Below are positions 1 through 64,000 of a stretch of DNA of 64,000 nucleotides, in pieces; within the stretch, counting starts at the first letter, position 1; every line of letters starts with the position of its first letter. Source of the DNA: Zoogloea oleivorans (GTDB lineage Bacteria > Pseudomonadota > Gammaproteobacteria > Burkholderiales > Rhodocyclaceae); contig JAOAUC010000002.1 of assembly GCA_030157785.1 (NCBI GenBank), positions 1 to 64,000 on the forward strand, written 5' to 3'. The notes under the pieces are model-generated. The model saw only the letters and a program-made list of their open reading frames with translations, did not search any database and was not told where the DNA came from. The position numbers were made by a program, and so were the translations under genes.

Positions 1-4
1 AAAC

Positions 5-49
5 TGGCTCCTATATGCCGGTCAGAGGTGGCTCTATTGTGGCGGTCAG
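5..49. repeat. two tandem 21-bp imperfect repeats, possible IS21-type end
   Basis: Positions 5-25 and 29-49 are imperfect copies of one 21-bp unit that starts TGGCTC and ends CGGTCAG. About 16 of 21 positions match. Multiple short terminal repeats of this kind are typical beyond istB in IS21-family elements. No istB coding sequence is visible in the window, so that assignment is a guess. Confidence 0.35.
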
Positions 50-77
50 TGACACCTGCCGGCGACTACACTAGGTG

Positions 78-197
78 CGCTTCCGCTGGGCGACGGGGAA
101 CGGTTCGCTGACGCTCACCTAGGCCCAAGTCGACGCGCTGGTGCTCGGGCTGCCCTGGCAGCAATTGGGCGGCGACGGCGTGATCCGGATGATTTGA
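78..197 (+). pseudogene. IS66-family TnpB C-terminal remnant
   Basis: Frame 78-197 reads RFRWATGNGSLTLT, then a stop codon, then AQVDALVLGLPWQQLGGDG and a terminal stop. The AQVDALVLGLPWQ part matches the C-terminal end of IS66-type TnpB proteins, which usually read L(S/T)xAQVxALVLGLPW. An in-frame TAG and the missing N-terminal part show a decayed fragment. TnpB is an accessory transposition protein of IS66 elements. From 198 to 343 I see no convincing gene; a short ATG frame at 221 sits where IS66 tnpC would begin but shows no recognisable TnpC sequence. Confidence 0.6.
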
Positions 198-343
198 CAG
201 TGCATCCGGAGTTGCCCCGATGATGAGTGTGACCGTGGGGCGGAGTGATCTGCGCATGCAGCTGCCGGCCAAGCCGAAAGTCTGGGCTAACCGACAGATG
301 TTCAGCAGTGGTGATATCGCGCTGATGCCTCCTCAGCCTGCGA

Positions 344-2029
344 TCAGACTCCCTCACCCTCATCACCTCGCTTCGTTGCACTGATTTTCATCGGAAGTCC
401 TAACTTAGAAGCCAGACGCCACGCCCACATTACGCGGTACCGAGTTCCTGCATCGCAGCCCCGCTGAGGTAGCACCTTGGGCAAACGAGTGAATCTACAA
501 ACTTTAGAGAGTTCCCCATCGACAAGCGTATCCCAATGCCCTCCGCGATCAACGAGACGATCTAGCACGGTTTTAACGTGCGCCTCAATATCCGAGAATG
601 ATGTGTGTTCTAGAAACGTTAAGGACATTGTCGACAGTGCCCACTCACCACCCCGATCGACATCAAGCAGAACGATTGGGAGCTCGTTCATGACCAAAAT
701 ATTGACCACAAGACAGGCCCGGGGTCGACGCCCTACTGAAGAAAAAGCACGCCCCGGCTTCAGGCGACACAGAGACATGGAGATTTCTGTATCTACAAGC
801 ATACCGCTCATTATCCTGATTGTGTCTGCCAAGGCCTGAAGCTCGCCAGCCAAATCCCACGGAAAGACCTCGAGAGTTCGAAACTCCAAGGGTGGGACGA
901 GAGCGCCACGAACCTCCCTGCCGACCGAGCCCTTGATTTTCAACTTAAGCTTTGGAATAGCCGCCTCGGGGCTTTCCTCGGCGCATGCCCCCTCGTCCTC
1001 AGCAGGTTTTTTCTGAGTGCGGGATTGGGGCGGCTCCAATTGAGTCCAGATCTTTTGAATCGGCACACGAACGGCGAATTCGCTGGATTTGGCACCGACA
1101 TCCACTGCGGTTTGACCGGCTGCGACACGGGCCCCCTCATCATCCACCTCCACGTCCACATCATCGCCACTTGTTGATTTTCTTTGCAGACCGTCCTTCG
1201 TATCCTCCCGGGTGACGGAAGCCCTGCACATCCGTCGGAAGCTAGGATGTCCATAGAGCAAGCGCTTGCATGGCAGCTCTCGACCGGAAATATGGAGAAT
1301 TTCAAGAACAAGCCAGACACCGTTGCGCTCAATGCCGCGAAAAACAATTTTCGCATCAGATACAGCAGGCGGATCGAGGCTGACATAGGCTTGGTCGACA
1401 GACTTCCGGTAGACACTGTCCCACGTTTTCCGCCCCTCGGGATGGACCGCAAGCCAGGCAAACTCCAAGGCAAAATCGCGGGACAAAGAGCGCACTGGCA
1501 TATCTGACGTAAACCTTAGGGTCAGCTCGTCGTATGTTCCAATGGGCTCAAACTGGTATAGAGTTATGAGTTGTCCTGGCACCATGAGCGCATTCGCGAG
1601 CGTCTTGTTGTGTAGCAACAGGTAACGAACCAGTTCGATTGTCGGGATGAGGATTTCGCCTGCGTTGGTCCTGTATCGGAGAAGCCGCTGCACTCCTGGG
1701 GAGTAATCGAAGAAGGAGTGCAAACGTGGCGGCATGTCTGCGGAAGTGATTTCTAGTCCATTTGCCAAATTCGGTAATGTGACCGTATGTATCTCTCCAC
1801 GCGACTGCGTCTCCAACAACATACCGCTATCGTCAAAACAAATCCCGAGCGATAGCAGCGGAAGCATGCCAATAGGAAGCTTCCACATATCTACGCGCTG
1901 GCTCTCCATTCCCAGAGTGACTACTCGGACGATCCATTCGCCACTCGCGGATCTTTCCAGCCCCGCAAGCCAATAGATCTCCAGCGGTTCAGCGGCATCC
2001 CTAAATTTATGGACTAAAAATCGCTTCAC
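344..2029 (-). CDS. tnsE: TnsE, Tn7 target-selection protein for replicating or conjugal DNA
   Basis: At 561 residues this is close to Tn7 TnsE (538). Landmarks shared with Tn7 TnsE include the SLDPP stretch in the middle, a charged linker, and a C-terminal block where LPIVLLDVDRGGEWALSTM parallels the FVLLEVDASDGVKMLST region of TnsE. Known role: TnsE binds DNA with recessed 3' ends and the beta clamp, and directs TnsABC to conjugal plasmids and lagging-strand regions. The start is GTG at 2029, overlapping the tnsD stop by 4 bp (GTGA), so the two are translationally coupled. The linker (about residues 280-365) is rich in D, E, S and K. The sequence is divergent, so the call rests on these blocks plus gene order. 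Confidence 0.85.
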   Translation of the reverse strand: MKRFLVHKFRDAAEPLEIYWLAGLERSASGEWIVRVVTLGMESQRVDMWKLPIGMLPLLSLGICFDDSGMLLETQSRGEIHTVTLPNLANGLEITSADMPPRLHSFFDYSPGVQRLLRYRTNAGEILIPTIELVRYLLLHNKTLANALMVPGQLITLYQFEPIGTYDELTLRFTSDMPVRSLSRDFALEFAWLAVHPEGRKTWDSVYRKSVDQAYVSLDPPAVSDAKIVFRGIERNGVWLVLEILHISGRELPCKRLLYGHPSFRRMCRASVTREDTKDGLQRKSTSGDDVDVEVDDEGARVAAGQTAVDVGAKSSEFAVRVPIQKIWTQLEPPQSRTQKKPAEDEGACAEESPEAAIPKLKLKIKGSVGREVRGALVPPLEFRTLEVFPWDLAGELQALADTIRIMSGMLVDTEISMSLCRLKPGRAFSSVGRRPRACLVVNILVMNELPIVLLDVDRGGEWALSTMSLTFLEHTSFSDIEAHVKTVLDRLVDRGGHWDTLVDGELSKVCRFTRLPKVLPQRGCDAGTRYRVMWAWRLASKLGLPMKISATKRGDEGEGV

Positions 2030-3840
2030 GAAAGCTGCTCCACGCGCAACCGAGCAGCGGCTAATGCCTCCGCCACTTCTGGCGCCAAGTTCTTTCCCAA
2101 TCCAGCCTTACGCCGGATACGCCATTCGGCCAAGGGCAGCCCGGAAGCCAGGAGTTGTTGTGCAGCCCATGAAATGCGGCGGACCTGAAAGTCGGAGACA
2201 GAGTCCCGAATCCGCTCCAGACATGCTCGGGTTCTTGGCAGTTTCACCAAGTGATTGGGCAGCCATATCGGCTCGGATGTCCGTCGACTGATTTCTGCAA
2301 GCGTCACCTTTCTCGGTGGAAGTTCGCGACGAATCGCCTCAGCAAGCTCGACAACACGCAGAGCCCACTGCTCATCGAGTCTCTTCCAGTCATGGCGAAC
2401 CTTGCTGCAGAGCCTCTGGACGCTTGGCTGATGAGCCTTCAACCACTCCCGGTCGTGGCGATACAACCAGATATATAATGCTGGAGCCAGACTGGAAAGC
2501 TTTTTTCGCCTTGCACCTGCATGGTCACGAATCAGGGTGCACCATGCTTCTCGATACGGCACCGGATCGGGCACGACAAATACTGAAAGCGGCTTAGGCT
2601 TCCAGGCCGCGTCCAAACCCAGCTTGGATGCACGCAGCCGCACCGTGCCTGTGTCTACGTGCAACAGACGAGCCGCCTCCCGAATCCCAACCCGCATACT
2701 GACAAGTTGTCGAAGTCTGTCATCAAACGCGTCGCCGAAACGCAAAGTGCGAGCGCGACCGATAAGACCAGAGTCGGAAATATTGCGCGTATAGGCGAAG
2801 CCGCAACCACATTCGAACACGCCAACGAGCCGACCATGGTTGTGATGAATCCCCACCTTGTCGATCAGTAGCTCGCCCTGGTGAGGAATCAAAGGGTTAA
2901 GACAAGGCCAAGGCCCTGCTCCGAAAGGCTGGTCGTCCTCGACGTGCTTGAGAAACTCCTGAAACAGGATGTGTAACACGGGATGCAGCGCACGGCGCCT
3001 CTGCCGTGTCAGCCCGGAAAGCCAAGTCAGATCGGAGGCTCCCGCTTCGGCGAGCAGTGGCCTTAGGGCTTCACCAAAATGCCTTTGAAGTCCCTCTTCA
3101 ACGTCCTTCTGATTAACCCGACCAGCAGCAGAGGCCAAGCCCTTCAGGGAGAGACAGAGCAGGTACCAAGCGACCCAATCATTCCGATCTCGAGCTAGTG
3201 GTGGCAATTGCAGTATGTCCAGACAAGTTTTGGCGAAAGATCGCAAAGCCATATTTTTCACCAAGGATACCGGCGCAACTGGGCTCATTCGCGAGCAATT
3301 ACTGGACGTCGCAGCGAGGAATGCGTGCCGGTTTTCCAACGAAAAGGGAACGCTGCTCTCCTGCAAGATACATCCATGCTCCAAGCAAAGTAACACCCCA
3401 GGCACTTGGTGTGAGCGCCGCCAGTAGAGTTCGCCATGCTTTACCTTCATTTCACGTAGGCAATCCGGACAGAAGCGCAATTTTTTGACTCGTGAATTTG
3501 CCGGGGCCAAGCCAAGAATGAGATGGAGCCCGGAGATTGAGCCATCGGTAACAGCCTGCTGTGCCCGCTCGCGCAGCTCGTCTGAGTGAAACGCCTGGTA
3601 ATAGGGAAGCAACGTGAACTCAGTCGCAAGCCGCTCCGCAGTCATGCCCCATGCCGGCGGAAGATGAGCTGACAGGCTCTTCAGGTGCCCTTGTAAATCC
3701 AGCCCAGCGATGACGCTACGAGCGCCGAACAGATCATCAAGGGTCTGTTTGGGGCTGAGCGAGGCCATGTGCCTGTGGTATCTGGCCAGAAGGCTGTAGA
3801 GCAACTCGTCCTGGTACGGCTCGGGGAAGTAGACAGGCAC
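2026..3840 (-). CDS. tnsD: TnsD, attTn7 (glmS) target-site recognition protein
   Basis: This is a TniQ/TnsD-family protein of 604 residues. A CCCH zinc motif sits at C124, C127, C152 and H155, the same positions as in Tn7 TnsD. The C-terminal part shares YxWLYRHDRxWL (about 456-467) and a late RRIS motif with Tn7. TnsD binds the 3' end of glmS and recruits TnsC, which fits the insertion 24 bp past the glmS stop. It is roughly 95 residues longer than Tn7 TnsD (508). The extra middle region holds C313, C344 and C346 and a helix-turn-helix-like stretch at about 383-408. The start is GTG at 3840, 10 bp after the tnsC stop. Confidence 0.93.
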   Translation of the reverse strand: MPVYFPEPYQDELLYSLLARYHRHMASLSPKQTLDDLFGARSVIAGLDLQGHLKSLSAHLPPAWGMTAERLATEFTLLPYYQAFHSDELRERAQQAVTDGSISGLHLILGLAPANSRVKKLRFCPDCLREMKVKHGELYWRRSHQVPGVLLCLEHGCILQESSVPFSLENRHAFLAATSSNCSRMSPVAPVSLVKNMALRSFAKTCLDILQLPPLARDRNDWVAWYLLCLSLKGLASAAGRVNQKDVEEGLQRHFGEALRPLLAEAGASDLTWLSGLTRQRRRALHPVLHILFQEFLKHVEDDQPFGAGPWPCLNPLIPHQGELLIDKVGIHHNHGRLVGVFECGCGFAYTRNISDSGLIGRARTLRFGDAFDDRLRQLVSMRVGIREAARLLHVDTGTVRLRASKLGLDAAWKPKPLSVFVVPDPVPYREAWCTLIRDHAGARRKKLSSLAPALYIWLYRHDREWLKAHQPSVQRLCSKVRHDWKRLDEQWALRVVELAEAIRRELPPRKVTLAEISRRTSEPIWLPNHLVKLPRTRACLERIRDSVSDFQVRRISWAAQQLLASGLPLAEWRIRRKAGLGKNLAPEVAEALAAARLRVEQLS

Positions 3841-3850
3841 ACCGCACCTC

Positions 3851-5473
3851 TTATGCGGCGAGGGGCAGCGTCTTGATGATGCCGGCTGCTTTCAAAGTGT
3901 CGTATGCAGAAAGGTTCTTCTCCCTCCCTTCTGCAGTGATCCGACGTAAATCATTTACGGGCAATTCGGGGGGCTCAGCTTTCGGGGGGCGCCTCGGCCT
4001 CTTCGGAGTAGGCGCGTTGGCAGGCGCTCTTAGCTTGCTGTTGATCGCAGCCACCAATTGCAGAGCATCCATGGATGGGTTCTCGGCCAAAGCTTCCCTG
4101 ACCATCATTTCAGCAACATCCGGTGCAACCCCCAACAGAGCGAGAGCCCCACGTATAGGACCCAACGTATCGTTGTCCGCCTTCACTTGCTCCTGCGCCA
4201 CCGGCCCCCGAGGGAGCGGCTCGTCAGGAAGGTCTCCCCCCGGTTGAGCCCCGAACAGCCGAGCAACGTGCTCCCGGAAAGGCAGTAAATCGTCAAAGGC
4301 ATTGAGGGCCTCCCTGTCGTTTCGGCGGCAGGCATCGAGCATGGGCCGGATCAACGGGAAGTCTTCGGCTACGACCTGCTGGAACAGGGTGGGATCCAGG
4401 GTCTCAGGGCGACGACGCACTGCGCGAAGTCGGATAGCCTTCATCTGCGCCAGCATGAACAGTTTGACGACAACGTCGATAATCCCCTGACTTTCCTTGT
4501 GGAGAACAGCGCGCAACCCATCGTCCAAGGGTGTGAACTCCTGCGTCCATTGGTATTTCCACATCCGCTCGACGAAATGGTTCCATTTCTTCCCTTCTGG
4601 CATCCGCTCCCAGATCATCGATCCGATGCCGCTGGCCCGCCGCGCCTGTCGGAACTTGCCTTGTAGCACCGTAACCGCGTTGTGGGTGCCGATTACGATC
4701 ACCGGAACGCCAATGGTGTTAACCAGCGTCACGAGAAAATTCAGGATATCTTCAGCATCCATGCCGCGGGTCCGCAGCAGATGCTGGATCTCGTCCACGA
4801 TCAAGGCGCCAAGAGCATGTATGCTGGCAAGGTGAGTCATGCGTTGCATGGCCAGCCCGAGCGTGCGCGACGAGGAACCGTATCGGTCTAGATAATTTGT
4901 CCCCAAAACACGGTCAAGCTCGCCGAAAAAATTGATGCACAACTGCGTGGGGCCGCCTTTTTGGGGGCACTCCACCTTCAACCATGTAACCTGATGCAGA
5001 CTGAAAGGGCGGTCGTGGTAGAGGATCTGGGGGTATTGGGCGAGCGTTCGCTCCATGGCTGTGGACTTGCCAATGCCGGAGTCACCAAGCAGCGCGAAGC
5101 CGGCCGCGCTATTTGGCACTACGAAACGCTTCGCTGATAAGTTGCCACTTTCAACGCGGGCCACGCTATTCTGCAATTGGCGCTGATAGTCTCCCTGGCT
5201 CGGGTTGCGCCCGAGATACCCTTGGCGCAACAACATACCAAAACGGTCGGCGAGCGTCAGATGTTGTTCCAGGGGCTCAAAGTAACGGAACAGCCGCATG
5301 ATACAGTGCGGCCGCACATGGTCCGCATAGAGGCGTTCGGCCGGATCGTAGTGGGGCAGCAGCCGCAAACGTTCATAGGTTTCCGAGGTCGACCACAATG
5401 ATGGTAGAGCCGCGATGAATGGATTGTCCCGGTACTCCGGCAAGACCGATTGTTCGATATCAGGGCTTGTCAT
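3851..5473 (-). CDS. tnsC: TnsC, AAA+ ATPase regulator of transposition
   Basis: From ATG 5473 the protein has 540 residues (Tn7 TnsC has 555). It has a P-loop GDSGIGKS at residues 130-137 and a Walker B LIVDEIQ at 224-230, typical of the TnsC/TniB ATPases. These form a filament on target DNA and connect TnsD or TnsE to the TnsA-TnsB transposase. The C-terminal part is rich in proline and basic residues (KRPRRPPK), probably the segment that contacts TnsA and DNA. I chose ATG 5473 over the in-frame TTG at 5488 because GGAAG lies 8 nt upstream. The start overlaps the tnsB stop by 14 bp. Confidence 0.95.
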   Translation of the reverse strand: MTSPDIEQSVLPEYRDNPFIAALPSLWSTSETYERLRLLPHYDPAERLYADHVRPHCIMRLFRYFEPLEQHLTLADRFGMLLRQGYLGRNPSQGDYQRQLQNSVARVESGNLSAKRFVVPNSAAGFALLGDSGIGKSTAMERTLAQYPQILYHDRPFSLHQVTWLKVECPQKGGPTQLCINFFGELDRVLGTNYLDRYGSSSRTLGLAMQRMTHLASIHALGALIVDEIQHLLRTRGMDAEDILNFLVTLVNTIGVPVIVIGTHNAVTVLQGKFRQARRASGIGSMIWERMPEGKKWNHFVERMWKYQWTQEFTPLDDGLRAVLHKESQGIIDVVVKLFMLAQMKAIRLRAVRRRPETLDPTLFQQVVAEDFPLIRPMLDACRRNDREALNAFDDLLPFREHVARLFGAQPGGDLPDEPLPRGPVAQEQVKADNDTLGPIRGALALLGVAPDVAEMMVREALAENPSMDALQLVAAINSKLRAPANAPTPKRPRRPPKAEPPELPVNDLRRITAEGREKNLSAYDTLKAAGIIKTLPLAA

Positions 5474-7607
5474 CGTCGAGGCTTCCAAGTATCTCGGTAA
5501 TATCGGGCTCTGAATAGTCAGATTCGGGCCGGAGAGGGATCACGTTCGCCTCTTTCTGCTGCGACGGCGTGCGATCGCCGAGGCGAAATACCTCCACCTC
5601 TCGGTTCGACTGCTTCTCATCGGCCCGGTTGGTTCGGATGCTCTTCGTTCTGGCGCGATCACTAGCTTCGACGGGCGTACGCATAGCGACCGCCTCATTA
5701 ACTGTCCCCTCAATTTTGGCGGCGAGATCTGCCTCCGTGAATTGCAGGGTGGAGGCGCGGGTGGCGGATTGGTCTTTCTCGACGAATCGCCGTTGCGCAA
5801 TCTCCCAAGCCGACATGCCCCGATCCACCCTGCTCCGCTCTGTTTTTTGGCACACCACGAAGCCTTGCGGGGAGTCCGGTACGTGCAGATAGATGTCGTC
5901 CATGCAGCGCGGGTCGTAGCTGACGGTGACACGCCAACGCCCACGCTGCCGAGCGCGGTCGAACCAGCGTTGCTCGACAGCCTCGGAGCAGCTGTAGTAG
6001 CCACCGTCGTAGCGGATACCATGTTCCGTGACACTGGCAGAATCCACAGGGAGGAGACTGAAACGGACGCGATCTTCGGGGTAGGCCCGCAGTTGCCCGC
6101 TCCGCAGGGCGATCCCCCAGCCCCACAATTCGATAGGAATAGCCGGTACATCGTCGGCTGCCATGTCCTGGGTCTTATCGTAGTCCTTCAGCTCGTGATG
6201 GTTGTTGTATTGGAGTGCGCAGTCGATCACGATCCGTGTGAACTGATGGAGATCCAGGACAGCATCGAGCCGGTAGTCTTTACCACCCCGCTCTCGGTAA
6301 TCGGGCTGGATATAACCGGGCACGTAGGGCTTGAACTTGGCCGGCAGCAAGTTAAACCGTTTCTCGACGATGCCCTTCCAGTCCGCCCTATAGGGAGCGG
6401 CATTCTCGATATTGATATGATAATTGTTGGCCAGCGTTTCGATGTAACGACTCTCGATTTCTCCACGATCCCCCAGCAGAGTGGCCGGCAAATGATGACA
6501 AGGCCAATCTTCCGTCTCAATCTCCCGGTCGAACTGCCGACAATAGGCAACCTTGTCCGCCGCCGTATTTGCGAGAGCCATCATCGCGCCGACCCAGGAA
6601 GGGCCTTCTAAGCCAACATAGAGCCCGACGATCATCCGGCTAAAAACATCGATGACGACGTATAGGACAGGACGTCCAATAATCCTGTCCCGCTTGAGGC
6701 GTGACACCAGGTAGACGTCGGCTATAGTGGCATCGATCTGATAGCGTGCTCCCGGCCCCCACGTCTCGGCCGTGGAGGTACCGAGCAGGCCGCGCATATC
6801 TTTGTCGTAGGACCTGGGGCCAACCCGGCGCCGTTTCACGTCCAAGGTGTCCTGGTCCTTCTCGAACCAATAGCGAAACTGGGTAACTGTAGGGAGTCCG
6901 TTCTGGACATAGTCCGCATGGGGAACATGAACGATCTCGCCTGACTCCGGATCAAGCCGCCTTTCGCTGAAGAACTTCCGAACCATCTCGTCGTATGCGG
7001 CCTTCAGCGTAAACTTACTACCAATTTCGGCGTAATACCGGTCGATGGCTACCCGAAACACCTGTCGGATGTCCGACGTCACATTGACACCCTCCTGGTC
7101 GCCATAGAGACGCGGCCGCCCACGCTTTTTCCCAGTGTTTTTGCGCTCCTTACCCCGGCCTCCTGAGTTTGCGTAATCGGGTAGGAGAGCATTAGGTGTC
7201 TGCCCCCTCTGCCAGTAGCGACGCAAATAGCGATAAAGCGTCTTGAGCGTAACATTGTGCTCGGCCATGGCGGCCCTGAGCAGTTTGCCTCGCTGATCCC
7301 GACGATAGATGTCGGGCTCTTTATTAACAAGATCTTTGATGATAACCCAAGCGCTATCCCGAATAGCCTTGTGGCTATCTGGGACGGCCGCTTCAATAGC
7401 CAGCACGAGGTAGGGGTCAGGATTGAGCAAGCGCGCGCGCTTCTCTTGCACATCCTGGAGCAATGCATCCACGCGCACAATGGACGGGAGTGCCATCTCC
7501 GAGGACATCTCAATGATAGCCGCTCCGGCGCTGTCAGCCTGAAGCCAAAGAACACGTACCGTCCGATCGTCTTCCTCGTACCGCAATAGATCGTTTCTCA
7601 GCAGCAT
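5460..7607 (-). CDS. tnsB: TnsB, DDE transposase
   Basis: This 715-residue protein is the strand-transfer subunit; it binds the transposon ends and joins 3' ends to target. The catalytic triad is visible as D292 (YQIDATIADV), D380 (LLGDRGE) and E415 (GIVEKRF). Each is offset by exactly 19 from the Tn7 TnsB residues 273, 361 and 396. The N-terminal part (about 105-170) has a helix-turn-helix-like region followed by a basic KKRGRPR stretch, suited to end binding. One base separates it from tnsA. TnsB is expected to bind the three repeats at 8497-8553. Confidence 0.97.
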   Translation of the reverse strand: MLLRNDLLRYEEDDRTVRVLWLQADSAGAAIIEMSSEMALPSIVRVDALLQDVQEKRARLLNPDPYLVLAIEAAVPDSHKAIRDSAWVIIKDLVNKEPDIYRRDQRGKLLRAAMAEHNVTLKTLYRYLRRYWQRGQTPNALLPDYANSGGRGKERKNTGKKRGRPRLYGDQEGVNVTSDIRQVFRVAIDRYYAEIGSKFTLKAAYDEMVRKFFSERRLDPESGEIVHVPHADYVQNGLPTVTQFRYWFEKDQDTLDVKRRRVGPRSYDKDMRGLLGTSTAETWGPGARYQIDATIADVYLVSRLKRDRIIGRPVLYVVIDVFSRMIVGLYVGLEGPSWVGAMMALANTAADKVAYCRQFDREIETEDWPCHHLPATLLGDRGEIESRYIETLANNYHINIENAAPYRADWKGIVEKRFNLLPAKFKPYVPGYIQPDYRERGGKDYRLDAVLDLHQFTRIVIDCALQYNNHHELKDYDKTQDMAADDVPAIPIELWGWGIALRSGQLRAYPEDRVRFSLLPVDSASVTEHGIRYDGGYYSCSEAVEQRWFDRARQRGRWRVTVSYDPRCMDDIYLHVPDSPQGFVVCQKTERSRVDRGMSAWEIAQRRFVEKDQSATRASTLQFTEADLAAKIEGTVNEAVAMRTPVEASDRARTKSIRTNRADEKQSNREVEVFRLGDRTPSQQKEANVIPLRPESDYSEPDITEILGSLDDDKP

Positions 7608-7608
7608 C

Positions 7609-8448
7609 TCATGCCCTCAGCCTGACATCTTGCTGACTCTGCCGGAAGATCGCCTGACCCAGAATCGCCGAGCTGTCGAATGGGCGATCCATGTCGATCG
7701 CCAGAGCCTTGGTCGCGATCAGGTGCCGGATTGCGGTCAATCCTTCGCCTGCAGCAAAACCACGATTATTTTCGAGCCAGTGCAAGAACTGTTTGATTGT
7801 CATCGCAGCGCACGGGGCCAGGCAGCCCAGAAGCTGCTCGCAGCGATCCTGCCAGAACTCTGGGTAAGGCACATCAAGCCCATCAAGCTTGCGCATCTCG
7901 TGGACCCAGCGGACATTTGCCACCCGGGCCTTCTCGAAATCGAGTTCGGTGATGATGACCCATTCTATCCCTTGCTCCATCCAATAGCGGTGTTCGATTT
8001 CCAGCTTTTCAACGGTGCGGATGTCGTCGAGGTCCGAACTCTTCTTGACTGCGATAGCTAGTCTGATGTTGCCGTCGATCATCCTTACATCAACCAACAG
8101 ATCGGTTGTCATGACGATATCTACCTTCGTCCTGACGTCAGAGGGATGATCCACACCCATCTCGGAGGCTATCCGCCGCGTCTTCTCTCTGTCGAGAGGA
8201 AACTGTTCCCGAATGTCGAGAACATGGTCCTCCCAGTCCAGTAGGTAGAAGACAGCAGTTTCGATATCGGAGAGGAAGTGGTGTACTCGGCCAGTTTTCC
8301 AGCCAGTGGGCCGCGCGGCACGACCCCGCGATGGGACGTCCTGGATAGTCAACCAAGGCTTGTAGTTACCACCCGTTCCTTGGCCGCGCCCTTCTTTAGT
8401 GAATCGGACAAGTTTGTCCTCATCGAAGCTGTAGCGCCGCTTGGCCAT
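7609..8448 (-). CDS. tnsA: TnsA, restriction-endonuclease-like 5'-strand transposase subunit
   Basis: The protein has 279 residues (Tn7 TnsA 273) and matches Tn7 TnsA closely at the N terminus: KEGRGQGTGG, PWLTIQDVPS, KTGRVHH and LDIREQFPL. TnsA cleaves the 5' transposon strands, which gives cut-and-paste instead of replicative movement. Of the Tn7 active-site residues E63, D114, Q130 and K132, I can align E63, D116 and K135. The Q130 position is Ala133 (AIAVK where Tn7 has AIQVK). TnsA-family members vary there, so activity is not excluded. The SD AGGGG (8456-8460) lies 7 nt before the ATG and inside a hairpin. Confidence 0.96.
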   Translation of the reverse strand: MAKRRYSFDEDKLVRFTKEGRGQGTGGNYKPWLTIQDVPSRGRAARPTGWKTGRVHHFLSDIETAVFYLLDWEDHVLDIREQFPLDREKTRRIASEMGVDHPSDVRTKVDIVMTTDLLVDVRMIDGNIRLAIAVKKSSDLDDIRTVEKLEIEHRYWMEQGIEWVIITELDFEKARVANVRWVHEMRKLDGLDVPYPEFWQDRCEQLLGCLAPCAAMTIKQFLHWLENNRGFAAGEGLTAIRHLIATKALAIDMDRPFDSSAILGQAIFRQSQQDVRLRA

Positions 8449-8449
8449 G

Positions 8450-8495
8450 AAAAAGCCCCTGGTGACTAGATGGTTTCATCTTAGTCGCCAGAGGC
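8450..8495 (-). promoter_or_regulatory. hairpin plus U-run directly ahead of tnsA, terminator and SD-occluding structure
   Basis: Read on the minus strand, the arm 8495-8477 pairs with 8472-8455 around a 4-nt AAAC loop. This gives about 18 base pairs with one mismatch and one bulge. It is followed at once by five T residues (8454-8450), then C and the tnsA ATG. The tnsA Shine-Dalgarno AGGGG (8460-8456) is inside the stem. A transcript reading through from glmS would contain both arms, so it could terminate here or hide the SD. A transcript starting near 8471 would lack the 5' arm. The structure is seen in the sequence; the function is inference. Confidence 0.6.
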
Positions 8496-8506
8496 CGAAA
8501 CTACAA
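8478..8506 (-). promoter_or_regulatory. candidate tnsA promoter
   Basis: TTGTAG (8506-8501) and TAAGAT (8483-8478) are separated by 17 bp, upstream of tnsA. The match to sigma-70 consensus is weak (3 of 6 and 4 of 6). The -35 overlaps the third TnsB-type repeat and the -10 lies in the 5' arm of the hairpin. TnsB binding would therefore repress its own operon, as reported for Tn7. Confidence 0.35.
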
Positions 8507-8553
8507 CTTTATTACTTAAGATACTTCTTTATTGAGAAAGATACTACTTAATT
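8497..8553 (-). repeat. three tandem TnsB-type binding sites in the right end
   Basis: Read inward from the end, 17-bp units begin at 8553, 8533 and 8513: AATTAAGTAGTATCTTT, AATAAAGAAGTATCTTA and AATAAAGTTGTAGTTTC. The period is exactly 20 bp. They resemble the Tn7 TnsB site core AATAAAGTCTTAAACT. Tn7's right end has four overlapping sites; only three are clear here. Confidence 0.8.
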
Positions 8554-8564
8554 ATATTTACACA

Positions 8565-8569
8565 TGGGT
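8565..8569. other. putative attTn7 target-site duplication (right copy)
   Basis: TGGGT borders the inferred transposon end and lies 20-24 bp downstream of the glmS stop codon. Tn7 duplicates 5 bp at this distance. The matching left copy would be outside the window, so the duplication cannot be confirmed here. Confidence 0.55.
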
Positions 8570-8588
8570 CACAACAGACCCCCTGCCC

Positions 8589-10427
8589 TTACTCCACCGT
8601 CACGCTCTTGGCGAGGTTGCGCGGCTTGTCCACGTCGGTACCCTTCACCAGTGCCGCGTGGTAGCTGAGCAGTTGCAGCGGGATCACGTGGAGGATCGGG
8701 GAGAGCAGGCCGTAGTGTTCGGGCAGGTGCAGGATGTGCACGCCTTCGCTCTCGGGGATTTCGCTGCCGGCATCGGCAAAGACGTACAGCTCGCCGCCGC
8801 GGGCCTTCACTTCCTGCAGGTTGGACTTGAGCTTTTCGAGCAGGGAGTCGGCCGGGGCCACGGCGATGACGGGCATCTCCTTGTCCACCAGCGCCAGCGG
8901 GCCGTGCTTGAGTTCGCCGGCTGGGTAGGCTTCGGCGTGGATGTAGGAGATTTCCTTGAGCTTGAGCGCGCCTTCGAGCGCGATCGGGTAGTGCTCGCCG
9001 CGGCCGAGGAAGAGGGCGTGGTGCTTGCCGGCGAAGCGCTGGGCCCAGCGTTCGATCTCGGGCTCGAGTTCGACGACCTTGGCGACGGCCACCGGCAGGT
9101 GGCGCAGGGCGGTGAGGTGGGCGGCTTCTTCGGCTTCGCTGAGGTGGCCGTTGATCTTGGCGAGGGTCAGCGTGAGCAGGGCCAGCGCGGCGAGCTGGGT
9201 GGTGAAGGCCTTGGTGGAGGCGACACCGATCTCGGGACCGGCGCGGGTTACGAAACGCAGCGCGGTTTCGCGCACGATGGCGGACTCGGGCACGTTGCAG
9301 ATTGCCAGGGTCTTGGTCATGCCCAGGCTCTTGGCAAACTTGAGCGCGGCCAGGGTGTCGGCGGTTTCACCGGACTGGGAGATCAGGACGACCAGGGTTT
9401 CGGGGTCGGGCACCGAGTCGCGATAGCGGTATTCGCTGGCGATTTCGACGGAGCACGAGATCTTGGCGACCGATTCGATCCAGTAACGGGCGACCAGACC
9501 GGCGTGGTAGCTGGTGCCGCAGGCGAGGATCAGCACCCGGCGGGTGGCGCCGAAGATGCCGACGGCGTCGGTACCGAAAAGCTGCGGAGAGATGCCGCCA
9601 CCGCCGGCGATCATTTCGAGGGTGTTGCCCAGGGCCTGGGGCTGCTCGAAGATCTCTTTCTGCATGTAGTGGCGATACTTGCCCAGCTCGACCGCATCGG
9701 CGGACAGGCTGGAGATGTTCACTGCCCGCTCGACCGGCGTGCCGTCCTGCAGGGTGACCCGGTAGCCGTCGAGGCGCAGCTCGGCCACGTCGCCGTCTTC
9801 GAGGTACACCACCTTGCGGGTGACCTGCAGCAGCGCAGCGGTGTCGGAGGCGGCGTAGTAGCCGTCCTCGCCGATGCCCAGCAGCAGCGGCGAGCCCTTG
9901 CGGGCGACGATGGCGCGGTTCGGGTCGGTTTCGCTGAGGACGCCGATGGCGTAGGCGCCAACGAGTTCGGCGATGGTGGCACGCACCGCGTCGAACAGGT
10001 CGGGAATGGTCTTGAGCTTGTCGTGAAGCAGGTGGGCGATGGCTTCCGTGTCGGTTTCGGAAGTGAACTTGTAGCCCTTGGCCTGGAGGCCGCTGCGCAG
10101 TTCTTCGAAGTTTTCGATGATGCCGTTATGCACCACGGCGAGGCCGTCGGAGATGTGCGGGTGGGCATTGCGCTCGCTCGGCACACCGTGAGTGGCCCAG
10201 CGGGTGTGGGCGATGCCGATGCTGGCGGCAAGCCCGGTGGCGTCGGCCTGGGAGGCCAGTTCGGCCACGCGGCCTACCGCGCGCAGGCGCTGCAGTTGCG
10301 GTGCGCCGTCAGTCTTCAGGACGGCCAGGCCGGCGGAGTCGTAGCCGCGGTATTCAAGCTTGCGCAGCCCTTCGAGCAGCACGGGAACAATATTGCGACG
10401 GGCAATGGCGGTAACGATGCCACACAT
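8589..10427 (-). CDS. glmS: glutamine-fructose-6-phosphate aminotransferase (isomerizing)
   Basis: The 612-residue protein (E. coli GlmS 609) starts MCGIVTAI, with the catalytic Cys at position 2 after Met removal. It has an N-terminal Ntn glutaminase domain and two C-terminal SIS domains ([16 protein letters not shown]), and ends [12 protein letters not shown]. It makes glucosamine-6-phosphate from fructose-6-phosphate and glutamine, the first step of UDP-GlcNAc synthesis for peptidoglycan and LPS. Its last codons are the known TnsD recognition region, and the transposon sits 24 bp beyond the stop. It lies 60 bp after glmU in the same direction, probably one operon. Any native glmS terminator has been displaced by the insertion. 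Confidence 0.98.
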
Positions 10428-10487
10428 GAGCGGGAACCTCTCGTAAAAGGCCGGGCCATGCTGGCCGGCCGGACGGAATGAAGGAAA

Positions 10488-11852
10488 TCAGGCTTTCTTG
10501 GCCTTGACCGGACGCTTCCAGCCAGGAACGGAAACTTGCTTGCTGCGGGACACGGTCAGCTCACCGGCCGGCGCATCCTTGGACAGCGTCGTGCCGGCAC
10601 CAAGGGTGGCACCACGGCCGACGCGCACCGGCGCGACGAGCTGGGTATCGGAGCCGATGAAGACGTCGTCCTCGATGATGGTGCGGAACTTGTTGGCACC
10701 ATCGTAGTTGCAGGTGATGGTGCCGGCGCCCACGTTGACACGCTGGCCGATGTCGGCGTCGCCCACGTAGGCCAGGTGATTGGCCTTGGAGTGGTTGTCG
10801 ATGGTGCTGTTCTTGACTTCGACGAAGTTGCCGATGTGCACGTCCTGGCCCAGCACGGTGCCGGGGCGGGTACGGGCGTAGGGGCCGATGACGCAGGCTT
10901 CGCCCATCACGGTATCTTCGATCTGGGAATACGCGGCAATCCGGGTGCCGGCGCCGATTTTTGCGTTCTTGAGGATGCAGTTGGCCCCCACGCGCACGCC
11001 GTCGGCAAGCTCGACACGACCTTCAAAGATGCAGTTGATGTCGATTTCCACATCGCGGCCGCAGATCAGCTCGCCACGCACGTCGAGGCGGGCCGGGTCG
11101 ATGACGGTGACGCCGGCGTCGGTAAGGGCGCGGGCGATGTTGCGCTGGTGGATGCGCTCCAGCTCGGCGAGCTGGGTCTTGTTATTGACGCCGAGGGTTT
11201 CCTCGAAGGCGTCCGGCTGGCTGGTGATGACTTCCAGGCCATCGGCCACCGCCATGGCGATGATGTCGGTGAGGTAGTACTCGCCCTGGGCGTTGTCGTT
11301 CTTGAGATTGCCGAGCCAGGCGCGCAGGCGCTCGACGGGGGCGGCCAGGATGCCGGTATTCACTTCGCAGACGCGCCGCTCTTCAGGGCTGGCGTCCTTC
11401 TCTTCGACGATGCGGGTGACCTTGCCGGCGGCATCGCGCAGGATGCGGCCGTAACCGGTGGGGTCGTCCATGTTTACAGTAAGCAGCGCCAGCTGACGTT
11501 CGCCGGCCGCCGCCATCAGGCGGCGCAGGGTCGGCACGCTGATCAGGGGCACGTCGCCATAAAGAATCAGCGCGACATCGCCGTCTTCGACCAGCGGCAT
11601 GGCTTGCTGCACTGCATGGCCGGTGCCCTGGGGCGGATCCTGTCGGGCCCAGGCCAGATCGGGCGCGTCGAGTGCTTCACGCACCACCTCGCCACCATGA
11701 CCATAGACCACGACAATCCGGCGTGCTTCCAGTATCCGTGCGGTATCCAGCACGTGGGCCAGCATCGGCTTGGCAGCCAGCGGCTGCAGCACCTTGGGCA
11801 ACACCGAACGCATGCGTTTGCCTTGGCCGGCGGCGAGAACGATTACTTCCAT
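10488..11852 (-). CDS. glmU: bifunctional N-acetylglucosamine-1-P uridyltransferase / glucosamine-1-P acetyltransferase
   Basis: The 454-residue protein has the N-terminal pyrophosphorylase signature [11 protein letters not shown] followed by [12 protein letters not shown]. The C-terminal left-handed beta-helix of hexapeptide repeats runs from about residue 250 to 440 and includes GNFVEVKNS and NYDGANK. It acetylates glucosamine-1-P and couples GlcNAc-1-P to UTP, giving UDP-GlcNAc. With glmS downstream it supplies both dedicated ends of the pathway (glmM is not in the window). Length matches the family (E. coli 456). Confidence 0.98.
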
Positions 11853-11890
11853 GGGAATCCCTGAATGCGGTTTGAATTTCTATCGCGCGG

Positions 11891-11919
11891 ATTTTAGCAC
11901 GCGGGTTTTGAAGCTTTTG
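11891..11919 (-). promoter_or_regulatory. candidate extended -10 promoter of glmU-glmS
   Basis: On the minus strand TGCTAAAAT (11899-11891) is an extended -10. A weak -35 CAAAAG (11919-11914) lies 17 bp upstream. The start would be near 11884, leaving a leader of about 30 nt before the glmU ATG. Confidence 0.45.
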
Positions 11920-12057
11920 CGGCGCAGTTCTCGAATCACAAGTCGCCACACCCCCGAGCAGGTGATGCGATGCAACATTCCTTTGATCTAGTGCTAAAGT
12001 TCCTCAAAAGCCTTTCCGTAGAATAACGGTGCTGCATTGCAAAACCTAGGAAACTTC

Positions 12058-13470
12058 ATGACAACCGAAGCGCGCGACTTCATCCAGAACCGGACTTTCG
12101 ACGAAATTGCCGTCGGCGACTCCGCCCAACTGGTCCGCACCCTGCGGCCCGAGGACATCCACTTGTTTGCGGTCATGTCGGGGGATGTGAATCCAACCCA
12201 CGTAGACCCCGAATTCGCCCGTTCCAGCCAGTTCCGCGAGGTGGTCGGGCATTCGATGTGGGGCAGTGTGCTGATCTCCTCCATCCTCGGCACCGAATTC
12301 CCCGGCCCCGGCACCGTTTATGTCGGCCAGACCCTCAAGTTCTGGCGCCCGATCACCATCGGTGACACCCTTACCGTCACCATCACCTGTACCCAGCGCT
12401 TCGAGCACAATCATCATCTGCTGCTCGACTGCCAGTGCGTCAACCAGGACGGCCTGAAGGTCATCGACGGCACGGCCGAGGTGATGGCGCCCACCCAGAA
12501 GATCAAGCGCCTGCGCATGTCCATGCCGGGAATCACCATTTCCGACCGCCAGCAACGCTACCTCCACGTGCTGGAGCTGACCAAGGGCATGGAGCCGATT
12601 CCGATGGCGGTCGCCCACCCCTGCGACACGGAATCCCTACGCGGCCCCATGCAGGCCCGCGACGCCGGCCTGATCATCCCCATCCTGGTCGGCCCCGAGA
12701 GCAAGATCCGCGAGGTGGCCGAGATTGAAGGGCTCGATCTGCGCGGCGTGCGCATCATCGATGTGCCGCACAGCCACGCCTCGGCCGAAACCGCCGTGCG
12801 CCTGGCCCGCAGTGGCGAAGTCGAAGCCCTGATGAAGGGTTCCCTGCACACCGACGAGCTGATGAGTGAAGTCGTCGCCAAGGAAACCGGCCTGCGCACC
12901 GCACGCCGCATTTCCCACGTCTTCATGGCCGACGTGCCCACCTACCCGCACCCGCTGCTCATCACCGACGCGGCCATCAACATCGCACCGAGCCTGGAAG
13001 ACAAGGTTCACATCATCCAGAACGCCATCGAACTGGCGATCATGATGGGCGTACCCGAACCCAAGGTGGCCATCCTGTCGGCCGTCGAAACGGTCAACGT
13101 CAAGATCCGCTCCACCCTCGACGCGGCGGCCCTGTGCAAGATGGCCGACCGGGGCCAGATTCGGGGCGGCATCCTCGACGGCCCGCTGGCCTTCGACAAC
13201 GCAATTTCCCTCGTCGCCGCCAAGACCAAGGGCATCCGCTCCGCCGTCGCCGGTCAGGCCGACATCCTGGTCGTGCCCGACCTCGAATCCGGCAACATGC
13301 TGGCCAAGCAACTCGAATACCTCGCCGATGCCCTGATGGCCGGCGTGGTGCTCGGCACCCGCGTGCCGATCGTGCTCACCAGCCGGGCCGATACCGCCGA
13401 AACCCGTACCGCCTCCTGCGCCATCGCGCAGTTGATGGCCCACAAACGTCGCCAGGGAGTCCGTGTATGA
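12058..13470 (+). CDS. bifunctional enoyl-CoA hydratase (MaoC) / phosphate acetyltransferase
   Basis: This is a 470-residue fusion. Residues 1 to about 140 form a MaoC-like hot-dog domain (FDEIAVGD, SGDVNPTHVD, GHSMWGSVLISS). Residues from about 160 on form a PTA_PTB phosphotransacylase domain (HSHASAETAV, DGPLAFDNAIS, LVVPDLESGNML). The second domain moves acetyl or acyl groups between CoA and phosphate, and the next gene is acetate kinase, overlapping by 4 bp. Together they would make ATP from acyl-CoA. The MaoC part suggests a hydratase or dehydratase role on a hydroxyacyl- or enoyl-CoA; its substrate is not known from sequence. I chose ATG 12058 because AGGAAA precedes it. Confidence 0.93.
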   Translation: MTTEARDFIQNRTFDEIAVGDSAQLVRTLRPEDIHLFAVMSGDVNPTHVDPEFARSSQFREVVGHSMWGSVLISSILGTEFPGPGTVYVGQTLKFWRPITIGDTLTVTITCTQRFEHNHHLLLDCQCVNQDGLKVIDGTAEVMAPTQKIKRLRMSMPGITISDRQQRYLHVLELTKGMEPIPMAVAHPCDTESLRGPMQARDAGLIIPILVGPESKIREVAEIEGLDLRGVRIIDVPHSHASAETAVRLARSGEVEALMKGSLHTDELMSEVVAKETGLRTARRISHVFMADVPTYPHPLLITDAAINIAPSLEDKVHIIQNAIELAIMMGVPEPKVAILSAVETVNVKIRSTLDAAALCKMADRGQIRGGILDGPLAFDNAISLVAAKTKGIRSAVAGQADILVVPDLESGNMLAKQLEYLADALMAGVVLGTRVPIVLTSRADTAETRTASCAIAQLMAHKRRQGVRV

Positions 13471-14666
13471 AAGCCGTCCTGATCCTCAATGCAGGCTCGT
13501 CGAGCCTGAAGTTCGCCCTTTTCCCGATGACCCCGAAGCTGGCCGACATGCCGCGCCTGTCGGGCCAGGTGGAAGGCATCGGGGCCGAACCCCTGATGCA
13601 CGCCAAGGATGCCAACAGCGGCGAACGCTTCACCGAAGCCCTCGCTGTTCCGCCCGACACTGACGTGAACGGCCAGCACCGCCTTGCGCTGGAATTCATC
13701 TTCGCGTGGATCAACCGCCACAGCCCCGGCGTCGACATCGTTGCCGCCGGCCACCGCATCGTGCATGGCGGCGATCACTACGGCGCGCCCGTGGTGCTGA
13801 CGCCGGAAGTTGTCACCGAACTCGAAACCCTGATCCCGCTGGCGCCGCTGCACCAGCCCCACAACCTGCGAGCCATCAAGTCGCTGTTCTCGCTGATGCC
13901 GGACGTCAGGCAGGTCGGCTGTTTCGACACCGCCTTCCACCGCACCCGCCTGCCCGTGGCCGAGCGTTTCCCGGTGCCCCGCGCCCTCTTCAACGAAGGC
14001 GTCAAGCGCTACGGTTTCCACGGTCTGTCCTACGAATACGTGTCGCGCCAGTTGCCCGACCTGCTCGGCGAAGAAAAGGCCCGCGGCGCCATCCTCATCG
14101 CCCACCTGGGCAACGGCGCCAGCATGTGTGCCCTGCGCGACGGCCTGTCCCGCGACACCAGCATGGGCTTCACTGCAGTGGACGGCCTGATGATGGGCAC
14201 CCGCACCGGCAGTCTCGACCCCGGCGTAATCCTGCATCTGGTCGAGCAAAAAGGCATGGACGCCAAGGCGCTCAGCAACCTGCTCTACAAGCAATCCGGT
14301 CTGCTCGGCGTGTCCGGCATCAGCCAGGACATGCGCGTACTGCTCGAATCCGACGAGGATTCGGCCAAGGAAGCCGTCGAACTCTTCTGCTACCGCGCCG
14401 CCTGCATGGTCGGCCAGCTGTCGATGGCCGCCGGCGGCCTTGAAGCGCTGGTGTTCACTGGCGGCATTGGCGAACACGCCGCACCAGTGCGCGCCCGCAT
14501 CGCCGAATGGCTGGCGTGGACCGGCCTGCACCTCTACCCGGCCGCCAACCAGCGTCACGCCACCCGCATCCACACCAAGGACAGCAAGGTGGAAGTGCTG
14601 GTCGTGCCGACCAACGAAGAATGGATGATCGGCCACCACGCGGTGAACCTGCTCGGCTTGGGCTGA
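13467..14666 (+). CDS. ackA: acetate kinase
   Basis: The 399-residue protein has the acetokinase N-terminal signature LNAGSSSLKFALF, the central GCFDTAFHRT-type motif and GFHGLSYEYV, and the C-terminal FTGGIGEHA nucleotide-binding motif. It converts acetyl phosphate and ADP to acetate and ATP, reversibly. Its ATG overlaps the phosphotransacetylase stop (ATGA), so the pair is translationally coupled. A REP-like palindrome and a terminator follow. Confidence 0.97.
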   Translation: MKAVLILNAGSSSLKFALFPMTPKLADMPRLSGQVEGIGAEPLMHAKDANSGERFTEALAVPPDTDVNGQHRLALEFIFAWINRHSPGVDIVAAGHRIVHGGDHYGAPVVLTPEVVTELETLIPLAPLHQPHNLRAIKSLFSLMPDVRQVGCFDTAFHRTRLPVAERFPVPRALFNEGVKRYGFHGLSYEYVSRQLPDLLGEEKARGAILIAHLGNGASMCALRDGLSRDTSMGFTAVDGLMMGTRTGSLDPGVILHLVEQKGMDAKALSNLLYKQSGLLGVSGISQDMRVLLESDEDSAKEAVELFCYRAACMVGQLSMAAGGLEALVFTGGIGEHAAPVRARIAEWLAWTGLHLYPAANQRHATRIHTKDSKVEVLVVPTNEEWMIGHHAVNLLGLG

Positions 14667-14668
14667 TT

Positions 14669-14762
14669 TGTAGGGACGACTTGTAGGGGCGACTTCAGTC
14701 GCCCGCCTCTTCGTAGATCGAGCACCGGATGGGCGACTGAAGTCGCCCCTACAGTCCCTACA
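14669..14762. repeat. REP-like palindromic repeat, copy 1
   Basis: A perfect 23-bp inverted repeat (14682-14704 and 14731-14753) has the core GGGGCGACTTCAGTCGCCC. A shorter outer repeat, TGTAGGGAC (14669-14677) and GTCCCTACA (14754-14762), encloses it. The same element occurs at 58041-58128. The style resembles REP/REPIN elements of other proteobacteria (GTAGGAGCGACTTCAGTCGC types). Confidence 0.8.
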
Positions 14763-14781
14763 AGCCCCTCAGCCAAAAAAC

Positions 14782-14809
14782 AAAAGGCCCGGAAATCTCC
14801 GGGCCTTTT
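14782..14809. terminator. bidirectional terminator between ackA and gltD
   Basis: AAAAGGCCCGGA pairs with TCCGGGCCTTTT around a short loop. It has T-runs on both strands and lies between the convergent ackA and gltD genes. Confidence 0.88.
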
Positions 14810-14829
14810 TGCTTGAAGCGACTATCTGA

Positions 14830-16293
<1,464 letters not shown>

Positions 16294-16294
16294 G

Positions 16295-20971
<4,677 letters not shown>

Positions 20972-21141
20972 CTTGTTTTTCCTCGACACAACACACACCG
21001 GCACCACCTCTCAGGCAGCACCGGACATTCAAACTGCGGAAAGTCGCCCCGTCCGAACCGTGAAAAAGCCGGCAGATCGTGGCCAGCCGGCTACGCGCGA
21101 TCCCGACGAGGAGACCGTTCAAACACATTGGGCGAGGGTCG

Positions 21142-21171
21142 AATATACCGCTGCAGGCGCCTGCCCTTCAA
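21142..21171 (-). promoter_or_regulatory. candidate gltBD promoter
   Basis: On the minus strand TTGAAG (21171-21166) and TATATT (21147-21142) are 18 bp apart in the 233-bp gap between dgt and gltB. The leader would be about 160 nt. I see nothing else clear in this gap. Confidence 0.4.
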
Positions 21172-21204
21172 GATTTTTTTGCGCCGCCGCATACGCGCCG
21201 CTGC

Positions 21205-22329
21205 CTAGAAAATCTCGCCCACCGCAAACAGACGCCGGTGCTCCTTCATCGCGTATCGATCGGTCATCCCGGCGATGTAGTCGGCGATGGCCCGCGGCTT
21301 GTCCGATCTGGCCATTGATTGATACTGGGGAGGCAGCAGGCGGGGGTCGTTCATGAACGCCCCGAAGAGGTCCTGGATGATGCGCCGGGCCTTGTCGGTC
21401 ATGCGCAGGACCTGGTAGTGATGGTAGAGATTTTCGCGCAGGAAGGTCTTCAGGACGCGCAGCTCGGGCAGCAGGCCCGGGCTGTAGGCAACCAGTCGCG
21501 GTGCCGCACGAACGTCATCGAGGGAAGCAACGCCCGCCTGCACAATGCTGCTGCGGGTCTGCTCGATGAGGTCCACCGCCATCAGATTGACCATGCGGCG
21601 AACGGTTTCGTGGATCAGGCGACGACCGCCGAGCCCCGGGTAGGCAGTCTCGACGACTTGCCGGTTGCGCGCGAAGATCGGCACCGCATCGAGTTGCTCG
21701 AGGGTGATCAGGCCGGAGCGCAGGCCGTCATCCACATCGTGGTTGTTGTAGGCGATTTCGTCGGCCAGGTTGGCCAGTTGCGCCTCCAGGGAGGGCTGCC
21801 GGCCTTCAAGAAAGCGCCGGCCGATTTCGCCGAGAGCTTCGGCATTCTTGGCGGAGCAGTGCTTGAGAATACCCTCCCGCGTCTCGTGCATCAGGTTGAG
21901 GCCGTTGAAGTCGGCATAGCTTTCTTCAAGCACATCGACGGAACGCAGAGACTGGAGGTTGTGCTCGAAGCCCCCGAAATCCTTCATGCAGGTATTCAGG
22001 GCTTCCTGCCCGGCGTGGCCGAAAGGCGTATGACCGAGATCGTGGGACAGGGCTACGGCTTCGGCAAGATCTTCATTGAGGCGCAGCGCCCGTGCGATGG
22101 AACGGGTGATCTGCGCAACTTCGATGCTGTGAGTCAGCCGCGTGCGGAACAAGTCACCTTCGTGATTGACGAAAACCTGGGTCTTGTATTCAAGCCGCCG
22201 GAACGCTGTGCAATGCACAATCCGGTCGCGGTCACGCTGGAATTCACCACGGGCCACAGGCGCTGGCTCCTGCACGCGCCGGCCCCGGGAGTTGGATTCG
22301 GTAACTGCGTAAGGCGCCAGATCGGTCAT
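21205..22329 (-). CDS. dgt: deoxyguanosinetriphosphate triphosphohydrolase-like HD protein
   Basis: From ATG 22329 the protein has 374 residues. It has the HD-domain metal ligands: H in [17 protein letters not shown], then [12 protein letters not shown], and a later D in [17 protein letters not shown]. The family hydrolyses dNTPs to nucleoside and triphosphate; members of this shorter type are often broad in substrate. The gene lies 19 bp after aroB and ahead of gltBD, a common betaproteobacterial order. The longer reading from 22401 would run into aroB and is less likely. Confidence 0.92.
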
Positions 22330-22348
22330 GGATGTCACAGGCAAGGCA

Positions 22349-23428
22349 TCAGCAACACGCCTCGATACTGGCGCGAATCTGCTCCTGGGTGGCTTCGGCA
22401 CTGATCACAGCCTGGCCGATCTGCTTGAGGAGGACGAGACGCAGGGTCCCGTCGCTCACCTTTTTGTCGTGGGCCATCAGTTCCAGATAACGATCTGCGC
22501 CAAGGGCCGCCCCCTTGACGGGCAAACCGGCAAGCTCGTGAATGCTGCGCACTCGCGACACATCGGCATCGGACAGCCAGCCGAGCCGGCGGGACAGATC
22601 GGCAGCCATGACGGCCCCCGCCGCGACGGCCTCGCCGTGCAGCCATTCTCCGTAGCCCAGACCGGTTTCGATGGCATGACCAAAGGTGTGCCCGAGATTG
22701 AGCGTGGCGCGCTCGCCCTGCTCGGTCTCGTCGATGGCCACCACCTCGGCCTTGTTGCGGCAGGAACGTTCGACGGCCTCGGCGAGGGCTTCGGGATCCC
22801 GCGCCAGGAGCCGGTGAATGTTGGCCTCGAGCCATTCAAGAAAGGGCAGATCGCGGATCAGGCCGTACTTGATGACCTCGGCAAGACCCGCCTTCAGTTC
22901 CCGGTCCGGCAGGGTATTAAGCACGCCGATGTCGGCCAGCACCAGCTTCGGCTGGTAAAACGCACCGATCATGTTCTTGCCGAGCGGGTGGTTGATCGCT
23001 GTCTTTCCGCCAACCGACGAATCCACCTGGGACAACAGGGTCGTCGGCACCTGGATGAAAGGCACACCGCGCTGGTATGTTGCGGCCGCAAACCCGGTCA
23101 TGTCGCCGATTACACCACCACCAAGGGCGATGAGGGTCGTGCTGCGGTCACAGCGATCGCCAAGCAGACCATCAAAAATCAGGTTAAGCGTCGCCCAATC
23201 CTTGTGCGCCTCGCCGTCCGGCAAAACGATTTCGGTAACCCGCAGCCCCTGCGCCTTCAAACCCGCCACGAAAGGGGCAAGGTAGAGGGGGCCGACCACG
23301 TCATTGGTCACCACCGCAACCCGGCGGGTCTTCAGATAGGGAAGGATCAGCTCCGGATCGGCAATCAGCCCTGACCCGATGTGAATCGGGTAGCTTCGCT
23401 CATCCAGTGCGACGTTCAGTGTGCGCAT
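22349..23428 (-). CDS. aroB: 3-dehydroquinate synthase
   Basis: The 359-residue protein has the NAD-binding [19 protein letters not shown], and [21 protein letters not shown]. The metal-binding histidines are in [10 protein letters not shown] and the nearby WLHGEAV. It cyclises DAHP to 3-dehydroquinate, the second step of the shikimate pathway. The start overlaps the aroK stop by 13 bp, so the genes are coupled. Confidence 0.98.
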
Positions 23429-23964
23429 AAGTCCTGCAATTCCTTTTCGACCATCCGCACCATGGCATGAGGCGTACCCCGCCCACCCTCGACGATGATG
23501 TGGGCCACCTCGCGGTAAAGCGGATCGCGCGCCGCGTAAAGCTGCTGAAGACGCCCCTTGGGGTCAGGAACCTGCAGCAAGGGGCGACTCCGGTCATGGC
23601 GAGTCCGCTCCCACAAGATATGGGGCGGCACATTCAGATAGACAACCGCACAGCGCTCGGAAAGCAGCGCGCGGTTCAACGGGTTGATAACCGCACCACC
23701 CCCAGTGGCCAGCACCAGACCCGACTCCGTCGTGAGCTCGTCGAGAGTCTGGGTCTCACGCTTGCGAAACCCGTCCTCACCCTCGATCTCGAAGATAGTC
23801 GGAATCTTGACCCCCGTCCGCGCCTCGATCTCGTGATCGCTATCCGCGAAACGCAGCCCGAGACGCTTGGCAAGTTCGCGGCCGACAGTGGTCTTGCCGG
23901 AGCCGGGCATGCCGACGAGGACGACGCAACGGGCTTTTTCATCACTCACTTGAGCCATGGGCAC
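23416..23964 (-). CDS. aroK: shikimate kinase
   Basis: The protein has up to 182 residues. The P-loop [15 protein letters not shown] lies near the N terminus, followed by the shikimate-binding [11 protein letters not shown] and GGGAV. It phosphorylates shikimate to shikimate-3-phosphate. A GTG start at 23964 and an ATG start at 23958 are both possible. In many proteobacteria it directly follows pilQ; here an Ig-like lipoprotein gene and a strong hairpin intervene. Confidence 0.97.
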
Positions 23965-23980
23965 ACGTTATCTCAAAACA

Positions 23981-24019
23981 ATATGCAACAACTGGCCCCT
24001 CAGGCCAGTTGTTGCATAT
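23981..24019 (-). terminator. 17-bp perfect hairpin after the Ig-like gene
   Basis: Arms 23981-23997 and 24003-24019 are perfectly complementary with a 5-nt loop. The arm begins ATATGCAACAACTGGCC. On the minus strand TGTTTTGAG follows, a short imperfect U-run. It separates the pil operon plus the Ig-like gene from aroK-aroB. Confidence 0.7.
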
Positions 24020-24029
24020 GAAAAGTTTC

Positions 24030-25991
24030 TTAGTCTGGCGAGCTGCAAGAGTCCTCTATCCCGAAAGGAGATATCTGGAACGAAGGCGATATATCAACAT
24101 TAGTCAATTCACTGGCCAAAACCGGCAGGAAGTAACTTCTGCTCGCCGAGTTGTTCCGGCCAGCCACCGCGGCAGTGGCGGTGAGCTCAATCTTCGACCA
24201 ATGCGCGTACCCCGGCGGATAGACAACCCAAAAAGCCGCAGTGCCGGAATTGTCTGTGGTTACCACCACAGTAGTTGCTTGAGTGGAGGAAGCGACTGGC
24301 GGCATAACCAATGCAGAGCCATTGGGCTCAAATCGTCCGTTCCTGTTCAAGTCGCCAATTTCTCCCGTTTGGAAGAAACCATCGTTGTTGGCGTCTTCTG
24401 CAGGGCATTCGGCGGCCTCATAAACGCTCCATTTTCCCGCAGAGGTTCCGGTAGTCGGGACATAGTAAAAGCCCTTCTTGAACGCCACCGCACGGAGGGA
24501 GATGGTGACAGCCTGATTCCTTACCGGATTACCTGCAGTATCCGTAACAAAGACCCCCCACACCGCTCTATAGCGGGGAGGATCAGTATCCTTCACCAAG
24601 AGATTGTCGGTGCTGATCACCATGTTCACACCCTGCCCGGCAACAGTCAGCGTGGCGGAATCGGTCACAGAAAAACCGTTGATCGTCGCCTCAATCAGCA
24701 CCGAATCCTTACCCGTCAGATTCGGATCTGCCTTGAACGTAGTAGAGGCAATGCCGGAGTCGTCCGTATAGGCGATAGAGGGGTTAGCCGTACCGCCACC
24801 GTTCGGCGCGGTGAAAATGATGGTACTGCCCGACACAGGATTACCCGAGTTATCGCGAACTACCGCATAGACATTGGCAGTACTGTTCGGCGACAGGGTC
24901 GACGGATCCGCCTGGATAACCATCTGCGTCGGCACCAGGGAGACGAACTTGACGTCACGTCTGGCAGTCGTTCCTGCAGCAGCACCGCCCTTCAATATCG
25001 CAGATACAGTCGCGGCACCTGCACTGGGCGACTTCACGTAGGCGGTTGCTGCCGTCCCGGTAAAAGCCACATCAACAGCCGAATTACTCCCCGAGACAGA
25101 CGTGCATGCGGAATCTGAATAAACAGAACCGCGTGACGAAGTAAATGTAGCCCCGGTAGCCGACACCCCGGTCAGAAGCTGAGCGGTAACGGCCGAGCAG
25201 CCATTGATCGGCAAACTGACGCCTGCAGCCGGACTGGTGAAGGCAAAATCGATCGATGAAACAGTCAGATCTTTGGAAGCACTAGCCCCTAGTGCAGTGG
25301 CCGTGATGGTGTCAGCACCGCTGAGCCTCGGCGTGAAAGCAATCGTCGCCAATCCGCTCGAATCGGTTCTTACCGTCGCGGGGACGGCGTTGCCCAGCTT
25401 TGAAGACAAGGCAACATCCTGATTGGCGATAGCCTTGCCGGCACCGTCGAGCAAGCTCACCGTCATCGATACCTGCTCGTTAACAACGCCTGACGCATCA
25501 CCTCCAAACCCCAGACGGGTACCCTGAATGGCGATAGTCGTGGTCTTCACAAGCGACTGATAGGTCGCAGTGACAGTAACCGTTCGATTGGACTTATTGT
25601 CATCCGAATTGAAGGTTACGGTCGCAACGCCCGTAGTGGTATCCGTTGTAGCTGCATTCGCGAGAAGCGTACCGGAACTTACTGCAAAACTTACACTTTC
25701 CCCGGTAACGACTGCATTGGCACTGTCTTTCAACGCGGCCTTAATCGTCACTACAGAACTTCCGTCCGTCTGTATTGCAGGCGTGTCTACGGTAAGCGCC
25801 AACTGCGTGACAATTTTGCTTCCTGCATTGCTCGCACAAGCCGCGTCGGTAGTGTAAGGCAAACAATTGGCCGCCTTATCCGCACCGCCGCCCCCGCCGC
25901 CGCAACTGGCAACAGCCAATGCCAGAAGCCCCGGAGCCAAAAGACGAAAACGCATGCGGGTAGAAATAAATTTACGCATTAAGAATTCCAT
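24030..25991 (-). CDS. Ig-like-repeat (Big_1-type) lipoprotein
   Basis: The 653-residue protein starts with a signal peptide and lipobox (LALAVASC) followed by six glycines, so it should be a lipoprotein displayed from a membrane. The body is built of beta-rich repeats with invasin/Big_1-like patterns, such as DGSSVVTIKAALKDSANA, DSSGLATIAFTPRLSGADT and VVRDNSGNPVSGSTIIFTA. At least four such domains can be read. It begins 12 bp after pilQ, so it is probably co-transcribed with pilMNOPQ. A pilus- or surface-related role is inference; no enzymatic motif is seen. GC looks lower than in neighbouring genes. A later ATG at 25979 is also a possible start. Confidence 0.8.
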   Translation of the reverse strand: MEFLMRKFISTRMRFRLLAPGLLALAVASCGGGGGGADKAANCLPYTTDAACASNAGSKIVTQLALTVDTPAIQTDGSSVVTIKAALKDSANAVVTGESVSFAVSSGTLLANAATTDTTTGVATVTFNSDDNKSNRTVTVTATYQSLVKTTTIAIQGTRLGFGGDASGVVNEQVSMTVSLLDGAGKAIANQDVALSSKLGNAVPATVRTDSSGLATIAFTPRLSGADTITATALGASASKDLTVSSIDFAFTSPAAGVSLPINGCSAVTAQLLTGVSATGATFTSSRGSVYSDSACTSVSGSNSAVDVAFTGTAATAYVKSPSAGAATVSAILKGGAAAGTTARRDVKFVSLVPTQMVIQADPSTLSPNSTANVYAVVRDNSGNPVSGSTIIFTAPNGGGTANPSIAYTDDSGIASTTFKADPNLTGKDSVLIEATINGFSVTDSATLTVAGQGVNMVISTDNLLVKDTDPPRYRAVWGVFVTDTAGNPVRNQAVTISLRAVAFKKGFYYVPTTGTSAGKWSVYEAAECPAEDANNDGFFQTGEIGDLNRNGRFEPNGSALVMPPVASSTQATTVVVTTDNSGTAAFWVVYPPGYAHWSKIELTATAAVAGRNNSASRSYFLPVLASELTNVDISPSFQISPFGIEDSCSSPD

Positions 25992-26003
25992 TTAAAGCAG
26001 TGT

Positions 26004-28178
26004 TCAGCGCAAACCCAGCTGATCGTTGATGATTCGGGGCGTAATGAAGACGAGCAGTTCGGTCTTGTTGTCCTTGCGCTCGTTGCTCCGGAAGAGATAG
26101 CCAAGTACCGGCACATCTCCCAGGAAGGGGACTTTGGTCGTCGTGTTGGAGGTGTCCTGGGTGTAGATACCGCCGATCACGATCGTGCCGCCGTTTTCAA
26201 CGATGACTTCCGTCTTGACGTGCTTGGTGTCGATGGGCACGCCGGAGAGGAGGGAAACGTCGAAGCGCGGCGAGTCCTTGTTAACATCCAGCGACATCAT
26301 GATCTTGCCGTCCGGCGTGACCTGCGGCTTTACCTTCAGCGACAGGTTGGCCTTGCGGAAGGACACACTGGTGGCACCGGAACTGGTTGCCGAACTGTAG
26401 GGAATTTCGACGCCCTGCTCGATGATCGCTTCAGCTTTGTCGGCGGTCATGACGCGCGGGCGGGAAACCACCTTGCCGCGGCCATCAGCTTCCAGGGCCG
26501 AAACCTCCAGGTCGATGTAACGAGTGGCTGCGCTGTTCCACAAAGCCAGCGAGAAGGCGCCAGCGGCCTTGTTGTTGATGGCCGAGGCGGGAAGATTGAC
26601 CCCCAGGCTGTCGGTAAAGTTGGGCACCGTAACGATCTGCCCTGCCTGATAGCCCGTGTTGGACAAGCTACCGGAGCCGATGGTGTTGCGGTACACCGAC
26701 ACGCCATCCGAGGTACTGCCGAGCAGGCCGCCTGTCTTGGCACCAAAGCCCAGCCGTACCCCGAGGTTGCGCGCAAAGGTGTCGGATGCTTCGACGATCT
26801 GCGCTTCGATCAGTACCTGACGAATTTCCACGTCGATCTCAGCGATCAGGCGCCGGATGTCTTCCAGGCGCGACCCCACATCGTTGACGAAGATCTTGTT
26901 GCTACGTTCGTCGGGCACCACGCTACCGCGCTTGGAGAGAACCGTCTGGTCCTTGCTCTTCAGGAATTCGGCGACGTTCTTGGCCTTGTGATAGTTGATC
27001 TGGAAGCTCTCGGTACGCAGGGGCTCCAGATCGCCGATCTGGGCGCGGGATTCGAGATCCAGCTTTTCCCGGGCGGCCAGTTCGTCACGCGGTGCAATCC
27101 AGATGACGTTGCCGTTCTTGCGCAAGTCGAGACCACGCGCCTGCAGGATGATATCCAGGGCTTGATCCCAGGGAACATCCTTCAGACGCAGGGTGAGGTT
27201 GCCCTGGACGGAGTCGCTGGTGATGATGTTGAAGTTCGTGAAGTCGGCGATGACCTGCAGGACAGAACGGACATCGATGTTCTGGAAGTTGAGCGACAGC
27301 TTTTCGCCACCGAAGCGCGCCTTGCCGGCCCCCTGGGTCAGCTTGTTCGGGTCTTCCTTGACGGGCTTTACTTCAAGCACGAACTGGTTGTCGCTCTGGT
27401 AGGCGTTGTGCTCCCACAAACCCCGCGGCGTCACCGTCATGCGCACATTGCCGCCCTGCATCTGCGTCAGCACCGTCGACACCGGCGTACCAAAGTCGAC
27501 CACGTCGAGCTTTCTGCGCAATTGCTCGGGCACTTCGGTCTTCAGAAAGTCGACAATCAGGCTGTTGCCTTGCTGGCGGATATCGATGCCGGCATTTGGA
27601 TCGGACAGGTCGACTACCAGCCGGCCCTCGCCCTCCTTGCCACGGCGGAAGTTGATATCGCGAATCGCATGGCGGTCACCCTGCCCGATTGCAGCGGGCG
27701 CAAACTGGGAAGACTGCTGCACCATACCGGCAGCTTCCTTGAACTCGCCGGCGGCGAGCGTGATCAGAATGTCCTTGCCTTCGATCCGGGCTTCGTAGGG
27801 ATACACGCGGGACAGGTTGAGCACCAGACGCGTACGGTCACCAACCTGGACAATATTGACGCTACGCAGGTCGCCGGTATTGAGGACCTGGCTGTTTCGA
27901 CCAAGGCCGTTGGCCGTATCCGGAAAATCAAAGGCGATACGTGCCGGATTGGCAACGCTGAAGCTGGCCGGTACAGCAGCCAGCGGCTGCGTCATGCTCA
28001 GCTTGAGAATGATGTTGCCGCCCTGCTCCGCGGCAATGATTTTCTCGATGCGATTGTTTCCCTGCACGGCTGCGGCTGGGGGCGTTTGCGCCCAGGCAGG
28101 CACGACCGGAGCCAGACCTCCCAGACATGCCGCCACGACCAACGTACCCAACCTGACGCCACAACATCCCATTTTCAT
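26004..28178 (-). CDS. pilQ: type IV pilus secretin
   Basis: From ATG 28178 the protein has 724 residues with a signal peptide (VVAACLGGLAPVVPAWAQ). Two AMIN-type domains follow, then the STN/N0 domain (LSLNFQNIDVRSVLQVIADF), an N1 domain, and a C-terminal secretin domain with VEIPYSSATSSG and the VPFLGDVPVLGYLFRS signature. It forms the outer-membrane pore for the pilus. The start overlaps the pilP stop (ATGA). Length fits PilQ (about 700-770). Confidence 0.97.
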   Translation of the reverse strand: MKMGCCGVRLGTLVVAACLGGLAPVVPAWAQTPPAAAVQGNNRIEKIIAAEQGGNIILKLSMTQPLAAVPASFSVANPARIAFDFPDTANGLGRNSQVLNTGDLRSVNIVQVGDRTRLVLNLSRVYPYEARIEGKDILITLAAGEFKEAAGMVQQSSQFAPAAIGQGDRHAIRDINFRRGKEGEGRLVVDLSDPNAGIDIRQQGNSLIVDFLKTEVPEQLRRKLDVVDFGTPVSTVLTQMQGGNVRMTVTPRGLWEHNAYQSDNQFVLEVKPVKEDPNKLTQGAGKARFGGEKLSLNFQNIDVRSVLQVIADFTNFNIITSDSVQGNLTLRLKDVPWDQALDIILQARGLDLRKNGNVIWIAPRDELAAREKLDLESRAQIGDLEPLRTESFQINYHKAKNVAEFLKSKDQTVLSKRGSVVPDERSNKIFVNDVGSRLEDIRRLIAEIDVEIRQVLIEAQIVEASDTFARNLGVRLGFGAKTGGLLGSTSDGVSVYRNTIGSGSLSNTGYQAGQIVTVPNFTDSLGVNLPASAINNKAAGAFSLALWNSAATRYIDLEVSALEADGRGKVVSRPRVMTADKAEAIIEQGVEIPYSSATSSGATSVSFRKANLSLKVKPQVTPDGKIMMSLDVNKDSPRFDVSLLSGVPIDTKHVKTEVIVENGGTIVIGGIYTQDTSNTTTKVPFLGDVPVLGYLFRSNERKDNKTELLVFITPRIINDQLGLR

Positions 28179-28708
28179 TTCTTCGCCTCCTGAGGCGCCT
28201 GCTCTTGCAGTTGCAGCGTACTGATGCGCTCGGTCCATTCACCACCGGCATCTTCGACAAGTTCTTTCAAAGTGACCTCGGACTCCGTGATTGCAGTGAT
28301 CTGGCCATAGTTCTGACCGAGGTAATTTCCGAGCTTGACCTGGTGAAGGGTCTTGTCGGCCGCGATAAGCGCATGTGACTGCCCTCGCTTGAGCAGCACA
28401 CCAACCATCTTCAGAGACTCCAGGGGATAGGACTCGAGTGGCTCTCGCCGCCGGTTTGCGTCGGGGACAAAGGCCCCTGATTTCTTGTCCGGTTCAAGCT
28501 TTGCCTGCCTGAACGGATCTACTGTCCCGGCTCCCTCATAAGTCACCAGAATCGCCTGCTGGATTGGCGGCAAGGGCTTGAGGTTCGGCTTCAGGTCCTT
28601 GGATGCTTCCGCCATCCAGTCGCGCAGATCCTGCTGCTGATCGCCGCATCCGGAAAGAAGCAGCGCGGCGGCCAGAGGCAGGATCAAAGTCAGTCGCATG
28701 ATTGTCAC
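28175..28708 (-). CDS. pilP: type IV pilus inner-membrane lipoprotein
   Basis: The 177-residue protein has a lipobox (PLAAALLLSGC). Its C-terminal part (SLKMVGVLLKRGQSHALI, VKLGNYLGQNYGQIT) matches the PilP HR domain that binds PilQ. It links the PilMNO platform to the secretin. GTG 28708 overlaps the pilO stop; ATG 28699 is the alternative. Confidence 0.95.
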   Translation of the reverse strand: MTIMRLTLILPLAAALLLSGCGDQQQDLRDWMAEASKDLKPNLKPLPPIQQAILVTYEGAGTVDPFRQAKLEPDKKSGAFVPDANRRREPLESYPLESLKMVGVLLKRGQSHALIAADKTLHQVKLGNYLGQNYGQITAITESEVTLKELVEDAGGEWTERISTLQLQEQAPQEAKK

Positions 28709-29379
28709 TTGCCTGCCTTTTCCTTGGCTTTTTCCTTGCGCAACTTGGCCACTTCGTCATCGTCGAGATAACGGTAAGTCACCGCTGTCGCATCAAATTT
28801 GAGACTGCCGTCCTTGATGCTTTCGATGGCAATATCGTTAAGCGTCACAATGCGGGGCATTTGCGCCACATCGCCGACGAACTCGCCGAGGTCATGATAG
28901 CTGCCTGTCACGCGAACAGCGATCGGCAGTTCGGCGTAAAAATCCTTCATGCCTTCGGAGCCCGGCTTGAACAGATCGAACTGGAGGCCACGGCCAAGAC
29001 CAGCCTGGTTGATATCGGCCAGCAGCGATTCGATCTCGGAACGATTGGGCAACTGCTTGAGCAAGGCCCCGAACTGGCGATCGATCTCGCTGAGTTGACG
29101 CCGGTATTCAGGAAGATTGACTGCCTGACGCTTCTTGCCCAGCCAGTCATCCTTCAACGTGACTTCCTCCCGCTGCTTGGTGTCCAGCAGGGCCAGTTGA
29201 TCGCTCCAGTCGAACCACCACCCGCCCACCACAATCGCCACCAGAATGGCAATGAGGGTGACAACGCGGGGAAGCAGTGGCCATTGACCGGGGTCGTTGG
29301 GGTCCAGCCCCCTGAAATCCCGCAACAGCGCCTGGAAATCCAGGTTGCGGAGATCCTCCATGGAATCCTTGAACCCCAT
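28705..29379 (-). CDS. pilO: type IV pilus assembly protein PilO
   Basis: The protein has 224 residues: a short cytoplasmic N terminus, one membrane segment (VTLIAILVAIVVGGWWF), a coiled-coil stretch (about 60-120) and a ferredoxin-like C-terminal domain. It pairs with PilN in the alignment subcomplex of the pilus machine. The start overlaps the pilN stop (TAATG). Confidence 0.95.
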   Translation of the reverse strand: MGFKDSMEDLRNLDFQALLRDFRGLDPNDPGQWPLLPRVVTLIAILVAIVVGGWWFDWSDQLALLDTKQREEVTLKDDWLGKKRQAVNLPEYRRQLSEIDRQFGALLKQLPNRSEIESLLADINQAGLGRGLQFDLFKPGSEGMKDFYAELPIAVRVTGSYHDLGEFVGDVAQMPRIVTLNDIAIESIKDGSLKFDATAVTYRYLDDDEVAKLRKEKAKEKAGK

Positions 29380-29981
29380 TACGGCTTACCCCCTGAACCT
29401 GCCGGAATCTTGCCCTTGAGCTGATCGGCATCTGCCGCACCGGCGCGCTCGATACTCACATTCAGGTTGAACTCGCTGACCCGGCGGTTATTCAGCATGG
29501 CCGCCTTGACCTCGACCAGATCGGCGCGCTCAAGGTGGGGAGACGCTTCGAGATTACGCATGAGGTTGGAAACCCGGGCATTCGATTGGGCGTAGCCGGT
29601 CAGGTTGATCTTCAGGCCGGACTGCTTCAGGGCCTTGAGATAAACACCTTCCGGCATCTGACGGGTCAGCTCGTTGAAGATCTGCACGGTTTCAGTCCGG
29701 TGGGTCTGCAGCGACTCGATCACCTGCTTGCGCGACAGGAGCGCCTCGGCCTGCTCACGCAAGCCCTTGATCTCGGCTATTTCCTTGTCGAGGGCAGTGA
29801 TCTCCTCCTTGAGGAAGGCATTTTTGGCGTCCTGACCATCCACGTAACCGGCGATGACCGTATGCCCGACAAACCAGACCACAAGCCCAAGAAGCGCAGA
29901 CAGCGCAGCGAAGAGGGCGAACTGCTGACGACGGGCCTTCCGTTTTTCCTCCCGGTGAGGGAGCAGGTTGATGCGAATCAC
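29379..29981 (-). CDS. pilN: type IV pilus assembly protein PilN
   Basis: The 200-residue protein begins MIRINLLPHRE, the conserved segment that inserts into PilM. A membrane helix (FALFAALSALLGLVVWFVGH), a coiled-coil and a periplasmic domain follow. Its neighbours pilM and pilO overlap it by a few bases. Confidence 0.97.
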   Translation of the reverse strand: MIRINLLPHREEKRKARRQQFALFAALSALLGLVVWFVGHTVIAGYVDGQDAKNAFLKEEITALDKEIAEIKGLREQAEALLSRKQVIESLQTHRTETVQIFNELTRQMPEGVYLKALKQSGLKINLTGYAQSNARVSNLMRNLEASPHLERADLVEVKAAMLNNRRVSEFNLNVSIERAGAADADQLKGKIPAGSGGKP

Positions 29982-31054
29982 GAATCAAACCTCCGCAAGG
30001 CCAGCCCGCATGCAACAAGGAGCGCTGGCGCATCGGCAGCCAGATTCTTCGGACGGATCTTCGAGCCCAGACTCATGCTCGCAAAAGGGTTGGCAACCTG
30101 GGTATCGACCTGAGTCCGACCCGACACGGTTTCCGCCAGCCCCTGAATGACCGCACAACCACCTGCGAGCACGATGTGATCCACCTGGTTGAACTGGGTT
30201 GAGGTAAAGAAGAACTGCAAGGCCCGTGACACCTCCAGCGCCAGTGAGTCCATGAAGGGACGCAGCAGATCCGACTCGTAGCTCTCGGGGAGTGACCCAG
30301 TGCGCTTGCTGTTTTCAGCCTCTTCAAGCGACATGCCGAAATGACGCATGATGTCCTGGGTAAGCAGGAAGCCGCCAAAGGCCTGCTCCCGCGCGTACAC
30401 CTGGACACCGTTACGGAGAACAGACACATTCATTACGTTGGCGCCGGCATCCACGAGGGCAATGATCTTGTCTTCACCGTTTCCGGGGAGCTGTGCCTGA
30501 ACGAGCTCAAAGGCAGACAGCGCAGCATAAGACTCAACGTCCATCACCAGCGCCTTGAGCCCCGCGGATTCGGCAGCGGCGACCCGGTCTTCAACCTTTT
30601 CCTTGCGGGATGCAGCGATCAGCACCTCGTCCTCGTCGGCGCCGGAAGCGGACGGGCCAATGACCTGGAAGTCCAGATTGACCTCGTCGAGGGCGAACGG
30701 AATGTACTGGTTGGCCTCGGACTCGACCTGAACCTCAAGCTCCTGGTCGCGCAAACCGGCGGGCAGGATGATTTTTTTGGTGATGACTGCCGACGCCGGC
30801 AAGGCCAGCGCGACAAACTTGGTACTGGTGCCGAGCCGGCGCCAGCCGCGACGAATCGCTTCGGAGACGGCGTCAAGGTTGGCGATGTTGCCATCGGACA
30901 CCGCCTCCCGCGGCAGGGCCTCGATCGCATAACGTTCGACCCGATACCCCCCTCCGGAGACAGCGGACAACTCGACCATCTTGACTGACGACGACGAGAT
31001 GTCGACGCCGATCAAGGGACGGGCCCTAGGGCTGAGAAAGGATAGGTCGATCAC
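29978..31054 (-). CDS. pilM: type IV pilus actin-like ATPase PilM
   Basis: The 358-residue protein has the actin-like fold signatures GVDISSSSVKMVEL near the N terminus, ALVDAGANVMNVSVL in the middle and IVLAGGCAVIQGL near the C terminus. It is the cytoplasmic partner of PilN. The start is GTG at 31054. It is the first gene of the pil operon, divergent from ponA. Confidence 0.97.
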   Translation of the reverse strand: MIDLSFLSPRARPLIGVDISSSSVKMVELSAVSGGGYRVERYAIEALPREAVSDGNIANLDAVSEAIRRGWRRLGTSTKFVALALPASAVITKKIILPAGLRDQELEVQVESEANQYIPFALDEVNLDFQVIGPSASGADEDEVLIAASRKEKVEDRVAAAESAGLKALVMDVESYAALSAFELVQAQLPGNGEDKIIALVDAGANVMNVSVLRNGVQVYAREQAFGGFLLTQDIMRHFGMSLEEAENSKRTGSLPESYESDLLRPFMDSLALEVSRALQFFFTSTQFNQVDHIVLAGGCAVIQGLAETVSGRTQVDTQVANPFASMSLGSKIRPKNLAADAPALLVACGLALRRFDS

Positions 31055-31107
31055 AAAAAGTCCTGAAAATTCTTTATGTTAGGCGCAATAACAACAATCT
31101 ACATGAA

Positions 31108-31136
31108 ATCCTAGCAACAACCATGACAGGTGTAAA
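31108..31136 (-). promoter_or_regulatory. candidate promoter of the pilMNOPQ operon
   Basis: On the minus strand TTTACA (31136-31131) and TAGGAT (31113-31108) are 17 bp apart, about 50 bp before the pilM GTG. Confidence 0.5.
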
Positions 31137-31191
31137 GCCGGCACAGGTAAAACACCGCTTCGCATAACGGGCGGCAAACCGGGGCAACTCG

Positions 31192-31197
31192 TATAAT
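31192..31197 (+). promoter_or_regulatory. consensus -10 (TATAAT) upstream of the PBP1a gene
   Basis: TATAAT at 31192-31197 would put the transcript start near 31204. No good -35 is visible. This makes the in-frame ATG at 31196 impossible as a start on this transcript and supports ATG 31229. Confidence 0.55.
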
Positions 31198-31228
31198 GCG
31201 GCACTTTACTCTGCTTACCCCTCCTGCC

Positions 31229-33529
31229 ATGCGCTGGGTACTCTACCCTTTCACTGCCCTTCTCGGTCTGATCGCCATCGGCGTCGCGATCCTTGCCCTC
31301 GCTGTCGCTTTCGCTTGGCCGACCCTGCCATCGCTGGAGGCCCTGACCGACTACCACCCGAAGATTCCGCTACGCGTTTACACCGCGGACGGCGCACTGA
31401 TCGGTGAGTACGGCGAGGAACGCCGCGCCTTCGTGCGCATCCAGGAGGTGCCGCCAGTCCTCAAGCAAGCCATCCTGGCCGCCGAGGACGACCGCTTCTA
31501 CCAGCATTCGGGCGTCGACTTTCTCGGCATCCTGCGGGCGGCGGGCGCCAACCTGGCCACTGGCAGCAAGCGCCAGGGCTCATCGACCATCACCATGCAG
31601 GTGGCGCGCAACTTCTTCCTGACCCGGGAGAAGACCTACTCGCGCAAGCTCTACGAGATCCTCCTGGCCTTCAAGATCGAGCAGAACCTCACCAAGGACC
31701 AGATCCTCGAGGTTTACATCAACCAGATCTTCCTCGGCCGCCGTGCCTATGGCTTTGCTGTCGCCTCGCAGACCTACTTCGGCAAATCCATCAAGGACCT
31801 GAACGTCCCCGAGGCCGCCATGCTCGCCGGCCTGCCGAAGGCGCCTTCCGCCTATAACCCGGTGGTCAACCCGAAACGGGCGGCCCTGCGCCAGCAGTAT
31901 GTCCTGCGCCGCATGACGGAACTTGGCTTCATCTCGGAGGCCGAGCACCAGCAGGCCGTCGAAGCGCCCCTGAAGGTAGCCACCAGCTCGGCCGACTTCG
32001 GCAACAGTGCCGATTACGTGGCCGAAATGGCGCGCCAGATCGCCTACGAGCAATACAAGGAAGACGCCTACACCCGGGGCATCAAGGTCATCACCACGAT
32101 CAACAAGGCCGAACAGGAAGCGGCCTACCGCTCCCTGCGCCGCGGCGTCATGGACTACGACCGCCGCCACGGCTACCGGGGCGCCGAAAGCTACGTGGAT
32201 CCCACGCGCATGAACGCCGAGCAGAGCGAGTCCATGGACGAGGTGCTCGCCGAAATCCCCGACTACGACGACATGCTGGCGGCCATCGTCACCCACACCG
32301 GCAGCGGCTCGGTCACCGCCTACCGCTACGGCGAAACCATCAAGATCAGCGGCGAAGGCCTGCGCTTCGCCTCCAGCATGCTTGGCGACAAGGCCCCACC
32401 CAACAAGCGCATTCGGGCTGGTGCCGTCATTCGCATCACCCGCGTAGACACTCACTGGGAAGTCACCCAGCTACCCGAGGTCGAAAGCGCCTTGGCCGCC
32501 GCCGACCCGCGCACCGGCGCCATCCGTGCCCTGGTGGGCGGTTTCGACTTCAACCGCAACAAGTTCAACCACGTCACCCAGGCGTGGCGCCAGCCGGGCT
32601 CCAGCTTCAAGCCCTTCATTTATTCTGCCGCCTTTGAGAAAGGCTACGGCCCGAACAGCGTGGTGGACGACGCGCCCCTGTCCTTCCCGGCCGGCGACAC
32701 CGGCAGCCAGGCCTGGGAGCCAAAGAACTACGACGGCAAATACGACGGCCCGATCTCCCTGCGCACCGCCCTGGCCCGCTCCAAGAACATGGTTTCGATC
32801 CGCCTGCTCAAATCGGTCGGACCGCGCTATGCCCAGGACTACATCACCAAGTTCGGCTTCGATGCTGAACGCCACCCGCCCTACCTGACCATGGCCCTCG
32901 GTGCCGGCTCCGTCACTCCGTGGCAAATGCTGCGCGGCTACGCGGTGTTCGCCAACGGCGGCTACCGGGTAGAGCCGTATCTGGTTAAGGAGATGCGCGA
33001 CGAAGCCGGCAACGTGCTGGCCCGCGTCGACCCGCCGATTGCCGGAGAAACGGCCGAGCGCGCCATCGACGAGCGCAATGCCTACCTGATGGACTCGATC
33101 ATGAAAGACGTGGTCCGCCGCGGCACGGCAGCCAAGGCCCTCGTCCTCAAGCGCGGCGACCTGGCCGGCAAGACCGGGACGACCAACGAATACGTGGACG
33201 CCTGGTTCTGCGGCTACCAGCCCACCGTCGTGGCCGTGGCGTGGATCGGCTTCGATCAGCCGCACAAGCTGGGCAACGGCGAAACCGGCGGCACCGCTGC
33301 CCTGCCCATGTGGATCAACTACATGCGCAAGGCCCTCGACGGCGTCCCCGAGACCTACCCGACGGCACCCGCCGGCCTGGTCCGCATCAAGCCCTCCGGC
33401 AGCCCTGCCGAAGAAATGATCTACCAGGAAAACCTGCCGACGGCGCCGCCGGAAGCGCCAAACGAGCCCTCCAGCCCGCCGGCGGAGGAAGCGCCAGCTG
33501 CGCCGGCCGCAGCAGCGCCCCCCGCTTAA
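31229..33529 (+). CDS. mrcA: penicillin-binding protein 1A (transglycosylase/transpeptidase)
   Basis: From ATG 31229 the protein has 766 residues. It has one N-terminal membrane anchor, a GT51 domain with EDDRFYQHSGVDF and GSSTITMQVARN, an OB-like insert, and a transpeptidase domain with the nucleophile Ser in PGSSFKPF, SKN and KTGTTNEY. It polymerises and cross-links peptidoglycan in the periplasm. The C terminus is a proline/alanine/glutamate-rich tail of about 35 residues. It is divergent from pilM, the usual order in this group. Confidence 0.96.
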   Translation: MRWVLYPFTALLGLIAIGVAILALAVAFAWPTLPSLEALTDYHPKIPLRVYTADGALIGEYGEERRAFVRIQEVPPVLKQAILAAEDDRFYQHSGVDFLGILRAAGANLATGSKRQGSSTITMQVARNFFLTREKTYSRKLYEILLAFKIEQNLTKDQILEVYINQIFLGRRAYGFAVASQTYFGKSIKDLNVPEAAMLAGLPKAPSAYNPVVNPKRAALRQQYVLRRMTELGFISEAEHQQAVEAPLKVATSSADFGNSADYVAEMARQIAYEQYKEDAYTRGIKVITTINKAEQEAAYRSLRRGVMDYDRRHGYRGAESYVDPTRMNAEQSESMDEVLAEIPDYDDMLAAIVTHTGSGSVTAYRYGETIKISGEGLRFASSMLGDKAPPNKRIRAGAVIRITRVDTHWEVTQLPEVESALAAADPRTGAIRALVGGFDFNRNKFNHVTQAWRQPGSSFKPFIYSAAFEKGYGPNSVVDDAPLSFPAGDTGSQAWEPKNYDGKYDGPISLRTALARSKNMVSIRLLKSVGPRYAQDYITKFGFDAERHPPYLTMALGAGSVTPWQMLRGYAVFANGGYRVEPYLVKEMRDEAGNVLARVDPPIAGETAERAIDERNAYLMDSIMKDVVRRGTAAKALVLKRGDLAGKTGTTNEYVDAWFCGYQPTVVAVAWIGFDQPHKLGNGETGGTAALPMWINYMRKALDGVPETYPTAPAGLVRIKPSGSPAEEMIYQENLPTAPPEAPNEPSSPPAEEAPAAPAAAAPPA

Positions 33530-33535
33530 ACAGCC

Positions 33536-33560
33536 CCGGTCAGCCCTTCAGGCTGACCGG
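33536..33560. other. hairpin between the convergent PBP1a and cyaY genes
   Basis: CCGGTCAGCC and GGCTGACCGG form a perfect 10-bp stem with a CTTCA loop. It overlaps the last codons of cyaY. No T-run follows on either strand, so a terminator role is uncertain. Confidence 0.45.
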
Positions 33561-33860
33561 CTGTCCGGCCTGCTCGGACATGCAGCGGGACAGGGCGACG
33601 TAAAAATCGACGCTGTCCCGCGTGCCGAGCCAGCGCCCATCCTGCGGACGGAAGTGAAAGCCCCCCGACTTCGCCGCCAGCCAGATTTCCCGCGCCGCCG
33701 TGTGACGATTGACGATGATCTTGGTCCCGTTCTCGAACTCCAGCTCAAAAACGCCGCCCGGCTTCACTTCATAGTCGAAGTCCAGCTCGCAGGTCTCCAG
33801 CAAGCCCTCCAGACGGTCCAGTTCGGCGTCCGCCAGTGCATTGAAATCCGCTTCATCCAT
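33540..33860 (-). CDS. cyaY: frataxin homologue CyaY
   Basis: The 106-residue protein is the normal length for the family. It has an acidic N-terminal helix (DEADFNALADAELDRLEGLLE) and the central sheet with NGTKIIVNRH, REIWLAAKSGGFHF and the WLGTRDS turn. CyaY binds iron and tunes IscS-dependent Fe-S assembly. It is convergent with PBP1a and divergent from lptM-lysA. Confidence 0.95.
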   Translation of the reverse strand: MDEADFNALADAELDRLEGLLETCELDFDYEVKPGGVFELEFENGTKIIVNRHTAAREIWLAAKSGGFHFRPQDGRWLGTRDSVDFYVALSRCMSEQAGQPVSLKG

Positions 33861-33907
33861 CGCCCTACCCCTTGTTCTGTTAACATTCCCGCTTTTGCGC
33901 GGAACTC

Positions 33908-34108
33908 ATGCGAATCATCGCCATTGCCGCCGCGGCTTGCGGCCTTCTCGTGCTGGGCGGCTGCGGCATCAAGGGGCCGCTGTACTTCCCGCAGATCCCC
34001 AAGCCCGCAGCCAAGGCAGCGCCGAAGCCTGCCGACGCCAAGCCCGCGCCCATCCAGGCGCCGGCCGTCGATCATAACAAACCCGCCTCCCAGGACCCCG
34101 CCCAATGA
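33908..34108 (+). CDS. lptM: LptM (YifL)-family small lipoprotein
   Basis: The 66-residue protein has a signal peptide, a lipobox LGGC and the family hallmark CGIKGPLYFP just after the lipidated Cys. A proline/alanine-rich tail follows. In E. coli LptM helps the LptDE translocon mature. It overlaps lysA by 4 bp (ATGA), the same pairing seen across many proteobacteria. Confidence 0.9.
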   Translation: MRIIAIAAAACGLLVLGGCGIKGPLYFPQIPKPAAKAAPKPADAKPAPIQAPAVDHNKPASQDPAQ

Positions 34109-35367
34109 CGACCGCCCTGCCCGTGCCGACGCTCAAAGCCGGCCCCGCCGGCCTGACCCTTGAAGGGGTCGCCCTTGCCGACATCGCCGAAAGCTTCGGC
34201 ACGCCCACCTACGTTTACTCCCGCGCTGCGCTCACGTCCGCCTTCGAGGCCTACCAGCAGGCCCTCGGCCTGCGCAAGTCGCTGGTGTGCTACGCGGTCA
34301 AGGCCAACTCCAGCCTCGGCATCCTGTCCGTCTTCGCCAAGCTCGGCGCCGGCTTCGACATCGTCTCCGGCGGCGAACTGACCCGCGTACTGGCAGCCGG
34401 CGGCGACGCCGGCAAGGTGATCTTCTCCGGCGTAGGCAAAACCGTCGACGAAATGCGCTTCGCCCTCGAATCAGGCATTGGCTGTTTCAACGTCGAATCC
34501 GCTGCCGAACTCGACCGCCTCAACGACGTGGCCATCAGCATGGGCAAGCGCGCGCCGATCGCCTTCCGGGTCAATCCGGACGTCAATCCCAACACCCACC
34601 CCTACATTTCCACCGGCCTGCGCAGCAACAAGTTCGGCGTCGCCTTCACCGAGGCCCTCGACCTGTACCGCAAGGCCGCCAAGCTGCCCAACATCGAGAT
34701 CTCGGGCATCGACTGCCACATCGGCTCCCAGCTCCTGGATTCCGCGCCGATGGCCGAAGCCGCCGACAAGATCCTCGGCCTGGTGGACCAGCTCGCCAGT
34801 GAAGGCATCGTGCTCGACCACATCGACCTGGGCGGCGGCCTCGGCATCCGCTACCGCGACGAAGAACCGCCCACCCCCACCGAATACCTCAAGCCCCTGC
34901 TCGAACGCTTCGCCGGACGCAGCGAAGCCCTGTGCTTCGAGCCGGGCCGTTCGCTGGTCGGCAACGCCGGCCTGCTGCTGACGCGCATCGAATACCTCAA
35001 GCCCGGCGTCGAAAAGAGCTTCGCCATCATCGACGCAGCCATGAACGACCTGGCTCGCCCGGCGCTCTACGACGCTTACCACGAGATCGTCGCCGTCGCC
35101 CCGCGCGCCATTCCGGCAACCCGCTACGAGGTGGTCGGCCCGATCTGCGAGAGCGGCGACTTCCTCGGCCACGACCGCGACCTGTCAGTGGACACCGGCG
35201 ACCTGCTGGCGATCCTGTCGGCCGGTGCCTATGGCATGACCATGAGCTCCAACTACAACACCCGCCCCCGCGCCGCCGAGGTACTGGTGGATGGCGACAC
35301 CGTGCATGTCATCCGCGACCGGGAAACCGTCGAGCACCTGCTGAAGGGCGAACGCCCGCTTCCGTAA
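34105..35367 (+). CDS. lysA: diaminopimelate decarboxylase
   Basis: The 420-residue PLP fold-III enzyme has the cofactor lysine in CYAVKANSS. SGGELTRVLAAGG and the phosphate-binding GGGLGIRY are present, and the partner-subunit motif GPICESGDFLG carries the catalytic Cys. It makes lysine from meso-diaminopimelate, the last step of the pathway. Length is normal. Confidence 0.98.
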   Translation: MTTALPVPTLKAGPAGLTLEGVALADIAESFGTPTYVYSRAALTSAFEAYQQALGLRKSLVCYAVKANSSLGILSVFAKLGAGFDIVSGGELTRVLAAGGDAGKVIFSGVGKTVDEMRFALESGIGCFNVESAAELDRLNDVAISMGKRAPIAFRVNPDVNPNTHPYISTGLRSNKFGVAFTEALDLYRKAAKLPNIEISGIDCHIGSQLLDSAPMAEAADKILGLVDQLASEGIVLDHIDLGGGLGIRYRDEEPPTPTEYLKPLLERFAGRSEALCFEPGRSLVGNAGLLLTRIEYLKPGVEKSFAIIDAAMNDLARPALYDAYHEIVAVAPRAIPATRYEVVGPICESGDFLGHDRDLSVDTGDLLAILSAGAYGMTMSSNYNTRPRAAEVLVDGDTVHVIRDRETVEHLLKGERPLP

Positions 35368-35400
35368 TCCGCCCCCACCGCCAGCCCGAAGGCTCCGACC

Positions 35401-36495
35401 ATGCGTTTCGCCCCCCGCGTTTCCCTGCTCGTCGCCCTCGGGCTGGCCGGCTGCGGCAACAAGCCCGCCCCCACAGCCGCCGACAAGCCTGCCGGCCCGC
35501 CGGCCAGCATCATCACCACCGCGAGAGCGCAGAGCATTGCGCTGGACATCACCGAAGACACCCTCGGCACCCTTGAAGCCCTGATCGACCCGAAAATCGG
35601 CGCCGAAGTGGCCGGCCGCGTCACCCGGGTGCTTGCCCACACCGGCGATCACGTCAAAAAGGGCCAGCCTCTCGCCGAGCTGGACGCCACCGACCAGCAC
35701 ATCCAGACCCGCGTCGACAGTGCCGAGATCAACCGTCTGGAAGCCTTGGCCGCGCAGGCCGAACGCTTTGCCGAGCGTCAGCAGGGCCTCGTCGCCAAGG
35801 GCTTCATCGCCCGCAACGGTGCCGAAGACAGTCTCGCCCAGCGCGACGCCCTGCGAGCCCAGCTGGCCAATGCAAAGGCCCGCGGCAACGCCACCCAGGC
35901 CAACCTCGGGCGCGCCCGGGTCGTCGCGCCGGTGGATGGCATCATCGAAACCCAGATCGTCTCACCCGGCGATTACGTGAAGGTCGGCGACCCGCTGTTC
36001 CGTCTGATCTCCAACCGGGTCCTGCGCGCCCACCTGCCCTACCCGGAGTCTGCCGCCGGACGCATCCGAGCCGGCCAGCCGGTGCGCTTCGCCCTGCCCC
36101 ACGCGCCCGGCAAGACGCTCAGCGGCACGGTGGAAGATGTGAAACCCACCATCAGCGACAGCAGCCGCGCTCTGGATGTACTGGTGCGCCTCGACAACGA
36201 TGGCAGCCTGCTCTCCGGTGGCACCGTCAACGCGTCCATCGTCACCGGCCGCAAGCCGGCCGCCGTGGTGGTGCCGGAACAAAGCGTGGTGCTGCGCCCG
36301 GCCGGCAAGGTGGTGTACGTGATCGCCGACGGCAAGGCCGGCCAGCGCATCATCGAAGCCGGCGTGAAGCGCAACGGCCGCATTGAAATCGTCAAAGGCC
36401 TGCACGAAGGTGAAACGGTTGCCGAAGAGGGCGCCGGCTTTCTCACCGACGGCGCCGCCGTATCCGTGAAGAAGCCCGCGGCCGCCAAGCCATGA
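35401..36495 (+). CDS. RND efflux periplasmic adaptor (MFP) lipoprotein
   Basis: The 364-residue protein has a lipobox (LGLAGC) and the MFP layout. The first barrel-sandwich half is IGAEVAGRVTRVLAHTGDHVKKGQPLAELD. A helical hairpin follows (about 95-150), then the second half (VVAPVDGIIETQIVSPGDYVKVGDPLF), a beta-barrel and a membrane-proximal domain. It would bridge the RND pump to an outer-membrane channel. It overlaps the pump gene by 4 bp. No TolC-like gene is in the window. Confidence 0.93.
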   Translation: MRFAPRVSLLVALGLAGCGNKPAPTAADKPAGPPASIITTARAQSIALDITEDTLGTLEALIDPKIGAEVAGRVTRVLAHTGDHVKKGQPLAELDATDQHIQTRVDSAEINRLEALAAQAERFAERQQGLVAKGFIARNGAEDSLAQRDALRAQLANAKARGNATQANLGRARVVAPVDGIIETQIVSPGDYVKVGDPLFRLISNRVLRAHLPYPESAAGRIRAGQPVRFALPHAPGKTLSGTVEDVKPTISDSSRALDVLVRLDNDGSLLSGGTVNASIVTGRKPAAVVVPEQSVVLRPAGKVVYVIADGKAGQRIIEAGVKRNGRIEIVKGLHEGETVAEEGAGFLTDGAAVSVKKPAAAKP

Positions 36496-39400
36496 CCCTG
36501 CCGGAACTTTCCATCAAGCGCCACGTGCTGGCGTGGATGATGAGCGCCGTGCTGGTGCTGATCGGGGTGATCGGTTACCAGCGCATCGGCATGGACCGCT
36601 ACCCGTATATCGAATTCCCGGTGATCTCCATCACCACGACGCTGAAGGGCGCCAACCCGGACATCGTCGATTCGAGCATCACCAACGTCATCGAATCGGC
36701 GGTTAACAGCGTGCCGGGCATCGAGCATGTGCAGTCCAGTTCATCCCCCGGGGTGTCGACGGTGAACATCACCTTCGTCCTCGAAAAGAAGGTGGACGTG
36801 GCCTTCAACGAGGTCCAGTCGAAGGTGAACCAGGTGCTCCGGCGCCTGCCCAAGGACGTGGACCCGCCGGTGGTCGCCAAGGTGGAAACCAACGCCCAGC
36901 CCATCATGTGGCTGGCCCTGCAGGGCGACCGGACCCAGCAGCAGCTCAACCAGTACGCCATCAACGTCCTCAAGAAGCGCCTCGAAACCATCGATGGCGT
37001 GGGCGAGGTACGCCTCGGCGGACGCCGTGACCGCACCATCCGGGTCAATCTGCGGCCCGACCGCATGGCGGCCCACAACGTCACCGCCCAGGACATCACC
37101 GACGCCTTCGCCAAGGAGCACGTGCAACTGGCCGGCGGCTTCGTGGTCGGCCAGACCACCGAAAGCCTGGTCAAACTCGACCTGGAATTCCATCAGGTCG
37201 AACAACTCGAAGGCCTGATCGTCGCCTTCCGCGACACGGCGCCGATCCGCCTGGGCGATGTGGCCGAGATTGAGGACGGCCTCACCGACAACCGCCAGCT
37301 GGCGCGCTTCAACGGCAAGACTACGGTCGGGCTCGGCATGGTCAAGATTGCCAATGCCAACACCGTGTCCATCGTCGAGCGCATCCAGGCCCGCCTCGAC
37401 AAGGATCTGCGCCCCGCCCTGCCGCCGGGCATGACCCTGTCGGTGGTGTCCAACGACGCCGTCTTCATCATGGAGATCGTCGACTCGCTCAAGGAACACC
37501 TGATCGAGGGCACCCTGCTGGCGGCGCTGGTGGTGTGGTTCTTCCTGCGCTCGGTGCGCTCGACGCTGATCATCGCGCTGGCCATTCCGGTGTCGTTGAT
37601 GGGCGCCATCGCGGTGATCTACTTCTTCGGCTTCACCCTCAACTCGCTCACCCTGCTGGCCCTGCTGCTGCTCATCGGGGTGGTGGTGGACGACGCCATC
37701 GTGGTGCTGGAGAACATCTACCGCCACCGGGAAGAACTCGACCCGGACCCGGTATCGGCGGCCATCAACGGCAGCAACGAGGTGGTTTTTGCGGTCATGG
37801 CGGCAACCCTCTCGCTGGTCTGCATCTTTGCGCCGGTGGCCTTCATCTCGGGGATCATCGGCCAGTTTTTCCGCAGCTTCGCGCTGGTGGTGACCTTCGG
37901 GGTGCTGGTGTCGCTGTTCGTATCGCTCACGCTCACGCCCATGCTGTGCGCCCGCTACCTCAAGGTCGAGAAGCAGCACGGCCCCGTCTACAAGGCTTTC
38001 GACCGCTTCTTCGCAGGCATGGACGCCCTTTACGTGCGCCTGCTCGAGGGCGCCCTGACCCACCGCCTGTGGGTGCTGCTGCTGACCCTGGCGGTGGTGG
38101 CATCGAGTGCGTTCTTCTTCACCCAGGTTGGCAAGGCCTTCGCGCCGGAGCAGGACGAAGGGCGTTTCCTGGTATCCGTGCGCACACCACTGGGTTCCAG
38201 CATCGACTACACCGACAGCAAGCTGCGGGAGGTGGAAACCATCCTCAACGGCCACGAATCGATTCGCACCGAATTCGCGCTGATCGGCCTCGGCACCGCC
38301 GGGCAGGTGAACCAGGGCACGGTGGTGGTGCGCATGGCGCCGCGGGAGGAGCGCACGGTCAGGCAGCAGGACATCATTCCACTGCTGCGCAAGGAATTCA
38401 GCCAGATCGCCGGCGCGCGGGTTTTTGCGGCGCCGTATCCGATGGTGCAGGGCCAGCGCGGCGAGCCGCTGCAGTTCGTGCTCACCGGCGAGAACCTGCA
38501 GGAACTGGGCAAACATGCGCTCACCCTGCAGCGCAAGCTGTCGGTGGCGCCGGGCATCGGCCGCATCGACACCGACCTGCAGCTCGACCTGCCGCAACTG
38601 GTCTTCGCCCCGGATCGCCTGCGCATCGCCAACGCCGGCCTGACCACCCAGGACGTGGCCCTCGCCATCAACATGCTCACCGGCGGCGTCGACATCGCCA
38701 AGTACAACGACGAACCCGGCGACGGCCAGCGCTACGACATCCGCGTCAAGGCCAGGGAAGGCAGCTTCACCCAGCCCGCCGACCTGGCGAAAATCTTCCT
38801 GCGCAACAAGACCGGCCAGCTGGTGCGCCTCGACAGCGTCGCCGGCTTCAGGGAAACCCTCGGCCCGGCCATCGTCGGGCGCTTCGACCTGCAGTACGCC
38901 GCCACTTTCTTCGCCTCACCGACCCTGCCTCTGGGCGAAGCGGTGGCGCTGGTCAAGCAGACTGCTGCGGAAATGCTGCCTACCGGCTACCAGGTCAAGC
39001 TGATCGGCCAGGCCGAAGAGTTCGGCAAGACCATGAGCTACATGGTGTTCACCTTCGCGCTGGCCATGACCCTGCTCTACATGGTGCTGGCCAGCCAGTT
39101 CAACAGCTTCGTGCAGCCCTTCATCGTGATGCTGGCCCAGCCGCTGGCCATCGTCGGCGGCGTAGCGGCCCTGTGGGCAACAGGGCAGACGCTGAACATT
39201 TATTCGATGATCGGGCTGGTGCTGTTGATTGGCCTGGTGGCGAAGAACTCCATCCTGCTGGTGGACCTGACCAACCAGCGCCGCGCCGAAGGCCTGCGGG
39301 TGGATGCAGCCCTGCGCAACGCCTGCCCGATCCGGATGCGCCCGGTGCTGATGACTTCGATGACGGTGATCCTCGCCCTCGCTCCGGCGGCGCTGGGCTT

Positions 39401-39557
39401 TGGCGCTGGCAACGAGACCAACCAGCCGCTGGCGATCGCGGTGATCGGCGGCATGATCAGCTCGACCCTGCTGACCCTGGTGGTGGTGCCGGCGGTGTAT
39501 TCGCTGGTGGAAGGCTGGCGCGAGCGGCGTCAGCCGGGAGTCACACCAGCGGCGTGA
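36492..39557 (+). CDS. RND (HAE1-type) efflux permease
   Basis: The 1021-residue protein has the RND layout. It has one N-terminal membrane helix, a periplasmic porter domain with PGVSTVNITF, six helices including GVVVDDAIVVLENIYRHRE (the acidic proton-relay region), a second periplasmic domain, and six more helices (VLLIGLVAKNSILLVD). It would export toxic organic compounds using the proton gradient; the substrate is unknown. It forms a unit with the adaptor upstream. Its end overlaps the convergent exonuclease gene by 17 bp. Confidence 0.95.
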   Translation: MTLPELSIKRHVLAWMMSAVLVLIGVIGYQRIGMDRYPYIEFPVISITTTLKGANPDIVDSSITNVIESAVNSVPGIEHVQSSSSPGVSTVNITFVLEKKVDVAFNEVQSKVNQVLRRLPKDVDPPVVAKVETNAQPIMWLALQGDRTQQQLNQYAINVLKKRLETIDGVGEVRLGGRRDRTIRVNLRPDRMAAHNVTAQDITDAFAKEHVQLAGGFVVGQTTESLVKLDLEFHQVEQLEGLIVAFRDTAPIRLGDVAEIEDGLTDNRQLARFNGKTTVGLGMVKIANANTVSIVERIQARLDKDLRPALPPGMTLSVVSNDAVFIMEIVDSLKEHLIEGTLLAALVVWFFLRSVRSTLIIALAIPVSLMGAIAVIYFFGFTLNSLTLLALLLLIGVVVDDAIVVLENIYRHREELDPDPVSAAINGSNEVVFAVMAATLSLVCIFAPVAFISGIIGQFFRSFALVVTFGVLVSLFVSLTLTPMLCARYLKVEKQHGPVYKAFDRFFAGMDALYVRLLEGALTHRLWVLLLTLAVVASSAFFFTQVGKAFAPEQDEGRFLVSVRTPLGSSIDYTDSKLREVETILNGHESIRTEFALIGLGTAGQVNQGTVVVRMAPREERTVRQQDIIPLLRKEFSQIAGARVFAAPYPMVQGQRGEPLQFVLTGENLQELGKHALTLQRKLSVAPGIGRIDTDLQLDLPQLVFAPDRLRIANAGLTTQDVALAINMLTGGVDIAKYNDEPGDGQRYDIRVKAREGSFTQPADLAKIFLRNKTGQLVRLDSVAGFRETLGPAIVGRFDLQYAATFFASPTLPLGEAVALVKQTAAEMLPTGYQVKLIGQAEEFGKTMSYMVFTFALAMTLLYMVLASQFNSFVQPFIVMLAQPLAIVGGVAALWATGQTLNIYSMIGLVLLIGLVAKNSILLVDLTNQRRAEGLRVDAALRNACPIRMRPVLMTSMTVILALAPAALGFGAGNETNQPLAIAVIGGMISSTLLTLVVVPAVYSLVEGWRERRQPGVTPAA

Positions 39558-40944
39558 CGGTGGCGCCGGCCGTTGGCGCGTCGAGCCAACGGACGAGGAT
39601 GCGATAGGTATCCAGATCGAAGGCGCGGGCCGGCGGTGCCGCCAGCAACTGCGCCAGCGCGGCTTCGTCGGGCACGCTGCCGAGCAGGCACCAGCGGTCA
39701 AAAACGTGAATCTCGCTGCGCCCGGTACCGGCGTGATCTTCGTGAATCGCCACGGGGCTATCCCACGGCCAGCGCTTGAGGCGCAGGCTTTCCAGCACCT
39801 TGAGCAGACGCGCATCATGCTCGGCGGGGTCTTCCTTGCCGGCGCACACGCCTGCGCAGCGTTTCATCAGGTGAGCCTGACAGGCGCCTTCACCCCACGG
39901 CTCGATGCCGATCCGGCGCGGGCACAACTTGTACAGGGCAGCTAACTGACGCAGCGTGTTGTCGGCTTCTTTCTTGCTGCGGAAAGAACCGTAAACCCCG
40001 GCCCAATCGGCCGGATCGCCGCCATCCAGTGCCTCGCGGAGCAGCACCGGGCCGCGCTTGCGGGCTGGCTCGTAGCGAAAACCAAAAACCGCCTCCGCGG
40101 CCCCTGGGTGGCGGTTGCCGACGGGTTTGAGGCTCTTCACCAGGCGTGACTCGAGCAGCGTAGCGCCGAGTTCGCCGGCAGTGACCTGCCAATCAACCCG
40201 ACGTACCTGCTGGGTGATTTTGGCTTCCTTGCCGTTGCGGTGCTCGGTCGAGAAATAGCCCATCACCCGCGAGCGGAGGCTGACACTCTTGCCGATCAGG
40301 ATCGGCTGATCGTGCTCGTCGTAGAAGAGATAGACGCCGGGGCCTTCCGGCAGGCCTTCGAGCACGCCTTCCGGCAGGCCCGCCGGGCGGCTCGGCGCCT
40401 TCATGGCCTTGACGATGGCCATGTCGAGCGTGTCCTGCTCGAACTTGTCGCTGACGATCTGCGCAAACTGGAGCAGCGCCTCGGTATCGCCCATGGCCCG
40501 GTGACGGGCCGTGCAGGTGAGTCCGTGGCGCTCGATCAGCGCATCCAGACCGTGGCGGTGATGCTGGGGAAACAGTGCACGGGACAGCTTGACGGTGCAC
40601 ATCACCGGCGCATCGAAGTCCTGCCCGATACGCTGGAATTCGTTCTTTATGAAACCGTAGTCGAAGCGCGCGTTATGGGCAACGAAGATGCAGCCGGTAA
40701 ACAGCGCGCGGACCCGATCTGCCAGCTCGGCAAAGGCCGGCGCATCGGCAACCATGTCATCGGTAATGCCGACCAGCGTCTGGATGTTGGCTGGAATCGG
40801 CATGCCCGGATTGACCAGGCTGGACCAGCGCTCGACCAGCTCGCCGTTCTCGACCCGCAGGACCGCTATTTCGGTGATCCGGTCCACCACCGGATTGGCA
40901 CCGGTGGTTTCGACATCAACAAAGGCGAGTTTCGGAGCGAGCAA
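39541..40944 (-). CDS. DEDD 3'-5' exonuclease fused to a GIY-YIG (UvrC/Cho-like) nuclease
   Basis: From TTG 40944 the protein has 467 residues. The first part is a DnaQ-like exonuclease with the D and E of FVDVETTG, the D of HNARFDYGF and the H and D of HRAMGDTEAL. From about residue 200 a GIY-YIG domain starts (GPGVYLFYDEHDQPILIGKS). A cysteine-containing UvrC-like stretch follows (CQAHLMKRCAGVCAGKED). Proteins of this architecture are taken as DNA repair nucleases. The longer open frame to 41100 overlaps the DUF3460 gene fully, so I start after its stop. The TTG is a best guess, with weak SD. Confidence 0.88.
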   Translation of the reverse strand: MLAPKLAFVDVETTGANPVVDRITEIAVLRVENGELVERWSSLVNPGMPIPANIQTLVGITDDMVADAPAFAELADRVRALFTGCIFVAHNARFDYGFIKNEFQRIGQDFDAPVMCTVKLSRALFPQHHRHGLDALIERHGLTCTARHRAMGDTEALLQFAQIVSDKFEQDTLDMAIVKAMKAPSRPAGLPEGVLEGLPEGPGVYLFYDEHDQPILIGKSVSLRSRVMGYFSTEHRNGKEAKITQQVRRVDWQVTAGELGATLLESRLVKSLKPVGNRHPGAAEAVFGFRYEPARKRGPVLLREALDGGDPADWAGVYGSFRSKKEADNTLRQLAALYKLCPRRIGIEPWGEGACQAHLMKRCAGVCAGKEDPAEHDARLLKVLESLRLKRWPWDSPVAIHEDHAGTGRSEIHVFDRWCLLGSVPDEAALAQLLAAPPARAFDLDTYRILVRWLDAPTAGATVTPLV

Positions 40945-40952
40945 ACCGCTGA

Positions 40953-41141
40953 TTAGCCTTCGGTCGAGTAGGGGTAGGCCTTGGCGGGAACCTTGGCGGC
41001 GTCGTACTCGCCCTGGGTTTCCAGGGTCTGGGGCTTGTCCCACCAGAGGGCGCGGCCCTTCTTTTGCTCCTCGAGTTCCTCGGGGTGCTTCGCCATCCAT
41101 TCGCGCATGAACTTGGTGTGATCGGATTCGTAAATCGCCAT
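40953..41141 (-). CDS. DUF3460 family small protein
   Basis: The 62-residue protein begins MAIYESDHTKFMREWMAKHP, the typical DUF3460 start, and contains RALWWDKP. GGGGAGAA lies ahead of the ATG as SD. Function is unknown; the family is largely betaproteobacterial. It sits between spoT and the exonuclease gene on the same strand. Confidence 0.88.
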   Translation of the reverse strand: MAIYESDHTKFMREWMAKHPEELEEQKKGRALWWDKPQTLETQGEYDAAKVPAKAYPYSTEG

Positions 41142-41181
41142 GTGTTTTCTCCCCTTTTAAGCGGCGTGGATTCTAGCAGCG

Positions 41182-43392
41182 TCAGCTGCCCTTTTGATCG
41201 CCCTTGAGGCGGTTGATGCGAACCACCTCCTGGATGTTGCGCATACCGCGGATGACCTTGGCCAGATGCAGGCGATGGGTCACCTGAACGGTAATGTAGA
41301 TCGTGGAATACGTGCCCTGCTCGCCATCGGTGCTGACATTCTGGATGTTGCAGTCCTGCTCGGAGATGGCGTTGGCCACCTTGGCCAGCACGCCGCGCAC
41401 ATTGAGCGTGAGCAGGCGCAGGGTGACGTCGAAAAGACGGTCGGTGGAAGCCTCCCACTCCACGTCGATCCAGCGGTCGCGCTCGCTGCGCAGCTTGCGG
41501 GCCTGCGGGCAGTCGTGCATGTGCACTTCGAGGCCCTGGCCCTTGCGGATGATGCCGACGATCGGGTCGCCCGGAATCGGCCGGCAGCAGCGCGCCAGCT
41601 GGACAGCCACACCTTCGGTGCCGCGAATCAGGATCGCGCCGGCCGGCTTGGGCTTGACCACGTCGGAGCGGCCCGATTCGACATCCTGGATCTCCGCCAG
41701 GCGCCGCGCGACGATGGCCGGCAGGCGCCGCCCGAGGCCGATGTCGGTCATCAGGTCCTTGCGGGTCGGCAGCGTGAATTCCTTGAGGAAGCGCTCCCAG
41801 GCGAACACGCTCACCTGGCCGAGGGTCAGGCCATGCAGACGCAAAGCCTGGTTGAGAAGACGTTCGCCAAGAGTCGAGGCTTCTTCCTGCTGGGCGTTCT
41901 TGAGGAAGTGACGGATCTGCGCCCGCGCCTTGCCGGTGCGCACATAGCTGAGCCAGGCCGGATTGGGGCTGGCGTGGGCAGCGGTGATGATCTCGATCTG
42001 GTCGCCGTTGTGCAGCTCGGTGCGCAGGGGCATCAGCTCGCCGTTGATGCGCCCGGCAACGCAGCGGTTGCCGACGTCGGTATGCACCGCGTAAGCGAAG
42101 TCCACCACCGTTGCCCCCCGCGGCAACGCGAAGATCTTGCCCTTGGGCGTGAAGGCGTACACCTCGCCCGGAAAGAGATCGACCTTGACGTGCTCGAGAA
42201 ACTCGCTGGAGTCGCCCGAGGTGGATTGCAGCTCAAGCAGGGACTGCAACCAGGTGTGCGTCTTGTGCTGCAGCTCGGAGAGGGTCTTCTCGTCTTCCTT
42301 GTACAGCCAGTGGGACGCCACACCGCTCTCGGCGATGTGGTTCATCTCGTGGGTGCGGATCTGCACTTCCACCGGCGTGCCAAACGGGCCGATCAGCGTG
42401 GTGTGCAGCGACTGGTAGCCGTTGCCCTTGGGAATCGCGATGTAGTCCTTGAACTTGCCCGGCACCGGCTTGTAGAGGCCGTGCAGCGCACCGAGGGCGC
42501 GGTAGCAGGTCTGCACATCGGGCACGATGACGCGAAAACCGTAGATATCGAGCACCTGCGAGAAGGACAGACGCTTCTCGGCCATCTTGCGGTAGATGCT
42601 GTAGAGGTGCTTTTCGCGGCCCCGGACTTCGGCCTCGATGTTCCACTGGGGCAGGCGCTCCTCGATCGCGACGAGAATCTTGCCGACCACCTCGCGGCGG
42701 TTGCCCCGCGCGGCAAGGATGGCCCGCGACAGCACCCGGAAACGCATCGGGTAACGGTGCTTGAAAGCCAGTTCCTGCAACTCGCGGTACAGGCTGTTGA
42801 GGCCCAGCCGGTTGGCGATGGGAGCGTGGATTTCCTGGGTTTCGCGGGCGATCCGGCGCCGCTTGTCGGGGCGCATGTGGTCGAGCGTGCGCATGTTGTG
42901 CAGACGATCGGCCAGCTTGATCAGGATGACCCGCAGGTCGCTGGCCATGGCCAGCAGCATCTTGCGGAAATTTTCGGCCTGGGCTTCCTCGTGGGACTGG
43001 AACTCGATCTTGTCGAGCTTGGACACGCCATCGACCAGCTCTGCCGTGATGCGCCCGAAGCGTTCGGCGATCTCGGCCTTGGTGATGTGGGTGTCCTCCA
43101 TCACATCATGGAGGAGTGCGGCACACAAAGCCTGCGCATCCAGGTGCCAGCCGGCGAGAATCTCGGCGACGGCTACCGGGTGCGAAATGTAGGGCTCGCC
43201 GCTTTGCCGCATCTGCCCCTGGTGGGCATCGGCGGAAAAGTGGTAGGCGGCCTCGACCCTGCCTACGTCCTCGGGACGGAGATAGGTAGCCACCTGCGTC
43301 CGCAGCCGGCCGAAATCAAGCGGCACGACACTGGACGCGGGGGGCTGGAAAACGCTGCCGCCACTGACTGAAACGGGGGTGGCGTTTTCCAT
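41182..43392 (-). CDS. spoT: bifunctional (p)ppGpp synthetase/hydrolase
   Basis: The 736-residue protein has an HD hydrolase domain with intact metal motif (AALLHDVMEDT and ISHPVAVAEIL). A RelA/SpoT synthetase domain (YSIYRKMAEK, DIYGFRVIV), a TGS domain (VYAFTPKGKIFALPRGATVVDFAY), a zinc-finger/helical part and a C-terminal ACT domain follow. It makes and degrades the starvation alarmone (p)ppGpp. It follows rpoZ and gmk, the usual order. The intact HD motif says SpoT-like bifunctional, not RelA. Confidence 0.97.
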   Translation of the reverse strand: MENATPVSVSGGSVFQPPASSVVPLDFGRLRTQVATYLRPEDVGRVEAAYHFSADAHQGQMRQSGEPYISHPVAVAEILAGWHLDAQALCAALLHDVMEDTHITKAEIAERFGRITAELVDGVSKLDKIEFQSHEEAQAENFRKMLLAMASDLRVILIKLADRLHNMRTLDHMRPDKRRRIARETQEIHAPIANRLGLNSLYRELQELAFKHRYPMRFRVLSRAILAARGNRREVVGKILVAIEERLPQWNIEAEVRGREKHLYSIYRKMAEKRLSFSQVLDIYGFRVIVPDVQTCYRALGALHGLYKPVPGKFKDYIAIPKGNGYQSLHTTLIGPFGTPVEVQIRTHEMNHIAESGVASHWLYKEDEKTLSELQHKTHTWLQSLLELQSTSGDSSEFLEHVKVDLFPGEVYAFTPKGKIFALPRGATVVDFAYAVHTDVGNRCVAGRINGELMPLRTELHNGDQIEIITAAHASPNPAWLSYVRTGKARAQIRHFLKNAQQEEASTLGERLLNQALRLHGLTLGQVSVFAWERFLKEFTLPTRKDLMTDIGLGRRLPAIVARRLAEIQDVESGRSDVVKPKPAGAILIRGTEGVAVQLARCCRPIPGDPIVGIIRKGQGLEVHMHDCPQARKLRSERDRWIDVEWEASTDRLFDVTLRLLTLNVRGVLAKVANAISEQDCNIQNVSTDGEQGTYSTIYITVQVTHRLHLAKVIRGMRNIQEVVRINRLKGDQKGS

Positions 43393-43418
43393 GACACGGC
43401 TCTTCCTGCGACGGGCGC

Positions 43419-43634
43419 TCAGGCCTGACCGCGGTTGAGCACTTCGGCGCCGACCTTGCCGGCGGCGATTTCACGCAGGGCAACCACGGTGGGCTTGTCC
43501 TTGTCGTGGCGGTCGAGGTCTACCAGCGGGGTGGCGCCATTGGTCAGCTGACGGGCACGGTAGGTCGCGGCCAGGGTGAGCTGGAAGCGGTTGGGGATTC
43601 TTTTCAGACAGTCGTCAACGGTAATACGGGCCAT
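43419..43634 (-). CDS. rpoZ: RNA polymerase omega subunit
   Basis: The 71-residue protein starts [20 protein letters not shown] and contains ARQL and [13 protein letters not shown], all standard omega features. It helps fold beta' and, with beta', forms one ppGpp site. It is three bases after gmk and 26 before spoT. Confidence 0.97.
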
Positions 43635-43637
43635 GGA

Positions 43638-44252
43638 TCAATCCTGTTCCAGATAATGGAAAAACTCCGGCTTGCGCGCCTCCTGGTTGGCGTAGCGCAG
43701 TCGTGATGCCCGCACCACAGCCACCAGATCTTCGAGGGCGGCGGGCAAGTCTTCATTGATTATAACGTAGTCGAACTCGGCCACATGGCGCATCTCGCCG
43801 CGGGCACCCAGCACACGGCGGGCAATCACGTCCTCGCTGTCGGTGCCGCGGCCGCGCAAGCGGCGCTCCAGCTCCTCCAGCGAGGGCGGCATGATGAACA
43901 CCCCGACCGCCTTCGGAAACACCTTGCGAACCTGCTGCGCGCCCTGCCAGTCGATCTCCAGCAGGATGTCCTTGCCCGAAGATATCTGCTGCTCCAGCCA
44001 GACTTTCGAGGTCCCGTAGTAGTTGTTATGAACCTCGGCCCACTCCAGGAATTCCCCCTTGTCGCGCAGGGACCGGAAGGTGGGCACATCCACGAAATGA
44101 TAGTGCTCCCCATCCACCTCCCCGGCGCGCGGGGCCCGGGTAGCGTAGGAAACGGACAGACAAACCAGCGGATCACGGGCCAGCAGGCCGCTGACGAGGG
44201 TGGTCTTGCCGGCGCCGGAAGGCGCCGTGACGATGAACAGGGTGCCGGGCAT
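43638..44252 (-). CDS. gmk: guanylate kinase
   Basis: The 204-residue protein has the P-loop VTAPSGAGKTTLVSGLL, the GMP-binding SVSYATRAPRAGEVDGEHYHF and the DWQGAQQV motif. It phosphorylates GMP to GDP. It lies nine bases after yicC in the yicC-gmk-rpoZ-spoT unit. Confidence 0.98.
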   Translation of the reverse strand: MPGTLFIVTAPSGAGKTTLVSGLLARDPLVCLSVSYATRAPRAGEVDGEHYHFVDVPTFRSLRDKGEFLEWAEVHNNYYGTSKVWLEQQISSGKDILLEIDWQGAQQVRKVFPKAVGVFIMPPSLEELERRLRGRGTDSEDVIARRVLGARGEMRHVAEFDYVIINEDLPAALEDLVAVVRASRLRYANQEARKPEFFHYLEQD

Positions 44253-44261
44253 GGGCGCTCC

Positions 44262-45128
44262 TTACTCGATGTTCTGGACTTGCTCGCGCATCTGCTCGAT
44301 GGCCAGCTTGAGCTCCACGGCAATGGCGGTCATGTCGGACGCCATGGCCTTCGAGCCGAGGGTGTTGGCCTCCCGGTTGAGTTCCTGCATCAGGAAATCC
44401 AGGCGCTTGCCGGCCGCACCGCCAACCTTGAGGATGCGTTCCACCTCGTCCAGGTGGGTACTGAGGCGCGACAACTCCTCGGCCACATCGACACGCTGGG
44501 CGAAGAGACCGACTTCCAGGCGAATGCGGTCGTCGTCGAGGGTGGCCGCCACATCGCGCAGGCGCGTAGCGAGTTTTTCCTGATATTCGGCGACCAGGGC
44601 CGGCACCCGCGGCTGGACGGTGGCGACCAGTTCGCGCATGCGCGTGATGCGGCCGCGGATCATCTCGGCCAGCTTCTCGCCCTCGCGGCGACGGGTGGCG
44701 ATGAGTTCATCCAGGGCCGCGGCGATGGTGGCGGCAATTTCCGGCTGCAGCGCCTCGAAGGTGACGCTGTCATCGGCCAGGATGCCGGGCCAGCGCAGCA
44801 CTTCGGCGACAGACAAGGGCGCAGCCTGGGGCAGCTCGGCCTGCACGAAAGCTTGGGCGGCCTTCAGTTGCGCGAGCAGCACGCCGTTAATGGCCAAGTC
44901 CCGAGGTGCGCTATCCTTCGCCTGGAGATTGAAGCGACACTCGACTTTTCCACGACTGAGCTTGCCGGTGATCGCCTCGCGCAGCATGGGCTCGGCCTGA
45001 CGCAAATCGTCGTTGATCCGGAAGGCGAGGTCGAGATAGCGGGAGTTGACGCTCCGCAGTTCGAGGTGCAAAGCGATGCTGCCCAGGTCGCGTGCCTGGA
45101 CGGCGTAGCCCGTCATGCTGTTGATCAT
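44262..45128 (-). CDS. yicC: YicC/YloC-family endoribonuclease
   Basis: From ATG 45128 the protein has 288 residues. It begins MINSMTGYA and has SVNSRYLDLAFR, KLSRGKVECRF and a C-terminal DUF1732 block (KRLDFLMQELNREANTLGSK). E. coli YicC is an endoribonuclease involved in small-RNA turnover. The family's N-terminal MTGYG/A fixes the start. Confidence 0.95.
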   Translation of the reverse strand: MINSMTGYAVQARDLGSIALHLELRSVNSRYLDLAFRINDDLRQAEPMLREAITGKLSRGKVECRFNLQAKDSAPRDLAINGVLLAQLKAAQAFVQAELPQAAPLSVAEVLRWPGILADDSVTFEALQPEIAATIAAALDELIATRRREGEKLAEMIRGRITRMRELVATVQPRVPALVAEYQEKLATRLRDVAATLDDDRIRLEVGLFAQRVDVAEELSRLSTHLDEVERILKVGGAAGKRLDFLMQELNREANTLGSKAMASDMTAIAVELKLAIEQMREQVQNIE

Positions 45129-45214
45129 CCTGTTTTTCCCGAGATAGCGCGGCAATCCGAAGCTAAACTAGCAACCCCGAACGCCACAAAAGACGAAGTG
45201 TAGCGCCCCGCCTG

Positions 45215-46165
45215 ATGGCCACTCAACAGAACTGCGCCCTCCCGTCCGGATTCCAGCTCGATCACTACCGTGTCGAGCGGCAACTCTCGCTGGGCGGCTT
45301 CTCCATCGTGTACCTGGCCTACGACCAGGACGGGACGCCGGTCGCCATCAAGGAATACCTGCCGAACTCCCTCGCCCTGCGCGCGCCGGGCGAAGTCACG
45401 CCGCATGTCACCGAAGCCCACCAGGGCGCCTTCCGCTACGGCATGAAGTGCTTTTTCGAGGAAGGCCGGGCACTGGCCAAACTGGTGCACCCCAATGTGG
45501 TGCGCGTGCTTAACTTCTTCCGCGCCAACGGCACGGTTTACATGGTGATGCAGTTCGAACGGGGCCGCACCCTTCACGACTACGTCCAGAAGAACAAGGG
45601 CAACATCCGCGAGCGCTTCATCCGCGGCGTATTCACCCGCATGCTCAACGGCCTGCGCGAAGTCCACGCCCACAAGCTGCTGCACCTGGACATCAAGCCG
45701 TCCAATATTTACCTGCGCGCCGACGGCACCCCGGTGCTGCTCGATTTTGGCGCCGCCCGGCAAACCCTGATGTCCGACACGCCGATCCTGAAACCCATGT
45801 ACACCCCGGGTTTCGCCTCGCCGGAGCAATTCACCAGCCGGGACGCCCTCGGCCCCTGGAGCGACATCTACAGCGTCGGCGCCAGCATGTACGCCTGCCT
45901 GGCAGGCACCTCGCCGCAACGCTCCGACGAACGCCTCAAACACGACACCGTCGTACCGGCCACCAAGGCCTGGGCCGGCCAGCATTCACCGCACTTTCTG
46001 GCCACCATCGACTGGTGCCTGCAACTTGATCCACTGAAACGGCCCCAGAGTTGCTTCGCCCTGCAAAAGGTTCTCGCCCAGCGTCACCGCGAAGCTCCGC
46101 CCCAACAGAAAACCTGGCTTGAAGGGCTGGGATCACGACTAAAAATAATGATAGGCCGTCCATGA
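45215..46165 (+). CDS. cytoplasmic Ser/Thr protein kinase
   Basis: The 316-residue protein has a glycine loop (LSLGGFSIVYLA), the ATP lysine in VAIKEY, catalytic HLDIKPSN (Leu replaces the usual Arg of HRD), the DFGAARQ metal motif and GFASPEQ. No membrane segment or sensor domain is visible. It overlaps a PP2C phosphatase gene by 4 bp, so the two probably act on the same targets. The lack of HRD Arg suggests activation not dependent on activation-loop phosphorylation; that is inference. Targets are unknown. Confidence 0.93.
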   Translation: MATQQNCALPSGFQLDHYRVERQLSLGGFSIVYLAYDQDGTPVAIKEYLPNSLALRAPGEVTPHVTEAHQGAFRYGMKCFFEEGRALAKLVHPNVVRVLNFFRANGTVYMVMQFERGRTLHDYVQKNKGNIRERFIRGVFTRMLNGLREVHAHKLLHLDIKPSNIYLRADGTPVLLDFGAARQTLMSDTPILKPMYTPGFASPEQFTSRDALGPWSDIYSVGASMYACLAGTSPQRSDERLKHDTVVPATKAWAGQHSPHFLATIDWCLQLDPLKRPQSCFALQKVLAQRHREAPPQQKTWLEGLGSRLKIMIGRP

Positions 46166-47063
46166 GATTCACGATTTTCCAGGAAAGCCGGATCGGCAAG
46201 CGTCGCACCAACCAGGACCGCGTGGCCTACTCCTACACCCGCGATGCCCTGCTGCTGGTGCTCGCCGACGGCATGGGCGGCCACCTTTACGGCGAAATCG
46301 CGGCGCAGATCTCGGTGCAGTTCATTGCCCAGTCCTTTCAGCAGGAAGCCCGCCCGAAGGTCACCGATCCGGTGCTGTTCCTGTCCCGGGTACTCAGCAA
46401 CGCCCACCACGCAATCCTCGACTACGCCTTCGACAAGCACCTGTCGGACATTCCGCGTACCACCATCGTCGCCTGCCTGGTGCAGGACGGCGTGGCCCAC
46501 TGGGCCCACGCGGGCGATTCGCGGCTGTACCTGATCAGGAAAGGCCGCCTGCTGACCCAGACCCGCGACCATTCCCGCGTCCAGCTGATGCTCGACCAGG
46601 GTCTCCTCGACGCCGAAAGCGCCGCCGTGCACCCGGGTCGCAACCGCATCTTCAGTTGCCTGGGTGGCAGCCATCCGCCGCAGATCGAGTTTTCGCGCGG
46701 CGTACCGCTCGTCAACGGCGACGTCGTTGCCATCTGCTCGGACGGCGTCTGGGGGCCCCTCGACGCCGACACCCTGACCAATACCCTCGCCGACGGCCGG
46801 GTCATGGAGTCCGTCCCGCGCCTCATGGACGAAGCCGAAATGCTCGGCGGCACCCAGTGCGACAACATGACCCTGATCGCCATGACCTGGCATGACGATC
46901 ACCAGGCCGACACCGACACCGTCTCCACCCGCACCATGCCCGCCGACGCCTTCACCACCCAGATGGAAGGCTTCGGACGCGGCAAGCGCGACCAGGAAGA
47001 TCTCAGCGAAGACGAGATCGAACGTGCCATCCGCGAAATCAACGCAGCAATTCACAAATTCAA

Positions 47064-47067
<4 letters not shown>
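46162..47067 (+). CDS. PP2C-type Ser/Thr protein phosphatase
   Basis: The 301-residue protein has PP2C motifs in order: [45 protein letters not shown] and [11 protein letters not shown]. All metal-binding aspartates are present. It should dephosphorylate Ser/Thr targets of the kinase upstream. The C-terminal extension of about 60 residues is acidic ([18 protein letters not shown]). It overlaps rph by 4 bp. Confidence 0.95.
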
Positions 47068-47804
<737 letters not shown>

Positions 47805-47827
47805 GCATCACGAAGGAAACGGCCGCC

Positions 47828-48421
47828 ATGAAACAACTCGTCCTCGCCAGCGGCAACGCCGGCAAGCTGAAGGAACTCTCCGCCCTCCTCGCCCCGCTGG
47901 GCATCGAAGTGCTGCCCCAGTCGGCCTTCAACGTCACCGAGGCCGAGGAGCCGCACCCCAGTTTCATCGAAAACGCCATCGCCAAGGCCCGCCACGCCTC
48001 GCGCAGCACCGGCCTGCCGGCCCTTGCCGACGACTCCGGGCTGTGCGTCGAAGCCCTTGGCGGCGCACCGGGCGTAATCTCGGCGCGCTTTGCCGGCGAA
48101 CCCAGGTCCGACGAACGCAACAACGCCCTGCTGCTCGAAAAGCTGGCCGGCCAGGCCGACCGCCGGGCGCGCTTTTACTGCGCGCTGGCCCTCGTCCGCC
48201 ACGCCGATGACCCGCAGCCGCTGATCGCCTGCGGCGAGTGGCATGGCGAAATCCTCGGCGCGCCCCGCGGCACCGCCGGCTTCGGCTACGACCCCCTGTT
48301 TCTCGTCAGCGAACTCGAACAAACCGCAGCCGAGATCGCCTCCGACCTGAAAAACGTGCTGTCCCACCGGGGCTCGGCCTTCCGGCAACTGCTCGACAAA
48401 CTGCGCGCAGAAACCGCCTGA
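47828..48421 (+). CDS. rdgB: dITP/XTP pyrophosphatase
   Basis: The 197-residue protein starts with LVLASGNAGKLKEL and has FIENAIAKARHAS, ADDSGLCVEALGGAPGV and GFGYDPLF. It removes deaminated purine triphosphates. GAAGGAAA precedes the ATG. Confidence 0.98.
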   Translation: MKQLVLASGNAGKLKELSALLAPLGIEVLPQSAFNVTEAEEPHPSFIENAIAKARHASRSTGLPALADDSGLCVEALGGAPGVISARFAGEPRSDERNNALLLEKLAGQADRRARFYCALALVRHADDPQPLIACGEWHGEILGAPRGTAGFGYDPLFLVSELEQTAAEIASDLKNVLSHRGSAFRQLLDKLRAETA

Positions 48422-48422
48422 G

Positions 48423-49649
48423 ATGCCCGAAGCACGGATCATCCCGATCACCCCCAAAGCCAGCCCGAAGCCCGTCACCGAAGGCAGCCTCTGGACGCCG
48501 AAGCTCACCGCCTCGCCGCCCCTGTCGCTCTACGTGCATTACCCGTGGTGCGTCAAAAAGTGCCCTTACTGCGACTTCAACTCCCATGCCGTGCGGGACG
48601 AGGGCATCCCCGAAGCGGCCTACATCGAAGCGCTGGTTGCCGATCTGGAAAGCGCCCTGCCGCAAATCTGGGGCCGACGGGTGCACAGCATCTTCATCGG
48701 CGGCGGTACGCCGAGCCTGATGAGCCCGGACGGCCTGGATGAACTCCTCGCCGCGATCCGCATGCGGGTGCAACTCGACCCGCAGGCCGAGATCACCCTT
48801 GAAGCCAATCCGGGCACGGTGGACTCGGGCCGTTTCAGAGCCTTCCGGCAGGCTGGCGTCAATCGCCTGTCGGTGGGCATCCAGAGTTTCAACGAAGCGC
48901 ACCTGCAGGCCCTCGGGCGCATCCACGGCCGCGCCGACGCCATCGCCGCCGCCGAAGCCGCGCTGACCCACTTCGAGGCGGTCAACCTCGACCTGATGTA
49001 CGCCCTGCCCGGCCAGAGCCTGGCCGAAGCGGACGCCGACCTGGCCACCGCCCTCGCCCTCGCCCCCCAGCACCTGTCCTGCTACCACCTGACGCTGGAG
49101 CCCAACACGGCCTTTGCCGCCAACCCGCCGGAAGTGCCCGACCCCGACGCCTCCGCCGACATGCAGGATCTCGTCGAGTCACGGCTCGGCGCAGCCGGCT
49201 ACGGCCACTACGAAACCTCGGCCTTTGCCAAACCCAACCGGGAATGCCGGCACAACCTCAATTACTGGACTTTCGGTGATTACCTGGGCATCGGCGCCGG
49301 CGCCCACGGCAAGCTCTCATCCCACGAGGGCATCCTGCGCGAAACCCGCCCCAAGCATCCGGCCGCCTACCTGGCCGCCCGCCAGACAGGCGAGTTCGCC
49401 CACGAACGGCGCTGGATAGGCGCGGAGGAGCTGCCGTTTGAATTCATGATGAACGCCCTGCGCCTGAACAAGGGCTTCCCGCGCCGGCTGTTTGCCGAGC
49501 GCACCGGCCTGCCCTTCGAGGCCGCCGAGGCGGGGCTTGTCGAAGCCATGAAACAGGGCTTCATCGAAGTGGACGGCGAGACCGTGCGCCCCACCATCCG
49601 GGGGCGTCACTTCCTGAACGAGTTGCTGATGCTCTTTCTGGCGGCCTGA
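48423..49649 (+). CDS. hemW: HemW, radical-SAM heme chaperone
   Basis: The 408-residue protein has the radical-SAM cluster motif in YVHYPWCVKKCPYCDFNS, IGGGTPSLM and a HemN C-terminal domain. It has no extra Cys after CxxxCxxC of the coproporphyrinogen dehydrogenase type, and HemW is known to bind heme instead. It starts two bases after rdgB, so they are co-transcribed. Confidence 0.95.
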   Translation: MPEARIIPITPKASPKPVTEGSLWTPKLTASPPLSLYVHYPWCVKKCPYCDFNSHAVRDEGIPEAAYIEALVADLESALPQIWGRRVHSIFIGGGTPSLMSPDGLDELLAAIRMRVQLDPQAEITLEANPGTVDSGRFRAFRQAGVNRLSVGIQSFNEAHLQALGRIHGRADAIAAAEAALTHFEAVNLDLMYALPGQSLAEADADLATALALAPQHLSCYHLTLEPNTAFAANPPEVPDPDASADMQDLVESRLGAAGYGHYETSAFAKPNRECRHNLNYWTFGDYLGIGAGAHGKLSSHEGILRETRPKHPAAYLAARQTGEFAHERRWIGAEELPFEFMMNALRLNKGFPRRLFAERTGLPFEAAEAGLVEAMKQGFIEVDGETVRPTIRGRHFLNELLMLFLAA

Positions 49650-49652
49650 GCT

Positions 49653-50534
49653 TCAGCCCGCCACAGTCTGCAGCTCCCGGATCGCCTCGGGAACCGCGTC
49701 GGCTTCTTCGCGACCGGCCGACAAGCGCCGGGTAAAGGCGTACGCCGACAAGGCAAGCCGGTTCCGGAGCGTACGTCGCAGATTGAGCACAACGGCACTG
49801 CGCAGCGCACCGTTGGCAAACTGGCGCTTCACTTCGCAATCCCCGGGCCGGAAATCCACGTAACGATTGCGCGGATCGGCAAACAGGCGCCGGATCGCCT
49901 GCAAGTGCACAATCGCCCCCGCCGACCACTGACGAAAATCGTCCCGCTCACCGGCAAACACGTATTGCAGCGTATCCCCCTGCGACAACAGGGCCAGGCA
50001 GGCGGCCGGCACACCATTGGCAAAGAGCACGAAGCCGATCGGCGTGCCCTGATCCGTCATTCGGCGCAGGTCTGCGTCGGCCGTCCCGCCCAGCTGCCCG
50101 GCACAGGCGGCAAACTCTGCCAGCTCTGCAAGGCTTCGGTACTCGCGCAGATCGAGCGCGCCCCCAAACTGCGCGGCAAATCTGGCCTCGTCCCGCGCGA
50201 AGGACTCCCGGGTCTTGGCCGAATAGCGGTTTTCGAGAAAAACCTCGTAGCTTCCGGCCAGGGACAGGTAATGCCAGGTATCGCGAGCCAGCACGTAGGA
50301 GATGCGGTCGTCGTAAAGCGTGTGGGTGCGCCAACCCGGATCCGGGATCCTGCACAGCAGGCTGCCATCAACACCCGCCCGCGTGATCGGAGCGGAAAGA
50401 TTGTCGGCCACGCCACCTGCGAGTGCTTCCGGGAGCGAGACCTCCCGCACAGCCAGCCGCAGGGACACGGAAAACAGGTGCTTGCCGCGCAAGACAAGGG
50501 GCAGGGAAACGAGGCGTTCAGGTGCGGAATTCAT
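49653..50534 (-). CDS. GNAT-like (BioF2-type) acetyltransferase family protein
   Basis: The 293-residue protein resembles the FemAB/BioF2-type GNAT proteins. It has LENRYSAKTRESFARDEARF in the middle, GFVLFANGVPAACLALLSQG, QYVFAGERDDFRQWSAGAIVHLQAI and a late DFRPGDCEVKRQFANG. Members often modify cell-surface sugars or lipids, but nothing here shows the substrate. It is convergent with hemW and divergent from the methyltransferase gene. I assign a fold, not a function. Confidence 0.6.
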   Translation of the reverse strand: MNSAPERLVSLPLVLRGKHLFSVSLRLAVREVSLPEALAGGVADNLSAPITRAGVDGSLLCRIPDPGWRTHTLYDDRISYVLARDTWHYLSLAGSYEVFLENRYSAKTRESFARDEARFAAQFGGALDLREYRSLAELAEFAACAGQLGGTADADLRRMTDQGTPIGFVLFANGVPAACLALLSQGDTLQYVFAGERDDFRQWSAGAIVHLQAIRRLFADPRNRYVDFRPGDCEVKRQFANGALRSAVVLNLRRTLRNRLALSAYAFTRRLSAGREEADAVPEAIRELQTVAG

Positions 50535-50673
50535 GATGCGCTTTCGAAAAAATCAGGGGGCGACCGAAAGATCAAGAACGAGCCTGGAGCCTGGCTCGCC
50601 TAAAGCACAATTTCATATTTTTGTAAGCTGACAAATATCACAAAGGCATTGCGCACAGCAACATTCGGACACA

Positions 50674-50692
50674 ATATTTACATAATATTGCG
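50674..50692. promoter_or_regulatory. AT-rich palindrome in the divergent intergenic region
   Basis: CAATATT (50674-50680) and AATATTG (50686-50692) are separated by TACAT, in an unusually AT-rich patch (about 50590-50695) between two divergent genes. It could be an operator for either gene. No gene is visible in the 267-bp region. Confidence 0.4.
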
Positions 50693-50801
50693 CAAATCCC
50701 GGTCCAGCCCGGGTGTGGCCCCTCCGCGCCGGAAGGCGCAAAGCTGGCCGCAGCCACTCCACTTCCTGCACAATAGGCAGGCTTCCGCGCCTCCCGACAC
50801 C

Positions 50802-52043
50802 ATGCCGTCCGCCTCCACGCCCCAGTCCCCTTCGTTACCCGACCTCTCTGCCCTCGGCCAGGTGTTCACCCCTGAACGGGTCGTCCGGGCCATGCTCCGC
50901 CTGCGCCACAACGCCGGCCGGGTGCTCGAACCGTCATGCGGCAACGGCGCCTTCCTGCAGCACCTGCACCATGCGGTAGGCATTGAAGTAGACCCGCGCC
51001 AGTGCCCGCCGACGGCGCTCAACCTGGATTTTTTCGCTTATCCGGAGAGCGAAAAATTCGATACCGTGATTGGCAACCCGCCTTACGTGCGCTACCAGGA
51101 CGTCAGTGCAAGCACCCGGGCGCTGCTGCGCCAGGACGGTTTTGACGGGCGCAGCAACCTGTACCTTTTTTTCATCGAAAAATGCATGCGTCACCTGGCG
51201 CCGGGGGGCGAGCTGATCTTCATCACCCCCCGGGATTTCCTGAAATCCACCAGTGCGCGCCAGCTCAACCGGCAGCTTTTCGAACGGGGCACCATCACCC
51301 ACGCCATCGAGCTGGGGGACGCCCGCGTGTTTGCCGAAGCGGTGCCCAACTGCCTGATCTGGCGCTACGAACTCGACAATCTGTCCCACCACACCGCCTG
51401 GGCCAGAATCGGCCAGAGTGACAATCTCGGCCACCTCCTAGAGCACCCGCCATGGCTGTATCGCCACTTTTCCGAGTGCGCCGGCCACCTGCTATTCTCC
51501 CAGGGGGAATACAGCCTCAGCCTCGCCGATGTGGCCAGCGTCAAAGTGGGAGCCGTTTCCGGTGCAGACGGGATCTACGCCAGTGAGACCGACGGCAACC
51601 GTGACTTCGTCTGCTCGGCCACGGCACGCAACAACACAACCCGGCGCATGATCTGGTGCGAACCGGACACGGCGCCAGCGGCCCTGCTGCCCCACCGGGA
51701 GCGCCTGATCGCCCGGCGCATCCGCCGCTTTGACGAATCCAACTGGTGGCACTGGGGCCGGGGCTACCCGCAAACCGACGCACCGCGCGTCTATGTCAAC
51801 ACCAAGACCCGCCAGCCCAGCCCCTTCTTCCTGCACCCCTGCGCCAATTTCGACGGCGCCGTGATGGGCATCTTCCCCCGTCGCCCGGACGTGGACCTGG
51901 CTGCCTTCCGGGATGCCCTCAACGGGGTGGACTGGGCCGACCTGGGCTTCGTCTGCGATGGTCGCTACCTGTTCTCCCAGCGCAGTCTGGAGAACGCGCC
52001 GCTGCCCGAAAGCTTCCGCCCCTTTCTGCCTCCCGCAGGCTGA
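50802..52043 (+). CDS. orphan N6-adenine DNA methyltransferase (Eco57I-type)
   Basis: From ATG 50802 the protein has 413 residues. It has LGQVFTP near the start, the SAM-binding VLEPSCGNGAFL and the catalytic NPPY in VIGNPPYVRYQD, which is the order of gamma-class adenine methyltransferases. YLFFIEKCMRHLAPGG and FITPRDFLKS follow. The C-terminal half would be the target-recognition part. No restriction gene is beside it (its neighbours are a GNAT-like gene and gshA), so it looks solitary. The longer frame from 50649 is less likely because it lies in the AT-rich regulatory patch. Confidence 0.88.
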   Translation: MPSASTPQSPSLPDLSALGQVFTPERVVRAMLRLRHNAGRVLEPSCGNGAFLQHLHHAVGIEVDPRQCPPTALNLDFFAYPESEKFDTVIGNPPYVRYQDVSASTRALLRQDGFDGRSNLYLFFIEKCMRHLAPGGELIFITPRDFLKSTSARQLNRQLFERGTITHAIELGDARVFAEAVPNCLIWRYELDNLSHHTAWARIGQSDNLGHLLEHPPWLYRHFSECAGHLLFSQGEYSLSLADVASVKVGAVSGADGIYASETDGNRDFVCSATARNNTTRRMIWCEPDTAPAALLPHRERLIARRIRRFDESNWWHWGRGYPQTDAPRVYVNTKTRQPSPFFLHPCANFDGAVMGIFPRRPDVDLAAFRDALNGVDWADLGFVCDGRYLFSQRSLENAPLPESFRPFLPPAG

Positions 52044-52186
52044 GCGCAGCCCCTCCCGGCAGGGGCTCGCGACGGATGGTGTAACATCCCGCGAACAATT
52101 ACCGGCAGCGCAGGTCTACGACGCACTCCCTTCCGTCGCACACCCGACGCATCGCCCACCCGAGAACAGTTCGTCCGCGAGGTCCC

Positions 52187-53485
52187 ATGGTCCCCCATCT
52201 CACCACCGCACTTACCGGCCCCCTGCTGGAGCTGGAAAAGCATTTCCTCGACAACGCCACCGCCATCGAACGCTGGATGCGTACCCAGTGGCAGGAGCAC
52301 CTGCCGCCGTTCTACGGCTCGACGGATCTGCGCAACTCCGGCTTCAAGCTGGCCCCGGTCGACCTGAACCTGTTCCCGGGCGGCTTCAACAACCTCAACG
52401 ACGCCTTCATGCCCCTGTGCGTGCAGGCCGCCCAGGCCGCCATCGAGCGCATCTGCGTCGGCGCCACGGCGATCCTCCTGATCCCCGAGAATCACACCCG
52501 CAACCAGTTCTACCTGCAGAACGTGGCCAAGCTGGTGTCGATCCTGCGCCTCACCGGCCTGGAAGTGCGCCTCGGCAGCCTGCTGCCCGAGATCACCGCC
52601 CCCACCGTGGTCGAACTCACCAACGGTTCCAGCCTTACGCTGGAACCGCTCGAACGCCACGGTCGCCGCCTCGGGCTGAAGAACTTCGACCCCTGCGCCG
52701 TGCTGCTCAACAACGACCTCTCCGCCGGCATTCCCGCCGCCCTCGAAGGCCTCCACGACCAGTGGGTGATCCCCCCGGTGCACGCCGGCTGGCACGCCCG
52801 CCGCAAATCCAACCACGCCGCCGCCTACGACCGCGTCACCAAGAGCTTCGGCGCCGCCATCGGCATAGATCCGTGGCGCATCAACCCGGCCTGGGACACC
52901 TGCAGCGGCCTCGACTTCCACGCCCGCACCGGCGAGCAGGAACTGGCCGACAAGGTCGCCGCGATGCTTGACGACATCCGCGCCAAGTACAAGGAATACG
53001 AAGTCAGCGACGAGCCCTTCGTGGTCGTCAAGGCCGACGCCGGCACCTACGGCATGGGCGTCATGACGGTCAAGGATGCGGCCGAACTGATCGGTCTGAA
53101 CCGCAAGCAGCGCAACAAGATGAGCGTGGTGAAGGAAGGCCTGGAAGTACACGACGTGATCATCCAGGAAGGGGTACATACCTTCGAAACGGTCAACAAC
53201 GCCGTCGCCGAGCCGGTCGTCTACATGATGGATCACTACGTCGTCGGCGGTTTCTACCGGGTGCACACCCAGCGCGGCCGCGACGAAAACCTCAACGCCC
53301 CGGGCATGCATTTCGAACCGCTGGCTTTTGAGGCACCGTGCAGCCTGCCCGACTGCAACCAGGGCCCCGATGCACCGCCGAACCGCTTCTACGCCTATGG
53401 CGTGGTCGCCCGCCTGGCCCTGCTGGCGGCCTCGGTCGAAATCGAAACCACCGAACCGGCGATCTTCGCCGAAGCCACCGACTGA
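52187..53485 (+). CDS. gshA: glutamate-cysteine ligase (ferrooxidans/betaproteobacterial type)
   Basis: The 432-residue protein matches the alternative GshA class found in many beta- and some gammaproteobacteria. It has DLRNSGFKLAPVDLNLFPGGFNNLN, LIPENHTRNQFY, HAGWHARRKSNH and VKADAGTYGMGVMTV. It makes gamma-glutamylcysteine. gshB follows 17 bp downstream, so both steps of glutathione synthesis are together. Confidence 0.95.
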   Translation: MVPHLTTALTGPLLELEKHFLDNATAIERWMRTQWQEHLPPFYGSTDLRNSGFKLAPVDLNLFPGGFNNLNDAFMPLCVQAAQAAIERICVGATAILLIPENHTRNQFYLQNVAKLVSILRLTGLEVRLGSLLPEITAPTVVELTNGSSLTLEPLERHGRRLGLKNFDPCAVLLNNDLSAGIPAALEGLHDQWVIPPVHAGWHARRKSNHAAAYDRVTKSFGAAIGIDPWRINPAWDTCSGLDFHARTGEQELADKVAAMLDDIRAKYKEYEVSDEPFVVVKADAGTYGMGVMTVKDAAELIGLNRKQRNKMSVVKEGLEVHDVIIQEGVHTFETVNNAVAEPVVYMMDHYVVGGFYRVHTQRGRDENLNAPGMHFEPLAFEAPCSLPDCNQGPDAPPNRFYAYGVVARLALLAASVEIETTEPAIFAEATD

Positions 53486-53502
53486 GCCGCCCGGAGCCTC
53501 CG

Positions 53503-54444
53503 ATGAAAATCGCCTTCATCCTCGACCCGCTGGACAAGCTCAAGGCCTACAAGGATTCGAGCATCGCCATGATGCGCGCCGCGGCCGGACGGGGTCATCA
53601 GGTCTTCGCCATCCAGCGTGAAGCCCTCGTCTGGGAAGGCGGCACGGTGTCGGCCCGGGCCCACGCCCTGACACCCACCGACGACAATAACGCCTGGTAC
53701 GTGCCCGGCACCGAGGAAGTCCTGCCCCTCACCGCCTTCGACGCGGTACTGATGCGCCAGGACCCGCCTTTCGACTTCGAGTACGTCACCGCCACCTGGC
53801 TGCTCGAAAGCGCCGCCGACGCCGGCGCGCGCATCTTCAACAACCCGGCCGCGATCCGCGACCACTCCGAAAAACTGGCGATCCTCGAGTTCCCGCAGTT
53901 CATCCCACCAACCCGGGTGGCCCGCGCCGCGGTCGACATCAACGCCTTCATCGACGCCCACGGGGACACCATCCTCAAGCCTCTCGACGGCATGGGCGGC
54001 AGCCAGATCTTCCGGGTACGCGCCGACGACCCCAACCGCAACGTCATCATCGAAACCCTCACCCACGAGGAAAGCCGCACGATCATGGCCCAGGCCTACC
54101 TGCCGGCCATTTCCAGCGGCGACAAGCGGGTGCTGATCATCGGTGGCAAGGTCATCCCCTACTCCCTCGCCCGCATTCCCAAGGACGGCGAAACCCGCGG
54201 CAACCTGGCCGCCGGCGGACGCGGCGTGGCCATGCCGCTGACCGACGGCGAACGCGCCACCGCCGAATACCTGGCTCCGATCCTGTGGGCCCGCGGCCTC
54301 CTGATCGTCGGTCTCGACCTGATCGGCGACCGGCTCACCGAGATCAACGTCACCAGCCCCACCTGCATGGTCGAGATCGCCGCCCAGACCGGCTTCGACG
54401 TAGCCGGTGCGGTGATCGACGCCCTGGAAGCCGCATGCGCCTGA
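53503..54444 (+). CDS. gshB: glutathione synthase
   Basis: From ATG 53503 the protein has 313 residues. It is an ATP-grasp enzyme with MKIAFILDPLDKLKAYKDS, MRQDPPFDFEYVTATWLLE, LKPLDGMGGSQIFRV and the metal-binding EINVTSPTC near the C terminus. It adds glycine to gamma-glutamylcysteine. GGAGCC upstream could serve as SD. Confidence 0.98.
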   Translation: MKIAFILDPLDKLKAYKDSSIAMMRAAAGRGHQVFAIQREALVWEGGTVSARAHALTPTDDNNAWYVPGTEEVLPLTAFDAVLMRQDPPFDFEYVTATWLLESAADAGARIFNNPAAIRDHSEKLAILEFPQFIPPTRVARAAVDINAFIDAHGDTILKPLDGMGGSQIFRVRADDPNRNVIIETLTHEESRTIMAQAYLPAISSGDKRVLIIGGKVIPYSLARIPKDGETRGNLAAGGRGVAMPLTDGERATAEYLAPILWARGLLIVGLDLIGDRLTEINVTSPTCMVEIAAQTGFDVAGAVIDALEAACA

Positions 54445-55487
54445 TGCACCGGGCGGCAGCCTGGCTGGCCATGGCCGCCAGCGCCGCCTCCCTGCTGGCC
54501 GGCTGCAGCCGGGACAGCCTCCACCAGCAGGAATCCTACGTCTTCGGCACCCGCGTGGAAGTTCTCACCTGGGACGCCTCCGAAGAGAAATCCCGGGCCG
54601 CGGTTGGCGAAGTGCTGCGCGAATTCGACCGCCTGCACCGGGCCTACCATGCCTGGGAACCCTCCGAGCTCACCGCCCTCAACAGCGCCATCGCCGCCGG
54701 CCAGCAGGGCATCCCCGTGTCGCCCGAGCTCGCAGCCATGCTCACCGACGCCAAGGCCATCGCCGCTACCGGCGACGAACTCTTCAACCCGGCCCTCGGC
54801 ACCTTGATCGCCCTGTGGGGCTTTCATACCGACACCTTCGTTCCCGCCCGCCCCGACCCCGTCAAGCTGACCAGCGCCATCAAGGCCCACCCGCAGATGG
54901 CCGACCTGAGCATCGCCAACAACCAGGTGACGAGCCGCAACCCGGCCGTCCAGCTCGACCTCGGCGGCTATGGCAAGGGCTATGCCCTCGACCGCGCCGC
55001 CGCAATCCTGAAGGCACGCGGAGTCAGCAACGCCCTGATCAACATCGGCGGCAACGTGCTGGCCCTCGGCAGCAAGGGCGACCAGCCCTGGCGGGTCGGC
55101 ATCCAGCACCCGCGGGAGCCCCGCCCGCTGGCCTCCCTGCCCCTGCGCGACGGGGAAGCCATCGGCACCTCCGGCGACTACCAGCGCTTCTTCGAGCTCG
55201 ACGGCCAGCGCTACTGCCACCTCCTCGACCCGCGCACCGGCTGGCCGGCCAAGGGCACCCAGGCGGTCACCCTGCTGATCACCCCGCGGGCCAACGCCGG
55301 CACCCTCTCCGATGCAGCCAGCAAGCCGGTCTATCTCGGCGGCGAGCGCTGGCGCGACTACGCGAGGCGCTTCGGCATCGACCACGCCCTGCGCGTCGAT
55401 GCCGATGGCCGCATCCAGGTCACCCGCGCCCTGCGTGACCGCCTGCAGTTCGGCGAAGGCATCAAGCCGGCCACCGTCATCGACTGA
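54435..55487 (+). CDS. apbE: FAD:protein FMN transferase (lipoprotein)
   Basis: The 350-residue protein has a lipobox (LLAGC). The ApbE domain has FGTRVEV, ELFNPALGTLIALWGF, LDLGGYGKGYALD and INIGGNVLALG, and a late DAASKPVYLGG with the metal site. It attaches FMN covalently to Thr/Ser of membrane or periplasmic flavoproteins. It overlaps gshB by 10 bp from ATG 54435; ATG 54444 is an alternative. No obvious flavinylation target gene is next to it, though a Gx-transporter/NusG-II pair lies 6 kb away. Confidence 0.96.
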   Translation: MRLMHRAAAWLAMAASAASLLAGCSRDSLHQQESYVFGTRVEVLTWDASEEKSRAAVGEVLREFDRLHRAYHAWEPSELTALNSAIAAGQQGIPVSPELAAMLTDAKAIAATGDELFNPALGTLIALWGFHTDTFVPARPDPVKLTSAIKAHPQMADLSIANNQVTSRNPAVQLDLGGYGKGYALDRAAAILKARGVSNALINIGGNVLALGSKGDQPWRVGIQHPREPRPLASLPLRDGEAIGTSGDYQRFFELDGQRYCHLLDPRTGWPAKGTQAVTLLITPRANAGTLSDAASKPVYLGGERWRDYARRFGIDHALRVDADGRIQVTRALRDRLQFGEGIKPATVID

Positions 55488-55564
55488 CAAATCCTTTTGA
55501 TTTGCCTCAGCACTCCGGCTTATTCCGGCTTGCTGGCCCTGCCCCATCGGATAGAATGGGGCGA

Positions 55565-55948
55565 ATGATAGGGATCCTCCTCATAACCCATGGCAGCCTG
55601 GGCGAATCGCTCATCCAGTGCGCCTGCCATGTCATGAACCGCCGCCCGCCACAGCTCCTGCAGCTGGGCGTGTCGGGGCAGGACGATCCTCTTGACGCCC
55701 TGCCCCTCGCCCGCCGCCTGCTCAACATGGTGGATACGGGCGATGGCGTGCTGATCCTCAGCGACATCCTCGGCGCCACCCCCGCCAACATCGCCGCCAA
55801 GCTCCTCGAGCCCGGCCGCATCGAAGGCGTCGCCGGGGCCAACCTGCCCATGCTGCTGCGAACCATCACCTATCGGGAACGCAACATGGAAACGCTGGTC
55901 AAGAAAGCCGTTGCAGGCGCCTGCGAAGGCGTCGTGCATATGAAATAA
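55565..55948 (+). CDS. PTS EIIA, mannose/fructose family
   Basis: The 127-residue protein has the phosphorylated His9 in GILLITHGSLGESL and LSDILGATPANIAAKL. It accepts phosphate from HPr. No EIIB, EIIC or EIID gene is near, so the role is likely regulatory. ATG 55565 fits the family start. Confidence 0.95.
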   Translation: MIGILLITHGSLGESLIQCACHVMNRRPPQLLQLGVSGQDDPLDALPLARRLLNMVDTGDGVLILSDILGATPANIAAKLLEPGRIEGVAGANLPMLLRTITYRERNMETLVKKAVAGACEGVVHMK

Positions 55949-56010
55949 AGCTGTAAAACGAAAACAACAATAAACCGATTGCCGCATCGAGGAAGACAGG
56001 AAGAACACCC

Positions 56011-56280
56011 ATGCCCCGTCAGGACGCAGAAATCATCAACAAGCTGGGCCTCCACGCCCGCGCCTCCGCCAAGCTCACCCAGACTGCCAGTGCCTACCAA
56101 AGTGAAGTCTGGCTCGAACGCAATGGCAAGCGCGTGAACGCCAAGAGCATCATGGGCGTCATGATGCTGGCCGCAGCCAAGGGCAGCACCATCACCATCG
56201 ACACCGTCGGCGAAGATGCCGACCAGGCCATGTCCGCCCTCCTCGCCCTCATCGCCGACAAGTTCGGGGAGGGTGAGTGA
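56011..56280 (+). CDS. ptsH: HPr phosphocarrier protein
   Basis: The 89-residue protein has the active His in NKLGLHARASAKL and the regulatory Ser in AKSIMGVMML. It transfers phosphate from EI to EIIA. The Ser site is the one used by HPr kinase where that enzyme exists. It lies 34 bp before ptsI. Confidence 0.97.
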   Translation: MPRQDAEIINKLGLHARASAKLTQTASAYQSEVWLERNGKRVNAKSIMGVMMLAAAKGSTITIDTVGEDADQAMSALLALIADKFGEGE

Positions 56281-56314
56281 CCCGGCCGGCCCACACGATA
56301 AAGGGAGGGCGCCG

Positions 56315-58036
56315 ATGAGCTTCACTGTCCACGGTCTGGCCGTCTCCCAGGGCATTGCCATCGGGCATGCCCACCTGGTTTCCCACGCCCTGCTCGAAGT
56401 CGCCCACTTCACCGTCGCCCCGCGCCACGTGGAGGCCGAAGTAACGCGCCTGCGCAGCGCCGTCGCGGTGGTCAAGGCCGAACTCGCCGGGCTCAAGGCG
56501 GCCTCCGGCTCCGGCGCGGCGCCCTCCGAGGTGGATGCCTTCGTCGGCATGCACATCATGTTCCTCGAGGATCCGCTGCTCGCCGATGCCGCCGAGAACC
56601 TGATCCGTACCCGCCGGGCCAATGCCGAATGGGCGCTGGTCCAGCAAATGGAACATCTCGTCGAACAGTTCGAGGCCATCGAGGACGCCTACCTGCGCGA
56701 GCGCAAGTCCGACGTGGTGCAGGTCGTTGAACGGGTCGTCAAGGTTCTCCTCGGCCGCCCGGGGCATCTGCCGCCCAAGCGCAAGGACGGGCTGGGCACC
56801 ATCGTCGTCGCCCACGACCTGTCGCCCACCGATACCATCGGCTTCAAGGATCACGCCGTCGCCGGCTTCGTCACCGATGCGGGCGGCCCCACCGGCCACA
56901 CCGCCATCGTCGCCCGCAGCCTGTCGATCCCGGCCGTCGTCGCCCTGCGCCACATCCGCCATGTGGTCAAGGACGACGAGCTGATCATCATCGACGGCAC
57001 TCGTGGCGTGGTGATCATCGACCCCGACGAGCGGGTACTCGAGGAATACCGCCTGCGCAAGGCGACCATGGAGCTGGAACGCTCCAAGCTCAAGCGCCTC
57101 AAGTCCACCCGCGCGGCCACCCTCGACGGCGAAGAAGTGCAGATTCTCGCCAACATCGAGCTGCCCCCCGATGCGCTCCAGGCCAAGAACGTCGAAGCCG
57201 ACGGCGTCGGCCTGTTCCGCACCGAATTCCTGTTCATGAGCCGCGACACCTGGCCGGACGAGGACGAGCAGTTCGAGGCCTACAAGTCGGTGGTCAAGAC
57301 CATGGCCGGCAAGCCGGTCACCGTGCGCACCCTCGACGTCGGCGCTGACAAGGAACTCGAAGGCGCCACCCGCACCGAAGACAACCCGGCCCTCGGCCTG
57401 CGTGCCATCCGCTTCTGCCTGGCCGAGCCGAAGATGTTCCTGACCCAGCTGCGCGCGCTGCTCCGGGCCAGCCACTTCGGCAAGATGAAGATCCTCATCC
57501 CGATGCTGGCCAGCAGCCACGAGATCGACCAGACCCTGGTCCTCCTCGACAAGGCCAAGGCCCAGCTGCGCGAGCGCAAGATCAAGTTCGACGAAGCGGT
57601 ACCCGTCGGCGGCATGATCGAAGTGCCCGCGGCGGCCCTGTGCATCGGCGCCTTCACGCGCCGGCTGCAGTTCCTGTCCATCGGCACCAACGACCTGATC
57701 CAGTACACGCTGGCCATCGACCGGGGCAACGAGGCCGTCGCCCACCTCTACAACCCGCTCCACCCGGCTGTGCTGCGCCTCATCCACCAGACCATCCAGG
57801 CCGGCGCCAAGGCCGGCGTGCCGGTGTCGGTATGCGGAGAAATGGCCGGCGACCCCGAATGCGCCCGGCTGCTGATCGGCATGGGCCTGCGCCAGTTCTC
57901 GATGCATCCGGCACAGATCCTTGAGGTCAAGCAGGCCATCCTGCGCGCCGACGCCAGCGACCTGACGCCCAAGGTGCTGCGCCTGCTCAAGCTGGACGAC
58001 CCGGACCGGGTCCGCGAGGCGGTGGAGAAACTTTAG
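56315..58036 (+). CDS. ptsI: PTS enzyme I (phosphoenolpyruvate-protein phosphotransferase)
   Basis: From ATG 56315 the protein has 573 residues. The active His is in AGGPTGHTAIVARSLSIPAVV. The PEP-binding C-terminal barrel has DGVGLFRTEFLFM, LDVGADKEL, GTNDLIQYTLAIDR and CGEMAGDPE. It takes phosphate from PEP to HPr. GGGAGG lies ahead of the ATG. Confidence 0.97.
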   Translation: MSFTVHGLAVSQGIAIGHAHLVSHALLEVAHFTVAPRHVEAEVTRLRSAVAVVKAELAGLKAASGSGAAPSEVDAFVGMHIMFLEDPLLADAAENLIRTRRANAEWALVQQMEHLVEQFEAIEDAYLRERKSDVVQVVERVVKVLLGRPGHLPPKRKDGLGTIVVAHDLSPTDTIGFKDHAVAGFVTDAGGPTGHTAIVARSLSIPAVVALRHIRHVVKDDELIIIDGTRGVVIIDPDERVLEEYRLRKATMELERSKLKRLKSTRAATLDGEEVQILANIELPPDALQAKNVEADGVGLFRTEFLFMSRDTWPDEDEQFEAYKSVVKTMAGKPVTVRTLDVGADKELEGATRTEDNPALGLRAIRFCLAEPKMFLTQLRALLRASHFGKMKILIPMLASSHEIDQTLVLLDKAKAQLRERKIKFDEAVPVGGMIEVPAAALCIGAFTRRLQFLSIGTNDLIQYTLAIDRGNEAVAHLYNPLHPAVLRLIHQTIQAGAKAGVPVSVCGEMAGDPECARLLIGMGLRQFSMHPAQILEVKQAILRADASDLTPKVLRLLKLDDPDRVREAVEKL

Positions 58037-58040
58037 GGGC

Positions 58041-58128
58041 TGTAGGGGCGACTTCAGTCGCCCGCCTTTTCGTCGACCACCGGCAGGCCCTTGCCCGGAG
58101 TCCGCGGGCGACTGAAGTCGCCCCCACA
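58041..58128. repeat. REP-like palindromic repeat, copy 2
   Basis: Arms 58041-58063 and 58106-58128 are the same 23-bp inverted repeat seen at 14682-14753, with one mismatch in the right arm. The element starts 4 bp after the ptsI stop. The spacer between the arms differs from copy 1. Confidence 0.8.
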
Positions 58129-58192
58129 GCCCCCCTGCAATTCGCTCCCCGGGTTTGACTTGCGACCGACGCTCGCGCTAATCTTTGCCCCT

Positions 58193-58247
58193 CAGCGCCG
58201 ATTTGAACCCTTCAGCTTGCGGGCGCTTTACAAGTACGGCTAAAGCG
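58193..58247 (+). promoter_or_regulatory. SAM-II riboswitch upstream of metX
   Basis: GCGCCGATTTGAACC (58195-58209), CTTGCGGGCGC (58216-58226) and GTACGGCTAAAGCG (58234-58247) follow the SAM-II pattern: a GCGC stem with GAUUU-AACC, UUGC, the closing GCGC, then a pseudoknot strand ending GCUAAA. SAM-II aptamers bind S-adenosylmethionine and commonly precede metX or metA. The gene downstream is metX. The match comes from recalled consensus. Confidence 0.85.
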
Positions 58248-58253
58248 ACGGCA

Positions 58254-58287
58254 GCCCAGTCCGCGACCGTTCGCCGGCTGGGTTTTT
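58254..58287 (+). terminator. terminator between the SAM-II aptamer and metX
   Basis: GCCCAG (58254-58259) pairs with CTGGG (58278-58282). The stem extends inward through CCG-CGG and CGA-TCG pairs, and TTTTT (58283-58287) follows. It would stop transcription before metX, so control may be by attenuation as well as translation. Confidence 0.7.
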
Positions 58288-58308
58288 CGTTTTTGGGACG
58301 AAACACGA

Positions 58309-59439
58309 ATGCAACAAGCACCACAATCCGTCGGAACCGTCGTGCCCCAGCGGGCACACTTCACCGAGCCTCTGCCGCTGAAAAGTGGTGGCGTGCTGCC
58401 GGAATACGATCTCGTATATGAAACCTACGGCCAGCTCAACGCCGCGCGCAGCAACGCGGTGCTGGTTTGTCACGCCCTGTCCGGCTCCCATCACGTGGCC
58501 GGCACCTACGCCGACAAACCGGGCTCCGAAGGCTGGTGGGACAACCTGGTCGGCCCAGGCAAGCCGCTGGATACCGGCAAGTTCTTCGTCATCGGGGTGA
58601 ACAACCTGGGCGGCTGCTACGGCAGCTCCGGGCCCAATGCCATCAACCCGGCCACCGGCAAGCCGTGGGGCGCCGACTTCCCCTTCGTCACCGTCGAAGA
58701 CTGGGTGGACGCCCAGGCCCGCCTGGCCGACCGGCTCGGCATCGAGCGTTTCGCCGCGGTGGTCGGCGGCAGCCTCGGCGGCATGCAGGCCCTGTCGTGG
58801 ACGCTGCAGTACCCCGACCGGGTCGGCCACGCGCTGGTGATTGCCTCCGCCCCGAAGCTCACCGCCCAGAACATCGCCTTCAACGAAGTGGCCCGCCAGG
58901 CCATCCTGAAAGATCCGGAATTCCACGGCGGCCACTACTACGAGCACGGCGTGGTGCCCACCCGCGGCCTCGCCCTGGCGCGCATGATCGGCCACATCAC
59001 GTACCTGTCGGACGACGCCATGGGCCAGAAATTCGGCCGCACCCTTCGTCACGACAAGCCGGTGTTCAGCTACGACGTCGAGTTCGAAATCGAGTCCTAC
59101 CTGCGCTATCAGGGCGACAAGTTCGCCGGCTACTTCGACGCCAACACCTACCTGCTCACCACCAAGGCCCTCGACTACTACGACCCGGCCTTCGATTACG
59201 CCGGCGACCTGGTGGCCGCCCTCGGCCGCGCCAAGGCCGATTACCTGGTGGTGTCCTTCAGTACCGACTGGCGCTTCGCCCCGTCGCGCAGCCGCGAGAT
59301 CGTCTATGCCCTGATGCACAGCGACCGCCGGGTGAGCTACGCGGAGATCGACTGCGCCGCCGGCCACGACTCCTTCCTCCTCGACGAGCCCCAGTACCAC
59401 GCCGTGCTGCAGGCCTACATCGACAACATCCGGGTGTGA
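58309..59439 (+). CDS. metX: homoserine O-acyltransferase
   Basis: The 376-residue alpha/beta hydrolase has its nucleophile in [12 protein letters not shown], the Asp in SFSTDWRF and the His in AAGHDSFLL, plus the family stretch [17 protein letters not shown]. It acylates homoserine (acetyl or succinyl; not decided here) in methionine synthesis. It is controlled by the upstream SAM-II riboswitch and followed by metW after 10 bp. Confidence 0.97.
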
Positions 59440-59449
59440 GGACCGCGCC

Positions 59450-60052
59450 ATGAGTTTCCATCGCTTCGACTACGACGTGATCGCCAACTGGATCGAGCCC
59501 GGCGAACGGGTCCTCGACCTGGGCTGCGGCGACGGCGGCCTGCTGCGCTACCTGGGCGACGTGCGCCAGGTGCGCGGCTACGGCGTCGAGAACGACCCGG
59601 CGCGCCTGCTGGCCTGCGCCAAAAACGGCGTCAATGTCATCCAGATCGACATGGAGCAAGGCCTCGCCGGCTTTGACGACGGCTTCTTCGATCACGTCAT
59701 CATGAGCCTGTCCCTGCAGGCCATGCGCAACACCCAGGGCATCCTGCGCGAAATGCTGCGGGTCGGCCACGAAGCGGTGGTCAGCTTCCCCAACTTCGCC
59801 TACTGGCGGCACCGCCAGGCCATCCTCAACGGCCACATGCCGGTTTCCAAGAACCTGCCCTACGAGTGGTACGACACGCCCAACATCCGCTTCTTCACCA
59901 TCGCCGACTTTGACGTGCTGTGCGAGCAGGAAGGCATCGTGATCCTTGAGCGGCTGGCCTTCGACGAGGACAAGGTGATCCTCGACGAGCCCAACTTCCT
60001 CGCCAGCGTGGCCCTCTACCGGCTGGCCCGGAAGGACGCGGCGGCAGGCTGA
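59450..60052 (+). CDS. metW: methionine biosynthesis protein MetW
   Basis: The 200-residue protein has a methyltransferase-like motif (VLDLGCGDGGLLRYL), YGVENDPARLLAC and SFPNFAYWRHR. MetW is coupled to metX throughout proteobacteria and is thought to stimulate MetX. Same operon as metX. Confidence 0.96.
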   Translation: MSFHRFDYDVIANWIEPGERVLDLGCGDGGLLRYLGDVRQVRGYGVENDPARLLACAKNGVNVIQIDMEQGLAGFDDGFFDHVIMSLSLQAMRNTQGILREMLRVGHEAVVSFPNFAYWRHRQAILNGHMPVSKNLPYEWYDTPNIRFFTIADFDVLCEQEGIVILERLAFDEDKVILDEPNFLASVALYRLARKDAAAG

Positions 60053-60115
60053 CTGCACGGCCGGGATTGCTCTATCATCGGTGCCGACCTTTCCGTCATT
60101 CCCGGAGACCGCACC

Positions 60116-60973
60116 ATGAACACCCCGCAAGCCGGCATCCTGCTGCCGCTGCCGCCCCTCGCCCGCTATCTCGCCTTTTCCCTGGCACCCGACACCCACG
60201 TGGCCGCCGGCCTCGCCGCGCTGCAGGGCGTGGTGGATGGCGAACACACCGTGGCCGGCATCGGCCTGCCCCCGCTGACCGCCCTCGGCAAGAAAGTCGC
60301 CGGACTCAAACCCTTCCCGCCCCTTTCCGGCCCCGGCGTCGAGCTCCCCTCCACGCCCTTCGCCGTGTGGCTGTGGCTGCGCGGCGACGACCGCGGCGAA
60401 CTCCTGCACCGCGCCCGCCGCATCGAACAGGCGCTGGCCCCGGTATTCCAGCTGGAAGAATCGTGGGATGCCTTCAAGCACGACGGCGGCCGTGACATCT
60501 CCGGCTACGAGGACGGCACCGAGAACCCCAAGGACGCCGCCGCCGTGGCCGCCGCCATCGCTGCCGACGGTTCCAGCTTCGTCGCCGTGCAGCGCTGGAT
60601 CCACGACTTCGCCCGCTTCGAAGCCATGCAGCCCGAGGAACGCGACGACTGCATCGGCCGCCGCCGCTCCGACAACGAAGAACTCGACGACGCCCCCGCG
60701 TCCGCCCACGTCAAGCGCACCGCCCAGGAAAGCTTCAGCCCGGAAGCCTTCGTGCTGCGCCGCTCGCTGCCCTGGTCGGAAGGCAAGAACGCCGGCCTCA
60801 TGTTCGTCGCCTTCGGCCACAACCTCGACGCCTTCCAGGCCCAGATGCGCCGCATGGTCGGCCTCGAAGACGGCATCGTCGACGCCCTGTTCCGCTTCAC
60901 CAGGCCCCTGTCGGGGGCGTATTTCTGGTGCCCGGGGATGAAGGACGGGAAGCTGGATCTGTCCCTCCCCTGA
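60116..60973 (+). CDS. Dyp-type heme peroxidase
   Basis: The 285-residue protein has the Dyp motif GYEDGTENP (GxxDG with catalytic Asp). The probable proximal heme His is in SAHVKRT, and LRRSLPW follows. No Tat signal is seen, so it is likely cytoplasmic. It oxidises organic substrates with H2O2; the natural substrate is unknown. Confidence 0.93.
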   Translation: MNTPQAGILLPLPPLARYLAFSLAPDTHVAAGLAALQGVVDGEHTVAGIGLPPLTALGKKVAGLKPFPPLSGPGVELPSTPFAVWLWLRGDDRGELLHRARRIEQALAPVFQLEESWDAFKHDGGRDISGYEDGTENPKDAAAVAAAIAADGSSFVAVQRWIHDFARFEAMQPEERDDCIGRRRSDNEELDDAPASAHVKRTAQESFSPEAFVLRRSLPWSEGKNAGLMFVAFGHNLDAFQAQMRRMVGLEDGIVDALFRFTRPLSGAYFWCPGMKDGKLDLSLP

Positions 60974-60980
60974 GCCTTCA

Positions 60981-61451
60981 ATGCCCCCCACACCCGCCGA
61001 TCACACCGAATGGCAAGCCTGGTTCGATGGCTCAGCCCTGCCCAACCCGGGGCGGATCGGGCTTGGCGCCCTGCTGCGCGGCCCCGGGGGGCAGCAGTTT
61101 GAATATTCGGGGATGGCGGCAGACGGCGGCTGCAACAACGAAGCCGAGCTGCTGGCCCTGGGCAAGGCCCTCGAAATGGCGCGCGACGCCGGCGCCTGCC
61201 ATCTGGTCGTGCGCGGCGACAGCGATTTCGCCGTCCGCCACCTGCGCGGGGAAGCGCACACCAGCGTCGCCCACCTGCAGGCGCTCATCCTGCAGGTGCA
61301 GCCCCTGCTGGCTGCTTTTACCTCAGTGCGGCTTGAATGGATTCCCCGCCACCGCAACCCGGACGCCGACCGCCTGTCGCGGGCGGCCCTCGGCCTGCCC
61401 GACAAACCCGCAGGGAGCCCCGGAGTTTTAAAGAAGAAGCGGCGCAGATGA
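60981..61451 (+). CDS. RNase HI-like protein
   Basis: The 156-residue protein has the catalytic carboxylates in WFDGSALPNPG, NNEAELLAL, VVRGDSDFAV and NPDADRLSR, matching the D-E-D-D of RNase H. It lacks the full basic protrusion of E. coli RnhA, so it belongs to the shorter RNase HI family. It starts eight bases after the peroxidase gene. Confidence 0.9.
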   Translation: MPPTPADHTEWQAWFDGSALPNPGRIGLGALLRGPGGQQFEYSGMAADGGCNNEAELLALGKALEMARDAGACHLVVRGDSDFAVRHLRGEAHTSVAHLQALILQVQPLLAAFTSVRLEWIPRHRNPDADRLSRAALGLPDKPAGSPGVLKKKRRR

Positions 61452-61471
61452 CTGCAGCCGCCGCTTTTTTT
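61438..61471 (+). terminator. terminator after the RNase HI-like gene
   Basis: AGCGGCG (61438-61444) and CGCCGCT (61459-61465) form a stem followed by a T-run to 61471. It overlaps the stop codon region and lies ahead of the tRNA genes. Confidence 0.85.
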
Positions 61472-61528
61472 CACTCCCCTCTGGAATCCGGCTTTGATTT
61501 CTTATACACTCCGCCGCCTTCAACACCT

Positions 61529-61613
<85 letters not shown>

Positions 61614-61633
61614 CACAGCAGCACTTCATCAAA

Positions 61634-61710
61634 GCGTCCTTAGCTCAGTTGGTTAGAGCGCCACGTTGACATCGTGGAGGTCGGCGGTTCGACTCCGTCA
61701 GGACGCACCA
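61634..61710 (+). tRNA. tRNA-Val (GAC)
   Basis: This 77-nt cloverleaf ends in CCA. The acceptor GCGTCCT pairs with AGGACGC. The anticodon stem CCACG/CGTGG encloses TTGACAT with anticodon GAC. Confidence 0.97.
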
Positions 61711-61748
61711 GACTTGCTCCCGGCAAATAGCGGCATGGCGGCAGCAGA

Positions 61749-62309
61749 TCAAAGACAACGCGTATCAGGTCTTTCCGACGCCAGTTCCTCGTCCAGCAGA
61801 CGCGCCGCAATAAGGCCGTTAGCCAGCCCGAATATCGTGGCCGCGAGCGCAAACACCGGTACCAGGTAAAAAACCCCGTTATGGGGCACCAGCCAGATGC
61901 GGGCCACCAGCACCTGCCCGCCGATGTGGGCAAAGGCGGCCAGCACGCTGTGGCTCACCGGCCCGAACCAGCGCTTCGGCAGGTGCATGGCCAGGCCCAG
62001 CACCGCCAGGCTGGCCAGGCTGCCCACCAGGCTCAGGAAGAAACCCGGGGCCAGGAACTGGCCGAGCAGCAGGCTGCCCACCAACACCCGCAGCAGGGCC
62101 ACCCACACTGCATCGCGCCAGCCCCAGCGGGCCAGCACCACCAGCGTGATGATGTTGGCCAGCCCCGGCTTGACCCCCGGCAGCGGCAGCGGGATCGCCG
62201 CCTCGGCCACGGTGAGCACAATGGCCGCCGCGGCGTGACGGGCCACCCGGTGGTCGTCCGCTGTGGGCGTCAGGACGATTTCAGTAATTGAGCGAGTCAT
62301 AGTCGGCAT
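61749..62309 (-). CDS. Gx transporter family membrane protein
   Basis: The 186-residue protein has five or six hydrophobic helices, with LPLPGVKPGLANIITLVVL and GFFLSLVGSLASLAVLGLAM. This is the Gx-transporter/heptaprenyl-diphosphate-synthase-component-I family, which is now thought to be a substrate-binding membrane unit. It overlaps the NusG-domain-II gene by 29 bp, a pairing seen widely with ApbE-dependent flavin systems. Substrate unknown. ATG 62300 is a shorter alternative start. Confidence 0.85.
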   Translation of the reverse strand: MPTMTRSITEIVLTPTADDHRVARHAAAAIVLTVAEAAIPLPLPGVKPGLANIITLVVLARWGWRDAVWVALLRVLVGSLLLGQFLAPGFFLSLVGSLASLAVLGLAMHLPKRWFGPVSHSVLAAFAHIGGQVLVARIWLVPHNGVFYLVPVFALAATIFGLANGLIAARLLDEELASERPDTRCL

Positions 62310-62688
62310 TGCGCCCGGAAAGGGCCAGGCTCACCTGGTTGGGCGCACAGATGGCCACCGCACCGGCCGTGTGCAGCCAGCCCTGGCGCACGCAATACTG
62401 GCGCGGGCCGGGGTCGGAAGCCACCCGCGCCCGGCCGGGCTGGATCTCGACGCGGGTGGTACCAAGAGGCCCCGGCACTTCGACGATGCGCGGCATCGAC
62501 AGATCAACCTCGGCAAACACCGTACCGCCCGACCTGATGATCGCCTTGTCGGGCCGGCCGCCCTTCCACAGGCTCAGGGCCGACAGCACGCACAGGGCCA
62601 GCGCACAGCCCAGCACCAGCACATCGCCCGCTTTCAAATGCGCCGCCCAGGCGCCCAGCCAGCAACGCAGGGCGGGCAGGTCGATCAC
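62281..62688 (-). CDS. NusG domain II-containing membrane protein
   Basis: The 135-residue protein has one N-terminal membrane helix (GDVLVLGCALALCVLSAL) and a C-terminal domain with YCVRQGWLHTAGAVAICAPNQV, typical of extracytoplasmic NusG-II proteins. It is not the transcription factor NusG. The start is GTG, overlapping the rapZ stop (GTGA). It sits with the Gx transporter gene. Confidence 0.9.
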   Translation of the reverse strand: MIDLPALRCWLGAWAAHLKAGDVLVLGCALALCVLSALSLWKGGRPDKAIIRSGGTVFAEVDLSMPRIVEVPGPLGTTRVEIQPGRARVASDPGPRQYCVRQGWLHTAGAVAICAPNQVSLALSGRNADYDSLNY

Positions 62689-63527
62689 GTCTTGAAGGAA
62701 CGGTGGCGCACCAGCACCCGGGCGTTTTCACTGAAGCGGCTGGCCAGCTGTTCGGCGACATACACCGAGCGATGCTGGCCGCCGGTACAGCCGATGGCGA
62801 TGGTCAGGTAACTGCGGTTGTCATTCACGTAAGCCGGCAGCCACGAGGCCACAAAGCCGTAGATGTCGTCCACCATCTGGCCGACCTCCTGCACCTTCTC
62901 GAGGAAGTCGATCACCGGCTGGTCGCGGCCGGTGAGGGGGCGCAAGACGGGGTCGTAATGGGGATTGGGCAGGCAACGCACGTCGAAGACCAGATCGGCG
63001 TCCATCGGGATGCCGTGCTTGAAGCCGAAGGACTGGAACAGCAGAGTGATCTGGCTGCCCGCCTTCAGCTCCATGAAGCTCTTCACCCAGTTGCGCAGGG
63101 TGTTGGCGGACAGCTCGCTGGTATCCAGGCGCTGGCCCAGTTCGGAAATCAGCGCCAGGGCCTCCCGCTCGCGGGCGATGGCTTCGCCGAGGGTGCTGCA
63201 TTCGTCGGCCAGGGGATGCTTGCGGCGGGTTTCGGAGAAACGGGCAATAAGGGTTTCATCGCGGGCATCGAGGAAAAGGAAGCGCACATCGTCGACCATC
63301 CCGCGCAGGGTTTCCACCTGCCTGGGCAGCGCCGCGATGCTGGCGCCGGAGCGCACATCCACGGCCACCGCGATGCGCTGGTAACCGGCTCCGCGCAGGT
63401 GCGTGACGAGTTGCGGAAGAAGTGCCGACGGCAGGTTATCGACCACGTAATGGCCGGCATCCTCCATCACATTGAGCGCGACGCTCTTGCCCGAACCGGA
63501 CAGACCGCTGATCAGAACGAGTTGCAT
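62685..63527 (-). CDS. rapZ: RNase adapter RapZ
   Basis: From ATG 63527 the protein has 280 residues, normal for RapZ. It has the P-loop ISGLSGSGKSVAL and the C-terminal FGFKHGIPMDADLVFDVRCLPNPH and GCTGGQHRSVY. In E. coli RapZ senses glucosamine-6-P and steers degradation of GlmZ to control glmS. The upstream frame to 63641 is less likely. Confidence 0.97.
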   Translation of the reverse strand: MQLVLISGLSGSGKSVALNVMEDAGHYVVDNLPSALLPQLVTHLRGAGYQRIAVAVDVRSGASIAALPRQVETLRGMVDDVRFLFLDARDETLIARFSETRRKHPLADECSTLGEAIAREREALALISELGQRLDTSELSANTLRNWVKSFMELKAGSQITLLFQSFGFKHGIPMDADLVFDVRCLPNPHYDPVLRPLTGRDQPVIDFLEKVQEVGQMVDDIYGFVASWLPAYVNDNRSYLTIAIGCTGGQHRSVYVAEQLASRFSENARVLVRHRSFKT

Positions 63528-63679
63528 GACATGACCCTGTTTCAAGGAAGACGGCCGGTCTAGGGTGCCAGCCTGCCACGCGTCGGCAACAGGCATGTCA
63601 CCGCGCGCAGAAACAGCATAAACAAAACATCCTGCGAACACCCAGCTCGTTTTCCACGCAATGTCACACTTTTGTTAAT

Positions 63680-64000
63680 TTACGTCACAAGCAACACATG
63701 CCCTTGCCGAACAGCCACGCCGGCCCGTTCGAGCTCGCCAACCAGCCAGGCCGCCAGGGCCTCCGGCGTCAGGCCGAGAAAGCGCCGGTTGGCCTCCCGG
63801 TACAGGGGAACCTCTGCCAGATAGGCCGGCAGGGTGTCCAGGTCCATGCTCCGCTGCTCCAGAAGCATGAAGGTGATGCAGGCCCGGATCGCATTGCGGG
63901 CCATGCGCGCACCATCGTCCTCGAAGGCCTTGAGGCGGGCAAAGGCCGCTTCCAGGGCTTCATCCACCTCGGCAAAAGGCGCCCCGTGGCCGGGGATCAC
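63680..64000 (-). CDS. MBL-fold metallohydrolase, C-terminal part
   Basis: The frame runs off the window end. The 106 visible residues start with IPGHGAPF, the last metal-binding motif of glyoxalase II-like MBL proteins, followed by a helical C-terminal domain. The N-terminal metal motifs are outside. Substrate unknown. Between 63528 and 63679 I see no gene. Confidence 0.75.
   Translation of the reverse strand: MIPGHGAPFAEVDEALEAAFARLKAFEDDGARMARNAIRACITFMLLEQRSMDLDTLPAYLAEVPLYREANRRFLGLTPEALAAWLVGELERAGVAVRQGHVLLVT

Follow-up and report, generated by a model that had tools for sequence, protein, structure and literature searches.

The window analysed here, a stretch of 64,000 nucleotides from Zoogloea oleivorans (contig JAOAUC010000002.1), contains the gene order ptsH - ptsI - [leader] - metX - metW. 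The features of the leader and of the two genes behind it are as follows.

58155-58184, + strand: sigma-70-like promoter, TTGACT-18 nt-TAATCT, ending 9 nt before the aptamer
58194-58199, + strand: 5′ strand of P1, AGCGCC, pairing with 58222-58227
58200-58216, + strand: L1, containing the GAUUU triplex strand and the 5′ strand of P2 (58209-58216), from the sequence and the RF00521 alignment
58217-58220, + strand: UUGC, corresponding to U20 U21 G22 C23 of the SAM-II pocket in the RF00521 alignment
58222-58227, + strand: 3′ strand of P1, GGCGCU, pairing with 58194-58199 in a stem of 6 bp
58239-58244, + strand: GCUAAA, corresponding to G42-A47 in the RF00521 alignment, SAM pocket and 3′ strand of P2b
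58245-58251, + strand: GCGACGG, 3′ strand of P2a and also the candidate antiterminator strand
58254-58287, + strand: intrinsic terminator, CCCAGUC/GGCUGGG, a 1x1 mismatch, GCGA/UCGC and a CCGU loop (stem 58254-58282, U5 58283-58287)
58309-59439, + strand: metX, homoserine O-succinyltransferase MetX (NCBIfam NF047916, 668.7 bits, cut-off 560)
59450-60052, + strand: metW (NCBIfam TIGR02081, 248 bits, cut-off 189.5)

The transcript is expected to start near 58191. In the -10 of the promoter, just 3 of the 6 positions agree with the consensus, and a stricter promoter scan reported none at the metX leader. Between ptsI and this promoter, positions 58036-58133 form a 98-bp imperfect inverted repeat, a REP/MITE-like element found at about 40 places in the source genome (40/141 candidates scored; more are possible) and missing from the corresponding gap at two of the loci compared below (L035 and L036). 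Weak Rfam matches to PhrS and mir-540 on this repeat led nowhere.

The segment at 58194-58251, ahead of metX, was identified as a SAM-II aptamer (SAM_alpha, RF00521). In a covariance-model search, the check proposed in the initial annotation of this DNA, RF00521 matched 58185-58264 on the + strand over its full length (model positions 1-79 of 79) with 29.6 bits, at an E-value of 4.8e-5 over 301 bases and 1.8e-4 over the source genome. The aptamer therefore lies where it had been proposed, with the pocket residues described below, though the match is below the gathering score of 36 used in Rfam. Because 29.6 bits is under that score, the default Rfam scan of the window missed it and listed two tRNAs only. 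Another genome of the genus has a metX leader (L024) that scored 42.3 bits, which is over the cut-off. The element is the sole credible RF00521 match in the source genome, of which the assembly is 87% complete; the next match (C73, 17.7 bits, E 0.29) was without the core and was rejected as a second copy.

In the metX leader, P2b consists of G58219-C58240 (G22-C43) and C58220-G58239 (C23-G42), with triples at U58217 and U58218. P2a is short and broken, with the pairs C58213-G58247, U58212-A58248, C58210-G58250 and C58209-G58251 and with U58211 opposite C58249, and L2 has 11 nt. The uridines at 58202-58204 are taken to be U10-12 of the crystal sequence 2qwy. With this numbering assumed, every pocket residue named for SAM-II is present in the leader. 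The residues given as completely conserved are U10-12, U20, U21, G22, C23, G42, C43, U44 and A45-47 (PMC3764141; this and the PMC sources below are cited for the portions available). The leader shares with SAM-II (RF00521; Corbino et al. 2005) P1, the P2 pseudoknot, the GAUUU/UUGC/GCUAAA pocket and a target in methionine biosynthesis, as well as a promoter just before P1 and a terminator after P2. It is unlike typical SAM-II in its score under the gathering cut-off and in a P2a that is short and interrupted, as against the 5 bp present in 60% of SAM-II (PMC6061858), and it also differs by a betaproteobacterial P1/L1 consensus (GCGCCGAUUUG...CAGCUUGCGGGCGC).

A stem with five uridines had been noticed between the aptamer and the metX start, and it was found at 58254-58287. 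The region containing it (58245-58292) has a folding energy of -24.0 kcal/mol, compared with -15.6 +/- 3.1 for shuffled sequences (z = -2.71; 3 of 200 as good). The whole 111-nt leader was no more stable than its shuffles (z = -0.35) in this test, to which a pseudoknot is invisible. A simple terminator scan of the window did not list the stem at 58254-58287, presumably because the 1x1 mismatch breaks the rule of the scan.

For comparison, 202 loci (L numbers) were collected in three biased draws, namely the best RF00521 matches (62), the best 80 of 571 confirmed metX relatives and 60 hand-picked stretches, one of which (L200) was useless. The core search demanded UUU, UUGC, GCUAA and 5 of 6 P1 pairs, so that these features are conserved by construction. 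The core was present in 189 of the 202 loci and missing from 13. Each locus was then limited to one core, by which six were dropped, and once near-duplicates had been removed at 85%, 123 non-redundant elements remained; the shuffles and permutations applied to them ignore the relatedness of the elements. Of the 80 metX loci that were found through their protein, 72 had the core less than 200 nt upstream of metX on the same strand and eight lacked it (L073, L077, L081, L087, L090, L091, L100 and L111), with the near-miss GCUAAGG in its place at L100.

At the genome level, RF00521 matched at E <= 0.01 in 184 of 399 genomes of the order and in none of 14 control genomes. A match over the gathering score was found in 69 of the 399, and 115 of the 184 had none over the cut-off. 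At E 0.05, 2 of the 14 controls had a match, and the family set gave 179 of 297 genomes, 53 of them over the cut-off; since matches at E <= 10 occurred in all 14 controls, the threshold of 0.01 was relied on instead. The Rfam cut-off thus hides SAM-II in many genomes, many betaproteobacterial copies included.

Outside the demanded letters, the last A of GCUAAA (A47) was found in 123/123 elements, although it was favoured by the score, and GA preceded UUU in 120. The outermost pair of P1 was variously C-G, A-U, G-C or U-A. Of 49 position pairs tried, only P2a pair 15-51 (58212-58248) showed strong covariation, being paired in 88 of the 123 elements against 72.6 expected (0 of 2000 shuffles). 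The signal at 13-53 (58210-58250; 61 paired against 48.5 expected, p 0.0065) is weak for that number of trials and that at 19-48 marginal (p about 0.03), and pairs 14-52, 16-50 and 18-49, which are too conserved or unpaired, did not covary above shuffles.

The promoter and the terminator also recur. TTGAC was found upstream in 87 of the 122 non-redundant elements with 60 nt of upstream sequence (shuffles 9.2 +/- 2.7), and TTGAC followed at 16-19 nt by a loose -10 (at least 3/6) in 82 (shuffles 0.7 +/- 0.9); these promoters mostly lie 34-41 nt before P1. A terminator followed 113 of the 123 aptamers, compared with 16-30 (mean 23.1) in ten dinucleotide shuffles. By that measure some of these terminators may have arisen by chance; a case in point would be L129, which runs directly into its gene. 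The outermost five pairs of the 113 occurred in 51 different combinations, A-U pairs beside the U-tract included. This indicates that the predicted terminator stem is kept among the relatives while its letters vary. According to BLAST against three references, the genes downstream of the 123 elements are metX (55), metZ (31), metH (20) and others (17), and the three named genes are those which a SAM-sensing OFF switch would be expected to control.

We therefore read the element as a SAM-II riboswitch serving as a transcriptional OFF switch for metX-metW, with a probability of roughly 80%. The aptamer, its pocket residues, part of the pseudoknot pairs, the promoter, the terminator and the target genes are given by sequence and comparison. 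SAM is the probable ligand in this leader and termination would depend on it, and the antiterminator is supported for the group and not for the metX leader itself. The initial annotation had suggested attenuation of metX-metW by SAM, and both the SAM-II identity and the attenuation reading are supported by the covariance model, the pocket, some covariation in the pseudoknot, the promoter, the conservation of the terminator and the gene context. The surprise that it attached to this does not hold: SAM-II had been described as best known for translational control, whereas in published work the majority of SAM-II riboswitches are classed as transcriptional, betaproteobacteria are named, and in vivo support comes from two alphaproteobacteria, at least in the parts available. 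The leader is a new example of a switch type already described in related bacteria and, for the window, routine gene regulation.

Putative terminators were noted in many SAM-II representatives by Corbino et al. 2005 (PMC1273637). The SAM-II leader of metZ in S. meliloti (Scheuer et al. 2022, PMC9373788) is similar to the metX leader in having a predicted SAM-induced terminator, and it differs in belonging to an alphaproteobacterium and in its target gene. In rich (high-SAM) medium its RNA of about 100 nt went up and the mRNA went down; the precedent is not clean, as promoter activity fell and the short RNA was stabilised under the same condition (PMC9373788). In Gluconobacter, RNA-seq coverage of a SAM-II leader was 20-fold that of its ORF (PMC5756330). 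The parts available of PMC8386462, PMC13273304 and PMC2864571 held nothing on the metX-leader element, and PMC11508383 led nowhere for it.

In betaproteobacteria, an RNA element presented as "novel" and termed metXZ was described by Leyn et al. 2014 (PMC4239095); the available text does not name a ligand for it and lists SAM_alpha from Rhizobiales and Rhodobacterales only. That element has six conserved blocks, a pseudoknot of regions 1-4 and 2-6 followed by a terminator, and the targets metXW and metZ. Compared by description and not letter by letter, it agrees with the metX leader in lineage, targets, topology and terminator. It is very probably SAM-II missed by the cut-off, which would make SAM the likely ligand of a published but ligand-less element. 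A literature search found no paper equating the two, with most subscription journals outside its coverage. In the portion available, Leyn 2014 names only metX and metZ as targets. In our set metH follows 20 of the 123 elements, and loci with this arrangement include L007, L013, L015 and L028; a SAM-II element was also observed ahead of the SAM synthetase gene metK at L127 and L158 (TIGR01034) and, by eye, at L133 and L159.

In the mechanism that we propose, RNA polymerase would start just 5′ of P1, as the position of the promoter suggests. At high SAM, the ligand would bind the H-type pseudoknot P1/P2 and tie up the 3′ strand of P2 (GCUAAAGCGA), the stem 58254-58282 with U5 would form, and transcription would end after about 97 nt. 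At low SAM, P2 would be open and one of its strands would pair with the terminator, most plausibly GCGACGG with CCGUUCGC in the metX leader, so that the polymerase would read through into metXW. Off may be the default state, because RNAfold favours the terminator and already places it in the predicted minimum-energy state of the leader without ligand.

The pairing of P2 strands with terminators was examined in 113 elements. Paired with the terminator of its own leader, the better of the two P2 strands gave a mean duplex energy of -14.5 kcal/mol. The mean was -10.7 with shuffled terminators and -12.99 +/- 0.19 when terminators were permuted from one element to another, and none of 200 such permutations reached -14.5. 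The comparison with shuffles is partly an effect of base composition, as upstream 15-mers of the same leaders gave -12.7 kcal/mol with the same terminators (n = 112), not far from -14.5. Fifty of the 113 elements reached p <= 0.05 against their own shuffled terminators. When contiguous helices with G-U allowed were counted, at least 7 pairs were found in 70 elements (62.9 +/- 3.3 permuted, largest of 300 = 73), at least 8 in 38 (29.3 +/- 2.7, largest 38), at least 9 in 26 (18.4 +/- 2.3, largest 24) and at least 10 in 18 (10.1 +/- 2.3, largest 17). The longest runs had 13 pairs, in L194 with the 3′ strand and in L109 with the 5′ strand. This complementarity across the group beyond permuted partners suggests a strand-exchange antiterminator.

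In the metX leader itself, the complementarity did not exceed chance (p 0.25), and its longest runs had 7 and 5 pairs. When the 3′ arm of the terminator was left out of the RNA, GCGACGG was predicted to pair with CCGUUCGC at 58267-58274, a weak, single-sequence prediction, with an energy of -11.4 kcal/mol for 58240-58274 against -20.0 for the terminator core 58252-58284. Because this pairing overlaps P2a, SAM would be expected to block it. For betaproteobacterial SAM-II in general we put forward, at about even odds, that one P2 strand (CAGCUUGC or GGCUAAAGC) has its complement within the terminator, that SAM holds the P2 strands together, that one of them invades the terminator when SAM is absent, and that the complementarity is kept as the terminator sequence changes. 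The orphan metXZ element would then be SAM-II with a defined antiterminator, of which GCGACGG/CCGUUCGC would be the Zoogloea form. This offers a testable antiterminator for SAM-II, the transcriptional mechanism of which has little direct proof in the literature as far as it was covered.

The predicted minimum-energy state without ligand, and an antiterminator not above chance in the metX leader, would also suit a terminator that is independent of SAM, setting a low basal level of metXW and producing a leader RNA, with SAM affecting the stability of RNA or some other step. S. meliloti metA provides a parallel, with a validated terminator after a SAM-II aptamer that is not predicted to be SAM-responsive (PMC9373788). 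This explanation is unlikely, as a terminator follows 113 of 123 aptamers and, over the set, the terminators match the P2 strands better than permuted partners do, the complementarity extending to 13 pairs in L194 and L109.

Control of translation, with the Shine-Dalgarno sequence of metX hidden by P2, is established for the crystallised metX SAM-II (PMC10907184), and 9 of the 123 elements fit a pattern in which the aptamer tail contains a Shine-Dalgarno sequence and a start codon comes after it (L129, L135 and L144-L147 among them). For the present leader it is very improbable, since 64 nt, the terminator among them, separate GCUAAA from the metX start codon, and the Shine-Dalgarno-like GGGA at 58295-58298 is 3′ of the terminator. 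The metX leaders L135, L144-L147 and L129, which belong to one family, have GAGGUC directly after GCUAAA and a start codon a few bases on, and are likely to be direct translational SAM-II switches. A further group of metX leaders, from Paraburkholderia and Burkholderia (L093, L095-L099, L102-L106, L110, L112 and L114), has the SAM-II core with a long L2 insert. At E <= 0.5, neither of the two tested (L093 and L097) was matched by RF00521, and the terminator search found no terminator in the two non-redundant ones (L093 and L112). In L093, inspected by eye, GGCUAAA can pair with UUUAGCC, adjoining a CCGCC/GGCGG stem over the ribosome site.

That the stem merely terminates the upstream ptsI transcript and is unrelated to metX is hardly credible, because, although ptsI ends 218 nt before the stem (at 58036), the promoter and the aptamer of metX both precede the stem, and the same pair of aptamer and terminator recurs before metZ and metH. 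A look-alike pseudoknot of another class, with a new ligand or of the SAM-V type (RF01826), which has the same pocket and H-type pseudoknot fold and is translational (PMC6061858 for pocket and fold), is equally hard to credit, as the seven Rfam matches obtained for 58030-58330 at E <= 10 include no SAM family other than RF00521 and all SAM-II pocket residues are present; SAM-V was rejected because RF01826 had no match at E <= 10 in that region and the start codon is far from the aptamer core.

Several further arrangements were observed among the loci collected. At ten loci (L121, L137, L149, L165, L166, L167, L168, L176, L177 and L198), SAM-II precedes a small protein of about 100 aa with the motif M[FY]DC. 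In 10/10 of these, a second SAM-II-like aptamer, of the type GCGCCGA[G/T]UUAA..CGACAACUUGC..GCUAAAGCGUCG, follows the first terminator; the pattern finds 9 of the 10, and Rfam did not call it in the five tested (L149, L165, L167, L168 and L198). The protein had no Pfam match in three cases tested and no NCBIfam match in two, and the gene after it appears by eye to be MATE transporter-like in 8 of 9 loci (PF01554 in 3 of 3 tested). Tandem SAM-II is known from 44 cases (PMC9481103).

RF02424 (Bp2_287, termed a Burkholderia sRNA) gave weak matches opposite the SAM-II strand in 3 of 10 loci, all under the gathering score, and a match in the window:

L168, 1304-1462, - strand: RF02424 match, E 6.7e-4
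L184, 1331-1462, - strand: RF02424 match, E 0.027
L167, 1281-1423, + strand: RF02424 match, E 0.12
window, 58211-58279, - strand: RF02424 match, E 1.2

Bp2_287 was placed upstream of methionine genes by its authors (PMC3521395), and RF02424 may represent SAM-II taken in the wrong orientation. At L122, in a genome of the same order as that of the window, a SAM-V match under the threshold (600-666, - strand; 33.4 bits, gathering score 41, E 0.082) lies about 0.7 kb downstream of tandem SAM-II matches at 1501-1579 and 1398-1475 on the - strand.
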